Positions 1-64,000 of a DNA stretch of 64,000 nucleotides are shown here, one piece after another. A program made the translations under genes and the position numbers. Position 1 is the first letter of the stretch. Each line of letters begins with the position of its first letter. Under the pieces are notes generated by a model. It did not search any database. It had not been told where the DNA came from and was given only the letters and a program-made list of their open reading frames with translations. Origin of the DNA: Chytridium lagenaria (taxonomy: Eukaryota > Chytridiomycota > Chytridiomycetes > Chytridiales > Chytridiaceae); contig JAHLKC010000098.1 of the NCBI GenBank assembly GCA_025449115.1, forward strand, positions 62,001 to 126,000, in the 5' to 3' direction.

Positions 1-1286
1 ACTGTATGTCTTCCCAGAGATTTAAAAGTTAGGTAAATCAAAAGTATGAGTTAGCATACCTTTTCCGTTGCAAAACAAGAGCTACCGAAATCAATCACTT
101 TTACAGAGCTTTTGGAACTATCCTTTAGCAAAATGCTATACAAATTAGCGTAAGTTTTTAATGTGCACGTACTTTTCCGGTTTTAAATCACAATGAATGA
201 CTGCAATTTCAGGTCTCGACAAGAACTTTAGAGCAGACAAGATCTGCATTGAAAAACTTCTTACTGTTTTCCATGAGTCAATATGGCTCAAAATATCTAA
301 GACTAACCTTGACATAGCGAAATGCCTTTAAAACGGTCTCTCTTCAAATACTCGTATAGATTTATGTATAATCTCTCGTATACTATACAGAGATGATTCC
401 GAAAGCAAAAATGTTCTTTCATCCGAACTAAGGTGGGGAATAAGACACGATACGGAAACGAGAGGAGGAGCAGAATGGAATAAACAAATGCCAATCGGCT
501 GAGAAGAGTTGTATAAAAAAGTAATTCGCTCGTAATATATGTTTGCAGAACTGACTCACCAATAAAATTGGAATCATTCATATCTTTTGAATTCAAATGC
601 TGCAATATCCGGACCTCGACCATAGCCTGGTTATAAAATGTTTTCCTGTTTTTGATAATCTTGATGGCTACTCGCATATCCTTTTCCCTATCATACGCTT
701 CTACGACTTGACCAAAAGAACCTGTAATTTATTGGAAAAGTTACTGTTAGCATATAAACATCCCAGAGAATGATAGTATTTTGTAGTATAGTCTGAAAGG
801 ATAATGGTACTTGTAGCTCATGAGTAGAACAAGTAAGCCCAGCTCTCTAGCCACGCACACTGGGGCATATATTTGTAGTAAAAAATATTCTTTGTCCACG
901 AGCCCAACCTCTACCTCCCGCATCCTTCAATCTCTCACCTTTCCCCAGTGGTCTGAGTATTTGAAACCTTTCATTCCATAACTCATCCTTCCTGACAATA
1001 TAATCATCATTTTCGTCATCATATCCTTTTGTCGTTCGAGACCTTTTGATGGTAGAGTCGCTGGCGGTGGTGGATGAAGATGCTGTTGCTGCTCGTTTCT
1101 TTCGGGCAGCTTCGCAGGCGTAGTAATGCTGCAACAAAAGTATAAGCCCAATACAAACAGCACAGACGGCGGATGCTGTACCTTGTTGATTTTGAGGTAA
1201 GTGTCAACTAGCCCTGCACTCATCCTGAAAAGGGGGGCCTGCCTGTAGTCCCTGTGCTTTGCGAGGCGAGGTGTTGCTGAGTCCAT
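1..1286 (-). CDS. DYRK-family protein kinase, 3' truncated by window edge
   Basis: Dual-specificity YAK-related kinase that would phosphorylate Ser/Thr substrates after autophosphorylating a Tyr in its activation loop. Spliced on the minus strand the exons are 1182-1286, 939-1128, 560-721, 308-427, 173-263 and 60-135. All junctions are GT-AG and in frame, and the next exon begins at about base 1 and leaves the window. The N-terminus has the DYRK-homology box (PLFRMSAGLVDTYLKINK) and the NDDYIVRKDELW segment typical of DYRK1/Pom1 relatives. These are followed by the glycine loop GKGSFGQV, the catalytic Lys in VAIKIIKN, the catalytic loop HCDLKPEN and DFGSSC. The activation loop and C-lobe lie outside. 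The ATG at 1286 is the first in this frame, and further 5' exons are possible because fungal DYRKs often have longer N-termini. No frame break is seen. Family assignment is firm; the subfamily is less certain. Confidence 0.93.
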
Positions 1287-1882
1287 CACCTTACAGTTTG
1301 TCAGATGGGGAAAGTCCGATTCTGATTTTTGGCCATGTTATTATATACTATTGATTACATTTTCCTTACTCGATGGAGAAGATACGCAGGGGTGATATAC
1401 AGAGACGATATGAATCTACTCCGGACTTGAGTGGTTTGGAAGTCGATGTATATCGCAGTTTTTATTGAAGGATTTGAGCAACTTCACTTATTGCACCTAC
1501 TGTCTTCTAAGAAGACTCTTTTACTTCTACAGGCCCACCCATTCTCTATTGTAATTAAAGCTTCAACCAAGACATAGTCACCTTCGTCATTTTTCTTTTC
1601 GAGCCGCTTACTTGTGTCTCATGATGAAAGGCACAGCAGTTTAATTCTGTGCCTCACCACCCGTCCTAATGTGGATATAAGAAAAACTTTCATTGGCCAC
1701 TCTAGAGAGCATTGTATTGCTTATCACCCCTCTCCTACCATTCCGATCATGCTTGAATTACTAAATGTGTTATGTATTTATTTTTAATGGCTCCAGTCCT
1801 GAATGCTTAAGGAGGCCATGCATGTAGTCGCGGAAGGGGGTTGTTCTGCCACGCTTTCTCACATAAAACGACCCAACCACTT
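1287..1882. other. Intergenic, no gene seen
   Basis: About 600 bp between the start of the DYRK kinase and the stop of the PhzF gene, both on the minus strand. It should hold the DYRK promoter and the PhzF 3' end. No conserved reading frame or structured RNA was recognised. Confidence 0.5.
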
Positions 1883-3213
1883 TCAAACATCCACAAGCAT
1901 CGTTCCCTCACTCACCCTCACCGCTCTACCCCATATCTGCACTCTTTTAATTTCCCGATCCCAAAGAACCTCCACATCCCCACCTCTAGCAGAAACCTGC
2001 CGAGCCTTCATCGACGCGTCAAAAATTCCTTTGAACCTATTAAGCTTGGATCCATAATGAACAGCTAACGAGCAATGCGCAGATCCCGTCACAGGGTCCT
2101 CGTCGACACCAACGTTAGGACCGAATACGCGGGAGATGAAGACGGGAGAGTCGGGGCCGTGGATGTTTGGGGAGGTGAGTGAGGTGAGGATGACGCAGCG
2201 AACGTTAGGGATCGCCTGAAAGCCGGTTAAAAAAGAGCAACGGTGAAGATATGGAAAGAACTTACGAGATGAGATACTTGTACTTTCATGCTCCCGATAT
2301 TCTTTTCAGGCGCAACCTCGACAAGGACATCATAACCTGTGTCGTAATCCGATCTCCCGACCAGTATAAAATCCGATCTACCCATGCCGAAACCTTTTTC
2401 AAGGGCAGACAAGACGTTGTCGTCACTGAATTCAACAACCTTCATCTCGGGGAAATCCAGGCAGATAACAGGGTCGCCTGCAGTGATCCATTCTACCACA
2501 GAGGCTTTCAAGATGCCGGATCTCGTCGAAAATTCGAGAGAATTGATTTGGCCTATTTACACACATGTTAGCAAGTGCTCGGTCCGGATAATATTTTTAC
2601 GATCGTATTAAGACAAATGAAGAAGAGGGTAGCTAAACTTGATTTTGATCACACTTCAAAAATGAAAAAGGAGGAGACAATCAAACATTCTGAATATAAA
2701 AATATATGGATCATCGTCCCCAGTTCGAAAGCTTAGAGGGTCAAAGACATGCTTTGAACTCATCTCACTTGCTCAAAAAAGCTCCCGCTCGACGCATCAT
2801 CTCTTCCAGAAAGACTCATTTTAACAAGTCGCTCACCTTGCACAAAATAATTCGTCAAAAGCGCATGAGCACTCGCGAGAGTCGCATGTCCACAAAGATC
2901 GACTTCAGCAGTGGGGGTGAACCAACGAAGAGAAAAGGCCTGGGTGGATGTTGCCGCAGATGTAGATTTATGTATCAAAAAGGCGGTCTCGGAAAGATTG
3001 AATTCAAGAGCAATCTTTTGGAGTAGAGTATCGGGGGGTATTGGGGACCGGGAAGGACTATGACACTGGCAGGATTTCCGCTGAATGGGGATGAGGTGAA
3101 AGCGTCGATGATTGCCTATACGGAAAAATACGAGTGTAAGGAATTGAGAATGCAGCTAGCATGTTGCATGAAAATTGAGGGGGTAAAGAGAGACTCACAA
3201 AGCTTAAAGGCAT
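1883..3213 (-). CDS. PhzF-family isomerase/epimerase-like protein
   Basis: Phenazine-biosynthesis PhzF fold (diaminopimelate-epimerase-like), cytosolic; in fungi the substrate is unknown. Exons on the minus strand: 3199-3213 (MPLSF), 2837-3115, 2266-2552 and 1883-2216, all joined in phase with GT-AG introns. Visible signatures are DAFTSSPFSGNPASV near the N-terminus, SETAFL containing the catalytic Glu of the family, RWFTPTAEVDLCGHATLASA, and the second-lobe motif GVDEDPVTGSAHCSL. The start is chosen because the 15-bp first exon splices directly into the conserved strand. One frame break lies at the six-base C tract (plus-strand G, 3033-3038): the residues before it and the downstream LLQKIALEFNL are in different frames, and one extra C would restore them. 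Two decayed copies lie immediately upstream. The gene is probably functional if the break is an assembly error. Confidence 0.9.
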
Positions 3214-3325
3214 GATGAATTTGGTGGTTGTTGTGAGAATAAAGGCAAGGTGGGATTAATGCAAGATTTGAGCCGACTGCCTGACAAACTCTTTCTTTTA
3301 GTCTGTAAAGATGCTGCCATGTAGT

Positions 3326-4060
3326 GATGATCGATGTGGATCCTGATGAAGGCAGTTGACGGTGATGAAGACGGACAGCGGTTGGAATATCGCATGGAAT
3401 AGGGAAGAGAAGGGAAGGATGAAGGAAGTGTAACTGCAATCAAGATATGGAATAAGGGCGGTGCCTTATAACCTTGCACCTGCACCCAGACTTGTTTTTG
3501 TAGGTTCACTCCTTTCGTCTCTGTTGGCATGCGAAAAACTTGCGAGCGCTGATGCATTCTTGAATTATTGCTTTGCGCAAGGTAAGGAAGATTCGACGTA
3601 AATACGCGGAGCGGGGTAAGATTTTGAGCGAGTAAGATACGTTATGGTTGATTCATTCAGTGTAAACTATATCTCTATTTCATACACCGCTTAAATCATC
3701 TTCCGTCATCGTTTCCATATTAGTTACATCTCTGGTTTAATCTATGGAAAAGCCACCTTACCTCCCATGGAATTCGTCATAAAGTGCAGGTCACTCTAGT
3801 ATAATATAAATCCTGGATTTCCTTGAGATAAGACGGTGGGATTAGTGGCGACTGGCGACAAAGTCTAGCCCGCCATGGAAAAAGGTCTATAAATCAAGAC
3901 ACACTCTATATAAAAACAAAATCACGAAATTGTGTTTTGCCATATTTTATTGTTTTGTTGTATACCTCCAGGTTGTCGCTATCAAAAAGAAGCTACAATT
4001 CTTTTTCTGATGTTGCTACAATAACCGAAACTTCGCTACGAAACATCTTCCTGAGCATAT
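3326..4060 (+). pseudogene. Decayed PhzF copy B (left arm of inverted pair)
   Basis: On the plus strand this stretch still aligns by eye with the intact PhzF gene. Recognisable pieces are the exon 2 end (GGTTCAC...GGCATGCGA...GCGAGCGCTGATGC...TTGCGCAAGGT, about 3510-3577), the following intron, the CCTGGATTTCC stretch (3813), the GACAA-GTCT-GCC-GAAAAAGG block (3850-3885) and the AGGTTGTCGC-AAAAGAA block (3970-3995). Stops and indels interrupt every frame. It is more similar to the opposite arm (6110-6758) than to the functional gene. The outer part, read on the minus strand, is now the upstream region of the intact PhzF gene. The right limit is approximate. Confidence 0.7.
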
Positions 4061-4304
4061 CAATTGAAAGAAACAAAACAACAACAAGATTAGCGTTTAA
4101 TAGAATAGGCAACAAAACATGAATGTTTTGCGGTGGTTCGGGGTGAAAATGCAATCACCAACTCTACCTACAGAGAAAGAGTAAACAGGAGAAAGAGTAA
4201 ACAGGTTACAAACAGGAGTAGGTACATAGAAAGGAAGAACAAGGTTAAAATATTAACCTGCGGATCAGCAGATAAGTACCTAATAATTACTATAACTATA
4301 GGTA

Positions 4305-4336
4305 CAGTGCGTGACACCAAAGATAGGTACGAAAAT
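4305..4336 (+). repeat. Left terminal inverted repeat of the MITE
   Basis: 32 bp identical to the reverse complement of 4989-5020, preceded by TA. Confidence 0.93.
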
Positions 4337-4988
4337 TTCGACCCCAATATGCCCATATCTCCTCCAGGAAGCATTTCCGACCCCAATCTTCTAAGGGGGT
4401 TGTGGGGGTATGGAAACGGACATATTAGGGGGGCGGCAAAAAAATCTCTACTAATTGAAAAATTTTCATCTTTGATTTTCTTGATATTTGTTAAGAAAAC
4501 ATATGGCTGGGAGTGCAATGGTGCTATTCGCACATCTTGTAATGCCAGCCAACGCATCATAACAACAACAAAACAAAATGTGTAACATTTTTTTCAGAAA
4601 AAAATTTACTTTTTTTTTTCAAAAATTATTTTTGAAATTTTTATGAGATTTCTTACCGTTCAAAGATATGACGGAAAAACACTATGAAATAACATCCCAC
4701 AGTATACATTTCGTAGCATTCCCTCGTTCTCAGCTTCCGTTTGATACCAATATGAAAATTTTCATAATTTTTATATATATATTGGGTGGCAAATATTTCT
4801 GAAGGTCATTAATTAAAAAATTTTCACAATTAATAAACTTTGAGGCTGTATAAAAGATGACCCAGACATGATAGAGAGAAAAGCTCTCAGCCATTTGATG
4901 CGGGGAAGGGAGGAGAACAGCGTAGTAAAGAGCAATTTACACTTTATGGAAGGGTCGATAGTGCGTGTAAAGTTTAGAGCTCTTAATT

Positions 4989-5020
4989 ATTTTCGTACCT
5001 ATCTTTGGTGTCACGCACTG
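4989..5020 (-). repeat. Right terminal inverted repeat of the MITE
   Basis: 32 bp, reverse complement identical to 4305-4336, followed by TA. Confidence 0.93.
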
Positions 5021-5022
5021 TA

Positions 5023-6109
5023 GGTATTCCAATTTAGAACATCGTAAGCCCTTTTGTGGTGACCGATCGAGGTTACCTAGTCTTGTTTGTGAATTGTGAC
5101 CCGTATATACTTATATGGATCGCGTACAGGTTATATATATATCTGATCAAGGTATTTATGTACCCATGGGACAAAATTAAACGAAAGCAAGATGACCATA
5201 AGGTTTTATATTTATATGTTGAACGAACCCGCATGCGGCGCACAAGGAAGTATTTAAATAAATACTACTTTTGCCATTTAAAGGGCAAGTCACAAACACA
5301 ACCACTTGTTGTGGTACGATTACAATAATTGTAACTCAAACTATTATTAAATAAATATCTCCGTACATGCTTCTAATATGAATGACTCTCATCGGTACAT
5401 ATAATATTTACATATGTACATACTTTATTAATATATATAAATAGCTGTCGTGATGGGCGTCCCTCACAGTCTTTTAAACTACTTCACCCATTTAGAAGAA
5501 GATGGCCCTCGAAAAATCAATGCAGTTAGGCTCAACGTCCACTCTGAGCGGGGACGCCATCGTACGAAATGCATCCATCATCGCCGACCCCATCGACACC
5601 TGGATGCCGTGGTGCGGATCCAGCGACAACAGCAAGGGTACCTTGTGGGCATCATCACCGGCAACGGGACGTACTTGGTCAAGTCAACCTCAGCAACACC
5701 ACCAACATATTCGTGGACGAAGCCGTCAAGCTGGCCTCCCGATGTGACGGCAAGCCAGCCAAACGCATCGAGGTCGTTTTCCGAGCTCCCGAGGTCAATT
5801 GCTCGTAGTAATGGCAAGGGCACCGGACAACACCATGAGCACAACAAAGAGTGGCTCAGCAAGGATGATGGCAGCCAACAAGTTGAGCTGGGTCAGTCTT
5901 CTACTCATTCTAGTGATGGGAACGTCAGCATTTTTGGGACCTCTTAATTTTGCATTGTGCATTTAGGTAGATAAATACTAAAATAATAATAAAATGGACC
6001 TGATAATATGCGTATTATTTTTACAATAACGATGTGTCGCTACGAAACATTGTCATCTTGATCTTCCTGAGCATAAATATCGTGAAGAAAGAAAACAAAA
6101 CATCAAAAC
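5023..6109. other. AT-rich spacer with a GC-richer relic at about 5450-5945
   Basis: Mostly low-complexity AT-rich DNA. Between about 5450 and 5945 the base composition rises and all three plus frames are partly open, with coding-like pieces switching frame (for example DAIVRNASIIADPIDTW, then NIFVDEAVKLASRCDG). This resembles a small decayed gene, but I could not assign a family, and no start or splice pattern is convincing. A stretch at about 6037-6105 repeats 4031-4085 in direct orientation (CGCTACGAAACAT, then CTTCCTGAGCAT). Confidence 0.4.
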
Positions 6110-6758
6110 AAAAACAAAACAACAGCAAAAAACACTTTCGTGATTTTGTTGAAAACAGTGTGTTTTGGTTGATGTCCCCTAGACCTTTTTCACGACGGGC
6201 TAGACTTTGCTAGTTGCCACTGATCTCGCCATCTTCATTAGGTATTCCAGGCGGATAAGGGATCGCCTGCACTAGTCTATTCTCCTACAGGGACTATCAA
6301 TATGCTGCACTTAATGACGATTTCCATGGAGGTAGGGTGGCTTCTTCTACAGATTAAACCAGAAATTGAACTAATATTCGACGATGGAAGACGATTTAAG
6401 CAATGTAAAAATTCACTTACAACCATAACGTATCTTACTCGCTCAAAAACTAAACTGCTCCGCGTATTGACATCGAAACTTCCAGATAGACTCGATTTAA
6501 CATATCGCTCACCTTGCACGAAACAAGAATTTAATAATGCATCAGCGCTCGCAAGATGTCAACAAGACAGAAGGAATGAACCAACAAAATGGGTGCTGGT
6601 GCAAATTTACGATGCACTGCCTTCATTCCCTATCTTGATTGCAGCTACAACTTCCCTTACCTTCCCTTACCTTCCCTTCCATTCCCTTCCGTATACCAAC
6701 CGCTGTGCGTCGTCTTCATCGCCGTCAACTGCCTCCATCAGGATCCGCATCGATCATC
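6110..6758 (-). pseudogene. Decayed PhzF copy C (right arm of inverted pair)
   Basis: Reverse-complement counterpart of 3326-3965, imperfect but alignable over about 640 bp. Matching anchors include CGATCATC at 6751-6758 with 3326-3333, TACCAACCGCTG with the 3390s, CAACCATAACGTATCTTACTCG with the 3650s, and the CTAGACTTTG/GGGCTAG block with the 3870s. On the minus strand it keeps fragments of PhzF exon 2, its intron, and exon 3 around the GCAGGCGATCCC stretch. Stops and indels are frequent. Its outer edge ends about 80 bp before the start of the transglutaminase-like gene, so that gene's upstream region is derived from PhzF sequence. Confidence 0.75.
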
Positions 6759-6836
6759 TACACTCTAATCCGATAATTTCAATCTATAAACTTATTACTG
6801 CACGCCAACATCTTCGCACACTGCCGGCCTCCAAGT

Positions 6837-9225
6837 ATGTTCAAATCCAAGCCAACATCTCCACCTGTAGGTTCTCCCCAGGCACTCCTGGCACAAAAAC
6901 CTCCATCTCAACCAGCACAACCATCACCAAAAACCCAAACGGCGAGTCCATCACCACCATCACCAAAAAGACAACCACCACACGCTGTTACGGGAAAAGT
7001 GCTATCAACTTCAACCTCTACGACCACATCCACAGGTGCATCCCTTCTATATGCAGTACACCTCCAACTTCTCCGGGAGCAGTCAAACAACCCGTTAAAC
7101 CTGTTTCGGCGCCTGCTTTAAAACCAAAACTATCGGCAGCCCAGTTTTATGGACCCCTTACATCCTCCGACCCTTGCTTTGACGAAACTCATCAGACTTT
7201 GAAGAAATTGAGGTAAACTGTCTTGAAGATAGTAGCAAAATCGGCCGCAAAGCTTGGTGTTTGTTTTTATGAATGCCTTTTAACTTTGGGGGAGTCTTTG
7301 GACTTCAATATTACCCGGGGGAAAAAAGTACTTAACTCACGCCTATTTTTATTCTACTCCTTTGAACACATACAGATCCGCTGTTCAACCGGTCCTACAA
7401 ATCTGAATGCCACTGATATCACACCAACCTCCTGCCCACTTAAGACCGCGTCTCGGCTCCCTCTCGTCTTACCGGACACCCAATTCACAGCTGTCGATGC
7501 ACACGCCATATCCCCATCCAAGGCCACATGCGTCGACACACTAGCCCTCCACCTCACCCAACCCTACGCACGAGACCTAATCAACAAATTCCGAGCCATA
7601 TACCGCTGGATCGCGAATAACATTGCCTACGACGTGAAATCCCGTGAGTGACTCGTTCCCTTTTTGCATTACTAAATCGTTGGATAGTTTACGTCGGGCA
7701 AGTATCCCCCTCAAACACCTGATGCTGTTTTAAAGACGAAATTGGGGGTGTGCGCTGGTTACGCGCAGTTGTTTAAGGCGCTTTGTGATAGCTCGAATCG
7801 ACAACTTGGGGTTGGTGTTCCTCCGCTTATTTGTCATGTTGTGAGAGGGTATGGAAGAGGAGTTGGAGCGCATGCTGGAGACGCTGTGATCAAGAACATG
7901 GATGATCATGCTTGGAATGCTGTTGTGATCGGTGATGCACATGAATGGAGGTAAAGTATCAAGTAATTTTTAAGAGCGTGTTTTTTACCTAATTAATGGA
8001 CAATAGACTTATCGACGCGACTTGGGGTGCAGGATATCTCAAGAATAACAGTTTTGAAAAACGTTTCACGTCAACCCATTTCCTCGTCCACCTAAACTCT
8101 TTATCCACTCCCACATCCCTATCCCAACACACGCCCACTTCCAAGGCCTTCAGCCGGCTCTCACCCATCAAGATTTCCTCGCCTCCCTTTTTCCGCGAAA
8201 GCCTCATCTCCGCATGGGGTTTCCCTCATTACATCACGCCGCAAGGGTTCCGTATTGTCAAGAAATCAGGGTCATCCGGCTTGGCGTCTGTCGTCACGCG
8301 AAACAGGTTGATGATGATAGTCTACCCGCTGGTGCCAAAGTTTTCTCTGTGACGGTTGATGTGCCGAGGACGTGTACGGCGAGGATGCATGCGACTTTGG
8401 AGTATCCGGTGCCTGTCAGGAAGGTGTATGTGAAGGGACGAGAGGAGGATGCGAAGAGGGTTTGGGGGGAGGGGGTGAAGGAGAGTAGGAGTTTGGAACC
8501 GAGAGGGGCGGGGAAGGAGGTGAAGGGGTGTGGTGTAATGGGGTGGTGTGAGGCGGTGAGGGAGGGGGGAAGGAAAGGGTGGTTGAGGTATAGGGTGAAA
8601 GGGTGGATTGTACCACAAAAAGGGGAAGAGGAATAGGGAAGGGTTGTTGATTTTGATGCATTTGAGGTTTGTTCAATACTCCTTCCTTTTTTTTTCTCTT
8701 TTTACATCTCTCTCATTCTATGAACACTACTACTTTGTTTTATTTTCGCTTGTACATTATTAACTAAATCTAACCCTTTGCGATTTAACTTTATTTTTGT
8801 TTTGCATAAATAGCCAGATGCAAACCTCCAAAAACAACCGTCCTCCTACACCTTCAAGCCTCTCATCGAATTCCGCGTCATCCCCTCTCTAACCCCATCC
8901 TCCACCTCCACCCGCACCCTCCCCATCCCTCCAAACCTCTACCAAACCCTCATCTAACCTTAACCTCTCCTCCCTCGGCGCTCTCCCAATCAACACGCCC
9001 ATCACCTTTCGCGGCATCTTGACGGCCCCCGATGCAGACACGCATGCGTATGTGGTGTGGCCGCAGAGCAAGAGGTATGAGAGATTGGAAAATGAGGAAG
9101 CGAGTGGGGAGAGGGTTGCTTTGACGGTTGTTGTGGATGTGAAGGGGGATTGGGTTTTGGCGACGGGACGGAAGGGGGGGGCTGGGTTGAAGTTTGAGTT
9201 TGCGGGGGTTTATAAGGTTGTGTAG
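6837..9225 (+). CDS. Transglutaminase-like protein, kyphoscoliosis-peptidase/Cyk3 type
   Basis: Papain/transglutaminase fold protein. Relatives such as yeast Cyk3 and animal KY act in cytokinesis or cytoskeletal organisation. The first ~90 residues are a Pro/Ser/Thr-rich linker with no SH3 domain seen. The core is spread over exons near 7377-7643, 7690-7951 and 8008-8640, plus a last exon from about 8815 to the stop at 9225. The triad is visible: Cys in LGVCAGYAQLF, His in DDHAWNAV and Asp in LIDATWGAG, preceded by YRWIANNIAYDV. The C-terminal KY extension (LGALPINTPITFRG, then THAYVVWP) is present but split by at least four frame shifts: between DFLA and FFRESL (about 8180), near 8305, near 8955, and at about 7045. 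Either the assembly has indels here or the gene is decaying; the intact triad argues for the former. Confidence 0.75.
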
Positions 9226-10313
9226 ATGTGTTTGTGGTGTGTGCTCCTTTTTTTTTTTTCTTTCCCGTTTTTCTTTTCCTTTCTTTGAGTCCTTTCTCGT
9301 TGATGTGCCCTTTTTTTTACTTTTCTTTCTTTCGAAAACCTTCGATATCAGTTGAATCGCTTTTTATCTTTCTTTCCCATGAGATTTAAAAATTACCACC
9401 GGGCGTCATGTTTTCGTTTATATAATTCTTTCCTATTTTCACTGGTCGCTCTCGACATTTTAATGTTTTTCTATTGATATCTTTGACATGATCCACCCCT
9501 GAATCTACAAGGTTATATATACAATTTTAATAGATCACTTTTTTTTCACTGTTTACGCATTGGTTCTTAAAGAAAAAGTTGGGGCAGCCTCTATACACAT
9601 GAATAGTTTTGAAGAACGGGAATGTTTAATACGTAAAACCTTTACCCCTCACCCTACCTCTCATACGTGATGACCCCTCCCAACTCATAATAAAGAACAG
9701 GTATGATGTTGTTTAATTATCACCTTTTCAATCATAAAGTGATGCATGACCACATCAAACCAAAGCATGAGGTCTCCATAACATCATACGTGAACCAGAC
9801 GTATATGGAGATCGAAAATTTATTCTTACGACACCACGACGTTTTGACTTTGTTTACATTCAAAATACATCTCCGAAAAAAAAAAGAAAGTCAAGGTTTC
9901 AACATACTTTAAGATTCATACATACATAAACCCAACAAAACATATCCGAAACCCCACACCCCACAAAACAAAAGCCCATACCCCACTTTTTCTAAATAAA
10001 AAAAACAACAAAAAAAAAAACCGAAACACGTCCATAGAGAGATCGCTCAACTCCCAAAAAATAATTAAAATAATAGAAAACCCAAGGAGATATTAGGAGC
10101 TGGGGAAAGGAGGAGTCAATGGTTTATACATTAAAAAGAAGGGAACCCCTCCACACTCTCAATACTTTAATAAAAAAATAAAAAAAAAAGGAGGGCGAGA
10201 TGCATTCTTCCCACCCACTCCCCCCTCCAACATTATTAAATATACATATACAAAACCAATAAAGATACTGATATAAAAAAGGAAAACGAAGGTAAAAAAA
10301 AAAATCCACGTCA
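9226..10313. other. Convergent intergenic region, no gene seen
   Basis: The 3' ends of the transglutaminase-like gene (+) and the membrane-protein gene (-) meet here. The DNA is AT-rich with T-runs on the left half and A-runs on the right, as expected for two facing polyadenylation regions. No supported coding region or RNA gene. Confidence 0.5.
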
Positions 10314-12621
10314 TCACTTCCCCACTCCCTCCCCCTCCCCATCCTCCCACTCCCCCGTCAAAGCTGACACCAAACTCACCACCTTCCTCCCCCGACCATC
10401 CCCCTCCCCCTCCTCAAAACTTTCCGGCGTCGAAGCCCTCCTCTCGCCCCAACTCCCACTCGAAACAGGTGATCCCCTCCCCATCCTCCCAGCTCCCTCC
10501 CCCAAACTATTCGTCCGACTCTCCCTTCCTCCACAAAGCGGGACGAAAACGTCGAACTCGAGATAAACGACGACGCTGAACTCTGCGGCGGCGGGTTCTG
10601 GAGTTCCCGTCGAAACGCTGACGCAATCATCGCAGCGTCAGAGCGGGAGAGAAAGGGGTTTCCGACATCGTCCCGGGTTGAGGAGCCGCGCTGGTCGGAG
10701 GGGCGTCGTCATCAGTGTCATGGATGGCGGCGGTGTCGTCAAAGGGGGAGATTTCGTCGGGGTGGGAGGGGTGGGGTTCGTCGTCGTCGTCATTGTCGTT
10801 GCCATCGAGGGAAAGGGCGGCGGCGTCTGAGAATGGGGAGGCAGAGGGATCGACCTGTCTTGGAAGCTCACGAGGGTGAACCAAGGGGATGGAGGAGACG
10901 CGACGGAGGGATTTTGAGCGTCTAGGTGTTGACGAGAGTGGTGTTGATGGGGTGGTGGTGGTGAATAAATGGCGTGAAGTGGCAGAGGTGGAAGCGGATG
11001 ACAAAGTAGGGACGAGGGGTGGCATGGTGATGGACGGCAACGCAGCGCCATGAACAGGAGAAGTCGACGATGATGTAAACAGGGGTTGAGATTTGGAGGG
11101 TGAGGGTACTATACGATCGGAACTCAGCGTGACGGGTAACAACAGTCCGGAAGATGAGGAGATGGAGATAAGAGTCCCATCGGTGATGGTGTTCTGGTAC
11201 TGCAACGAAGAGGCACAGAGTGAATCCGCTGCTGTTCCTCCCAATACGGTACCCTCTCCTCCAACTCCCCTCGTCCTCGACAAAGACCTCCCACCGTCAT
11301 CTCCTCGCCTAAATGCACCAGCATTGGGAGCCAAAGTGTCTCCCGTACTGATCAAAAACGGAATGTCAGCCTGTCCTATCGCCGCTCCATTGGGTCCAGC
11401 AAGAGACACTTGATCAGTGGACGAGGATCGTCTGACTTCCGTCATTTCGCGATTAAAGGCCTCGGGGACCACCATGGCAAGCGAATCGGAACTTTCATCA
11501 TGGGTCTTTGATCTGCGGGTGGATGCAAACAATCCCGCAGCAATACCGGCCGCTGTCACAGGTATGGCACCACCACTCCCACTACTCGCAGCGCCAACAT
11601 CTGAGGATACCGCCAGATCGCTCTCTAAAGCCTTTTTCTTTCGTGATCGTCTCCACAAAACGAAAAACACTGTACACGCAATAAAAAGTGCGACCACCAC
11701 TGACACTGCGATAATGATAATCTGATCCCGTTCCGAAGATGACTGGCTGTCAGAAGAAGAGCCGGGATTTCCGTTTCCTGTCGCTCTTGGAAACCTGTCT
11801 CCCACAAGAGATGTCAAAGGGTTTGGCGATGTGGAGGAATCGGATGATGGCGGTGATGAAGAAGGTCTCGGACGACCAGACGTTGTAGCATCGGTTGCGA
11901 GGGGGTTAATGGCGGAAATTAATGTGGGTGATGAAGAAAAAGCGCGGCTGAAGGATGTTGGTGATGCAACGAGGGCCAACGGCGGGGGTGACGGTGACGG
12001 TAACGGCGGGGGTACTGCAAATAAATGTTGATAGAGAAAGGGAGTTATTGGAGTCCCAGACCAAAAAACATGAATAACAATCGGCATGCCAGAAATCAGT
12101 AATCTCACCTAAAGTAATGAGTCCTTGAGAGGGAGATTGAAGCAGACATTGCCGAGGCCCAGAAGCGACAGCCACAAAGAACCGAGCAGTTGGTGGAAGC
12201 TGTCTAGCCAAAGCAGCCACCGGTTCAAGCGAAATAACAGCATAAGATAACAACCCCCCGAATCCGGCCAAACCCTAAAAGCATCGATAATGTCGGGATC
12301 GCTTCGATTCAGGTCAATGGTCCAAGTATGCACAATGGAGGCAGCAATAGGGTTGCATTGGTCACTTTGAGCACCCATAGTGGTCGGAGCTACATTTGCC
12401 GCCTCTGCCACAGGGTCGTTGACTCTGTATAGAGTGATGGCAAAGGTTTGGGGTTGTGGTTGGGCGACGGTGAAGAAAGGGCCATACCAAAAGACGGCGG
12501 TTGCGTTCCCGACAAACCACATGTCTGATGAGCATACCCTTGTGTTGTCGCATGCTGATGGTGGTGAGATGCCTGGAAGAGGAGGTCCATCGGCGGCCAC
12601 AGCAGGGCTAGGCGATGCCAT
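10314..12621 (-). CDS. Single-pass plasma-membrane protein with long Ser-rich tail
   Basis: Type I-like protein of unknown role. Exon 1 (12109-12621) encodes an extracellular part with several Cys (ACDNTRVC, MWFVGNATAVFWYGPFF); intron 12015-12108; exon 2 holds a Ser/Pro-rich stalk. One transmembrane helix follows (IIIIAVSVVVALFIACTVFF, about 11680-11740) with a basic stop-transfer RRSRKKK, then a long Ser/Thr-rich and acidic cytoplasmic tail. The C-terminus carries DAAMIASAFRREL, a short motif I associate with C-tails of fungal single-pass cell-wall or septum proteins. Three frame breaks occur: the C6 tract 12254-12259, a TTT near 10660 and a GGG near 10540. Each is restored by one extra base, so I read the gene through to the TGA at 10314. 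No obvious signal peptide starts at 12621, so a 5' exon may be missing. Confidence 0.7.
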
Positions 12622-13668
12622 GTTTCCGTTTCTCTTTCACAGAAAAGTTTTTTTTTTCTTTCTTCCATTTGTCCAACGAAAATGTCCATATGACCAGGCG
12701 TGCACTGACACAAACCATGAATCCCCAGGGTGCCCTCCTAGTTCGGACCCCATATATAGACTGCCCGCCTTTTTTAATATAATAATTCAATCACTTCCAA
12801 GTTCCTACCTTTAACCCTATTTCATTGCACATAATAAAAAAAACACTAACTTAACCTGTAAACCACTTCAATGTCATTCATTCTCACGTCCATGACGCGA
12901 AAAAAGAAAAAAGATATCCTCAATAATCTAACACGGAAAGAAGGAAAAAAAAGAATGCACATTCTATCCATCATGTAACTACTTGTGACGCCTTTTTTGG
13001 TCTCTTGATACGGCAACCTTTGAGTTGAGGTCCATCACTCTGTTATACCGCAGCTTGGACAATAATTCATTCAAATGTGTGTGCCACAAGACAAATGAAC
13101 TCCAACCCAGACCGAGACCGAAAAAGCGCTCCAAATAATGCCCTGAGTGATGCACAGTTATATTACGCAAACTGATACATTCCTGGGAATGGAGAGTGGG
13201 ACTATCAAGCCAACAACAACGTTTCAATATTCACACTTCCGCGGCAAAGGGAGGAGAAAACCGTCGTGTTTGAAATGGAAAGTATTTGATAACCTTCTCA
13301 ACTTGGAGCGACACGTTTGTAAGTGCTTTCATTATGGTTTTTATTGCATTCTATGGTGTATAAACTAACCTTCACCCTTCATAGATAATAAAATGTTTGA
13401 AAATAAAGAACAACGCGTTTAAAACTACCTCCATCACTAAACAAAAAACACTGAGAAAGATCGAGTGGGACTTCAATGTAAGTATTTGCGTGGATATCTA
13501 AATGACATATAACCCGATTTCCCAATAAAACACAAATCCGCACAACGACAAAATAATATATTCAAAAATACGATAACCCAGCTACAAAAAAAAACAATAA
13601 AAAAAAACACTAGTTTTTTTTTTGGGTTTAGAGGTCTTTTTTGTTGTCTCCTTTCTCATAATTCCGAT
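12622..13668. other. Intergenic, no gene seen
   Basis: About 1 kb between two minus-strand genes. It contains the upstream region of the membrane-protein gene and an A-rich tract at 13560-13640. Short open frames here lack splice signals or similarity I recognise. Confidence 0.45.
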
Positions 13669-14803
13669 TTAATGAGAGTTGCGCTCCTCCCTGTCCTTGA
13701 GCTCCTACAAAACAAGGAAAAGGTGTTAAAAATAGTCCCATTATAACAAAACATCGTTTGCAAAGAGTGAAAGAGGTGAGATAACAAATGGGGTGAATTC
13801 AATACCCAAACACAAAAGAAAGGACTTAGTCCGATCATCATCATAACAACCAACGTTCGCGAAGAGTAAACGAGGTGAAAGGTGTGCGGGGACAATAACC
13901 AAAATGCAAAGAAAAAACACCAAACCTGTTCAAGCTCCCTATTCCCCGTCAACTTTCCAAAAAGCGCACCCACAGATCCAAAGCGCCCCCCTCCCCATTC
14001 GCAGTCGCAGACATCACCGACTGCAACAAATTCTGTTCACCAGACTGATGGTTATTGTTGCTGTTATTGTTGTTGTTGTTGTTGCCCTGATTTTCCTTGT
14101 TAGGGTGAATCAAGTTATCCATGAACCCCATGATGCCTTCGGGTTTAGGGGGTTCAGGCTTTGCAGGTTTTCCTTCCACCATGTTTTGAACACCTTGGGA
14201 GATCATGGTGTAGTTGGATTTCATGTCAATGTGACCGTCTGAGGCGTCGAGGGCGAGCTTGCCGGCCATGACGGCGATGTGGTCGCCCTGGGGATAGGGA
14301 GGATGAGTATGTGGGGGATGAGTGTTGTGGTGGTAGTATGAATGTGTGGTAATAGCATGGTGCATGCGTGGTGGGGATGAGTATTGTGGTGATGACATGA
14401 TGCATGTGAGGTAATGGCATGATGCATGTGTGTGGGGGATGAATGTGGTGATGGCATGCCTGCATGTGTGGTAATAGCATGATGCATGTATGTGTGGGGA
14501 AGCTAAGGGCGAGCAAGCGTCACCAAGGTGAATAAGAGTGGATAAGTCGCACTCCACAACGCCATCACCTCAAACCATCAACCCATCAAACCATCAACCC
14601 ATCAATCCAACACCTCAAAATCAAGCGTTTACTCTCCATCACGCATCATCCCCCCATGATCCCCACAACAACCTTTGCATGCAACCAAAAAAAAAAAAAA
14701 AAGGGGGGTTCACTCACCGCTCCTCTCCCAAATACTTTCCAGCAAACTGCGATACCTTCTCGCCAACAGCCTCTTCGATGATCTTGTTCTTCATGAAATC
14801 CAT
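13669..14803 (-). CDS. Small unknown protein with Asn-rich linker
   Basis: Exon 1 (14718-14803) gives MDFMKNKIIEEAVGEKVSQF and on to a GT donor at 14717. Exon 2 (about 13920-14287) starts GDHIAVMAGKLALDASDGH and runs through a Pro/Lys-rich turn and an Asn run coded by a trinucleotide repeat. A last small exon ends ELKDREERNSH with the stop at 13669. The join of exons 1 and 2 is one base out of phase. A second break lies in the G6 tract (plus-strand C, 13986-13991): after one added G the frame continues as FGSVGALFGKLTGNREL. The protein is about 180 residues, probably soluble and helical at the N-terminus. I recognise no family. The 430-bp intron is unusually long and repetitive. Confidence 0.6.
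14295..14505. repeat. Degenerate minisatellite inside an intron
   Basis: Tandem, diverged units built around TGGTAATAGCATGATGCATG and GGGGGATGAGTGTTGTGG, repeating every 35-60 bp. They fill most of the single long intron of the small gene at 13669-14803. Confidence 0.75.
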
Positions 14804-17722
14804 GACAGCAGGGATGGATGATGTGGACAGGGGGAGGTGAGGTTTTGGGGTCAAAGTTTTTTATTAGGCTAGAAAGGAGGATGATGGCGTACAAGAATTT
14901 GTGGCTTGCGAGAGAGGTTGGTGGCAAAAGGATGGTGGAGAAGGTGTGATGGTTGGAAGGGGCGCGTTGGAGTATCTTCCTATATGGGTTCGACTAGTTT
15001 TCTAATCTTTCAACGTCACATTCATCATTCGAAAACTCTTGTCTAAAGCTAACGATGCAAGACATACTTATATTTCCCTTTTGTACAGTATAATTGGCGT
15101 ATTCTTGTGAACGTGAAAAGGCTTGACTTGACCACTTCTCGTTTATTTCCTTCACCGCGGGTTCCACGCCACCAAGGTATATTTAACGATGAACCTGACA
15201 CGTGTTCAAACTCCAACACCCTTGGCCGTACATGTCCTGGCACATGTTCTCCAACACGTTTCGCTGTAATGATTCGCTCCAAACTGTCGAGTACTCAATA
15301 CATGCATTCTTTCACATTCATCGTTCTTTCGTTGACACACACATACGATCCTCCAAAATTCCTTTACTTCAAAGAAAAATCCAACGCCGTCGTCCCCCAG
15401 ATTCAGCCACGGGCTGTAAAGAAAGAAAACATTACCGTTTTTTTTCATGACAGGGTTTACCTTGACTATATAGATTTTTTTTATTTTGAGCTTTACGCGT
15501 TTCAGAGGCTTTACCAAGGTTGATTCTTTACTTTGATACGGAATATCATCCAACGTATTTTCCTTTAAAGACATTTTAGTCGTTTTAAAGGTATACCACA
15601 CTCCTCTCTATACAAGAAAGTCTTGGCTGCAGACAGGGGTGGTTGAAAAAAATTTGACGCGCATATGTCGTGGTTTATAGTGGGTGGGGTGAGTCAAAAC
15701 TCGTTATGGGTTTTGTTGTGTCCATTGTTGTTGATAATAGTGAAGCATGTGTTAGCAGCAAAGGTCATTGAGATTTGTCGCGTATTTGTAAAGGATTTCT
15801 TTTCTTGCATCCGTCTTTCATGAGAGAGAGATGATTACTTTGAAGCAACAAATAACACATGTTTTCTTGTTGACAGAATTAGAAACGTAAAGAGGTGGTG
15901 GGGCTGGGCTGGGATGAACAGGATAAAGCAATTGAAACATGGAAATCAAGTAGTTCGCATCCTATCCTTAGTTTATCCACTCAACGTAGAATCACGTTCA
16001 ACCCAACATTCGCATCAAGAGGTAAGTTCAAAGACCGTTTAGGTGTTAGCGTGTGCATGTAGTATTTAGTGTAAAATCACTATATAGGTATATAGGTATA
16101 GAGTTTTTAAACAATAATGTGTAGAGTTTTTTTCTTGATTACAAACACTGATTGCGTGAAATAGAGTGATTGTCTTTGTGAATGAGTTGGCTGTGCCACA
16201 AACCTGAAACAGATTAAATGTATATAGTTTTTCCGTTATTTATCTGCTAACGTAAAAATCGTTTATAATTATGTATTTGCCTTACATGTAAACGAAAATT
16301 TTAAAGAATATAAGAGCACATGCTGCAAGTTTCATTTACGCGTCAATAACATTGGATGCTAAGCACATGTATGCATTGGAATCATTGGTCTTGTCAACGC
16401 CAGAGGTCAAAAGGGATCGCGTATCCATACTGTGTAGAGTTGGCAAAACTGCTTCACACAATATTCTTGGGGGCAATCAAACATTGCTTGGTCAACGATG
16501 GGTTTCTCCCTTGCATTGAAAACTTGCAAGACGCTGATAACCTTCCCTCCCGCATCGCATCGACGCTTGAGTGTCGCCCTCTGTTGTTGATGGGCTGTGA
16601 AAACAGCATACCTATTCCACGGATGAGCAATGCGCATACTTGCTCCATGTAGGCTGAATATTTCCATATTTATATTTCATATATATAGAAGAGTAGATAC
16701 ATAGAGTGAGGGTCAGATGCAAGCCAAAAAAAACAATTTTAATAATAAACAATTTATAATTATTTATTAATACATATTGTAAAAGTATATAATAATTATA
16801 AATTGTATTGTATAATTAGTTGATATTATTATGAGTTTAGTGTTCTTTCTATATTTGTTTATCTTTTGCAGAGTTTCCACTTTAACACTTTGATATCTAT
16901 TCATTAAACACAGCAGCAGCAGCAGCATCTCTTTCCATCAATAATTAAATGTATATATGTATGTAGTATTTATATAATAAATCATATAAACGATATCAAG
17001 TGCATATTAAAATATTATTATGTATGTTGTAAAATATACAAGGAGAAAGACACAATTATTGAATATTACTTTTATTATATGAAAGAAGAGGGAAGGTATT
17101 TATTTTATTATGAAAAAAAGACACACTGGGGTGTACCACATAGCATACAAGTGATACACTGTGCTACATGATATTCTTTGTGTAAATAAATAATTAACAA
17201 GGAAAGCTTTTTTTTTCTTTCCCATCTACACTATTTACATAGTGTATATTAATATATGATAGATAGGTAATAGTTATTAGGGTAATAAAATAAATTAATA
17301 AGATAGCAGGGCAGACATCGCAGGTAATATTTAATTAAAATCAATTATTAATAAGAGAGACGCATTTTTAATTATAATAAAATAAATATAATAATAAATT
17401 ACATTTTTATAATAATTGTTTATAATATACATATAACATATGACACTTTACTATATGTATTATTATTATTTTATATTTACAATTACAATAATAATTACTA
17501 CTAGAATAATACGACTGATACTGCGACTGATCCATCATCCATCCATCCTCACCAGTCAGTCACTATATAGTCATTCACTCACTCACTCACTCACTAGTGC
17601 ACTAGTGATCATTATACCACTCACCACTCACCACCAACAACAACAACAACAGCTATCACATATCACTCACTACCAACTCACTCCACTCACCTTCCATCAC
17701 CTTCCATCATTCAATTCTATAA
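14804..17722. other. Long AT-rich intergenic region
   Basis: Nearly 3 kb without a gene I can support. The part from 16660 to 17440 is extremely AT-rich and has microsatellite-like ATA/TAA runs and a (CAG)4 at about 16914. Around 15885-16020 an open stretch (VVGLGWDEQDKAIETWK) ends at a GTAAGT and could be an isolated exon. A minus frame of 86 codons lies at 16407-16667. Neither has a partner exon or recognised family. The end (17575-17600) is a CACT repeat just upstream of the RasGEF start. Confidence 0.4.
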
Positions 17723-20700
17723 TGCCGAATCTATACTGCACTGCTCTCTACGACTACACAAGGCCTGATGAGTCAGGTCTGTCGTTCACAAAGGCCAGAT
17801 CATTCAGATTCACAATCAACTGGAGACTGGATGGTGGGATGGTGTGTGCAATGAGGAACGAGGATGGTAAGTCCAAAAAAGGAAGAGGGGGGAGCTCTTT
17901 CCTCTTTCTTTTCTTTCTTTACTTCTTTATTTGCTTGATCGTTTTCGTTTGCTCTGCTCTTTTATTTTTGGTCTGTTTCAATAGGTTAACACCATTCTTG
18001 TTTCGTAGGTTTCCATCCAACTATGTGAGCGAGCCAGAAGAACTTGCAGAGACTCCAACATCCTTCATTTCCGAGGTAACATTCTCATTCCCCAACTCCC
18101 TTTCCCAATTATCATCCTCCTTCCTCTTTTCTTTCTTATCCTCCAAAACCTCTTTCTCACAACTCTTTTTGCAAAAACAGCAAGCAAGCGCAACATGGCT
18201 CCGTCAAGTCGGCCCGACGGCCACGTCTTTTACCGCAACCAACTCACCAACGAAATAGCCGGAGAAGCTGAAACAGAAGGTCTAAGCTCTGACGGCTACT
18301 CTCAAAACTCTTCCCCGTCCCCGCAAGCATAGCAGAACGCAGCGGTTCCTTCTCTGGCTCCATCATGAACCCCATCCTTATTCTTCCATCCCACCCCATC
18401 CCCAAAAGTCCATCACAACCTCCCTCCCAACTGGTCCATCTTCACCTCAGACACGGGCGCCAGTGTGTACTTTAATACCGTCACAAAGGAGATTCGCTGG
18501 ACTCCACCGGGAGGGGGTGGATCCATGGACTTTGAACCTGACGTTGTGGCAGCTTCCATAACTATTATCAGGGCTTGGGCGTCGCCACGTCGCTCGAGAG
18601 TGGGGTGACCGCGCATGCGTCTGGGAACTCGTTGTTGTCTGCTGCCGTGGTGCCGGATGTGAAATTGGCGACACCGAGTGTTGGTGGATGGAATGGGACG
18701 AATGAGGCGACGGGCATGGCGTCTGTCTTGAGTAGGAAAACTTCAGTCTAAATCAAGTTCAGAATCTTTGATGAGTAGAAAAGAGGTTGTGAGTGAAGGG
18801 GTGAGTTTTGTTTTTGCTCTGTTCTTCCTTTTCATTATTTTTTATGTTACTCTACCTTTTCTTCTCTGCTACAGTTGCTCTTCATTGCTAGTATCTCCTG
18901 CTTTCTGTTGTTTTTGTTTATTTTTTCAATTGTGGAAAGAAGCAAGTGATTACGAGCTGCATTTATATCTAATCATTATATTTGTTGTTTATAGCTTCCA
19001 AGGAATTGGGGAAAGAAATTCACCTCGGAAGGACGACCTTACTATTACAACATGTTGACGGATGAGACGGTTTGGGATATTAAAGACATCTCCAACGAGC
19101 CAGAAGTCGAAATCGTAAGAATTCCCCATATTCTTTCACTATCTAACAAAAAAAAAATTTAAGATGAAACGTAACAGCAAAAAGCGCTACGAGATCAATC
19201 CCGACTCTGACCCCCTCCCCCCCGCCATCACCACCACCGCCACCACTTTCACCGACCCAGACGGCTGGTCCAAGCTCATCACCCAAATCACCTCCACCGT
19301 CTCTCTCCTCTCTGATTCCGCCCAAAGCGCAAAAAATCCCGATACGTTCCTCAAGCCACCTCCATTGTCGAATGCATCCGCGTCATGCTCGTCACCTCCG
19401 CCTCAAAAGAAAACCTCTCGTATCGCTCCAAATCCCCACGTCGTAAAGAAGAGGAAGAGATGGCAAAGATTTTAAAAAGTCCATCAGAAACCATCATGGC
19501 GAGTTTAACTAAACTCGTTGGGGCCGCGAAAATCGCTGCGGGAATGTGGCCTCCACCCGATTCCGTGGGGAAAATGATGATGACCGCGAATGAGGTGTTA
19601 GGATATGTCAAATCTTTTGCTACCGCCGCTCAGGAGGCTGGGATCATGCTCCCGACTTCTTCAGGAACGCCTCGAGGTCGTCCATCCATCCAAAAAGACG
19701 ATACCACGAACGCCTTCACCGCCGTCACTCCCCGACAACCCTCAAGGCCTGGTGTTTGGTCACGCCCGATCCTCATCTGACGCCAATATTTCTGAAGTCA
19801 GCACCATTGCACCTTCAGCCATCTCATCCAACCGATCCTCGTTCAGCTCCACGCATGGATCGGCGAAATTGAATACAAGAAACTCGAGTTTTGATGACGA
19901 CAGCGTCACCACGAGAACTTCTTCCGAGGTTGGAACCACTGGAGAGGAATCCCTCGTACCCTCGTTCCATGACAGGTCCACCCCCCGTCACATGGATGAA
20001 TCGTAAAACAGGTCGCTCTCGATCCCGCAGCACACCCAGAAAACGATCCCTCAGTGACGCCGTCAACCCATCCACCAACACCACCACCTCTCAAATCGAC
20101 CTCGTCTCTGATCTCGAATACTCCACCATCAACGCTGTTCAACGTCTCCAAGATATCGCTGCTTTCTTGAAAACCCAGGGCGTCAAGGGCGGTACACCAC
20201 CGTCGCCAGACAGTCACTGTCACCCGAAGTCTCTGCCCGGCTCATTGCTGAAGTCCGGTCCGTCGTCACAGAGGTGGGCCTTCCTCTCCTCTGTCGACGA
20301 TCTCCCCCTCCTCACCATGCGGGATGACGTCACCATTGACTTTAAATTCAAACGCGGGGTCCTCTACAACTGCGTGTCAGCTCTCGTCATGGCAACCTCC
20401 AACGCCACCTCCATGTTAACCCCAGCCAACGTTGTCGAGGAAATCTGGACTGTTGCGCAGCAGTCGATAAAGGCTTACAGGAACTCCTCATCTCCACAAA
20501 ACTCCTTTTAGAAGATGTCGAGGATTCCGAACAACCCTATCAACCTTTCACAGACCTGGCTTCATCGCCCGTCAGCCCGGGTCTCGCCAACATCTCCACT
20601 TCCGCTCCCGTCGCTCCATCCCCTTTACGCGTTCAAGCCCTCGCTCCATCCCCTCACGGAAGTGATCCCAACACCCCTGAAACCGATCCCGACGCCTTCT

Positions 20701-23169
20701 CCCCACTTAAACCCCCAACCCGTCTCCCCCTCTCCGCCTCCATCCCCATCTCCCCAACATCCCTCCCATCAGGCCCTCAATCCGCTCCCCCCTCCACAGC
20801 CCTATCCAACCTCTCCCCTCCTCGCGCGCCATCCCAAAAACCCCTCCCATCCACTGCAAAACGCAACCGCAAACTCCAACGTCTCCTCGGCGCCGACATC
20901 ACCTACAATGACAACCCCATCTTATCCCTCCCTTCCCCACCCCAAGACAGCACCACCCCCACGTCTCTCCCCATATCATCGTACTTTGGGAACACCCCCC
21001 GATCCTCTATGGATTCTGATCATCTTGATTACGGGAACGCCCCGACGCCGCGTGGGGACGCCATGGTACCTCTCGTATGATTACGCTGGCGACGGATGTG
21101 GTGTTTAATATGGAGGGACAGGTGAAAGGGGGACGTTTGGATTCGCTTGTGGAGAGGTTGACGTTGCATGATTCGTATGATCCGGCGTTTATGAGGACGT
21201 TTTTTGGTGACGTATCGGAGTTTTACGACGTCGAATGTGTTGTTTAGGTTGTTGGAACGACGGTTTTCCATTATGAGACCCGAGGGGTTGGTTGGGGGGG
21301 AGGTGGAGGAGTGGGAGAGGTTGAAGAGGATGCCGATACAAGTTAGGTGAGTAGCTTTTGCGGTTTTTGTTTTTTTTTTGGTTTCTTTTTTGTTTTCTTT
21401 TTTGCAATCCCCCCCTCCCTTTCTCATCATTTTTTTTTGTAACCGCGCCCCGCCCCTCCCCCTTTTTTTATGGAGTGTTTTTTTTTCTCTAACCTGCTCC
21501 CAACCCCCTTTTTTTGTAGAGTGTTCAACGTGATGAAATCCTGGATCGAGAATTACTGCATGGACGATCCTGAAGACCGCGGTGTCCTCATGGCCATGAA
21601 ACGTTTCGCGCAAACCACCATGTCAGAAGTAGGAGTCTCCACCGCGATCCCCCTCCTCCAACTCGTCGAACGTCGTGAACTCAACGGCATAGGTTCCAAC
21701 CTCCGCAAGATGGTGCTCACGTCTGGGAGGGACGTGCCACCCCGATTTTACCTAAAACCTTGAATTCCATCAAACTTCTTGATGTGGATCCGTTGGAATT
21801 GGCGCGACAGTTGACTATTGTGGAGGCGAGAGCGTTTTGTAAGTTGATGCCTACAGAGTTTTTGAAGTTGGCTTGGGGACGGGAGGGAGATTCGAATGTG
21901 AGACGGATGAGTCGGACTTCGAATCGGATTTCGAGGTGGGTTGCGGAAAGTATTTTGAGGGAGGAGGATGCGAGACGGAGGGTGGCGTTGATTAAACATT
22001 ATATTCATGTGGCGGATGTGAGTGTTTGTTTTCTTTTTTTGCGGCCTTTTTGTGTTTTTTTTGATTGTGTTTTGATTGTTTTGAACACTGTTTTTTTCGA
22101 CCTTTGTTTTTTTGATTGTGTTTTATTTCGACCTTTGTTTTTTTGGTTGTGTTGAAAATGTTCTGAACGCTCTTTTTTTTTCCGACCTTTTTTTTTTTTG
22201 ATGATTGTGTTCACGTTCTGAACCCTTTTTTTCTTTCTCTTTTTATTTCTTTGCGGGGCTCCTAATTGTTTCTCGAAAATAACATCATTCACAGCGATGT
22301 CGCCAAATGAACAACTTCAACACCCTCATCTCCATCATCGCCGGTCTCGACTCCGCTCCGATCCACCGCCTCAACCGCACCTGGTCCCTCCTCTCCACCA
22401 AATCCCTCGCCATCCTCGACCATCTCCGAGTCACGATGAACCCCAGCGCGCAATTTCTCCCGATACCGTGAAGCCCTCCACACCATCAACCCGCCCTGTG
22501 TCCCCTTTCTCGGGTTCTACTTGACCGATCTCACGTTTATAGAAGAAGGGTCCCCTGATTTCCTGAGGGGGTATCCACCTGGGATGATTAATTTCTCTAA
22601 ACGCATGAAGACGGCGGAGGTGATTTTGGAGATTCAGCAGTATCAGAATGTACCGTATTTTTTGACGGTGGTGGGAGAGTTGCAGGATTTCTTGAAAAAG
22701 TGTTTGGAGGAGTGTGGGGAGGTGGATGAGGAACGGTTGTATGAGATGTCGTTGGCTTTGGAACCGAGGGAGAGGTGAGGTCTTTTCTCATTCCCCCGTT
22801 TTTTTTCTCCTTTGTTCTCCTTTTTGTTTTCTATCCTTTCCTATTATATGATATCCTTTCCTCTTTTTGATCCTGTCGTTTTCAATCCTTTCCTATTCTA
22901 TGACATCCTTTCCTCTTTTTGCTCCTGTTTTTCTTTTTTTTTCTCGCTTCTATTCTTTCCTATTCTACAATATCCTTTCCTCTTTTTTTCCTGTTTCTTT
23001 ATCGCTTCTATTCGTTCCTATATTCTTCCCTTTTCCCTATCCTTTTCCTTTTTTTTAAAAAAAAGCTTTTGGTCGCTTCTTAAAACACTTCTAACGTTCG
23101 TCGTTTCTCAACGTTTACAGTAAAGAAGACAAAGCCATTCCCCGTCGATTCCTTGAACTAGTTCCATGA
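17723..23169 (+). CDS. Cdc25-type Ras guanine-nucleotide exchange factor (SH3-WW-REM-RasGEF)
   Basis: Activates Ras by GDP release, at the plasma membrane. The start ATG gives MPNLYCTALYDYTRPDESG, the first strand of an SH3 domain that continues across an intron to FPSNYVS. WW-like segments follow: PDGHVFYRNQLTNE (18200s), LPPNWSIF...YFNTVTKEIRWTPP (18420-18510) and WGKKFTSEGRPYYYN (about 19000-19070). A long helical and Ser/Pro linker leads to KRNRKLQRLLGAD. The REM domain has DSLVERLTLHDSYDPAFM (about 21150) and RVFNVMKSWIENYCMDD. The CDC25 catalytic domain has LLDVDPLELARQLTIVE, FNTLISIIAGLDSAPIHRL and PPCVPFLGFYLTDLTFIEEG. The stop is at 23167-23169. At least six frame breaks fall in homopolymers (A6 at 19331, C6 at 19981, T6 at 21200, C4 at 21740 and others), each repaired by a one-base change. 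Order and content match fungal Cdc25/Ste6 proteins. Confidence 0.92.
22070..22245. repeat. T-rich tandem repeat in a RasGEF intron
   Basis: About three diverged units of roughly 50 bp containing TTCGACCTTTG, a T-run, GATTGTGTT and TTCTGAAC. They lie within an intron between coding exons of the catalytic domain. Confidence 0.7.
22840..23040. repeat. Pyrimidine-rich tandem repeat in the last RasGEF intron
   Basis: Three or more diverged units of about 55 bp around TATCCTTTCCTCTTTTTG and CTTTCCTATTCTA. The strand asymmetry (C/T on the coding strand) suggests an expanded polypyrimidine tract. Confidence 0.7.
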
Positions 23170-23965
23170 TCCGCCTCTACGACCCCCTTTTCGCAGTTCT
23201 CTTATTTTCTATCCCCCTCCCACTTTCAGACCTTTTCTTTTCTTTCGCGTTATTTTTTTTTTATAGTCCATAATGCTACATAACCGTTCGCTTTGTTCTC
23301 TTTGTATCTCTGTTTCCGTGTTGTCTACTCTATTTTTTTGGAAATATTTATCAGAGTTTTTGTTGATTTGTTTTTGAGTTGCTTTTTTTGGCGTGAATGT
23401 TTGGAGTGAATTCGGGTGCAGTAGTGTGGGTTTGGGATTGTCTTTGGGATTGGTTGGGAGGTTCGTACATAGTGAAGGGAATGGGTGCTTTGGCATACGA
23501 AATGACAATAGTGAAGGAATGGGAGTGGTATAGGGTTTGAAAGGGTGGAAGGATATATAAAGCATTTCTAGATTTTAACATCCCATTTACGACTTGTTTG
23601 TAATGACCTGTGTCAAGTTGTTGAAGTGGGAGTATTTGGGAATGAAAGGGTTAAAAGGGTGTTATTCTGCAATTCTAGTTTAGTTGTGAGCGGGGAAGTG
23701 GAGAATGTGGTAGACATTTCGGTTTAGGCGCACTTTTTTTAACATCTTTTGCACGACTTGTTTTGCAATGACCTTGATTAAGTTGCTAGTTCATGAACTT
23801 AACAGACTTTTGCGGCGTCTTTCAGTCGTTGTTTAAAACGGCAATGATTCTTGTGCCGTGGTCGTCGTTTCAAGATTCGGTCTAGCCATATTTTCTTTCT
23901 CCTTTTTATACAACATTAACCTCATTCATCACTTTGGTATATATTAAAGGTGGCTTTACGTAAAA
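23170..23965. other. Convergent intergenic region with a diverged direct repeat
   Basis: No gene supported. A roughly 47-bp segment occurs twice in direct orientation, at 23577-23622 and 23740-23786. It shares AACAT, ACGACTTGTTT, GCAATGACC or GTAATGACC, and AAGTTG, with scattered substitutions. Confidence 0.6.
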
Positions 23966-26900
23966 TCAACGTCCAACACTAAACACGGTATTGGGTTCAT
24001 GCCACCCCGTCGCCACAAGCGGCCTCGCAACAATCTCAATAGGATCATCCGTCTTCAAATGATCAGAAGCCAACGAAAACGGAGACGAAGGGGATACATT
24101 CAAACAATCCTCCAACTGCGCGTACCAAGGTCTCGATCGTAAAGGAACCGGTGCAGGTGTGGTAATACCCTGTGATGATGATGACGTTGAAACCACATTC
24201 ATCGGTCGTCTTACAACCTCAACAATCTCCTCCCACTTTCGGTATCCACCGGGAGCATTCCGATCATACACGACTCTCACATCTCCATTTGCGTCAAGCC
24301 CGCGACATAGTAATTCTGCACCCCCTTCTGGGTGTCGAAACCACATGCAGCCTCAATGTCACCCATCATCTCGTCATCTTCAAACGGTGAGAGAGACACG
24401 GGTTTCCGTTCGAGTCGAGGAGACGACGGGAGAGAAGGAAATCCTCTATACGTGTCATTTGACCATTGGGGAGACGGATGGAGGAGCGTGAAGCCATGGA
24501 ACGGAGGTGTCGTCTCGGTCTGTGTTGGGACGCGGGATGGGACGACGGGAACGGGGCCAATCGTCCGTGTCTTCGGTATCGTCGTGATGAAGATGACTGC
24601 GTTGACGTGGATGGGGACGACGGAAACCGTAAAGGGTTTCAGCGGCACCTTCGTAGATTAATTCACCGGGGTATTGATCGTCGTTGGCGTCGTTGTCGTT
24701 CTCGGTATCAGCACCTCCTTGGTAAAATTGGTAAAAGTCGCGGGAGTGGAAACGGATTGGGTGGGATGTTCCTGAACTGTACAAGGCGGGTGGGTCTCGG
24801 TATGGTGGCATGGTGGCTCTCATGCGGGTTCTGGTGGAGTCGATTAAAAAGTTACTAGGGGTTGAAGACATGTTGAGATCGTGGACATTGAAGCGAGCGC
24901 GAGAGCTGCTTGGATGTCTTCTGGAGTTTGAATAACAAAAGTGTTTGGACCGAGTTGACGTTCCATTGCAAGATATAAGCGGAACGATCGTTACGTGTGT
25001 TGCAGTCTCGGACATTGAGAAGGTACGAGGGTAGCGAGCACGAAGCATGGCTGTCATCATTTCATCAAAACCTTCATCGTTGTTGTCCTCTGCGTCGGCT
25101 AGGCGTCTTTCGCCGTCTTGATTTTGAGAGGCTGTGAGACCAACCGTACGTCTTTGAAGACGTCCCCAAACCCAAACATTAAAGAGGTCCAACAAAATCA
25201 TTCGTCTCGTCCATCTCTTCCTCCTCATCCTCGTCATATCCGTCATCCATTCCAGTGAAATCAGGGATACGGAGTTCCCGCTCCAGCATTCTCAATTCTT
25301 CAAGAATACGCTCTTCATCAAATTCAGATTCGTCGTCATCGTCCAAGTCATTCGCGTGATACGCAAGATACTGTCCATCATCCTCCAACTCGACTGGCGG
25401 AATCGGTCCATCAGGATTCCAGACGCGTCGACCCGTAATAAAAGATCAGAGATACCACCATCAGGAACGCCCCTTCTCCTTTCAAGCGCGGAAACTTCAG
25501 CCGTGATGAGATCGGCTAGCACCCGATGAGCCCGATGCTAAAATCAGCCGCCCTGAATTCGTCACCGCACCAATCTGAACAGAATCGTCGGGAGGTACTA
25601 AACCATTCCTCATGTGAATCGATGATTGCGTTATATCGGCGCATTGGAAGCAGATCGACGTGCTCTCTGACGAGCTGCAAGTTCTTCGTTCCAGGCGTTC
25701 TTCTTCCTCGCTGACATCCACGTATTGCTGACGATCGTACCAGAACCCTGTGGATCGCGACGCGGAATGTGCACCGATATAAGAATCCCCTTCTCCCTCC
25801 CCCTCCTCATCTTCCCAATCCTCATCCCCATCATCATCCTCAATGTTGTCGCCAAATCCGCTCGCGCTGCTTCTCCTTCCCGGTAATGGGCTTAAGGGAC
25901 GAGGCGCGAAATGATGAATTGAATCGTCGCTTTCCTCATCGTCGAACAATGCGCTTGGTCGTGTGGTCCTGATGGTCGATTGTGGCGTCAAACCATCATC
26001 TGGAGTGATGGGAACAACCCCCAGTTCCAGCACGTCTCGGAGGGGTACGGCTTGAACAGAGTCTCCGGATGTGTATTCTGGCATTGTCAAGTTAGGCAGA
26101 ATTTGACTAAGATCCACGTGAATGACGTGACTCGAATCCGGGCTTTGCCCTTCACTAAACTCAGTCTCCCACTCCTCTTCATACCCTGCCATGTCGGGGT
26201 CTCGCTCAACGTCCACAACCTCAATATCCTCATCCTCCTCATCCTCCTCTTCCCCAATGGCATGATCACCCGTCCACCACGGTGACGCACCTTGAATTGC
26301 GTCAAGGAGTCCCAGTAATCGACATTTCCGGGGATAGCTGGCGTCCAAGAGGACATGGGTACATCGCTAATGCGCTGAGCATTATTCCAGCTCAGCCATC
26401 GCCCCCTGTGTAGATCTTGCGATGACATTCATTGCAGGGCAAGCTCTCCCATCCTTTCACGTAAAGCTTGTTGGCGACGAAACATGGTAGATTCCGTCTC
26501 CCTCAAGAATTCTGTAATGGCATCCTGGTCAAGCTCGTCCACCATATCGTCATTATCAAGGAAATCGGAAGGATTTTGAGTGCGTGTCTATTGTTAAAGA
26601 ATTCAGAAACGATGTAAAGTGACGACTTCTAACCTCATTTGCAGGCATGCTGCGACCGAATCTTGAGACCTCATTTATCCCATTAACACGAGTAACGTCA
26701 GATATCGCGTTGGAGATAGAAGTCGTTGGCAGGTTTGGATCAGTGGAATTCGGGCGGCCTCTTTGCCGTACCCGGGCGACTAGTAGAGGCTGATTGTTGT
26801 CCAAGAGTGTCGGGAAGCGACTGACATGATTCTGTTCTCCTTGAAGTTGTTTGTCCCGGCGCTGACTTCTCGTGTTCGAACTACAGCAACTCCATTCTCA

Positions 26901-26980
26901 TCTCCGTTAACATGCATCGCTGAGCCGTCTCGCATCATTTGAGTTGAGGCTTGGAGTGAAAGCGTTAAAGCGGCCGTCAC
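23966..26980 (-). CDS. Large acidic protein of unknown function
   Basis: A minus-strand gene in several frame-shifted pieces that form one coherent low-complexity protein. The N-terminal part has a Thr/Asn-rich segment, then an intron (about 26580-26635), then DMVDELDQDAITEFLRE. The middle (about 25700-26280) is very acidic (EEEDEEDEDIEVVDVERD, later EDDDGDEDWEDEEGEGEG), then PPDDSVQIGAVTNSGRLIL. A second acidic coil occurs at 25180-25390. The C-terminal part is better structured: LPNGQMTRIEDFLLSRRLLD, VYDRNAPGGYRKWEEIVEV, and the end GWHEPNTVFSVGR at 23966. At least five one-base shifts interrupt it. The start is uncertain; 26980 or an internal Met near 26940 is possible. I recognise no domain. 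Acidic stretches would fit a nuclear or chromatin-associated protein, but that is inference. Confidence 0.5.
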
Positions 26981-27432
26981 GTTGTGTTTGCGACGGCCTG
27001 CAAATGAGATTTGTGAAGAAAGTGTGTGGTCTAAAACCGATAGACTTGCGATAGCTCCACATTTGGACGCGTATCGAACTCAAAAATAGGCTGATCAAAG
27101 TTCCAAATGCGTAACGTAGAGGTTTTAATGTATCTAATTATTTCCACTTTTTTGCCTTCCAATTGTACTCCAAAATAGGAAAGATTCTAGATTTCATAGA
27201 AGATTCCGGAAGGCTTTTGAATCTATCTGTGAAACACAGTACACGCGTCGCTGGAGACGACGTTTCTTCACTTGACGGCCGTCATCGCCGCGCAGTTAAA
27301 ATGGGATTGTGCGCGTTTATAATAATGGCGGCTTTGTGATGTTTGTTTTAGAATGAAGATTTGGTTGTGGCTGTGAAAAATTCTCACAACTGTTGTCTTG
27401 CACCGAGTAAACCGCCACGAGACATCCTAGCC
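26981..27432. promoter_or_regulatory. Divergent intergenic promoter region
   Basis: About 450 bp between the starts of the acidic protein gene (-) and the BAR/Pil1-SH3 gene (+). It must contain both promoters. A GC-rich block with CG dinucleotides lies around 27240-27300. No specific factor site is claimed. Confidence 0.45.
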
Positions 27433-30152
27433 ATGTCGAAGCTGTCGGACTTCAACCAGAATATTAGACGCCATATATCCATGATGGGGAGTGACTGTAT
27501 GTATGAATGTGACCTGAGATTGGGTTGTTGCGGGAGGGCATGGGTTGGGGATATCTTCGCCGTCGGTTTGACATTGGCGTTGCTGTTACCTCGACGACCT
27601 ATACGAATATTCGGCTAATGGATTCCTTCATTTTGCAGCCCCCGTCAATACCTGGCTTCAGGAAAAAAGGATGTGATCAAGGAGCTAAGGAATCTCGCAA
27701 AGGAGCAGGGACATGGTATTTAGTGGCGTTTTGATGAGCTCCGTCGTAACTCCTACCTCTAGCCAACAAGTTTCTTGCGGAATGGGGGAAGATCGAGGCA
27801 GAGGATTTAAAAGTTAGTGGATGCAATGTGGATCGCAATGTTCTGACGTCTTTACAGAACATCACGGAGAAGTTGGCCTTCATCAGCGAAAAGATGGCAG
27901 AGGCAACAAATCAGTACTCAAGTGAGCTTGCTTTTGTTGATGGGTCTGATCAAACCTTTAGACAGTTACGACAGGTCGCGGATGTATATCAAAGAGATTA
28001 AGGCGAACGAGGACAGCCTTTCTGTTCTTCATCGGAAGCAAAAAGACCTACGCTCTAAACTTGACAACGCCCAGAAGAAGAAGAACAAGGATGTAGAGGC
28101 ATTTCGAAAGGAGCTTGGCGAGCTTGATCAGGAAGTTTTAGCTCGAGAAGCTTTTCATGAGGGTTTTAAGAGAGAGCGGTTAAAGGCCGCCATGAATGCA
28201 AGATGGGATGGCTTAATGGAATACTCTGCAAAGGTATCTGATGCAGCAACAGTATATTTTCTTATTAAACCTTTCAGCTTTCCGTGATATCTAACTTTGG
28301 TAATCACCTCGCGAACCAAATACCGCAAGGATACCCAACACCTGGCGTAGAAGTTCCGCCATTTGCTGGAGCTCAAATCACGGCTCAGATATTGACAGAC
28401 TATGAAAAATGTGCAACCAACTGGACAGCCTCAGTTCCATGGCCGTTTGTCCCGGCTGTTCTTCCCCCACTTGGCCAGACCCCTGCTATACCATCCGCGG
28501 ATAAAGCCGCTGCAACAAGGCTTTCCTGGAATACCAAATCGACTCCGGACCTTTCATCTTCATTTTTACCACAAAGCGGAGCTGTAGGCTCGTCAAATCA
28601 CTCTCTAGGAAGCTCATACGTGCATTCTCACGGAGAATCTGCGCACCCTGTACCCTCGTCAAGCCCTCAAGCATCGCCAGAAGTTGCGGCTCCATTCGAA
28701 ACGAGACCTTACAATCCACCGCCTGTGCCGGGATTCCAAAGCGTTCCTTACACCTCACCCCATGAGAGTGAGCATTACATGGCTGCAACTATACGGTCCC
28801 CTGATACGTATAACGGGAATTGTATGGCGCGCCTGGTGTTACGACCCAGGAAAGCTTTTCTACCACATCTGGTGTTCAGCAGTCATATGGGCTCCCTGCC
28901 ATCCCAACTCAGGACAAAAGATATTCGGCAGGAAGTTCAACTTCGTATTCCAGTACTCCGGCACAAGAACAACGCCGGAGTTTCCAAACCAGCTCTCCTT
29001 CCCCTTCCGCAATCTCTCCCGACAAGAGTTTACCTTATCCTTACCCAGCTGAAGATATCCCTGCTTCCGTTCCGCAACCTTACGACGCGGTCCCAGTCTC
29101 TGCGCAACCCGCCCACCCTGTCACTGCCCAAGCTCATCCTTCAGGTTACTCTCCAAGCCCTGTACCGTTTGAAGCTCGCGCCTGTCAATGCCTACGCAGG
29201 TTACGCTGCACCTGCCGCTCCTCTCGGTCCATCCTTGTGTCGGCAAATGGAGCTGTGACGGCGTTGCAGCCCGCCGCTCCAGGCGCCGGGCCTGCCGGTC
29301 CATCATTAGATTCTGGGAACTCTTCTTCAAAGCCTACAGGCGGACCCATTTCTCCCCATGGTTCTGTTTCGACGGCAAAGTTGAAGAGTGATGCACGTGT
29401 GGCCACTCTAACTAGAAGTGCGCCGGCACCACCTTCATATGAGGCTGCGGCGCACGCTGTGAGAAAGGCCGTTGGGGGTCTTGGCGTTTTTGTGGTCTGC
29501 TTTGACTGGGTACCAAACCAGAATGATGAATTAGCGTTGGCCATTGGAGATGCTGTTGCTGCTAGGTAAGTAAAGGCGGTATTTGTCGCAGTTGATTACA
29601 TTATTCGTTCGATTTGAAAAATCCTTACTTCAATACTTGTACATTTATAAATATCTCTGACCTTGTGATGGCATTTTAGTGAGGTATATGAAGACGGATG
29701 GGCGTACGGGCGAGTTTTGGTATGTTTAGTTTTCTTTTTCTTTTTCTTTTTCTTTCTCAGGTCCGTAAGCTTACACTATTTCTTTACTATATTTTTAGCA
29801 TACTGGTGCAATCGGGTTCTTCCCGTTTAATGCTGTAGTGCCAGCTATTGATGGTTTTGGTGAACCTGCCCGCTCGCCTCCGGGGCAACCAACCCCCCAA
29901 TCCTTACGCGACGAAGGTTCCATCTCATCTGATGCTTACCGAATCATAACGGAATCAATTGCGAGTCTGCGTGGACCCAGTCGACTCCCTGCCCCATCTC
30001 AAATCGAACCAGCCGCTTCTGCTTTCAACCCATTCCCTAATGTCACCAACCCGTTCCCAAACCTACCGGCCGCTTCTTTCCCTCAGGGCCTTCAACCCCC
30101 AACCTCAAGTTCCTCGTCATCGTCGGGTGAACCGTTTCATCCGCCTCAATAA
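27433..30152 (+). CDS. Pil1/BAR-like membrane-curvature protein with C-terminal SH3
   Basis: Starts MSKLSDFNQNIRRHISMMG. The helical core follows in exons near 27639-28240: KFLAEWGKIEAEDLKNITEK, then QLRQVADVYQREIKANEDSL, then KKNKDVEAFRKELGELDQEV and REAFHEGFKRERLKAAMNAR. The EWGKIE and QLRQ-IE pattern is that of Pil1/Lsp1 eisosome BAR domains. A roughly 300-residue Pro/Ser/Tyr-rich linker leads to an SH3 domain split by introns (FDWVPNQNDELALAIGD, EVYEDGWAYGRV, TGAIGFFPFNAVVPA). The end is NPFPN repeats and a Ser run. One C is missing in the C5 tract at 27639-27643, and another shift lies at about 28815. Likely role: membrane scaffold or endocytic adaptor linking curvature to actin factors through the SH3. 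Confidence 0.8.
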
Positions 30153-30380
30153 TTGGAATTATTCAATCAATTGATTAATAAATGAAAAGCTCATGAGGTA
30201 GAAAAAAGTGAAGGAGCGGTTTTTCGGTGTGTGGGTTGAGGTTCAATTGTCTTGTGGCACACACATTTGAATAAATAAAGCAAAACACTGCTATCGTCTT
30301 GGGCCTTAGCACCAGCAGCCTTTAACGCTGCAAATACAAAAATACTTCAAGGATCTACAAAGGATCAAGATTAAAAGAAG

Positions 30381-33300
30381 ATGGAAGCGGTGGGAATTAG
30401 TTCAAGTGCTGGTTTAGAGGAAAGCATTGCACCTTTGCAGCTGCTTTCCATTTCCGACTTAGAGCAAATGGATTCTGGACAGCATTCCGTCCTCTGTTGC
30501 TCCCCCTCGGTTTACTCTTCCTGAATCCATCCTATTGCCTGGCATAAGGAACTCTGGCAAGATGCCGCCTGATTTGAAGGCAGTCACAGTGCAGACTAAA
30601 GCGCTCACACAAGCAGAAGAAGACAGTTCTGCAAACTCGCCCAACGAGGTGACGGACCTCAACTCAAAGACTACCGTATCAAGAAGCTCGTCTTATTCAA
30701 AGTATGGCAATACTATATTCTCATCAAATCGCTGTGGGTTGGAGCCCTTGGCAGCCAACACTGTCATTCAAAAGCTGGAGCGGATCGTGAATGAGGTTAT
30801 CGGTATTGGACAGCTTAACGTCACGTAAGCGAAGGAAACTCCTTGTTTGTGTATGCATATGTTTAACACAAGGTGGCAGGTCAACGGATGGAGCTGGAGA
30901 CTCTCACATCCTTTCATACATCGTTCAGCTGGCTGCTTGCGCTCGTAGTGCATTGATTCTTTCGGAAGTTAAAAGGCATGCACTGGAGAATGAGATTGAA
31001 AAGGACGTTAGCGATGCGTTAAAACAGCTTTTTGGGTAAGAATGCTCACGTTCAACGACCTTTTTTAAAATTCTGGTGAAGATTCTGGCTTTCAAAGTTT
31101 GTGCACATTCATGGGCGAGTGGATTTGAGCGGAGGGCTTTTACCGTCCGAAGATGTTCAAGGTAATTTGCGGATTATGTTGAAAATTCTTACGATCTTAA
31201 GTTTACCGAACTGCGCTTTTTATGGCAACTTTAAGTGGGCGAGGCTCAAAATCAGTCCCTGTGCTTTATTTTCCAAAAAATGCTGCATCATTAAATATAA
31301 TTGGGCGGTTAAAGAGTTGCTGGAGCCTTATTGGAGGTCCTGTTGGGGTGTCTACTGCCATTTTCCGTTGCGGTACGTATTGCATCTTGCTCGAGAATTT
31401 GCCTCAGTCTCTTTTCTCTGTTCAAAAGACTAATAATAGTACATAATAGTCCCGATTTCAAAAATAGGCGAGACGATTGATATCACTTCGCTGTTAACTT
31501 TTATGGACGAGGATATTTCGCATGGGCGAAGACCCTGTCTTCTCTTTTGCAATGCTGGAACTCCTCAAGCAGGGCAAGTGGATGAGTTGCGAAAGCTTCG
31601 GGAGATTTGTGATCAGTATAACTGTTGGATGCATGTGGAAGGGTTGGTTTTCACAGCAAGACTATACTAATATCTTAAAAGTGACCAGTTGTACGCGCTA
31701 ATGACATCAACGTTGTCACGCTCCTCCTCCATTCGACCTGTTCATTCTTTAATTGACGCGGCGCGACTCGCCGATTCTGTCACCGTCAATCTAAATGGAG
31801 CGTTTGCACTTTCAGGAAACGTTCTTCCAGCGATCACATTTTTTCAAAACATCGACCCCAGGCAGGAAGACCCTCTTCTTGCGTTCGAGTTCCAAGAATT
31901 TCCAGAACCTCATTCGCATTTGTCCTCCACAAATTTGGATAAGGCGATTGCACCATTGCGACATCCAACAACATCGCTGGAACTTACACTTCCCTTATGG
32001 GTGACTCTTAGCAATGAAACGAACAAGTTAAAAGTTTTTTATGCAAAGGCCCGAGAGCTTGTAAGATCGCCTGCTTTTTTATTCTCGCGAATTAACCTCA
32101 AGTAATTATGGCTTTGTTAATGGTTTTGTTAATTTCAGGCCCAGGCGATGGCCTCCAGATCTTTAATGATCCCATGCCTTACGTCAATATCAGACGCAGA
32201 CACGGTCTATTTTGCATCATGCGTCAGATTTTCTCCGAACTTAACTCATCCAGAAACGCGTACTACGGACAATTTTTTGGATAAAGACGAGTCAAGCGAA
32301 GTAAGCGATATCACACTTAGCCAAGAGATTTCTTCCAATTTGGGGACACGGCACGTTAGTTCTATTTTCTTTTGTTTGAAGTCTTTAAAACGAAGGTCTC
32401 GAGATATTGACAATTCTTAGCTTTTTGAAGCTCTTCCAAGTGAGATTGCAGATGGCCTTGCACTGGATTTGACAACCATCAATTCGTATCTGTATATTCG
32501 GTACATGCCTCTACGTTCAGGTAATTTTAATATGCGCAGCGCAACTTGACACATCCTAGCTCTGGGACTGGAGAGCCAAGCCGAGTTGCTTGTCTCAGCT
32601 ATGACCTTTTTTGAAAATCAAGCCAAGATCTCAGAAAGCACTTTAAGATTGCAGCCTCTGTTTAAATCTATCGTCGAGAACGGTCCAAAAGAGTTGACTT
32701 TTGTTGAAGATTTTGTCCCCATAACGGAAAACGAGAATTCTTCGACTACAAGAATTTTGGCGACTCGGCTTTCTTTAGGCGCTCTTCGATACACCCCCTC
32801 CTTCATTGATCTTACAACAGAAAATTTGAGCGAAGAAGTTCTTCTCGACTTGGACAAATTAAATAACAGATTAGCAGAGAAGCTTGCCGAAGTATACGAT
32901 GCCAGCTTGTTCTACCGAGCACAGGAGCTTTTCAGTGACGAGGTCGTGGCTAATGGTGCAGAGGACCAGGCGAGATCTCCGCGATCTTGCATTGGTATTG
33001 GTCTTGATAGATCTGTCTTCACTCGCGAACGAGTAAAGAATCTGGTGGACAATATCTCTCGTTATGGACGAGAGATGGAAACCAGCCACGAATTTGTAGA
33101 GAACATTAGCGCGGTAGTTCGAAGGGGTATTGAGCAGGCTGAGATGGAGTTGAAGAGCGAGATGAGCGATGATGTGAGTATCTTTTTTCTATTTTTGTCT
33201 TTTAAAATAACAATTTGTAGGTTCATGTTTTCAGGACCCTTCCAGTTATTGGAACCGTCCTCAGCATCATTGGAGTTCCTCGTCCATCCAAGTCTCCGCA

Positions 33301-33541
33301 GAGGATGCGGCCTCACGGACCTGTCGCTCGAACATTCACAATCTCATCGGGTTTCTCAACTGTACCTCTTGCCGGTGCCCCTCAGCCCGGGAGGATGTCC
33401 ATTTCGCTCACACATGATAATTTGAGCGAGTCACCTCGTTTACCGGAGCGACGCGCCAGTGACGGTCAGGTGCTTTCTACCGGAATACAGTTTTTACCGG
33501 AAGTGGAACCAAGTGGTATTCAAGAGCCGGCCATCGTTTAA
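30381..33541 (+). CDS. PDXDC1-like protein (group II PLP decarboxylase superfamily)
   Basis: Multi-exon gene whose product follows vertebrate PDXDC1 along its length. The clearest block is LLFCNAGTPQAGQVDELRKL, then REICDQYNCWMHVEG (about 31530-31640), equivalent to the NAGT...GxxD...WxHVEG strand of that family. Next comes ADSVTVNLNGAFALSGNVLP where classical decarboxylases carry the PLP-lysine motif (HKW); no Lys is present here, as in PDXDC1. The later segment CIGIGLDRSVFTRERVKNLV and ENISAVVRRGIEQAEMELK match the C-terminal PDXDC1 region, ending in LPVIGTVLSIIG. The stop is at 33539-33541. An early frame shift lies near 30470. Probably cytoplasmic or Golgi-associated, with no demonstrated reaction. 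It may be a pseudo-enzyme. Confidence 0.85.
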
Positions 33542-33775
33542 TTTCGAGTATCTCACTTACCGGTCTTACTTCTTTCCCATTGTAAATATATAATAAGAGT
33601 TGCTCGCGTACTGGGATTTGTTTCAATAATTGATCGTCCCTAAATTGGGTAATTCCCAGACCCGTGCAGTAAATCGTCAGATCGCCGTTTACCTATAACA
33701 TTCATATCTCATGCTTTTTTCCAACGTCCCTTCAATTTAATCATCAGATTCATGGAAAGACCGGTGTCATAGCCG

Positions 33776-35871
33776 ATGATGGAAGCGGAACGGAGGGTCG
33801 AAGGAAGGAGGATTTTCCTCCCACCCATCCAGCCAAACTCTGAAAAGGCGCCAGTGGACGCCTCTGGTAGTGATAAAGCGATCATCTCGGCTGATCCAGA
33901 GACTGGGTTCAACATTGGAAAAGTCATCAAGACCAACATCCCTGAAACCATTTTCAAAACCATTGAGCACAGTCGAATTTCCGCTGAACATACTCCTTCA
34001 AGCTTTTTCACGTTGAAGTTTAATGACCGTAATATGGAGAAGGAGTTCATTTCTGACTACAATAACCGGTTCTTTGATCACATTCAGAGGCTGGCTGCTG
34101 GAGTAGCCCTAGGTTTTCAAATATTATTCGCAGTATTCCTAACACGCCCGCAGTATTCATCCTCTACTTAATAATAGGCGTAACTTTTGCCACATCTTAC
34201 AATATTGCTTCCCTTGTCGGACAGGGCATCGCCATTGTCAACCCCATCGTCATAGCCATTATACTTCGAAAAAATCGCGGCTTTGCCAGTAGAAATCAGG
34301 TGCGCTGATCTACATCGATGACTATACCAAACTTAGAATAGCATTACGTTGTGTTCACTAGTACAGCTTTAATTTATGGAATATTTTTTGTAATGAACGA
34401 GTACTCGTATGTTCGGAATCATAAGGGAGGGTTTGATACGTGGATCAAATTTCTCTGGGTTTCGATCATCATTGCATCCGTGTTAAACAACATGCAAACG
34501 TTTGCGCTCTCTGCATTTCATCTCTTGTTTATTTTCGCTAATTACAGTAAGTTTTTCCGCTTTTCTTTAATTTTCTGGTTTGTTTTTTTATCTGTGTTTT
34601 TGGGCCTCACACTAGAAATATCAGGTATTCACTGCATGTTTCTTCCAAATTCGCAACCAAAGAATTTTTTGTCACCGTTATTCTTGTATTTATTATGGTA
34701 TATCGCACTTTTTACGGTAAAGCCTCTAACACCACTAGTTACTTAAACGGATTGTTTGTTATCTATGTCCGCGAATCGAGGTTGCGGCGTATATTTGTTA
34801 TGGAGACAATAATATCCCAGAAGCTTGGAATACGGAAGGACATCATTTCCTCGGCTTCCCCTGATGAAGTGTATGATATATGTAGAGGTATAACAGTTAA
34901 TGGGCGAAAGCCCGACATCTTGGGAAGCAAGGCTCGTATATATCCATTGACCGATAGCCAGAACGATTTGAAATCATCTGAGGCTGGCGTTGGAGTCGAG
35001 AAAAAACCATGGCTCGCAAGAATAATTCATCGTATAGTCCATGCGTCGACTCTCAAAGATCATATCAAGGAAAATCAATATCTGGAGTGGCAAAGAAATG
35101 AGGCTACTTTTGTGTTTCGAATCAGCTTGATGACGGTGGCTGGGAACGAAATATTCCATGCATTGGTCGACCCTCTTACGTGAGTTCTTGTACAGCTTTT
35201 CTTACAGTTGTCTAAGTTCTGTAGATATTGTGACAACATGAAAGAAGAAAGCCGGTCGCCGTCGCTTTGCTTCAATATCGCTCATTCGATAATGCTTATT
35301 CGTATTATTTTGTTCACTGCTCTTGGGTTTGTTGGATTCTGCATATCTTTTGTACCGTGTGCCAACGTCAAACATATGCGTTATCAACTTATCGTGTCCG
35401 CGGTTGCCATGTGCTATGGCTATATGTGAGTATAAGTTTCAACGCAACCTCGAATATTAGCATTTTGAACATTATTTGCAGCATCGTACTATTCATTATT
35501 TTCCGGAATAATCGCACGGACATGACCTATCAAGTTTACTTCAGCACTCTGCTGACATCAATTTTTATATTGATGACATCATATGCAGTTCGTTTGATCG
35601 AGGTGGTTACATTTGCAGTATTAATGTTGCTCGGATCGTTACCTCTCTTTCTAGCCACAACAATATTGCAAGCGGCAAGTATTTTCTTTCATATTAACAT
35701 TAAAAAAGAATGTCTGTGCTTACATTGTAAAATTACTAGATAATGATTTCTGTGACGTTAGCATTCATATCGTTCTTCCTTTGCAATTACACTGTTGGTG
35801 TTGAGTATGAGGTTCGGCGATACTTTGTGTTGACAGAAATGTTGAACGTAGAATTAAAAATTGAGGGCTAG
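33776..35871 (+). CDS. Multipass membrane protein with two similar halves
   Basis: Unrecognised integral membrane protein. Each half begins with a soluble stretch and then about five to six hydrophobic helices. Half one: FNDRNMEKEFISDYNNRFFD, then AGVALGFQ, FILYLIIGVTFATSYNIASL, GIAIVNPIVIAIILRKN, YVVFTSTALIYGIFFVM and FLWVSIIIASVLNN. Half two: NEATFVFRISLMTVAGNEIF, then HSIMLIRIILFTALGFVGF, YQLIVSAVAMCYGY, VYFSTLLTSIFILMTSYAVR and FAVLMLLGSLPLFL. Between the halves is a cytoplasmic segment RESRLRRIFVMETIISQKLG; a similar one, EYEVRRYFVLTEMLNVELK, precedes the stop at 35869-35871. This layout resembles the membrane modules upstream of class III cyclases or histidine kinases, but no catalytic domain follows. 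Function unknown. Confidence 0.75.
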
Positions 35872-37082
35872 AAAAAAAGAAAGTGTAATAAAATCTTTCT
35901 TATGTCTCGACAACGATCTCAATGACAGTTTTCTCGTTAGCCTCGACGACGACAACATTCTCAGAGGTAACAGTATCCTCGGGAGGTACGCCGGCCCTTT
36001 GCCGGTCTCGACGACAAGAACAACAATAACGGTTTCGTCGACAGGAAAAATTTAAAGAGACATCATTCTCCTTACCTGGTGCGTTATGCTGATTGTTTCG
36101 TTGGACAGGGAAGGAAGAAGGACGCTTTCTCCCCATTCCCATGCACAACTTCCTATCCATGGCTTGGGTTCTGCCAAAGAAAAATAATCCAGTCGATGTT
36201 TTAACTAGGTCGTAAACTAATTTAATGTTCATTGTGTTGTACTTCCTAACTTAATAGTAATCGTGTTGTAGTCCTTAATTATATTATCTTTTAGTTATGC
36301 AAAATTCTGACTACATCGTAATCCTCAACTGAACTAATCTTCTAATGTCCCCTTAACTCGCTTAGTCAAAACAGAATGGAATGATAGCCAAGTACTACTT
36401 TTCATCGAATGTTTTTGAAGTCTTTGCTTTATGAAAGAAAGTTAACAAATAATAATTGATTTTACTTGATTTATTTGGCTTATGAAATGTTAAACTTGTT
36501 TCTTACAAGCCTTACTATAGGAGCGTAACGTAACTATAATGAGACTGATTATGTCTTCAATGTCAAACCACCCAGCGCCTTTATACTAGAACTTCGATAT
36601 GAAAAAGGATATGCTGGTTCTTGTTGCTTTTGCTATTACCGAAAAGTATTGATAACTTATTCGCTTAGGCAACACGTTTTTAAATAGTTATTATAGATGT
36701 GTGCTTCCACTTATAAGCAGAGGTGAACAAGTGTTGCTTCTTTTCTCATTTAATATATGAGTGCATTTATCTTCATTTACGGACCCTTTTGTAGCTTCAG
36801 ACGCCTCGCTAATTGAGGAGGCAATTCATTGAGGTCTTCAAGGACTCTAATAAAATATGAGCACGTCCTTAAGTTGCATATTCTGGATGCGAAATGTGAA
36901 CCGTAAGCTTTGGCATACATGCTTTATTATATCATCACCGCTGTATCTGTTGTACGCTGTATTATATTTAGTATGTGAACGTTGGCGCATGCCGTTAGCA
37001 AGTGTATACCTTCGCGGTACATACATACTAACCTTTTTAAATCTTTTGGTAGAGGTTGAATAAAGAAAAACTTTCAAGGAAC
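35872..37082. other. AT-rich intergenic region
   Basis: About 1.2 kb. From 35895 to 36230 a minus frame (ending EDTVTSENVVVVEANEKTV) is open for about 110 codons and less AT-rich than its surroundings. It has no splice partner or family that I recognise, so it is not called. The remainder is AT-rich and holds the hydrolase promoter. Confidence 0.45.
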
Positions 37083-39156
37083 ATGGCATCCCAAGACGAT
37101 GCCATTCCAAGCCTCTTCTTCTGGATGACGGCAGGCGCGCTCTGCTTTTCCTCATCCCTTGCCGCCATCAGCACTTGGGAGCTCTTATCAGGCGACGCCA
37201 CCATCTCCATTCATCTCACGAGAACATCTATTGCACAACTGGTGGTTCCTGACATCCTTGCCTTCGTCGCTGCATGGCGGCTTCGTTACATCACATCAGG
37301 AAAGGCCAGATGGGAGAATGAACCTCGCAGGCTTCTTCTTGGTATTATGATAGCACAGTTTGCAGCAGCATTTATCGTGATGGTTGGATTGGTGGGTGAG
37401 CACGAGTCAAGCAGGCAACTGACAAAGGAATTAGGTCCAAACAGGGGAGAAGCCGGGAGGCAGCAGAGCGCTATTAGCGTTACTCGTATTGCTAATTAGC
37501 ATTTCCAGGGAGACGGTGGCCACTCGTAAACTGCAGGCTGCAGATGAAGCTACAAACCCAGACGAGCAAGAACCGTTATTACAGCAACGCCAAAGAGAAA
37601 CTTCAACCAGGAACGGGGCTTTCACAGCGACAGTCGGACGCCAGTTCTTTGTGCTGGTTCTGTGGATGCTGATTGCATATTCGGCGATGCAAAGGGCGCT
37701 GGATAGCGTTGTTTTCCCTCCAGCTGGGAAGCTCGTCCGAATCAGAGGTGGAAACCAAATGGTTCACATTCAGTGTCAGGGTGAAGTGTCGGATAAGAAT
37801 GCGCCAACTATTCTTTTGGAATCTGTGGGTAGCCTCATTGACTGGAAAATATCTTGTAGTCTTACAATATTTAGGGCCTCTCCATTCCAAATGTCTTATC
37901 CTGGAAATACGTCATCGGGCCTTTGTCCAATATCACGAGGGTTTGCAGGTACCTTTTTGAATCCTGCTTTTTTTTTTTTCCTTTATTCTTTAATCAGTCT
38001 CAACGTTTCATTCCTGCTCTTTATCCTTCAACATTCTCTCGCGGCTTTTCTTCTATTACGCCTTTCTTTTCCACTCTTTCCCCTTTTTTAATCTTCATGT
38101 ACAAATGCTCGGTTTTCGTCCTTCACAGCATCGACCGTCCGGGCTATGGTGCATCGGAAAGCGGACCTCTCCCACAAACCACGTCCAACATTGCAGAAGT
38201 CATGAAACTGGCCATTGATGAGGCCGGTGAGCCCGGCCCGTTTGTCCTGGTTGGCCACTCATTTGGTGGCTACAATATTCGATCTTTTGCTCACAGTAAG
38301 TTAGCTTTTTCATGAATAAGATATTAACTATTGAATAGCTAACCCTCAAATCACCGCCGGCATCGTCTTTCTCGATGCAAGCCACGAGGATGCTGTGAAT
38401 ATTGCTGATGAAATTGATCCGGTGAATTTGCCGGGGACGAATATGCGCAAAGAGGAACTATCGCAGGTGGGGAATGGGGTTGTGTGGGGGTTGATGGCGC
38501 CGTTTGGGTTGGATAGAGTGCTATTAAAGCCCATTTTTGAGAGCCTTTGGAATATTAAATTGAGGCCTATTGATGCAGCGGCTATCTTTAATGGAAAGTT
38601 TCCTAAGGTAGGGAAATGATTTTTATCAGAATTTTTACGGGGAAAGATGGCGAGAGTTTTTAACATTTCGAAAACTAAGGCCATCACAAGCGAACTCATT
38701 CACTATGTTTCCACCTCTGCTGACCAAGCCCGTGCCACCAAACCCCCACGTCCACGCAAGGACCTGCCCGTTTCCGTCGTTGTCTCCGACCTTCTCATCG
38801 CCGGCTCTTGTGACCGACCAGATGCTCCTACCGATGTACCATGCAATAACGCAAACGCTACTGCAACTGCGCATTATAGATGTCAGAAGGATCTCGCAAA
38901 AAGTTTATCGGAGGACTCGAGTTTCTACGTAACGCGAGGTGGGGCAGGGCATTTTGTGATGCTGGATGACCCAACGACCGTCATATCAGCAGTGGTGGAT
39001 ACTTTTGAGAGAGCATGGAGGAGAATCGCGGCGATGAAGGATGGAACGGGGGTTGTGGAGGGTTTGGGAGATCTGAAATTGGACCTAGTTGAAGACATGC
39101 AGGATGATGACGATGAGCTTGAATTTGAAGAAGAAGAGCCTGAGTACGATCTGTAG
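37083..39156 (+). CDS. Membrane-anchored alpha/beta-hydrolase
   Basis: Serine-hydrolase fold (esterase/lipase-like), substrate unknown. The N-terminus has four hydrophobic helices (FFWMTAGALCFSSSLAAIST, SIAQLVVPDILAFVAAW, LLLGIMIAQFAAAFIVMVGL, LLALLVLLIS) and another before the hydrolase domain (FFVLVLWMLIAYSAM). Introns at 37825-37874, 37949-38128, 38296-38338 and 38608-38679 splice in phase. Motifs: ILLESG, NITRVCSIDRPGYGAS, the nucleophile elbow LVGHSFGGYN, FLDASHEDA and, near the end, the His in RGGAGHFVMLDDP. A very acidic tail (DMQDDDDELEFEEEEPEYDL) closes the protein. One frame shift lies near 37450. The helices place it in a membrane with the catalytic domain on one face. Confidence 0.88.
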
Positions 39157-39317
39157 GTTGTAACGCTCTAAATGGCAAGGGAATAATAATATAATACTAC
39201 TCATCGATTCATGATGAAATGGAGTTTGGTCAATTTGTCCACATTTGACAAAGACGGCTTGATCACAGAATTTTATTTATATAGTCATCCCTCTTCCTTT
39301 TCATATGTACAGTTGTG

Positions 39318-40677
39318 ATGGCGATCAAGGATAACTACTGCGTTGTTTGTTGCATATGCGTCACTGGCCCAAGACTCGACATCCCAGAATCCGTTTTAGA
39401 GCAGCTGCAGCGAGTGAGAGGTTAGTTGGTAAAACTTTCTTTCCTAAAATAAACTACTTTTTCAAGGCTATGATCTCAACACGAACTGGATATCGCCGAT
39501 CGGACGTTCAGATAACAACTTTAGCCTTCGTTATGCCAAAAAATCAAATGCGTCTGATCTTGAATGGGACGAGACTCTAGAGTGGGATGTGCATGATGAT
39601 GTGGACGGTGACGATATACCGGCAACCAGCACTTGGAGAATGAGAGATGATGAAGAGGGTACCTAAAAGAAAACCGACCGACGAGCTGACTCCTTGACAT
39701 TTCCAGACCTTCCTGGTTTTTGCATTCACTCATCGTGCATGCTTCTCTTAAAGGACGCCATGGAAAAGGCCGGACACCACCTTGACGATCTTTCACCTGT
39801 CCTCCTAACGTCATGGCACAACCACCTTCTTTTCCCCCGCAAATGCGGTCCACCTTATGTTGACATCTTCCGAGAAGCTTGTGAACAATCTTTCGACCTC
39901 TCTATACGAAACATGTGGATGATATACCCAACTTGGGAGTTAATTGAGGATTCTTTGGATGACATTGAGGACGCGGATGATATTGATAAGCCGATGGACG
40001 AGGACGAGCTTTCGACAATGTTTTGGGATCAAGGTTGGGGAGATTATCCGGGAGTAGCCCGGCTGATAAAGAGGCGATGGACACAAATGACTTACGCTTT
40101 CCTCGCCTCCACTGCCCCCGTCATGATGAATTCAGTTGGTTCTCCAATCCAACCTCTTCTTGGTCCACTTCCTGTAGATTTATTGGACACGATTTTACAG
40201 TATATCGATGCGGAGGACGTGAGGAAGTTGGAAATGTTATCAAAGGGGTGGTTTGAGTTGCGGGACATGATGTGGGCAAAAGTTTGCGAGAAAGAAGGGT
40301 ACGCGTGTATGCCTGGGGCGGAGATGGAAGAGTATAGGAACACAACAAAGACGTGGAAAGCGGTTTATTTCTGTGCAGAGTCGCGGAATCGTCGAAGAGT
40401 GGATAAAGTGATAAAATGGATTGTAGAACAAGTCGGGGATTCAAACAGAAAAAATGGGGAACTTGACGATGATGTGTTGACAGCGTTGGAGAAGGTGTTG
40501 GAGCCTGTGATTGATCAGGAAGACCGTTCGGTTCGAGTGAAAACTATTATCGAGACCATTGAAGGGAAGGTGGGTAGGGATTTGGACTGGATGGAGACGG
40601 TTTTGGTCACTTTGAGAATGCAGCAAAGTCTCGTCATCCTGTTCGGTTCATCTTTTTGGTTTGAAGTCATGGATTGA
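39318..40677 (+). CDS. F-box protein
   Basis: Three exons, 39318-39420, 39467-39658 and 39707-40677, join in phase into one uninterrupted protein of about 420 residues. The first part (MAIKDNYCVVCCICVTGPRL, then DVHDDVDGDDIP) is of unknown fold. The F-box is at about residue 245 (GPLPVDLLDTILQYIDAEDV, then MLSKGWFELRDMMWAKVCEK). Such proteins bind Skp1 to make SCF ubiquitin ligases; the substrate-binding part here could be either flank. No LRR or WD repeats follow; the C-terminal part is helical. No frame break was found in this gene. Confidence 0.8.
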
Positions 40678-41481
40678 AAGTGAATGAAGGAGAGTTTTCG
40701 CCTTGCTTGTAGTTCTGAATATACATGTCGCGCTGTCATAACAGTCACATATTGTGACGGAACTTAGCTATGAGCTTAATAATGTCGCGACAGTCACGAC
40801 CTTTTAATGCATGAACTAATATGTTGACGAGATTCTCAACACAATAATAAAGTTTATTCATTCGTCCGCCACAAGGCTGACTTCCGTGTCAACGAGTCAT
40901 AACAGATGCACAATACAATTGACGTGGAAATGGCTGGGTACATCTGCTTAAGACGGAGAAGGAATATTAGAAATAGAGTCGTGTACGTTTGTATAAAATC
41001 GCGAAATCGTCGACAAGATGGAAAGTCGGGATTTCCATGACAATGTATATATTGGAAACTTGGTGAGGTGGATATGGTTCTATAACGGAATCCGATTATT
41101 TGGCGCCATAACGTATCGCGCCAACACGCTTCGCCATAAGATTGTTGCGCGACGGTTGAAGGAGTCACAATGGATATCACATGAAGATACACGTATAAAA
41201 TTGTATGCTGGCTCGACCTTGGTTTGATATGATGGGATGAGTAATGAATGATGAGTTTTAGCTGACTTAATGAATTTTTTAATTCCAATTATTTTCTTTT
41301 CCAATTCCAAAAACATACTTCAATCGAAAACTTCGTAGACTGTTTATTCCTTTCTCCTCCCCCCCAAAAAAAAATACAAAAAGGACCCAAAAAAGATGCA
41401 ATACAGATAAAAAAGTCCCATCCACATCCAACTTCACAGCCAATAATCTTTCCACCTACCCCTTCACCTTTTCCAACAACG
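40678..41481. other. Intergenic, no gene seen
   Basis: Convergent 3' region between the F-box gene (+) and the TBC gene (-). Short open frames on both strands around 40854-41288 are mutual shadows with no family or splice structure. Confidence 0.45.
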
Positions 41482-44400
41482 TCAACAATCCCACAACCCC
41501 TCCACATCAACTTCATCCCTCTCTCCGTCAGGACTCCTCGCAGGGCTCCCACCCCCACTCCTCACCGAACTCCCTGAAGCGCTCCGTCCTCTCGTGGTCG
41601 GAACAGGACTCAACGATCTCGTCGGTAACGCTCCATCAGGTCTTGAAAGACCCAATTCTATATTCACTCCAAGTCGTTCCCAGGCTGCAATGGTGATCAT
41701 TTGACGAAACACTTCGAAAAGAACTTCGGCGCGTCCGAGGATATCTTCGAGGTCGAGGTTTCCAGAGAGGTCGTTGGTGAACTGGGAAAATAAGTAAGTC
41801 ATAGGTTCATTTAAGTATCAGCATAGAAAACCTCCAGATAAAAAGACGGAAACCCCCAATTCAACCCCCCAATTTAACCACACAAACCGCACTTTTCAAG
41901 AAAAAACAAAAAAAACAAACCAACCCGTAACAAAAAAAATAAACAAAAACAAATAAACCAATATCTAAAGGCATAACCCTTCCTCAAAAACACACACAAC
42001 CAAAACAACAAAACCCTTCCTCCCGCAAAATCAGCCCCCCCCCCAAAAAAAAAAAAAAACAAACTCACCTTCAAACACTCATCAAAAGCCTTACACTCCC
42101 CCATAATCTCCCCTCGATACCGATTCAAAATAGCAAGCGCCACAAAAAGATGAAACTGTTTCGTAAACGGGCAAGCCCAAAGCACCTCCCACAACCTCAT
42201 AATATCGTCAAACTCAAACTCGCGTTTAAACAAAACAAGGAGCCACCGAAAGCAGCAGAATAGGTTGATCGAGTCGATGCGCTCTAGAAAAAAAAAAGGA
42301 GAGGGGGTTAAACGGGTGAGGGAGGGAATAGGGGGGTCAGAGAACCAAGAGAAGATGGGGTTTACCAAGATGCGCGTAAAGCGGTGGATCTACAAACTTG
42401 ATCAGCAATTCCAGCAACTGCAACTGCCGTCTCATGCCACTCTGATCTCTATAAAAATTGAATTTCTAAAAGAAAACCCCAAAAAAAACGTCCATTAAAA
42501 ACCTTCTCACCACCACATCAAAAAAAAAAAAAAAAAATAAATTAATCACCATCGTCTCCATCACCTCCACAAAACACCAAAACCCTTCCACCCTCCCTCA
42601 TCACCGCCAGCACAGGTGCAAGCAAATCATTCATCCCCTGCACATACCCCAACTCAAAATTATACACCGTGTACGTAATCAATACGTCTTTCAGCATCTC
42701 GAGGTTTCGCGAAAACGCGGCGGGTGGCGTGGTAGGTGCAAGCTGGAAAACGTTAGAACAAAAGAGGGGGGGAGATAAAGGTATTACCTCTCCACTCGAT
42801 AAAGGACCAGGAATGTGGATGGGTCGATCGTCGCCAGAGGTGCCAGCGAAAAAGGGGACGGTGCGGTCTGTTCTCACCACATCCTTTTCTGCACACAAAA
42901 AAAAAAAAGGGCGTCAACAACAAAAAAAAGACAAACAAACAAACACACTCAATTCCTTCCCAACACCACCCAAACCCAAACTCCACCAATTAAAAAAAAA
43001 ACCCCCCAACCAAAAATATATACAAAAAAAGACAAACTCACCAACCCTATACCTCCGTTCCTTAATCTTACTCACCACATCACCATCCTCCTTCTCATCT
43101 CCAGCAAGCGCCTCCCCCTCCTCATCCAAAAACCCCTCCAGAACTTTTCGCCCGCTCCGTCGCCTCCTCCGTCGCGTCCGCCAAAATCGTTTTCCATTGC
43201 ATCTTGGTCTCAACGTAGACACGGCTTACATAAAAAATAAAAAAAAAGAGTCAGAGGAGAAAAAGCGGTGGGAAGGAAATTATTACGTTTTCTCTTGCAT
43301 AATATCGGCACGGATGCGTTCAGTCGAATCCCAGGGGTATACGTTAAGGAGGTACTTCCATGCTGTGCTCCTCACATCATCTTCAAGGCCCTTAAAAAAA
43401 TTTAAAAAAATCAGCTACTCCTCACATATCAACAAAAACGAAAACAAAACACAATTTAAGCGGTTGGAGAATGTGTTGAAAACGGTTTTAAAAAAAAAAA
43501 AGTAACAACTGGCAAACTACTCACCCCGAAAAAGATCATCAACTTGACCTCCTCCGCACTCTTACTCAACTTCCCCTCCCCATCATACATCATAATCCAT
43601 TCCTCCGCCCGTAACAGGTTTCTCAGTTCGATGATGACTTCTCCCAATCTACCATAAAAGAAGAATGGCATTAACATCTACCAAAGACAACAAACAAACG
43701 ACTCACCGCCAAAACCTCAAAATCCCTCGTCCTATCCACCTCCTTCACCTCAACCACACTCGTCGTCTTCTTCTTCCCCAAAAACCCTCCAGCCCACTGC
43801 GCCAAATAATGTCCCGCACTGTCGTAATCGTTGAGCAGCGTCTCTGCTTCTTGGGAGGTCATAATAAACCCTCGGATTTGTTGAGGGATGTAAGGGAGGA
43901 TTGGGCGTGCGAGGGGTGTTCGACGACTTGTTCTACCATTAAAAAAAAAAAGAGACAAAGGGGGGTTAGGGAAAGAGGAGAGGAGAGAAAGGAAAAAAGA
44001 AAAAGTGTGTTTACTTGTAGTCGTTTGAGCAAATTTGGTGACTCGCGAAAACCGTTCAAAGGCATCCCACGCGCATGTCGTGTAATATCCTCAACCTTCT
44101 ACACTCCCCCCAAAATAAACAATAATCAGAAACCAGTTTTTTTTAAAAAAAGAGTATACGCACATTAGATATAGCCGGCCCCACGACAGCGGCCGCCACG
44201 CCAATCCCAAACGCTCCAAACTTGTAAATCAACGAACTCTGCGAAATAGGGAGCGCCATCGGCCATTCCCCCTTTTGCGTTGCTGTCGTCAACGGTTGAC
44301 CTTGAACCGCTTCCAAAGACAAGGACGCGATGGAAAGCGATGAACCTGATGGAACGATGGTGTAGACGATGGGTTGCGGGTCAGAGGTTGGGGTGGGTGG

Positions 44401-45453
44401 AACAGGTGATGCGGGGGGACGTGTGGAGACGGCGGAAAGAGGAGGGGCGACGATGGTGGAGGATGAAGGGGAGGTGGCGTCAAGAGAGGAGGTGGGGAGG
44501 ATGAGACATTTGTGGATGGATTGGAACCATCGTCGGAGTTCGGTGATGGCTTCTGTAATGTCTAGATCGTGTCCGACTTCGTCGCGCTCGAACCAGAGTT
44601 CTGGGAGGTCTTGGAGGAGTGTGAGACGGACGAGACAGGCGGAGTCGCCGGAGGGGGTTAGAGTGAGGATGGGGTCAAGAGTAATGGTTTGGAGGTGGGA
44701 GATTGGGAGGAGGAGGATGCTTGTTGCTTCAAAGAGGGTGATGGGTGGTGTCGATGCTGGTGGGGAAGGAGAAGGGGAGGGAGATGGATTGAGTGGCGTC
44801 TTGGACGGGGTAGATGGGGGGATCGAGGGTCACGGTGAGAGAGGCGAGGTGGGAGTGGAGGTCGTAAGGTGTTGTTTTGGAAACTATTGAGAAAAGTACG
44901 GATAGAGTGTAAGCATCATGAATGCAGCCCAGGTTGTGAAAAAATCGATGAGAAAGTGGAGGACCAAGTAGAGATGAAGCAAAGCATGCAGGCAACGTTA
45001 AAAGAATAAATACTGGCTGAAGTAAATACCGATACGAGTTCTTGCAGCGGCCTCACGAAGAACAGCAAGGTCAGCTTTCGTCAAATCCTTTTTCGCAATG
45101 AATCCAAGAAACAATGTCTCCTTTCCTGGTTTCGTCGTCACCTCTTTTACAGGTTGAACCTCCTCCCATGCATCCGCATCGCCGTTGGCAGGAAGATGAG
45201 AGGAGGCCGTCACCAAAGAATCCGACGTGAAAGTATCCTCCTCTTGGGTCTTTGTAGGAGACGCCAATGACGAGTCATCGTTGAGAAGGTCGAGCATTTG
45301 AAGGGATTGTGGGTGATGATGGGCGAGAAAGAGGAAGCCGAGAGAGATGTCGGTTTCGGAGATACGTGTGGATATGTTGGATTTGGCCCAGAGGATGCGG
45401 AGGGACAGGTCCGTGCCCGGGTCGGGGTCGACTGTGAGGCGCGTTGATGACAT
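41482..45453 (-). CDS. TBC-domain Rab GTPase-activating protein (Gyp7/TBC1D15-like)
   Basis: Accelerates GTP hydrolysis by Rab proteins on endosomal or vacuolar membranes. The start is at 45453 (MSSTRLTVDPDPG). An N-terminal Gyp7-type lipid/Rab module has LRILWAKSNISTRISETDIS and ETLFLGFIAKKDLT. The TBC core is spread over many exons: DDVRSTAWKYLLNVYPWDS, KTKMQWKTILADATEEATER, KDVVRTDRTVPFFAG with the IxxDxxR arginine, FELGYVQGMNDLLAPVLAVM with the YxQ glutamine, then RRQLQLLELLIKFVDPPLYA, FDDIMRLWEVLWACPFTK and ILNRYRGEIMGE. A Ser/Arg-rich tail ends at 41482. Introns are strikingly A-rich on the plus strand. Frame breaks: one base short in the A5 tract 43128-43132, and another near 42570. 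Both catalytic fingers are present, so it should be an active GAP. Confidence 0.9.
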
Positions 45454-46214
45454 CTTTTGGCTGTGATTGATGCACAAAAGGTATATCCTTGTCCGAAAAG
45501 GTTTCTTTGAATGATTTTTTCACTAGAGTTCTCTCAGTAGGGAGCCTCTGATGGCGGAGCACAGAGCAGAGTGCGATGTGGGTCGAGAAAAGAACGGACA
45601 AAGTTCCTGCTCCTCTGGATCACAAAGGGACAAGCGGAATGGAGCCAGTTGAGTATACCTATATGTATAGAGAAATTAATTTTCAAGTATCCATAGGTGA
45701 TGAGCAACAACTATATGGATGATGGATGATGGATGAGTTTAGATGGGTGAATAGATGTATAGATGGATGAGGGTATACTATTGAATTAGATTTTAATGGC
45801 TATCCGACTGACTGACCGACTGAAAGAGCTTTTGAATGAGACAGTATCCCAACTTTTCTGTTTTGTTTCTATCAATTAGCTGTTTTCGTGGGGAATCTGT
45901 GGTGATGCCTAATTGCCCAGTTATGTACCAATATGCACATTGAAAGAAAGAAGATTACAGCCAGATAGATTCATAGATTTGCAGTGTTCAAGATCACTGA
46001 TCACTCACGCATGGAAAAAGGGCCGATATAATTGATGTTTTTCGCGTCCTTACTCTTTTCACTAAATCTTGATAAAATAGATCAAACCTGGACTCTCAAC
46101 AAAAATTAGACGAAAAAAAACTCTTTCAACGAATGTCATGGCCCATTAATAATAAATTAAAATGGACAAAACGGTATCAACCCGTGTGCAAAGGAACATT
46201 AAAAAAGAATGACG
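45454..46214. other. Intergenic with short GATGGATG repeats
   Basis: The shared upstream region of the TBC gene (-) and downstream region of the GT32 gene (-). GGATGATGGATGAG-type repeats lie at about 45716-45775. No gene seen. Confidence 0.5.
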
Positions 46215-47572
46215 CTATGTAACTTGATTCTTTTTCCAAGAGCCCTTAAAGAGGTGTTCAACAAGGACCTTTTCCCGCCCATAAGTTGCCTGGATGTCCT
46301 GGTGCCCTGGAGGGACCCAACTCTTCACGTCGAAATCATTGAGTGAAAGTGCCCAGATTGGCATAAACCCCACAGTCCCAACCACCTCATACCTATACAC
46401 CAAATCCTTTGGTTCCAAGTGTTTCAACTTTTTACTCCCCTCCATCCAATCCCCTTGATTCATCTTCAACCACGAATTCACAGCCCTTGTGAAAGCCCCT
46501 GGTCCCGTCCGCTCCAAGATTCCCATCTGCCATCCTTTAGGATCTTTGACGTTTTCGCCTGCCGATATGGAAGCCTTTTCTGCCGTGACGTCGTTAATGA
46601 TTTGTAAAAGGAGGTGCCGGAGGAATGGATGACGGGGTCGAAATGCAAATGTCCACTGACACCATTGTACCATTGCGGTGTAAGCATGGTGGAGTCGCTC
46701 TTTCTCTGAGCTGACAAAACCTTCCATTCCGACAAAGCCTTGAATGAGGGGAGCGGCTGGTTTTTTCTTTTGCGGCCTTTTTCTCCTGTCCGATGATGAT
46801 GACGACACGGAAAAGGTGCCTGAAAGGTTCCCAATGCCGTAGCCTCTCTCCATGCCACGAAGCCTTACTTTATCGTCAAAGGCGGCATCCCACACGTTTA
46901 CATTTGTTACTGGTCTCACATCACTGTCGGCGTATATTCCACCATGGAGATAGACGATGAGGTAACGCCAAAAGTCGGTCCGCTCAACAGTGCGGTCGAA
47001 AGAATCGTAAACTTTGAGAGCGTTTGGAAGGAGAGAAGGGGGTCTTTGGATTTTGAGAGAGAGACGACGGCGTTGCGCATGTCGGCATCGTCATAAAGAG
47101 TGATGGTAAGGTTTGGATTGGTGGTACGCCATGCTGCAATGTTCAAGGCAACGGAAGGTTCCAAGTTGTCTTTGTCAGGGACGGTAAGGTGTACAATTCG
47201 AGGTATGGTGTAAGGGTTTTCGATATTCGACTGGGACGAATGGGGTGCAAAGGGTGGAATTGAGGGCTCGATTAGAATGGACAGATTTGAAGGAATGTCA
47301 CTAGTGGAAAGAGAATCGTCAACAGCAGTCACTATAGTGTTGTTGTTGTTGGTGGTGGTGGTGGTGGTGGTGGTGTTGGTATCGATGATGTTGTTGGTGG
47401 CGGTGATGGTGGTTGTTGGTATGAATAGAATTTGAATGATGATAAAGGCAATGCAGACCATCACCATGATGAAGACAGCATTGAGACGGGTGAGGCTAAA
47501 GCAGCCTCTTGTGCAAGAGAAAGCACCACGACGACGAGGAAGATGATGGTGCTTGAGGTCGCTAGAGTCCAT
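46215..47572 (-). CDS. GT32 (OCH1-type) glycosyltransferase, type II Golgi protein
   Basis: Probable Golgi sugar transferase of the GT32/DXD family (OCH1 alpha-1,6-mannosyltransferase relatives). The start at 47572 gives a short basic cytoplasmic tail and one signal-anchor helix (NAVFIMVMVCIAFIIIQILF). A luminal Thr/Asn low-complexity stem follows, coded by GGT/GTT repeats, then the catalytic domain. Motifs: PRIVHLTVPDKD, NPNLTITLYDDADMR, then DFWRYLIVYLHGGIYADSD containing the DXD metal site. The C-terminal half has HAYTAMVQWCQWTF and GPGAFTRAVNSWL. The stop is TAG at 46215-46217. The frame breaks once at the G5 tract 47038-47042: one added base joins SKDPP to SLLPNALKVYDSF and restores the whole domain. 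Confidence 0.9.
47335..47412. repeat. Trinucleotide repeat encoding Thr/Asn stem
   Basis: GTT and GGT triplets in tandem on the plus strand (AAC and ACC on the coding strand), within the stem region of the GT32 gene. Confidence 0.85.
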
Positions 47573-48005
47573 CTTAATGGTTTGGGTATCTTCTTTCCCT
47601 ATATTAATGTATATAAATAAATAGATATGATTCTTTATAGTATAATGACACTTGTATATAGTAGGTCATATAATCTATGGGGTATTACCTATAGAGGAAG
47701 CAAGGTTGGATAGGATAATAATATGAATGAATGGAATGTACCTATATGTATATTAATAGCATATAATTATTGTATTATATGTATATAGGAAGAGTATTAT
47801 GTATAAAAGTAATAAATAATAAGTGATATATAAGTAATAAAAAAAGGATGAATGTTGTGTTACAGTTTCTTGTAATACACACAAGTGTTTTGTCTAAATA
47901 TACAATTGTCACCTTCAAATTTCAAGATGTCTAACAAAATATGATCCTAAATAAATACATACAAGCCTTTCTTATACACATACATCGTACGTTGCAGTCT
48001 TGTGT

Positions 48006-48038
<33 letters not shown>

Positions 48039-48366
48039 CACATATTACATAATAATAAACGTACAAACTCAAAAGAGAGATGGATTTAAATATCTAACAC
48101 CTTTATATATTTAAGAACATGCCCCCCCTTCATTTCCATTTACTATATACTATATAATAAATAAATACTGCTCCTTCATTTCCTTTCCTTTCCTTTCATT
48201 CCATTCCATTCCATCCATCCATCCATCCCTCATTCATTTATTCATTTCTTGTTTTTATTTCTTGTTTCCTTTTCCATCCCTTTTACTTATACAACAGAGT
48301 CATCCCAGATACATACATCACTTTTATATTCTTAATTAAAGAAAACCTGTTCTTGACATACAGAAC
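47573..48366. other. AT-rich intergenic region with microsatellites
   Basis: About 800 bp, strongly AT-rich, between divergent GT32 (-) and LRR (+) genes. It holds a (CA)n tract at 48010-48036 and a TTCC/ATTCC/ATCC repeat block at about 48175-48245. No coding region. Confidence 0.6.
48010..48036 (+). repeat. (CA)13 microsatellite
   Basis: Uninterrupted CA dinucleotide repeat. Confidence 0.95.
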
Positions 48367-51097
48367 ATGGCTGACTGCTCTATCGTAGCAGAAGCCTTTC
48401 CTTCGAGAAACTTTGGCGCTTCGTCATGCTGTTTCGCTCTAGGCATCGCCTGCAACTCATCAGGCCGCATCACATCAATGTAAGTTGAAGGCGTGACCAA
48501 CGCTTTTCTCAACCCTTGACATATGTTGCAGTCTTTTGCAAGAATCCAACCTCTCAGGTCCCATACCAACTCGACTGGGAGAGCTCACTGCCTTGGAGAT
48601 ATTGTAAATCCGCCTGCTTTCTGCAATACAGCCCGCTCATTTATGATGCTAGAAATCTTGCACAGAACCGTTTGACTGGACCGATTCCATCTTCACTGCA
48701 AAGCCTTTCCAACCTTCGAGAGATGTACGTTCATCGCCTTTTCAACCCCGATTTGACATTAATGTTTTTTTTGGTAACATTTGTTCAACAATTAGACATC
48801 TCAACACAAATCTCCTCAGCGGGACCATTCCTGGATTCTTGGGGAATCTTGGAAGACTTGAACGCATGTAAGTTAAAAATGAATACCTTTGAAGCTATCA
48901 CTTGGGTGTGAATTAATCACCATCATTTAGAGAACTCTCCGAAAATGTTGGTCTGTCGGGCTCTTTACCTGTCCAGCTCGGTAACCTTGAGAACTTGATC
49001 ATTCTGTTAGTGAAACACATTTTCTTTCTGGTCTAAGTGTTTTTGGTTCTATTTATTAGGGGTATAACGCGATGTCAACTTTCAGGGTCTATTCCGGATA
49101 TTTTTGATAGGATGCAAAGCCTTCGAGGGATGTAAGTTACCTCTATATTGTCTGCCTTCCCTAATAGTTTTCTAACGTTTATGGATTCTTGTATTGTTTT
49201 GTGATAGATATCTATACAATAATCAACTGAGTGGTCCATTGCCCGCATCGATGTGGAGAATATCAAGTTTAGAGAATTTGTAAGAACGCTTTATCCCCCA
49301 ACCTCGCCCCTTCATTTTCATGCTTATAATTTTTCAGACACCTTGACATCAATCGCTTAGACGGCACCATACCCAACGAAATCGAAAATCTTCGGTCATT
49401 AAAAACTGTGTACGTATTTTCCACATTTGTTGCGTTTATCTAATGTAGATATATATCTCAGAGACTTTTCGAATAATGCTTTTTACGGGGCAATACCGAC
49501 ATCGCTGGATCCCATTGGTGGAATCACTGTTTTGTAAGTTCTCTTTTATTGATGTAAAATCACGCGTGTTTCTAATGACTCGGCTATCGTCTTATAGTAA
49601 AGCATCGAATAACTACCTGCGAGGATTGATCCCTGCATCCGCAGCTGCCATCCAAAGCCGATCTTCAGAGTGGGTATCTCTTTCTTCTATACTTCGCCTC
49701 TCGATCCCCCCCCCCCCCCCCCCGCCCACCTCCCCTTCTCTTTTTTTTTGTGTTCTCACACAATCTGTACTGCAGTCCAACACCATTTTTGGTGAATGGA
49801 AATTGCTATGCTCGCAACGATATTCCCATAGCAATCTCGACTGATGAAAAGTAAGTGATATTCGTGTTTTTTTGAATTTCTAAACGCGTCCATCTAACGA
49901 TTCACCCTACTTTTTACTTTATTTGTTTCGTTGCAGCATTGGCCAACGCTCGAGCAGCACCTGTGATGACTTTTACAGAAACATTCCACAACAACCTTCA
50001 CCAACCACCCAATCCACTTCAACCATCACCACAATCATCTCCAGCATCACCACCAACACAGAAGAAACATCCACATCCATTATACAAAACAACGCTCCAC
50101 CTTCCATCGAAAACTCATCAACCGCAACAGGTGCAATCCCCTCAGTCACCTCCACAAACATCACCTTAACAACAGCATCCACAACCAATCCTCCCACCTC
50201 AAAAAACCCAACCTCCTCCTCCAACCCCTCATCCTACCCATCGCCATCGCCATCCATCCTTCCTCCTCGCCCTCCTCCTCGCCTTCTGCCTCTGGCGTCG
50301 TCGTAGACCCACCCAAAAAATCCACCACAACCCCCACAACGTAGTACACTCGGACAGAGAAACCTACATTGACACTCACCCAGAAAACTCCACGAGACCC
50401 TCCCACCCACATCTTCTTCGAACCTCTCTACCTAAACCCAGACTCCACCGTCTCACGATCAAATCACGACTCCACGTCTCTCGTAACGTCATCAAACCCC
50501 AACCTCTTCTCCGACAAACTCATCCCTCCCCATCCACTCAAACCTGATCATGACAGTCTACGAGACTTTGGTCGACACAAACCAGGCCTGATTGACGAGC
50601 AACAAGGATCTTTAAACATTGTTTCAGGGCCTTTAGTTGTTCTCCCTGATGGGATGGTGGATGACGACCCAGTCTTGGGGGTGACGAGTTGGACGTGCGG
50701 TGAAGTTGGGGAATGGTTGAGTGGCAACGGTTTCGCAGACAGTGTAGTGAAGCTGTTTAAAGGTCTCACCTATACCCTCTTTTTTTCATTTATTCCTTTC
50801 TTTTTCATCGTACTCATCCGTTTTTTTCATGCTGGAAACCTATACTTAGACTCTGATATTGACGGTCCGCGTCTCCTCAAACTCTCTGACACGACGCTTC
50901 TCCAGATGGGTGTTATCGTCGACAACACGCGTGCCATGCTTGGGTTATGTATAAATCGGTTACGACAAGGTTCGTCAGTCAATGTGGATTGGAGTTCCCA
51001 GGAACAGCATATGGAAGCCCTCCTCAATATTCCTAGACGAGTTCACAACCCCAGACTTCTCTCCGACGGTCAGCAGTCCAAATTAAATTCTCACTAG
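48367..51097 (+). CDS. LRR receptor-like protein with TM helix and cytoplasmic SAM domain
   Basis: Exon 1 (48367-48479) encodes a Cys-containing cap (SSCCFALGIACNSSGRITS). Plant-type leucine-rich repeats with LxGxIP follow: SNLSGPIPTRLGELTALEI, QNRLTGPIPSSLQSLSNL, TNLLSGTIPGFLGNLGRL, then five more. Exons 48532-48603, 48653-48724, 48796-48867, 48931-49005, 49060-49131, 49208-49279, 49338-49409 and 49462-49533 each carry one repeat. A CysxCys cap (NGNCYARND to SSSTCDDFY), a Ser/Thr/Pro stalk and a TM helix (SFLLALLLAFCLWRRRR, about 50250) follow. The cytoplasmic SAM domain starts TSWTCGEVGEWLSGNGFADS and continues after an intron as DIDGPRLLKLSDTTLLQMG. Frame shifts lie at the TM and near 50410. 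Likely a surface receptor or adhesion protein that oligomerises through SAM; it has no kinase domain. Confidence 0.85.
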
Positions 51098-51563
51098 TTA
51101 AAAAGTAAATGAATAAACCACAACACGTCACGTTCATTGTATTTTTTCGTTTCTCTTGCGGAAAACTAATCACATAGACGCTGTATAGCAAAATGTTGAT
51201 TTATTTAAAACATGTCACCACTACTCGCCCTTGTACAAAATGACGTACAACCATCAAAAACCTATCACGAACGAACAAGTTCTTAACCCTATTTCGTGAA
51301 TAGCCCCTACTTTGTCTGTTTAATCAAAATAAGTTTCTACTCACAGTCCCATCATGCTTACAATCCCAACAGCAACCGAGAAAAGCCTCACAACAACCCT
51401 CCCCCACCTCCCCACCAATAGACCATAATAATACGATGAGCCAACGTGCCCACGTCCTCTACAAGCCCCCCAACCTTCAACCACGCCTCGCCCCCTACAG
51501 TTCGAACCCTTCCACAAAGCAAAACCCATCATTATCAGAAAAACGCTTATCCGTGTCAAACTT
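51098..51563. other. Convergent intergenic region
   Basis: The 3' ends of the LRR-SAM gene (+) and SPT2 gene (-). No gene seen. Confidence 0.5.
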
Positions 51564-53596
51564 TCAAAGCTTCCCCTTCCTCTTCTTCCTCTCCATCTCC
51601 GCCATCTCCTCCATCTCATCCTCCTTCCTCGCAAGTCGAGCACTCCTCGCCTCCTCCCTCGTCACATGCGAGAACCCAGCCTCCATATCCGATTCATCCG
51701 AATCATAATTCGTGTATCTACAAAAGAACCAAAGATAAATACAAAAAAAGAAACCCCCAAAAAAACATCATTACCTTTCTGGTTTATACCCAAACATCTG
51801 CCGGATGATGGATGACGCGTTCTTTTCAACAAAATCATGATCGGCCAAAATATCTTCCTCTCGGAGACGCTTTTTGGGACGTGCGGCGGGGGGTGGAGAG
51901 GACGACGGTGAGAAAACGTCCTTGGACTTTGGTTTTTCCTTTTCAACAGGTCGCCCCTTTTCCACACTCTTCCTTCCATCCTTATCACGTATCGGCTCAT
52001 CACGGTCCTTTTTCCTATCAACTCGATCTCGATCCATCCGATCATCTCTGTCACGTGCCGGTTCAGCACGGTCAGGCTTTCGTGAATCCCTGTCCCGATC
52101 CATTCGAGAATCTCTATCCCGGTCCAACCGAGGATCCTTTTTATCTCTCCCACTGTCTCTTCCCGTGTCTCTTGATTTATCAAAAGGCCTTTCAACGGGT
52201 TTAGGTTTCGACGTTGACGAAGCGTCAAGCCCTAACGCTTTTTCCGCGCGGAATCCAAAGAGTCTTCAACGGTTGTGCGGTCTCGGGATGGACGGACGAG
52301 AGGGATGAGTTCTGGAAGGGCGTTTTTGGATTTTCCTTGCATCATGTGAGAGGGTCTTGAGGTAGATGAGGGTTTGGATATGGGTTTTGAGGGGATGGAT
52401 AAAGAGGCGGAGGAGATTTTGTGGTTAGTGTGGAGGGTTTAGAGGTTGAGGAGGAGGAGGGACGGGAGGAGTTGGATCTGTCGTCAGGTTTACGGGTGGA
52501 TGCGCCGTTGATTCTATCATCGGGTCTACGGTGGAGCTGCCGTTGGTTCTATCATCAGGTTTACGGGCGGAACTGCCGTTGATTCTATCATCAGGTTTGC
52601 GAATGGAGCTGCCGTTGATTCTATCGTCAGGTTTCCTCTCCATTCGACTGTCAGGTCTCTTTGATGGGATGGATAACGAGGATGAAGATGTAGAACGCTT
52701 TAAAGAAGACGACCCATCCGTTGGTCTTTTCAAAGCAGATACATCCGAAGAGGAAGGTCTTTTTGCAGAAGACAATGTTGAAGATTTAGACGGTCGATCA
52801 TCCGCTCGATCCGTTTTTAGCCGCTTTGAGGGTGGTTGATCACGGTCGTCATCTAAGTCACGGTGGTGGGATCTAACGGGTTCAGCGAGATTTGTGTCAA
52901 TGTTGCCTTGACCTTGACGCATGAGTTCTTGGAATGAGAGAGGACGGAGGAAGAGGTAGAGGTGGAGGAGTTGGTAAGGGTTTGGATTTTGAGGATAAAG
53001 AGGAGGAAGATGATGACTTTTTGAGGTGGTCGCGATCGTGTTTTGATGATGATTTGCCAATGGCAGAAGTGGAAGAAGAGGATTTGGATGCGGTGGATGT
53101 GGGTTCAGGTTTTTTAACTATATAATTAAAGTTATAATGTGTGGTGACGGTTTAATGATGTTAATGTATAATCCATGCTTATATATAATAAAGTATAAGC
53201 CTCCCATGCTCGCCTCCAGCGACAAAGTCGCCTCGCAGTGAGTAGGATCCAGTTACGCGGGAATGTTCGCATTACAGCATGCCAAGCATGATCATAAGAG
53301 TAAAATATGACTACGAAACGCCAAGATAGTCGCCTGCAAAGTCTTTGCGACCATGACGGCCATAACGAAAAAAAAACAGAGTTTTTAGGATGATTACCTT
53401 TTGGAATGTCAATGTGATCCGGCAGTTTAGCAGCCGCCGCTTTAACAGCCTCCAAAGCCCTCCTCTTCTTCTCCTTTTCCAAAGCAGCCGCCTTTTCCTG
53501 CTCTGATTGTAACAACAAAGCCTTCTGCTGCCTCTCCTTTTCCAGAGAGCGATCATTTGTCCTGGCCATAGCCATGAGCTGATCGAAAGACGACAT
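51564..53596 (-). CDS. SPT2: SPT2 chromatin protein (histone chaperone)
   Basis: Nuclear HMG-like protein that binds H3-H4 and prevents spurious transcription. The start at 53596 gives MSSFDQLMAMARTNDRSLEK and a long Lys/Glu/Ala helix. After an intron comes a Ser/Lys-rich disordered middle with FQELMRQGQGNIDTNLAEP. The end is the diagnostic SPT2 C-terminal domain: KKRLREEDILADHDFVEKN, then ASSIIRQMFGYKPERY. After an intron follow NYDSDESDMEAGFSHVTREE and ARSARLARKEDEMEEM, with the stop at 51564-51566. The middle contains tandem copies of a 12-residue RKPDDRINGSSx unit and later DRDSRMDRD-type repeats. A frame break between repeat copies near 52525 is repaired by one added C, after which further copies read in frame. 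The family call is firm from the C-terminal domain. Confidence 0.9.
52470..52650. repeat. 36-bp tandem repeat coding for RKPDDRINGSS units in SPT2
   Basis: About five copies of a 36-bp unit (plus strand, TCTATCATCAGGTTTACGGG...) encoding 12-residue repeats on the minus strand. The copies differ by a few substitutions, and one boundary carries a one-base deletion. Confidence 0.88.
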
Positions 53597-54538
53597 TCTT
53601 TCCAAGGTGTGCTGAGGACCTTGGTAGGGGTTGAGTTAACTTTCGCGTCTTGCGATGGGATGATTGCACAAACGAAAGAACGGATGAACAAACGACAGCA
53701 CCCTCCCCTCCCCTTCAGAGTCCCTTGTTGATTAAGTGAACTGGATGGAATGAATGGTATAAAAGAGGTGATGCAGATGTGTGAATGAATTGGTGGTTTG
53801 TATAAGGTGCACAGATAGATGGAAGGGATGGATGTACGGGAATGGATGGATCGAAGTAGTGAGAGTGAGAAATAAAAATAATTTTTCAATTGTGATCTGG
53901 GAACTATATATGATAAATAATATTTAAAAAAAGAAATTATTTTATTAAGAATAAACTAAAATAGTTGTTGTTGTTGATGCTGTTCGAAAGCATCGGACAT
54001 TCTACCCTTTAATAGCTATTCTTCTGTAAAGTTGTGTTTAAATAATTAAATACTTTCCTGTATGTACCTGTAAATACTGACAGTGAATAAATACTCATAG
54101 AACTACCACCACCATCCCCAAAAACAACAGAACACCTACTGCACACACCCTCATCCTGTGTTATTGACTATATCCTTTCTACCATTTCTACCTATATACG
54201 ACAGCTAAAAGAACCATCATCCCTTTTATCACCACTCCTACTACATCATCATCATCGTCACACTACTACATCATCATCGTCACTACTACCACTACATCAT
54301 CATCATCATCATCGTCACCATCATTTCCATTCCATTCCTCTCATTCAGGCACCCATCGATACTACCTTGGAAAATCAGACACCACCTCCATTCAATACCT
54401 TTCAAGACCCACAACTCAACTTGAGCCAAGCCTAAACACTGCCTTCACTACACACATACACACATACACACATACTCATCATCATCATCATCATCGTCAG
54501 ATAACCCACCCCTACGTATCCGTGGCCATAATTAAACA
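53597..54538. other. Divergent intergenic region with CAT repeats
   Basis: Between SPT2 (-) and PSF1 (+). (CAT)n/ACTAC-type repeats occur at about 54243-54330 and (CAT)n at 54477-54500, the latter within about 40-60 bp of the PSF1 ATG and so probably in its 5' UTR. No gene. Confidence 0.55.
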
Positions 54539-55547
54539 ATGGCCTACTGCTACGCAGATGAGGCCACAAAGCTTATCAGGCAGTTGAAAAGGTGGCCAGA
54601 CTCTTTGTTACCCTACGAGAGTGAAATCGTGAGGAATGCTTCTGATGAAGTCGTATTCTTGGTCGACCAGACGGAGAGTGCAAAGGCGAAAATTGATGAG
54701 TTGCGGAGATCAAGACCTGCGGAAGAGGATGAGGCGGTGAGTTTCATGGGCAGGCCAGAGTATGTAATTCTGGGTTGTTGGTGCTGTTTAAGCGAGAGAA
54801 AGAAACAAATGGAGCAGATGTATTCGCCAAAGGATTTTGATATGACCGGACAAAGTATTATACCCAAAGAGAATGGGCTTAATCCCCTGTGATGCAACGC
54901 GTTCTACTCGCCGCAGGCGCGAGTATGGATAATTGTTTCACTACTCTTGCAGTACTATGCACTGTATCGCCGTAGGCGTGTTGATTTTGATGGAAACTAC
55001 CACGGCTATTCTGCAAGCGAACTATCTATTTTTTGATTACCACATAGTATTAATAGAGATATATGAACTAGAACAAGATCAAAGAAAAGCAACTGTCGCT
55101 CTTTGTAGCAGCAAAAATGAACCAACTCTCCTGCCTTCGAAACAAGCGCGCCCTCTTACTCTACCACAATCACCGTCTTGAACACATCCGCTCCATGTCA
55201 TGGGAACTCGGAAACTCCATCTCCTCCTCCTCATCCACCTCCACAGACCCCAACAATGGTATCCTCCCCGTCAACGTCAAGAAACATCTCTCTACACCCG
55301 AACACCATTTCCTCTCAGATTACTGTAAACTGCTAGAAGATTTGAGAGGGGTCTTCATGGAGGTGGATTTGGGCGCCTCACTGGTGCCCCCAAGGACCTG
55401 TTTGTGGAGGTGCGCGTGCTTAAGGATATTGGGGAGGTTGTCATGGAGAGTGGGAGTGTGGTCAGGCTGAAAAAGAATAATCAGCTGTATCTTCGCAGAA
55501 CTGATGTCGAGAATTTTATCACCATGGGGTATCTCGCACAAATATGA
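54539..55547 (+). CDS. PSF1: GINS complex subunit PSF1
   Basis: Subunit of the GINS tetramer in the CMG replicative helicase, nuclear and essential. The start is MAYCYADEATKLIRQLKRWP, matching the PSF1 A-domain N-terminus. After an intron the core RNKRALLLYHNHRLEHIRSM appears (about 55140-55200), equivalent to the conserved RNxRxxxAYxxxRLxxIRxLxW of PSF1. The C-terminal B-domain is KDLFVEVRVLKDIGEVVMES, then SVVRLKKNNQLYLRRTDVEN and MGYLAQI, stop 55545-55547. The C5 tract at 55387-55391 is one base short: adding a C joins LVPP to KDLFVEV. The exact intron between about 54735 and 55115 is unclear, because the obvious donor and acceptor give a phase mismatch. Confidence 0.93.
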
Positions 55548-55619
55548 TAGTATATCACAGTCGATGGATGATGGGGTGCTGGGGATGGCTTTGGTTCCAC
55601 TCTTTATTCTATATGTTTA

Positions 55620-55958
55620 CAAAACCTCAGACGGCTGGACCGGAAGAATGGTAGAAGGAGTGGGGGTTGGTTGAAAGGCGCCAGGATGAAGGGGGTCAGT
55701 GTAGACAAAGTACGGCGGATATACACAATACGCGTTTGTTTCAGGATTTATAATAATAAGAGTTGGCAAGGCTTTAATGTATTGGATGGCTCTATGGTGA
55801 ATGAAAATTGCCGTGTATACCTGAATACCCAAAGTTGAACAAAAGGGCTTTGCTGAACAGGAAAATGGGGTGTGATGTACCCAATTTACCGTTAAAATAC
55901 ACGCCAACGTTCAGTGTGAACTGGTTTTCCCGATTGCCGAAAAATACAAAAACATCTC
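55620..55958 (-). CDS. Possible terminal exons of an unrecognised minus-strand gene
   Basis: Two adjacent minus-strand open stretches look like genuine protein: KYGDVFVFFGNRENQFTLNV and onward to FSKALLFNFG (55815-55958), then after a possible short intron QYIKALPTLIIINPETNAYC to a stop near 55617 (exon about 55617-55790). They lie downstream of the HemK stop in a different frame. Either they are a small separate gene, or an alternative 3' end. No family recognised. Confidence 0.3.
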
Positions 55959-55982
55959 CGTATTTCGATTTGCCAAACCTCT

Positions 55983-58146
55983 TTATTTCACCACCTCAAA
56001 CACAACACACCTCTCCAATCCTCTATGATCTCTCAACGTCTCCACATACCTCCACCCTTCCAATCCTTCACCACCACCAATCTCACGAACACCATTTGTG
56101 TCTTTATCTTTCCATCGACCTTGCCATGTACCGTTGAAAAGACCAATGACGTTTTGGGCCATGCCGTGACCGACTTCGAGAAATAGACGACAGTTCGGTG
56201 CAAAGTTGTGGGAGGGAGAGGTGCGGAGACCTTCACGGATTGAGAGGTATGCTTCATAGCCTGACAACGTAAAGGGTGAAAGCGGGTGTTAGATAAATGC
56301 GATGTAATGAAACGGGAAAAGTAGCTATAGTATGATTTAAGGGAAAAAATCTTTAACACGAGTAAATAACATCCTCACCTGTTTCTCCTGCAATCAACGC
56401 CAACTCTGGTTCCTCCAACAACCTCTCCCCATCCTTCACCTCAAACATCCCCTTCCTCTTATTCAAATAAGGTGGATTACACACCACAGCATCCCAACCC
56501 CCCCACCCTTCCTCCTCCCACCTCACCTCCCCAACCCTCCCAAACTCTCCAACCACAAACCTCGCATCAACTCCTAACCTCCTGGCATTCCCCTTTGCAA
56601 CCTCCAAAGCCTCCATCGATAGATCCATCCCAACACCGCGACTCGTCCGCGGGGTCAGGGCATGGAGGAGGGAGATGAGGAGACAGCCGGAACCAGTGCC
56701 CATGTCGAGGATGGAGGGGTGGGACGTGGAGGCGAGGTGGTGGAGAGCGGATGTGACGAGGATTTGGGAGGAAAGACGCGGAATCATGACGGAGGGTGTT
56801 ACGGTAAAGATGAGATCGTGGAAGGTCTATTGGAAAGTAGAAAACGGGTGAACACGTGAATAATAAAAGTAAAGTTACAGGTGAAAAGGTTAAGAAAAAA
56901 AACTAGAAAAAAGCAAGGACTAAAAACAAGTATTACTTGAACGCCTGTAATATACGCAGGATTCTTCATCGTCGTTCCTCCATCCACCTCCCCACCCAAC
57001 AGACACGCATCTCTCTCCTCCTTCGCCGCCGTGAATTTTGTTTCCTTTGTTCTCAATCCCCCAAACTTTGTCGGTTCCTCATGTGAAAGCTGCACAAGTT
57101 CACCTGTCCTTGGATGGCGAAACGTTACAGATATGATCGCCATGTAGGTGCCTCGACCTTGACATGTCCGGTGCTAAGGATTTGTAAGGTTTATCTGAAA
57201 AATAAAGGTCTGAATTACAGGTTTGGTATAACGGGAGACACCGATGACGGGATGATCTATGGTGAACATGTGGGAACGGATTTGGACGCCGGACGGGGCA
57301 GAGTGGGGGATGGCCTGGGGAAAAAAGATATTATGCATTTAATATAGACGTGAAACTAAGATTTCGGGAATAAAGTGATCTAGCTTACATCGACGGTTGT
57401 GAGCCAGCCGTCAGGGGAGTTTCGGGATGACGTGAATGATACTATCTTGACTTTGGTTGACGCTGCGACGCCTTTTTAAAACAAGGAATAAAAAAACAAC
57501 AATGAAACAGTTAAAATGGCACATTCCGCATTGAGGGTATTGCTAAAAGGTAAGCAGAAAGTGGAAGGAGATATTCACCATTAACAGGCTCCTCTATCAC
57601 AAACTCGTCCCCCTCCTTCAAGTCCTTCCCAGCCCCAACTCGTCCATGCACAACAGCCCTAAACACAACCTCCTCAATTTCAACCCCAACCCCGCATCCC
57701 GACTTTCCAAATACCACCAGCCCCGACACACTATTCTCCAAAAAATAAACACACTGCGGGACCTCCAACTCCCCCTTTGTCACATGATGCGACACCGCCA
57801 TCTCAAAAGTCCTCACCTCCCCATTCCTCAACACCATCCCAGAAGGCTTCCAAGCCACACACACATCCGCATCATCATAAACAACCTCAACAGGCACATA
57901 CCCATCCCTCTTCTTATTCGCCTGTTCCAATGTCCTTAAAATCGTCACCACATCCCCAACAGCAACCCTCACCCCCTCCACAGCCACCACCCCATTCACC
58001 TGCACCTGCTTCAACTTGAACGCCTCATGACTCTGCGATTTCGACGGCACGATCGTTGGGAACCGTTTCCTTATAAACTTGTGCAGCGGTTCCCCTGCAT
58101 CCCCCACGTCAACCGTGCAAGACGACTGTTTGCGGTTTTTCTCCAT
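55983..58146 (-). CDS. Fused RluA-like pseudouridine synthase (degenerate) and HemK/PrmC methyltransferase
   Basis: One gene, two modules. N-terminal: an S4-like segment (KLKQVQVNGVVAVEGVRVAV) and an RluA-type fold (VVYDDADVCVAWKPSGMV, then the active-site strand CVYFLENSVSGLVVFGKS). RluA enzymes have HRLDxxTSG there, so the catalytic Asp is Glu in this copy. Later come SGVQIRSHMFTIDHPVIG and VTFRHPRTGELVQL, the RluA C-terminal strand. C-terminal: NPAYITGVQ, TVTPSVMIPRLSSQILV, the SAM motif ILDMGTGSGCLLISLL, and the catalytic VVCNPPYLNK of N5-glutamine methyltransferases that modify translation release factors. The end is RLFLEVGHGMAQNV. RluA and HemK motifs share one exon and frame (about 56937-57143), which proves fusion in the genome. 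The start at 58146 (MEKNRKQ) is chosen to avoid overlap; an in-frame Met at 58251 would overlap the next gene. Confidence 0.88.
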
Positions 58147-58155
58147 TGAAATTTG

Positions 58156-58980
58156 ATGAAGAACGTTACGGTGTTTTGTGGGAGCGCTGAGGGACGGTTG
58201 CCTGTGTATCGGGAGGCTGCTGAGACTGTTGGGAAGGAGTTGGCGAAACATGGACTTGGTCTTGTGTATGGAGGAGGGTGAGTTTGACCCTTGTGGGGGT
58301 TGTACTATTTTACACTTTGTGCTGAAGCGTGGATAGGGATTTGGGGTTGATGGGAGCTGTGTCGAGAGCGGCTTTTGAGGCTGGTGGGAAGGTGTTAGGG
58401 ATCATACCTGAGGCGATGGTAAGTTCTTGTTTAAAGGCCTTTTTTCTTATAGACGTTGTAGACCAAGATTGAGGGTATTGGAATGCTTGGGGAGACGATT
58501 TATGTCAAGGTTGGTGAATGTCAGAGAGCTTCAAGTGATGATGAATCGTCTAGGACATGCATACACGTAAGGGGTTGATGAACAAGAATTGTGATGCGTT
58601 CGTCGGACTTCCTGGTGGATTCGGTAAACCTCTTACATTCACTCTAAACCTTCTAAACTGCAACTCCAGGCACTTTCGAAGAAATCCTCGAGATGGCGAC
58701 ATGGCATCAACTCGCGATTCACGCAAAGGTAAAGAGAACAACCGTACAATTCTAACAGGAACCCCAATAGCCCATTATTGTGTTAAACATTAACGGATTT
58801 TACGAACCACTTCGAACATTACTCGAGCATTCCATCAAGGAAGGATTTATTCGGGAAGGGTTTAAAGATATTATCGTGTTTGTTGATAGACCGGAGGACG
58901 TTGTGAAGGCTTTGTTTGATTACGATAAGGTGGTGGATCAGTACGCCATTCCTTGGGCAAATCCGTCGGAGGCTGGGTAA
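58156..58980 (+). CDS. LOG: LOG-family cytokinin riboside 5'-monophosphate phosphoribohydrolase
   Basis: Releases free cytokinin base (or acts as a nucleoside-5'-monophosphate phosphoribohydrolase). Cytosolic, homo-oligomeric. Six exons join in phase: 58156-58277, 58337-58418, 58461-58509, 58554-58623, 58670-58728 and 58771-58980. Motifs: MKNVTVFCGSAEGRLPVY start, LVYGGGDLGLMGAVSRAA, GIIPEAM, DMHTRKGLMNKNCDAFVGLP, then the catalytic PGGFGTFEEILEMATWHQL (PGGxGTxxE) and PIIVLNINGFYEPL. The length of about 197 residues matches the family. There is no frame break. The first ATG lies 9 bp from the divergent RluA-HemK start, so the two promoters must overlap or extend into each other's transcripts. 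Confidence 0.95.
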
Positions 58981-59480
58981 AATCTGTCGCTGCTTCTCTG
59001 CGAATTCAAACCTTAACCCATGTCTTGATATGAACTACAATCAATATATTCACGTACCTGCAAAAAGTGGAAGAGGGGGAAGAATGAGCCATCTTATTTT
59101 TCAGATAAAACAAAAACAACAACAATTTAACGCTATTACACGGAATACGCGTAATTATTCTTTTTTCATACTTTAAGCTTTACATTGACCAAAACGAACT
59201 AGGTGGGTAGAACCTGCCTGACTGAGAGCACTTGCTCGCCGTGGAAATTACTTTTTAGGTCATTCGCTGTTGTACTTTCAGAGCAGTAAAGCCATATCTT
59301 TTCTGTTCTCACGTATGTCTGCAACTTGGTAGGTAAAAAATGATATGGAAGTATCGTGTTTTTATCTGTTCTAACTAGTGCTTGATATACGACATGCATT
59401 TGCTACAATATGTAGCACCTAATCATGAGATAAATAATTTATGTCATTATATATTGATAAATATTCCTTTTGACCATTAC
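58981..59480. other. Intergenic between LOG and the transposase gene
   Basis: No supported gene. A 66-codon minus frame at 59199-59399 has no recognised family. The left end of the transposon should lie here, but no inverted repeat partner was identified by eye. Confidence 0.4.
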
Positions 59481-62400
59481 AGTGGGAACACAATTCAGTG
59501 ACAAACGACTTGCGGTGGATGATTTTGAGAGCGGTGAGGGAGAAGATGACGAAGATGCTGACGATAATGAGTTGTGGGTATCTTCAAAAACATTTCTAAC
59601 TTAACAACTTTAGAGAAGATGATGTAGACGATGCTGCGGACATGCTGCGGAAGTTGATGGAAATGGGCCGGTGGATGACTACCTTCACCGACTTTATACG
59701 AGGCTTATGGACGACATATCGAAAAAAAGCCAGAATGTCTCGAGCCTTTATAAGGCACTTTTGGACGGAAAGCTTTGGGTAGACCCACCGGATCCTGTGG
59801 CAGACCTAAACAATTCGCTCAAAAAGGGGTTTAAGCCAGATCCCAGCGTATTTTACCTACCCCGCGTTTTTTTGTGTTCCCCGACATATCTTTTGCACCG
59901 TTTCAGTAAGTCTTTTTTTTTTCGAAATAATAACAAAACACATAATTAAATTAAACCGCAGATTCTCGTGCCAGTATTGTCAGAGCTCGGAAAATGTGAA
60001 GCGTCGTCGGCCAAAGCGCTCGTTCAGAAAAGTTTACAGCTTGACAGACGGCTGCTACTATATATTCACATGCCAGTAAGTGTTTCCTTTCAAAGACTTT
60101 CAATTTCTCCTTCATTTATCTAATAAAATAATATCTTTATTGAATTTTAGCTACAACTGTCACAAGTGCCCAAAAAACCCAAACCAAAAAACAGCCTCTT
60201 GCTTCCTCGGAACGCAACCTTCCGCTATTCGAACCTTACCTCGAGCGATTCAAGAAGCTTTCCCTGCTCTATTGACGAAGAAGATAGGAGTTGATAACGA
60301 TATTCTGGCGCTGCTATGTCAAGGGTGTGAGAAGGGTTTGGGGCCAACGCAAATTAGCGGAATCTGCAAGGAAAACTATACAGAAGCATATGCGAAGAAA
60401 ATGTTACGATACTGGGATTTGGGCTTTTTCAAAGCTTCCGACGCGACCTGCTCTGAGCTATGTGCTTAAACGCGACCTAAGAACGATACCTGACTTCTCA
60501 AGTTTCTTTGATCGGAGTGGTTATAATGGACGATTTCCATCAGGTTCGCATTTCCATTTTCGTTTTTGTCTAAAAATATTCGCTTCAGGTACCTACCTTC
60601 AAAAGGTGTTTGTTAAAACAATGGAACTCTCGGAACCTGTTTATAACGCAGAATGCCATCGCCTTACAAGTGATATATATAAATGTGATGATAGTTTTAA
60701 GGTATGTTACAACCTGATTGTCTTTTTATTCACATAAAGTATAGATAGTCAAACACTCTCAGCAAAAAGGCGGACAGTCTCTTCACAGTGCATACTGCAC
60801 TATAATGACAAAGTACGGCGAGATAAAAACCTCGATGTTTTTGCAGTCGGGTTCGCATGACGTAAGGGACCTCCGTTCCGAGCGCTGGCTGATTCTATAG
60901 CAAGACACAACCCTGATCAGCGAGCCCCTGTAGAGTTTTTCTACACCGATAAGTGTTGCGGCATGGGGGGAGACCGACCTTTTTTGGAGAGTGTTTTTCC
61001 ATCGTTGAAGGACGGCCTTGCTATTCCACCGCTCCTAAGCTTGCCGGGGAGCCCCGGATTTATCTCAAAGACCGGAAATCTTGTTACAGTTTTGCAACCT
61101 CTCTTAGAATTCATGGATAATGGAGCGGATCTGATTGTTGGATTTGATACTGAGTGGAATATGCCCAAACGGCGCGGCCAACAACGTTCCCGCGTCTGTC
61201 TCATTCAAATTGCATTTCGCAAACTTAGCGGATACCATACAGAGCGCGTCTTTCCAAACGGTAATGCATTATTTCTGTAACTTTTACATGTGCCGTTTTC
61301 TACCTTTCATAGATACCGTGCTTTTGATTCAGCTCAATCCTGACAAGCCAACAGTGCCAGAGGTCCTGAAGGAGTTATTGGAACATCCTCGGCTTATTGC
61401 TTCTGGACGGAGCGCAAAGCAGGATGCCAAAAACTTACTCGATGATTACGCCATCAAGATGGGAAATGTTGTTGCTCTCGAGGAATACGCGCGCGATCAC
61501 CACCTGCTCCACGGGGATAGACGTCGCTGGTCATTGCAGATGATGGCAGAGACTTTTCTGGGTTTTACGTTGGACAAAGGCGAGGACCTTCGAAAGACTT
61601 CCTGGTCAGCAGATCTGTCAGAGGCTAAAAAGTGTTACGCCGCTCGAGACGCTTGGGCTTCACTACTTGTTTACGAGACAATGCAAAAGGCGGTTGCCAA
61701 TGCGGACGACTCCGTAGTGATCCCTCCTCATGACTTAGCTTTCCAGAGCCAGACGACGCGGCAGAGGCTCACCCATCTCCAACGAATTCCTCCAGGCCGG
61801 TTTCAAATGAATCTCAGCATTCTGACCGGCACCAATCCAACTTTCCGGTCTACAGACGGGGATTAAAGACTCGCGTCTTACTTGATATATTCCATGCCAT
61901 GAGACGAATCACCAAGTTCATACCCAGCAAGCATCCTTTCCTCGGCATCTTCTGCGCAAAGTTAAGGGATGCATTCTTTCTGTTCAACGACGACGATAAG
62001 CAAAAGGTTGAAGACTACATTGCGGAACAAAGGGATGATTTTGGACGGCCATGTACATTTGAGTCTCTGCTGCGGAGCAAGCCCCAATGGATCTTTGAAC
62101 GTGTTCGACGCCGGGTTCCTCCGCCAGATAAGCTAGAGGAATTGCTTGAGAATGTAGTGAAAAAGCCAGAATATACGTCGACGCCAAAAGGTTGCTGGAC
62201 GAGAAAGCTTTGGCTGCGTATGAAAAGCTCCTTATTCACGTGAGGAACGGCTGCATTTCCGACCCCCCTGGCGTAAACCTCTATTTCAAGACGGGCATTG
62301 ACAAAAAGAGCGGGCTTCAACTTTATCGAACTATCCGCGGAACTAACGCAGTTGAGACCTACCATCAAAAGCTGGAGATGCACATGGAACCTTGGAATGC

Positions 62401-63751
62401 CAGCCCTCAACTTTTGCACTATGCTACGATGGTTCACAGGCATCGTTACAACGTTCGCGCATCTCAAAAACTCCGGCCTCACTATCCAAAAACAGGAAAT
62501 TACTCGAATTGGCTGTATGATCAGATTATATTGACCAAAGAGAAATTGTATGGTCGTCGTCATCAAGGATTTTATTACGAGCAGTTTACAAGAATTTCAC
62601 CGAGTCTTGATTTTGAGCCTTTTGGAGTTGTTCCCGTTGTTGAACGGAAGGACTTTGAAGATGTTGAGAATGCCCCCAGTTTAAGGGATACTCAACTTCT
62701 GAAAAGTTTCTCGCAAAGAAGATGAGGACAGTCGTGCCACATACACCAATACAGTCGGAACAGGAGAGAGCTTTATTTTTTCGCTTCATACCTCACTACG
62801 AAATAACTCGCTTTGGGACTGGTGAAGCTGCGGGGAAGGGGGGAGACTGGAAGCGAATGGCGGCGGACTGGAATATCGGAAAGTTATGCTTGCACGGGAA
62901 GTTGGATCCGCTAAACCAAATGTTGCCGCGAAAATATTCCAGAAATTGCCTGATCATCTCGAACAATACTATAAGGTACTAAATTATGAAAGTGATTTAT
63001 TAACAAGTTCAGATATATGTAGAGAGGTGGCAGAAGCGATTCAAGGAGCAGAAACAAAAAGGTGCAGTTCAAATAATGGACCGCCGAGCGGAGGATATTA
63101 GAAAAACAGTGGAGGGAGAAATGATTGAAGGGTCTACCGTGTTCCAAGAGCCCGAAGAGCTTCTCCCTGATTATGGCGAGATAATGCACTACTTTGAGGA
63201 GAGAGAAGGGGAAGACGAGGTCAATACTAACTCGGAAGGAGATGACATACAAATGGAGACTGACCTAATTCGCCTTCCACATCTCCATCCCATACAATCC
63301 TTCCCCCTTCTTCGCCTCAAGCTCGCGTACCCTTTCGAATCCCTTATATCCCATCAATCGGAAGTACATCTATGGAAGATGTTACTGCGCAATCTGTTGT
63401 TGAAATCGCGCAGCAAACAGTTAGAGCATCAGTGCCCTCGATAACGCGAGAGGAACAGCCAGAAAGACAAAGAGCAGCGGGAAAAAAAGTAAGGGAGTGT
63501 AAAACATGCGGGTTGGCCAAATGCAAAGGTAAATTAAGAATATTCTTGCCTACCTAACTTCCAAGGTGCAACACCCCGCGGATCTTGTGTGAATAAATGC
63601 GAGAAGTGTAGAGAAGAGGATTGTCCAGGAAAGGGATCAAAAAAAGGTTAGCAATCGAGTTGGATGTGTGGAAAAGCTACTGACCTTTTCCTGAGAAGGC
63701 CAAAAATGTCGATGGCTACTTCTCGGCAGCCGCACGCTGCAGCCGAAATGA
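59481..63751 (+). mobile_element. Large KDZ-like transposase gene with embedded 3'-5' exonuclease
   Basis: One long gene with short introns and several frame shifts. Order: an acidic N-terminus; WVDPPDPVADLNNSLKKGF and FYLPRVFLCSP; a Cys-pair module YNCHKCPKNP; TLPRAIQEAFPALLTKKIGV and GCEKGLGPTQISG. I associate these with a DUF6729-like region of fungal transposase relatives. Next is the first half of an RNase H-like core: YKCDDSFK, IMTKYGEIKTSMFL, VEFFYTDKC and FLESVFPSL. Then a WRN/RNase D-type exonuclease: LIVGFDTEWNMPKRRG, RVCLIQIAF, SGRSAKQDAKNLLDD, EAKKCYAARDAWASLLVYE. The second core half has DIFHAMRRITKFIPSKH, DAFFLFNDDDKQKV and YRTIRGTNAVETYHQKLEM. The tail is Cys-rich (CKTCGLAKCKG, CEKCREEDCPG). 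The stop is at 63749-63751; the 5' end is uncertain. Confidence 0.8.
61075..61725 (+). CDS. 3'-5' exonuclease (WRN/RNase D type) domain within the transposase
   Basis: DEDD-superfamily exonuclease. Exo I: VGFDTEWNMP, with the Asp and Glu of DxE. Exo II: LLEHPRLIASGRSAKQDAKN, with Asp. Exo III: CYAARDAWASLLVYETM, with Y-x3-D. All four acidic residues are present, so it should be catalytically competent. One intron (about 61262-61312) interrupts between FPN and DTVLLIQLN. It sits between the two halves of the RNase H-like transposase core, as an insertion domain rather than a terminal fusion. Confidence 0.85.
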
Positions 63752-63915
63752 AGAAATAATTGGTCGACGAATAACGTTAATTAATACATAAATAAAGATT
63801 TACATCATTTTTAAGTCAGCTCGCAACACTCACCGTTAATTCCCAACTGCGATCGAAAGGTATGCTAGGCTGTAGATAGTTATCATCCATTAGAATACAA
63901 CGCAATCAGTCTTAC

Positions 63916-64000
63916 CTAGATCCGTCCTGTCCCTTCCCGTCTCTTCTTCCCCTTCCTTCAACCTCTCCTTCTTCCCCTTCCCCATCGATACCCAGTTGAA
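63916..64000 (-). CDS. 5' exon of a gene running in from the right edge
   Basis: On the minus strand MGKGKKERLKEGEEETGR, then DRTDL, ends at a clean GTAAGA donor (63910-63915). The Met is at 63985, but the frame stays open upstream to the window edge. Lys/Glu-rich, no family recognised. Only about 160 bp separate this donor from the transposase stop, so the rest of the gene is missing here: it is either very short or interrupted by the element. Confidence 0.35.

What the first reader, a model, noticed from the sequence alone, without database searches (positions are those of the whole stretch)
59481..63751. Transposase whose RNase H-like core is split by a complete WRN/RNase D exonuclease
The order is DUF6729-like Cys region, first catalytic half (CDDSFK, YTDKC), intact DEDD exonuclease, second half (DIFHAMRR, RGTNAVE), then a Cys-rich tail. 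An exonuclease placed inside the transposase fold suggests end processing coupled to excision or integration. I recall related proteins expanded in Basidiomycota and Glomeromycotina and relatives among KDZ transposons, but the mechanism is undescribed as far as I know.
Basis: partly seen in the sequence, partly recalled or inferred. Interest (0 to 1): 0.75.

Follow-up and report, generated by a model that had tools for sequence, protein, structure and literature searches.

The report
Jumping gene with built-in nucleic-acid trimmer
The window holds a worn copy of a fungal jumping gene whose cutting enzyme carries a complete DNA- or RNA-trimming enzyme in the middle of its own cutting domain, an arrangement that looks widespread in fungi but whose job has not been tested.

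Summary
Real, and a transposon. The window copy (59485 to ~55 bp past the window's end) is a truncated, frame-broken member of a ~5.6-kb element. Four other copies in the same genome keep inverted ends (GGCCC...GGGCC) and 7-8-bp target duplications. The element encodes one protein: DUF6729 zinc region, Asp1-Asp2 half, WRN-type DEDDy exonuclease, DxxH...Glu half, Cys-rich tail. Of 166 homologs, 139 hold both halves; 137 of these have the exonuclease between them and 2 hold remnants. Both active sites are nearly invariant. Copy-to-copy changes show purifying selection, weakest in the exonuclease. Motif spacing puts the insert between Asp2 and the DxxH strand, before the site where P-element transposase has its insertion domain. 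KDZ kinship is not supported; the core is weakly MULE-like. Ten literature searches showed no description. Best reading: a DDE transposase with a nested, co-inherited exonuclease that trims 3' ends during transposition (role inferred).

The parts
59485..64000 (+). Left-truncated, frame-broken copy of a ~5.6-kb TIR transposon; it continues ~55 bp past the window end (to the equivalent of 64055)
   Evidence: Aligns at 97-98% DNA identity with C60, C57, C178 and C148; ends compared
59485..59907 (+). Remains of the N-terminal acidic part (at least two exons)
   Evidence: Translation; longer in sister copies C60, C57 and C178, with an upstream basic, AT-hook-like exon (by eye)
59963..60420 (+). DUF6729 Cys region (CxxC...CxxC), one intron at about 60075-60150
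   Evidence: Pfam PF20499 27.4 bits, cut-off 27, on the piece 60149-60466; sites
60426..61013 (+). First catalytic half: D1 in DDSFK (60687-60701), D2 in YTDKCC (60942-60959), then FPSL; two introns
   Evidence: D1 57 of 57 and D2 63 of 64 ungapped rows of the 68-row A2; weak MULE profile match in homologs
61137..61710 (+). WRN-type DEDDy 3'-5' exonuclease (DTE 61146-61154, Exo II D in SAKQDAK 61411-61431, YAARD 61636-61650), one intron at about 61262-61312
   Evidence: PF01612 51.4 bits; the 170-aa domain against WRN 2e6l E 5.8e-13
61711..61870 (+). Linker between the exonuclease and the second half (short in this lineage, longer with an extra conserved block in basidiomycete members)
   Evidence: Exo III D to DxxH: 57-101 residues in P0001, P0002, P0003, P0084; 180-250 in the other 24 of 28 rows
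61872..62368 (+). Second catalytic half: DIFH (the C/DxxH motif, 61884-61895), a stretch presumed helical, GCISDPPG (62249-62272), RGTNAVE (62336-62356, proposed catalytic Glu)
   Evidence: DxxH to E 151-161 residues in 28 rows; E 57 of 57 ungapped rows of A2
62369..63261 (+). Conserved C-terminal region with one intron at about 62977-63006
   Evidence: Partly matched by the family profile
63489..63648 (+). Cys-rich tail (CKTCGLAKCKG, then CVNKCEKCREEDCPGKG after an intron)
   Evidence: weak profile matches (E 0.004 and 0.075)

Best explanation
Its single large protein is a DDE-type transposase in whose RNase H-like core a WRN-type DEDDy exonuclease is inserted between the strand carrying the second Asp and the strand carrying the C/DxxH motif. 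The ordinary ~150-residue stretch between DxxH and the catalytic Glu is kept. Because WRN-type exonucleases are themselves RNase H-like, one RNase H-like nuclease would be nested in another. Proposed mechanism: AT-hook-like and DUF6729 zinc regions bind the inverted ends and subterminal repeats; the D-D-E site cuts and joins the ends at a staggered target, giving 8-bp duplications; the exonuclease, held beside that site, trims the 3' ends exposed on flanking (donor) DNA. Shown: element ends, duplications, one protein, conserved residues of both sites, co-inheritance, purifying selection. Inferred: that the halves close into one fold, that both sites are catalytic, and what the exonuclease digests.
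For: Inverted ends and duplications in four copies: C57 GAGAATTG, C178 AAAAAAAG, C148 TAAAAAAA (8 bp each; the last two are A-runs, weaker singly), C60 AACATTT (7 bp). One reading frame joins D2 to the exonuclease, and another joins the exonuclease to the second half, in C60. 137 of the 139 homologs with both halves hold the exonuclease between them and the other two hold remnants. Active-site letters in 68 rows, ungapped: D1 57/57, D2 63/64, E 57/57, exonuclease D 67/67, E 67/67, D 65/66, Y 68/68, D 68/68. Exonuclease and transposase distances of 30 rows correlate, r=0.872, 0 of 999 permutations as high; both trees part the same five rows from the other 16. Codon changes among five copies: 69 synonymous to 18 nonsynonymous over six segments; exonuclease 9 to 7 against a neutral expectation of ~25:75 (P=0.0086), first half 11 to 1. 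Spacing: D1-D2 70 residues in 23 of the 26 rows (of 30) that could be measured against 73 in P-element transposase; D2-DxxH 262-469 in 28 rows against 36 there (D230, D303, D339 and E531, passages of PMC8230255).
Against: No structure could be predicted, so fold closure is unproven. No solved structure or above-threshold Pfam family matches either half; the MULE match is weak (best E 0.0058) and profile-profile probability against the genome's own MULE is only 2%. Coevolution was uninformative: first-half/second-half pairs were not enriched (0.086 observed, 0.108 background). The exonuclease evolves more freely than the halves between copies (7 of 16 codon changes nonsynonymous). The best exonuclease tree did not keep the family apart from other exonucleases; holding it as one clade was not rejected either (AU p 0.226). 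The trees are midpoint-rooted, flag long branches, and the window's second-half row fills 38% of the columns and ends in out-of-frame residues. No activity is known, and a 3'-5' exonuclease could destroy the very 3' ends that a DDE enzyme joins.
Confidence: 0.55

Rival explanations
1. The exonuclease is part of the transposon protein but does not process transposition ends. It digests RNA or repair intermediates, for instance to blunt host silencing or to degrade competing DNA ends, and sits at a tolerated loop of the core.
For: Several nucleases and other enzymes are carried by DNA transposons as accessory functions (KolobokD, KolobokE, KolobokP: PMC9587614; TET/JBP dioxygenases: PMC12730594, abstract and passages). 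Relatives in the hit list include both DNA and RNA enzymes (WRN, RNase D, RRP6). The exonuclease is less constrained between copies than the halves.
Against: Its position inside the core is the same in the two deep lineages seen, where a terminal fusion would serve as well. The closest solved relative is WRN (E 1.1e-35), known to act on DNA ends (recalled).
Confidence: 0.25
2. The flanking pieces do not form one RNase H core: the first half is a separate domain (or completes its triad before the exonuclease), and the second half is another domain with its own role. The exonuclease then merely lies between domains.
Against: The order D1-(70)-D2-...-DxxH-(~154)-E with nearly invariant DxxH and GTNxxE follows the DDE layout of P-element transposase; MULE, a transposase domain, is the only Pfam family matching more than one member's first half, and both Asp residues fall in register with the genome's own MULE, at low probability.
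Confidence: 0.2
3. The element is a KDZ (Kyakuja-Dileera-Zisupton) transposon.
For: Zisupton also makes 8-bp duplications (PMC12730594, passage) and KDZ matches occur in this genome.
Against: PF18758 appears in none of 30 members at E<=5; profile-profile probability 0.9% and 0.1% against ten KDZ pieces, a shallow template; Kyakuja has 7-bp duplications and no TIRs.
Confidence: 0.03
4. The joined architecture is an artefact of two or three neighbouring genes or of gene models.
For: The window copy is frame-broken, with no single frame across the exonuclease-second half junction.
Against: Uninterrupted frames in C60, and 137 homologs with the same order.
Confidence: 0.01

Closest known systems
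Fungal proteins annotated '3'-5' exonuclease' or 'DUF6729 domain-containing' (e.g. P0004 Armillaria gallica, P0001 Phlyctochytrium planicorne, P0084 Amoeboaphelidium)
   Same: Same module order and active-site letters; the window element is a member of this family
   Different: Of the names shown, none calls these fused proteins transposases. Basidiomycete members carry an extra conserved block after the exonuclease; P0001 has an OTU protease domain
P-element / THAP9 transposases (PMC8230255, passages read)
   Same: D1-D2 spacing (73 against 70), [C/D](2)H motif, an insertion domain between that strand and the Glu helix; a foreign activity (GTP binding) housed in an RNase H core
   Different: Their insertion lies after the C/DxxH motif; here a second insertion, an exonuclease, lies before it. 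Direct comparison with P-element proteins was not made beyond Pfam and PDB profile searches, which gave no match
KolobokD DNA transposons (PMC9587614, sections 10, 11 and passages read)
   Same: A DNA transposon that encodes a DEDD-type 3'-5' exonuclease; C/DxxH motif in the transposase
   Different: DEDDh (TREX/ERI1-like), listed among accessory proteins, in animals; the parts I read do not place it inside the transposase core. The WRN-type DEDDy here is nested between D2 and DxxH
MULE transposases (PF10551)
   Same: Weak profile similarity of the first half; both Asp residues in register with the genome's own MULE at 2% probability
   Different: Below Pfam's cut-off; no exonuclease in the MULE model
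Rotifer LTR elements with a DEDDy exonuclease ORF3 (PMC5718144, passage read)
   Same: A DEDDy exonuclease carried by a mobile element
   Different: Retroelement, separate reading frame

Membership tests
TIR DNA transposon (cut-and-paste class) | Terminal inverted repeats | tested here: met
   GGCCCACTTGCCATACCGTACCA against GGCCCCTTACCATACCGTACCA at the two ends of C57; much the same in C178, C60 and C148. The window copy itself has lost the left repeat and most of the right one
TIR DNA transposon (cut-and-paste class) | Target-site duplications | tested here: met
   8 bp in C57, C178 and C148 (the last two A-rich); 7 bp in C60
TIR DNA transposon (cut-and-paste class) | Excision and re-insertion activity | not testable with these tools
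   No experiment; 0.8-3.6% divergence between copies suggests fairly recent movement
DDE/D transposase with RNase H-like core | Conserved D, D, E with C/DxxH between D2 and E | tested here: met
   D1 57/57, D2 63/64, E 57/57 ungapped of 68 rows; DxxH H 30/30 and D 29/30 rows of A3
DDE/D transposase with RNase H-like core | The two halves close into one fold | not testable with these tools
WRN/RNase D-type DEDDy 3'-5' exonuclease (PF01612) | Profile match over the cut-off and all DEDDy residues | tested here: met
WRN/RNase D-type DEDDy 3'-5' exonuclease (PF01612) | Nuclease activity and its substrate | not testable with these tools
   Needs purified protein
DUF6729 (PF20499) | Match over the gathering score | tested here: met
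   27.4 against 27 in the window piece, though the six-frame search scored the same place 25.1, under the cut-off; 25 of 30 members of A3 match at E<=5, best 4.2e-23
KDZ (PF18758) | KDZ transposase domain | tested here: not met
KDZ (PF18758) | 8-bp duplication (Zisupton) | tested here: met
   not specific, hAT usually makes 8 bp too
MULE (PF10551) | MULE domain over its cut-off | tested here: not met
   Best 16.9 bits against 27.6 among 8 fragments; best E 0.0058, 3 of 9 members
KolobokD | Kolobok transposase with a DEDDh exonuclease as accessory protein | tested here: not met
   The exonuclease is DEDDy and inside the transposase; kinship to Kolobok transposases itself was not tested

The most novel reading that the evidence does not exclude
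A distinct superfamily of fungal DNA transposons in which an exonuclease of the RNase H-like superfamily is nested inside an RNase H-like transposase core at a second insertion site (between D2 and the DxxH strand), forming a two-active-site machine that cuts and then trims 3' ends, so that donor-site repair or strand choice is controlled by the transposase itself.
Probability: 0.35. Interest if true: 0.8.

Novelty: new variant of a known kind. Interest (0 to 1): 0.62.

Why it matters
Many DDE transposases carry an insertion domain in their catalytic core, often between the fifth strand and the Glu helix; for the cases discussed in the passages read (Tn5, Hermes, P element; PMC8230255) none is described there as a nuclease. 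A second, complete nuclease at another point of the core, kept in chytrid, aphelid and mushroom relatives, would show that the core tolerates an active enzyme there and would give a direct handle on how excision, end trimming and donor repair can be coupled. It also gives a testable role to a large group of fungal proteins now filed as exonucleases or unknown, and a way to find and mask these elements in fungal genomes.

Tried and rejected
KDZ kinship: rejected at profile level. Separate genes: rejected by frames in C60 and by the homologs. Exonuclease-free relatives: sought with the second half alone; 116 of 120 hits carry a detectable exonuclease; of the other four, P0131 holds a remnant, and P0088, P0098 and P0137 show only the second half. 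The first two searches used queries that contained the exonuclease, so they favour hits that have it. Single origin of the exonuclease by tree: not shown, long branches. Mean-field coevolution for contact between the halves: inconclusive. Relatives in viral contigs: 0 confirmed of 4 stretches matched by the one pattern used; in prokaryote contigs: 0 of 161, with the single protein P0084, which reaches close relatives only. PDB and Pfam search with each half: nothing significant. Rfam, gathering scores, 56000-64000: nothing. Four other DUF6729 places in the genome: no match to the exonuclease or second-half part of the family profile on either strand within the ~1.5 kb held on each side. Many short derivatives of the element: not found; the end core ATACCGTACCA occurs 17 times against 34 for the reversed control, about 11 of the 17 at ends of copies already known; the left end was found in 9 places and the right end in 6. 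Literature: ten searches; DUF6729 occurs in 0 papers; no listed title or abstract start, and no passage that I read, described this architecture; Iyer et al. 2014 (KDZ) is not held, so I could not check it.
Full report
What is there. The stretch 59481-63751 encodes, in pieces, a DUF6729 Cys region, a segment with CDDSFK and YTDKCC, a DEDDy exonuclease, a segment with DIFHAMRR and RGTNAVE, and a Cys-rich tail. Of ten pieces scanned, Pfam recognises two: DUF6729 (27.4 bits, cut-off 27) and DNA_pol_A_exo1 (51.4 bits, cut-off 23.6). The frame breaks near 60420, 60860, between 61710 and 61872 and near 62177, and several introns interrupt the rest, so this copy as assembled cannot make the protein.

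It is a transposon. The window is contig C98, 62001-126000, of a 41.9-Mb genome in 356 contigs. Near full-length sister copies lie on C60, C57, C178 and C148, with partial ones on C181, C93 and C86. Substitution divergence between the five longest copies is 0.8-3.6%. C60, C57 and C178 run 5590-5631 bp between inverted ends GGCCCACTTGCCATACCGTACCA / GGCCCCTTACCATACCGTACCA (C57); C178 reads GGCCCCCACTTG at the left. C148 keeps both ends but has roughly 11 kb between its left end and the rest, probably a nested insertion. Flanking duplications are GAGAATTG (C57), AAAAAAAG (C178), TAAAAAAA (C148), all 8 bp, and AACATTT (C60, 7 bp); two of the four are A-runs and so weaker singly. The left end of C178 carries three imperfect 18-bp direct repeats within about 110 bp, candidate binding sites. 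Against these, the window copy lacks about 1.0 kb at the left and about 20 bp of the right inverted repeat, and ends ~55 bp beyond the window. The family is of low copy number here: 9 places match the left end, 6 the right end.

One protein. In C60 a single 178-aa frame runs from the first half through YTDKCC into the exonuclease's DTE motif, and after one intron a 421-aa frame runs from the exonuclease through DIFHAMRR to just before RGTNAVE; C57 has an unbroken frame over RGTNAVE. Different copies are broken at different places (by eye); C57 has one private substitution but eleven private indels of 1-2 bases, so some breaks are probably assembly errors (inference). Codon changes among the five copies are 69 synonymous to 18 nonsynonymous over the six segments; the neutral expectation is about 25:75. 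The exonuclease alone has 9 to 7 (P=0.0086), the first half 11 to 1, linker plus second half 31 to 6, the region round the Glu and C-terminus 15 to 3, and the DUF6729 exon 3 to 1 (P=0.054, not significant alone). The coding sequence, exonuclease included, was thus under selection until fairly recently; the exonuclease is the least constrained of these pieces.

The family. Three protein searches gave 166 distinct proteins (4, 81 and 120 hits, overlapping). With profiles of the three modules, 137 read first-exo-second, 12 first-exo, 12 exo-second, 3 second only, and 2 first-second; the last two hold exonuclease remnants. Named sources are mainly Agaricomycetes (class recalled from the names) plus Phlyctochytrium planicorne (Chytridiomycota) and Amoeboaphelidium protococcarum (Aphelidiomycota). 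In a 68-row alignment the D1, D2 and E residues and the five exonuclease residues are nearly invariant. Exonuclease and halves diverge together in 30 rows (r=0.872, 0 of 999 permutations), and separate trees of the exonuclease and of the second half part the same rows: window, chytrid, aphelid and two unnamed against 16 others, of which the named ones are Basidiomycota (midpoint-rooted, long branches flagged, window second-half row incomplete). A tree with WRN, EXD2, an ancestral diDNase and host exonuclease pieces could not show that the transposon exonucleases form one clade (AU p 0.226); single capture is therefore suggested by the shared position, not shown.

Where the insert sits. D1 to D2 is 70 residues in 23 of the 26 rows that could be measured (of 30; the others 76, 54 and 24); P-element transposase has 73 (D230, D303). 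DxxH to Glu is 151-161 in 28 rows; P element has 192 (D339, E531), where D339 belongs to the [C/D](2)H motif that starts its insertion domain between the fifth strand and fourth helix (passages of PMC8230255). D2 to DxxH is 36 residues in P element but 262-469 here. So the exonuclease occupies the D2-DxxH interval, between the helix after the fourth strand and the fifth strand if the layout is the usual one, and the usual insertion seems to be present too. The superfamily review PMC3985635 (sections 20 and 24 and passages read) notes insertions between the second helix and fifth strand in family-B polymerase exonucleases, so the site is known to tolerate additions; it also places PF01612/WRN exonucleases in the RNase H-like superfamily. 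This mapping rests on motifs; I could not obtain a predicted structure, and coevolution did not help.

Kinship of the core. The exonuclease's nearest solved relatives are WRN exonucleases (E 1.1e-35 with the family profile; 5.8e-13 with the window's own domain). The halves have no significant solved relative. Pfam gives the first half only weak MULE matches (E 0.0089, 0.12, 0.2 in 3 of 8 fragments; 3 of 9 with best 0.0058). Aligned to the genome's own MULE, both Asp residues fall in register, but the probability is 2% with a shallow template. KDZ finds no support, although KDZ and MULE matches both occur in this genome.

How it most likely works. From the anatomy: DNA binding by AT-hook-like and zinc regions; cutting and joining by the D-D-E site with an 8-bp stagger; trimming of exposed 3' ends by the exonuclease. 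In hAT elements the 3' end freed on the flank attacks the other strand to form a hairpin (PMC6900584, passages); a 3'-5' exonuclease next to that site could limit, trim or reset flank ends, or resect the donor site to favour copy-restoring repair. This step is inference. The alternative that the exonuclease works on RNA or in counter-defence cannot be excluded. [quoted passage not shown]

Novelty. Nothing seen in the ten literature searches describes this protein as a transposase or the nested arrangement; I saw listings and passages, not every text, the library is partial, and Iyer et al. 2014 could not be read. It is filed as a new variant of a known kind: a DDE-type TIR transposon with a new domain insertion. 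Whether it deserves its own superfamily depends on the structure.

Noticed in passing
59188-59279: Tail of a dispersed short repeat found in at least 8 other places (77-82% identity), ending in a common ...TTTTGTACTTTAA before unrelated flanks: retroposon-like.
   Followed up: partly
G000 C15:98803, C14:394417, C18:14353, C32:146111 (L058, L059, L062, L063): DUF6729 open frames without exonuclease or second-half matches within about 1.5 kb on either side; DUF6729 seems to be used elsewhere too.
   Followed up: partly
L045:5886-6389 and 8028-8367; L051:3210-3715: A repeat with ~340-bp inverted copies lies right of the window copy; a copy of it abuts the broken C181 element.
   Followed up: no
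G000 C148, about 67943-78638: Roughly 11 kb separates the left end of the C148 copy from its body: probably a nested insertion.
   Followed up: no
Basidiomycete homologs, between exonuclease and DxFH: A conserved block (...IAxGxIS...VPGA...) between the exonuclease and the DxFH strand that the window lineage lacks.
   Followed up: partly
P0001 N-terminus: The Phlyctochytrium homolog also carries an OTU-type cysteine protease domain.
   Followed up: no
G000 C128:100931-101063 and C12:444222-444320: Diverged copies of the element's left end (83% and 81%) on contigs where the exonuclease search found no match: possible non-autonomous derivatives.
   Followed up: partly
56353-58980: By eye: host-type genes left of the element, a HemK/PrmC-like methyltransferase (- strand), an RluA-like pseudouridine synthase (57511-58401, - strand) and a LOG-family gene (about 58500-58980, + strand).
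   Followed up: no
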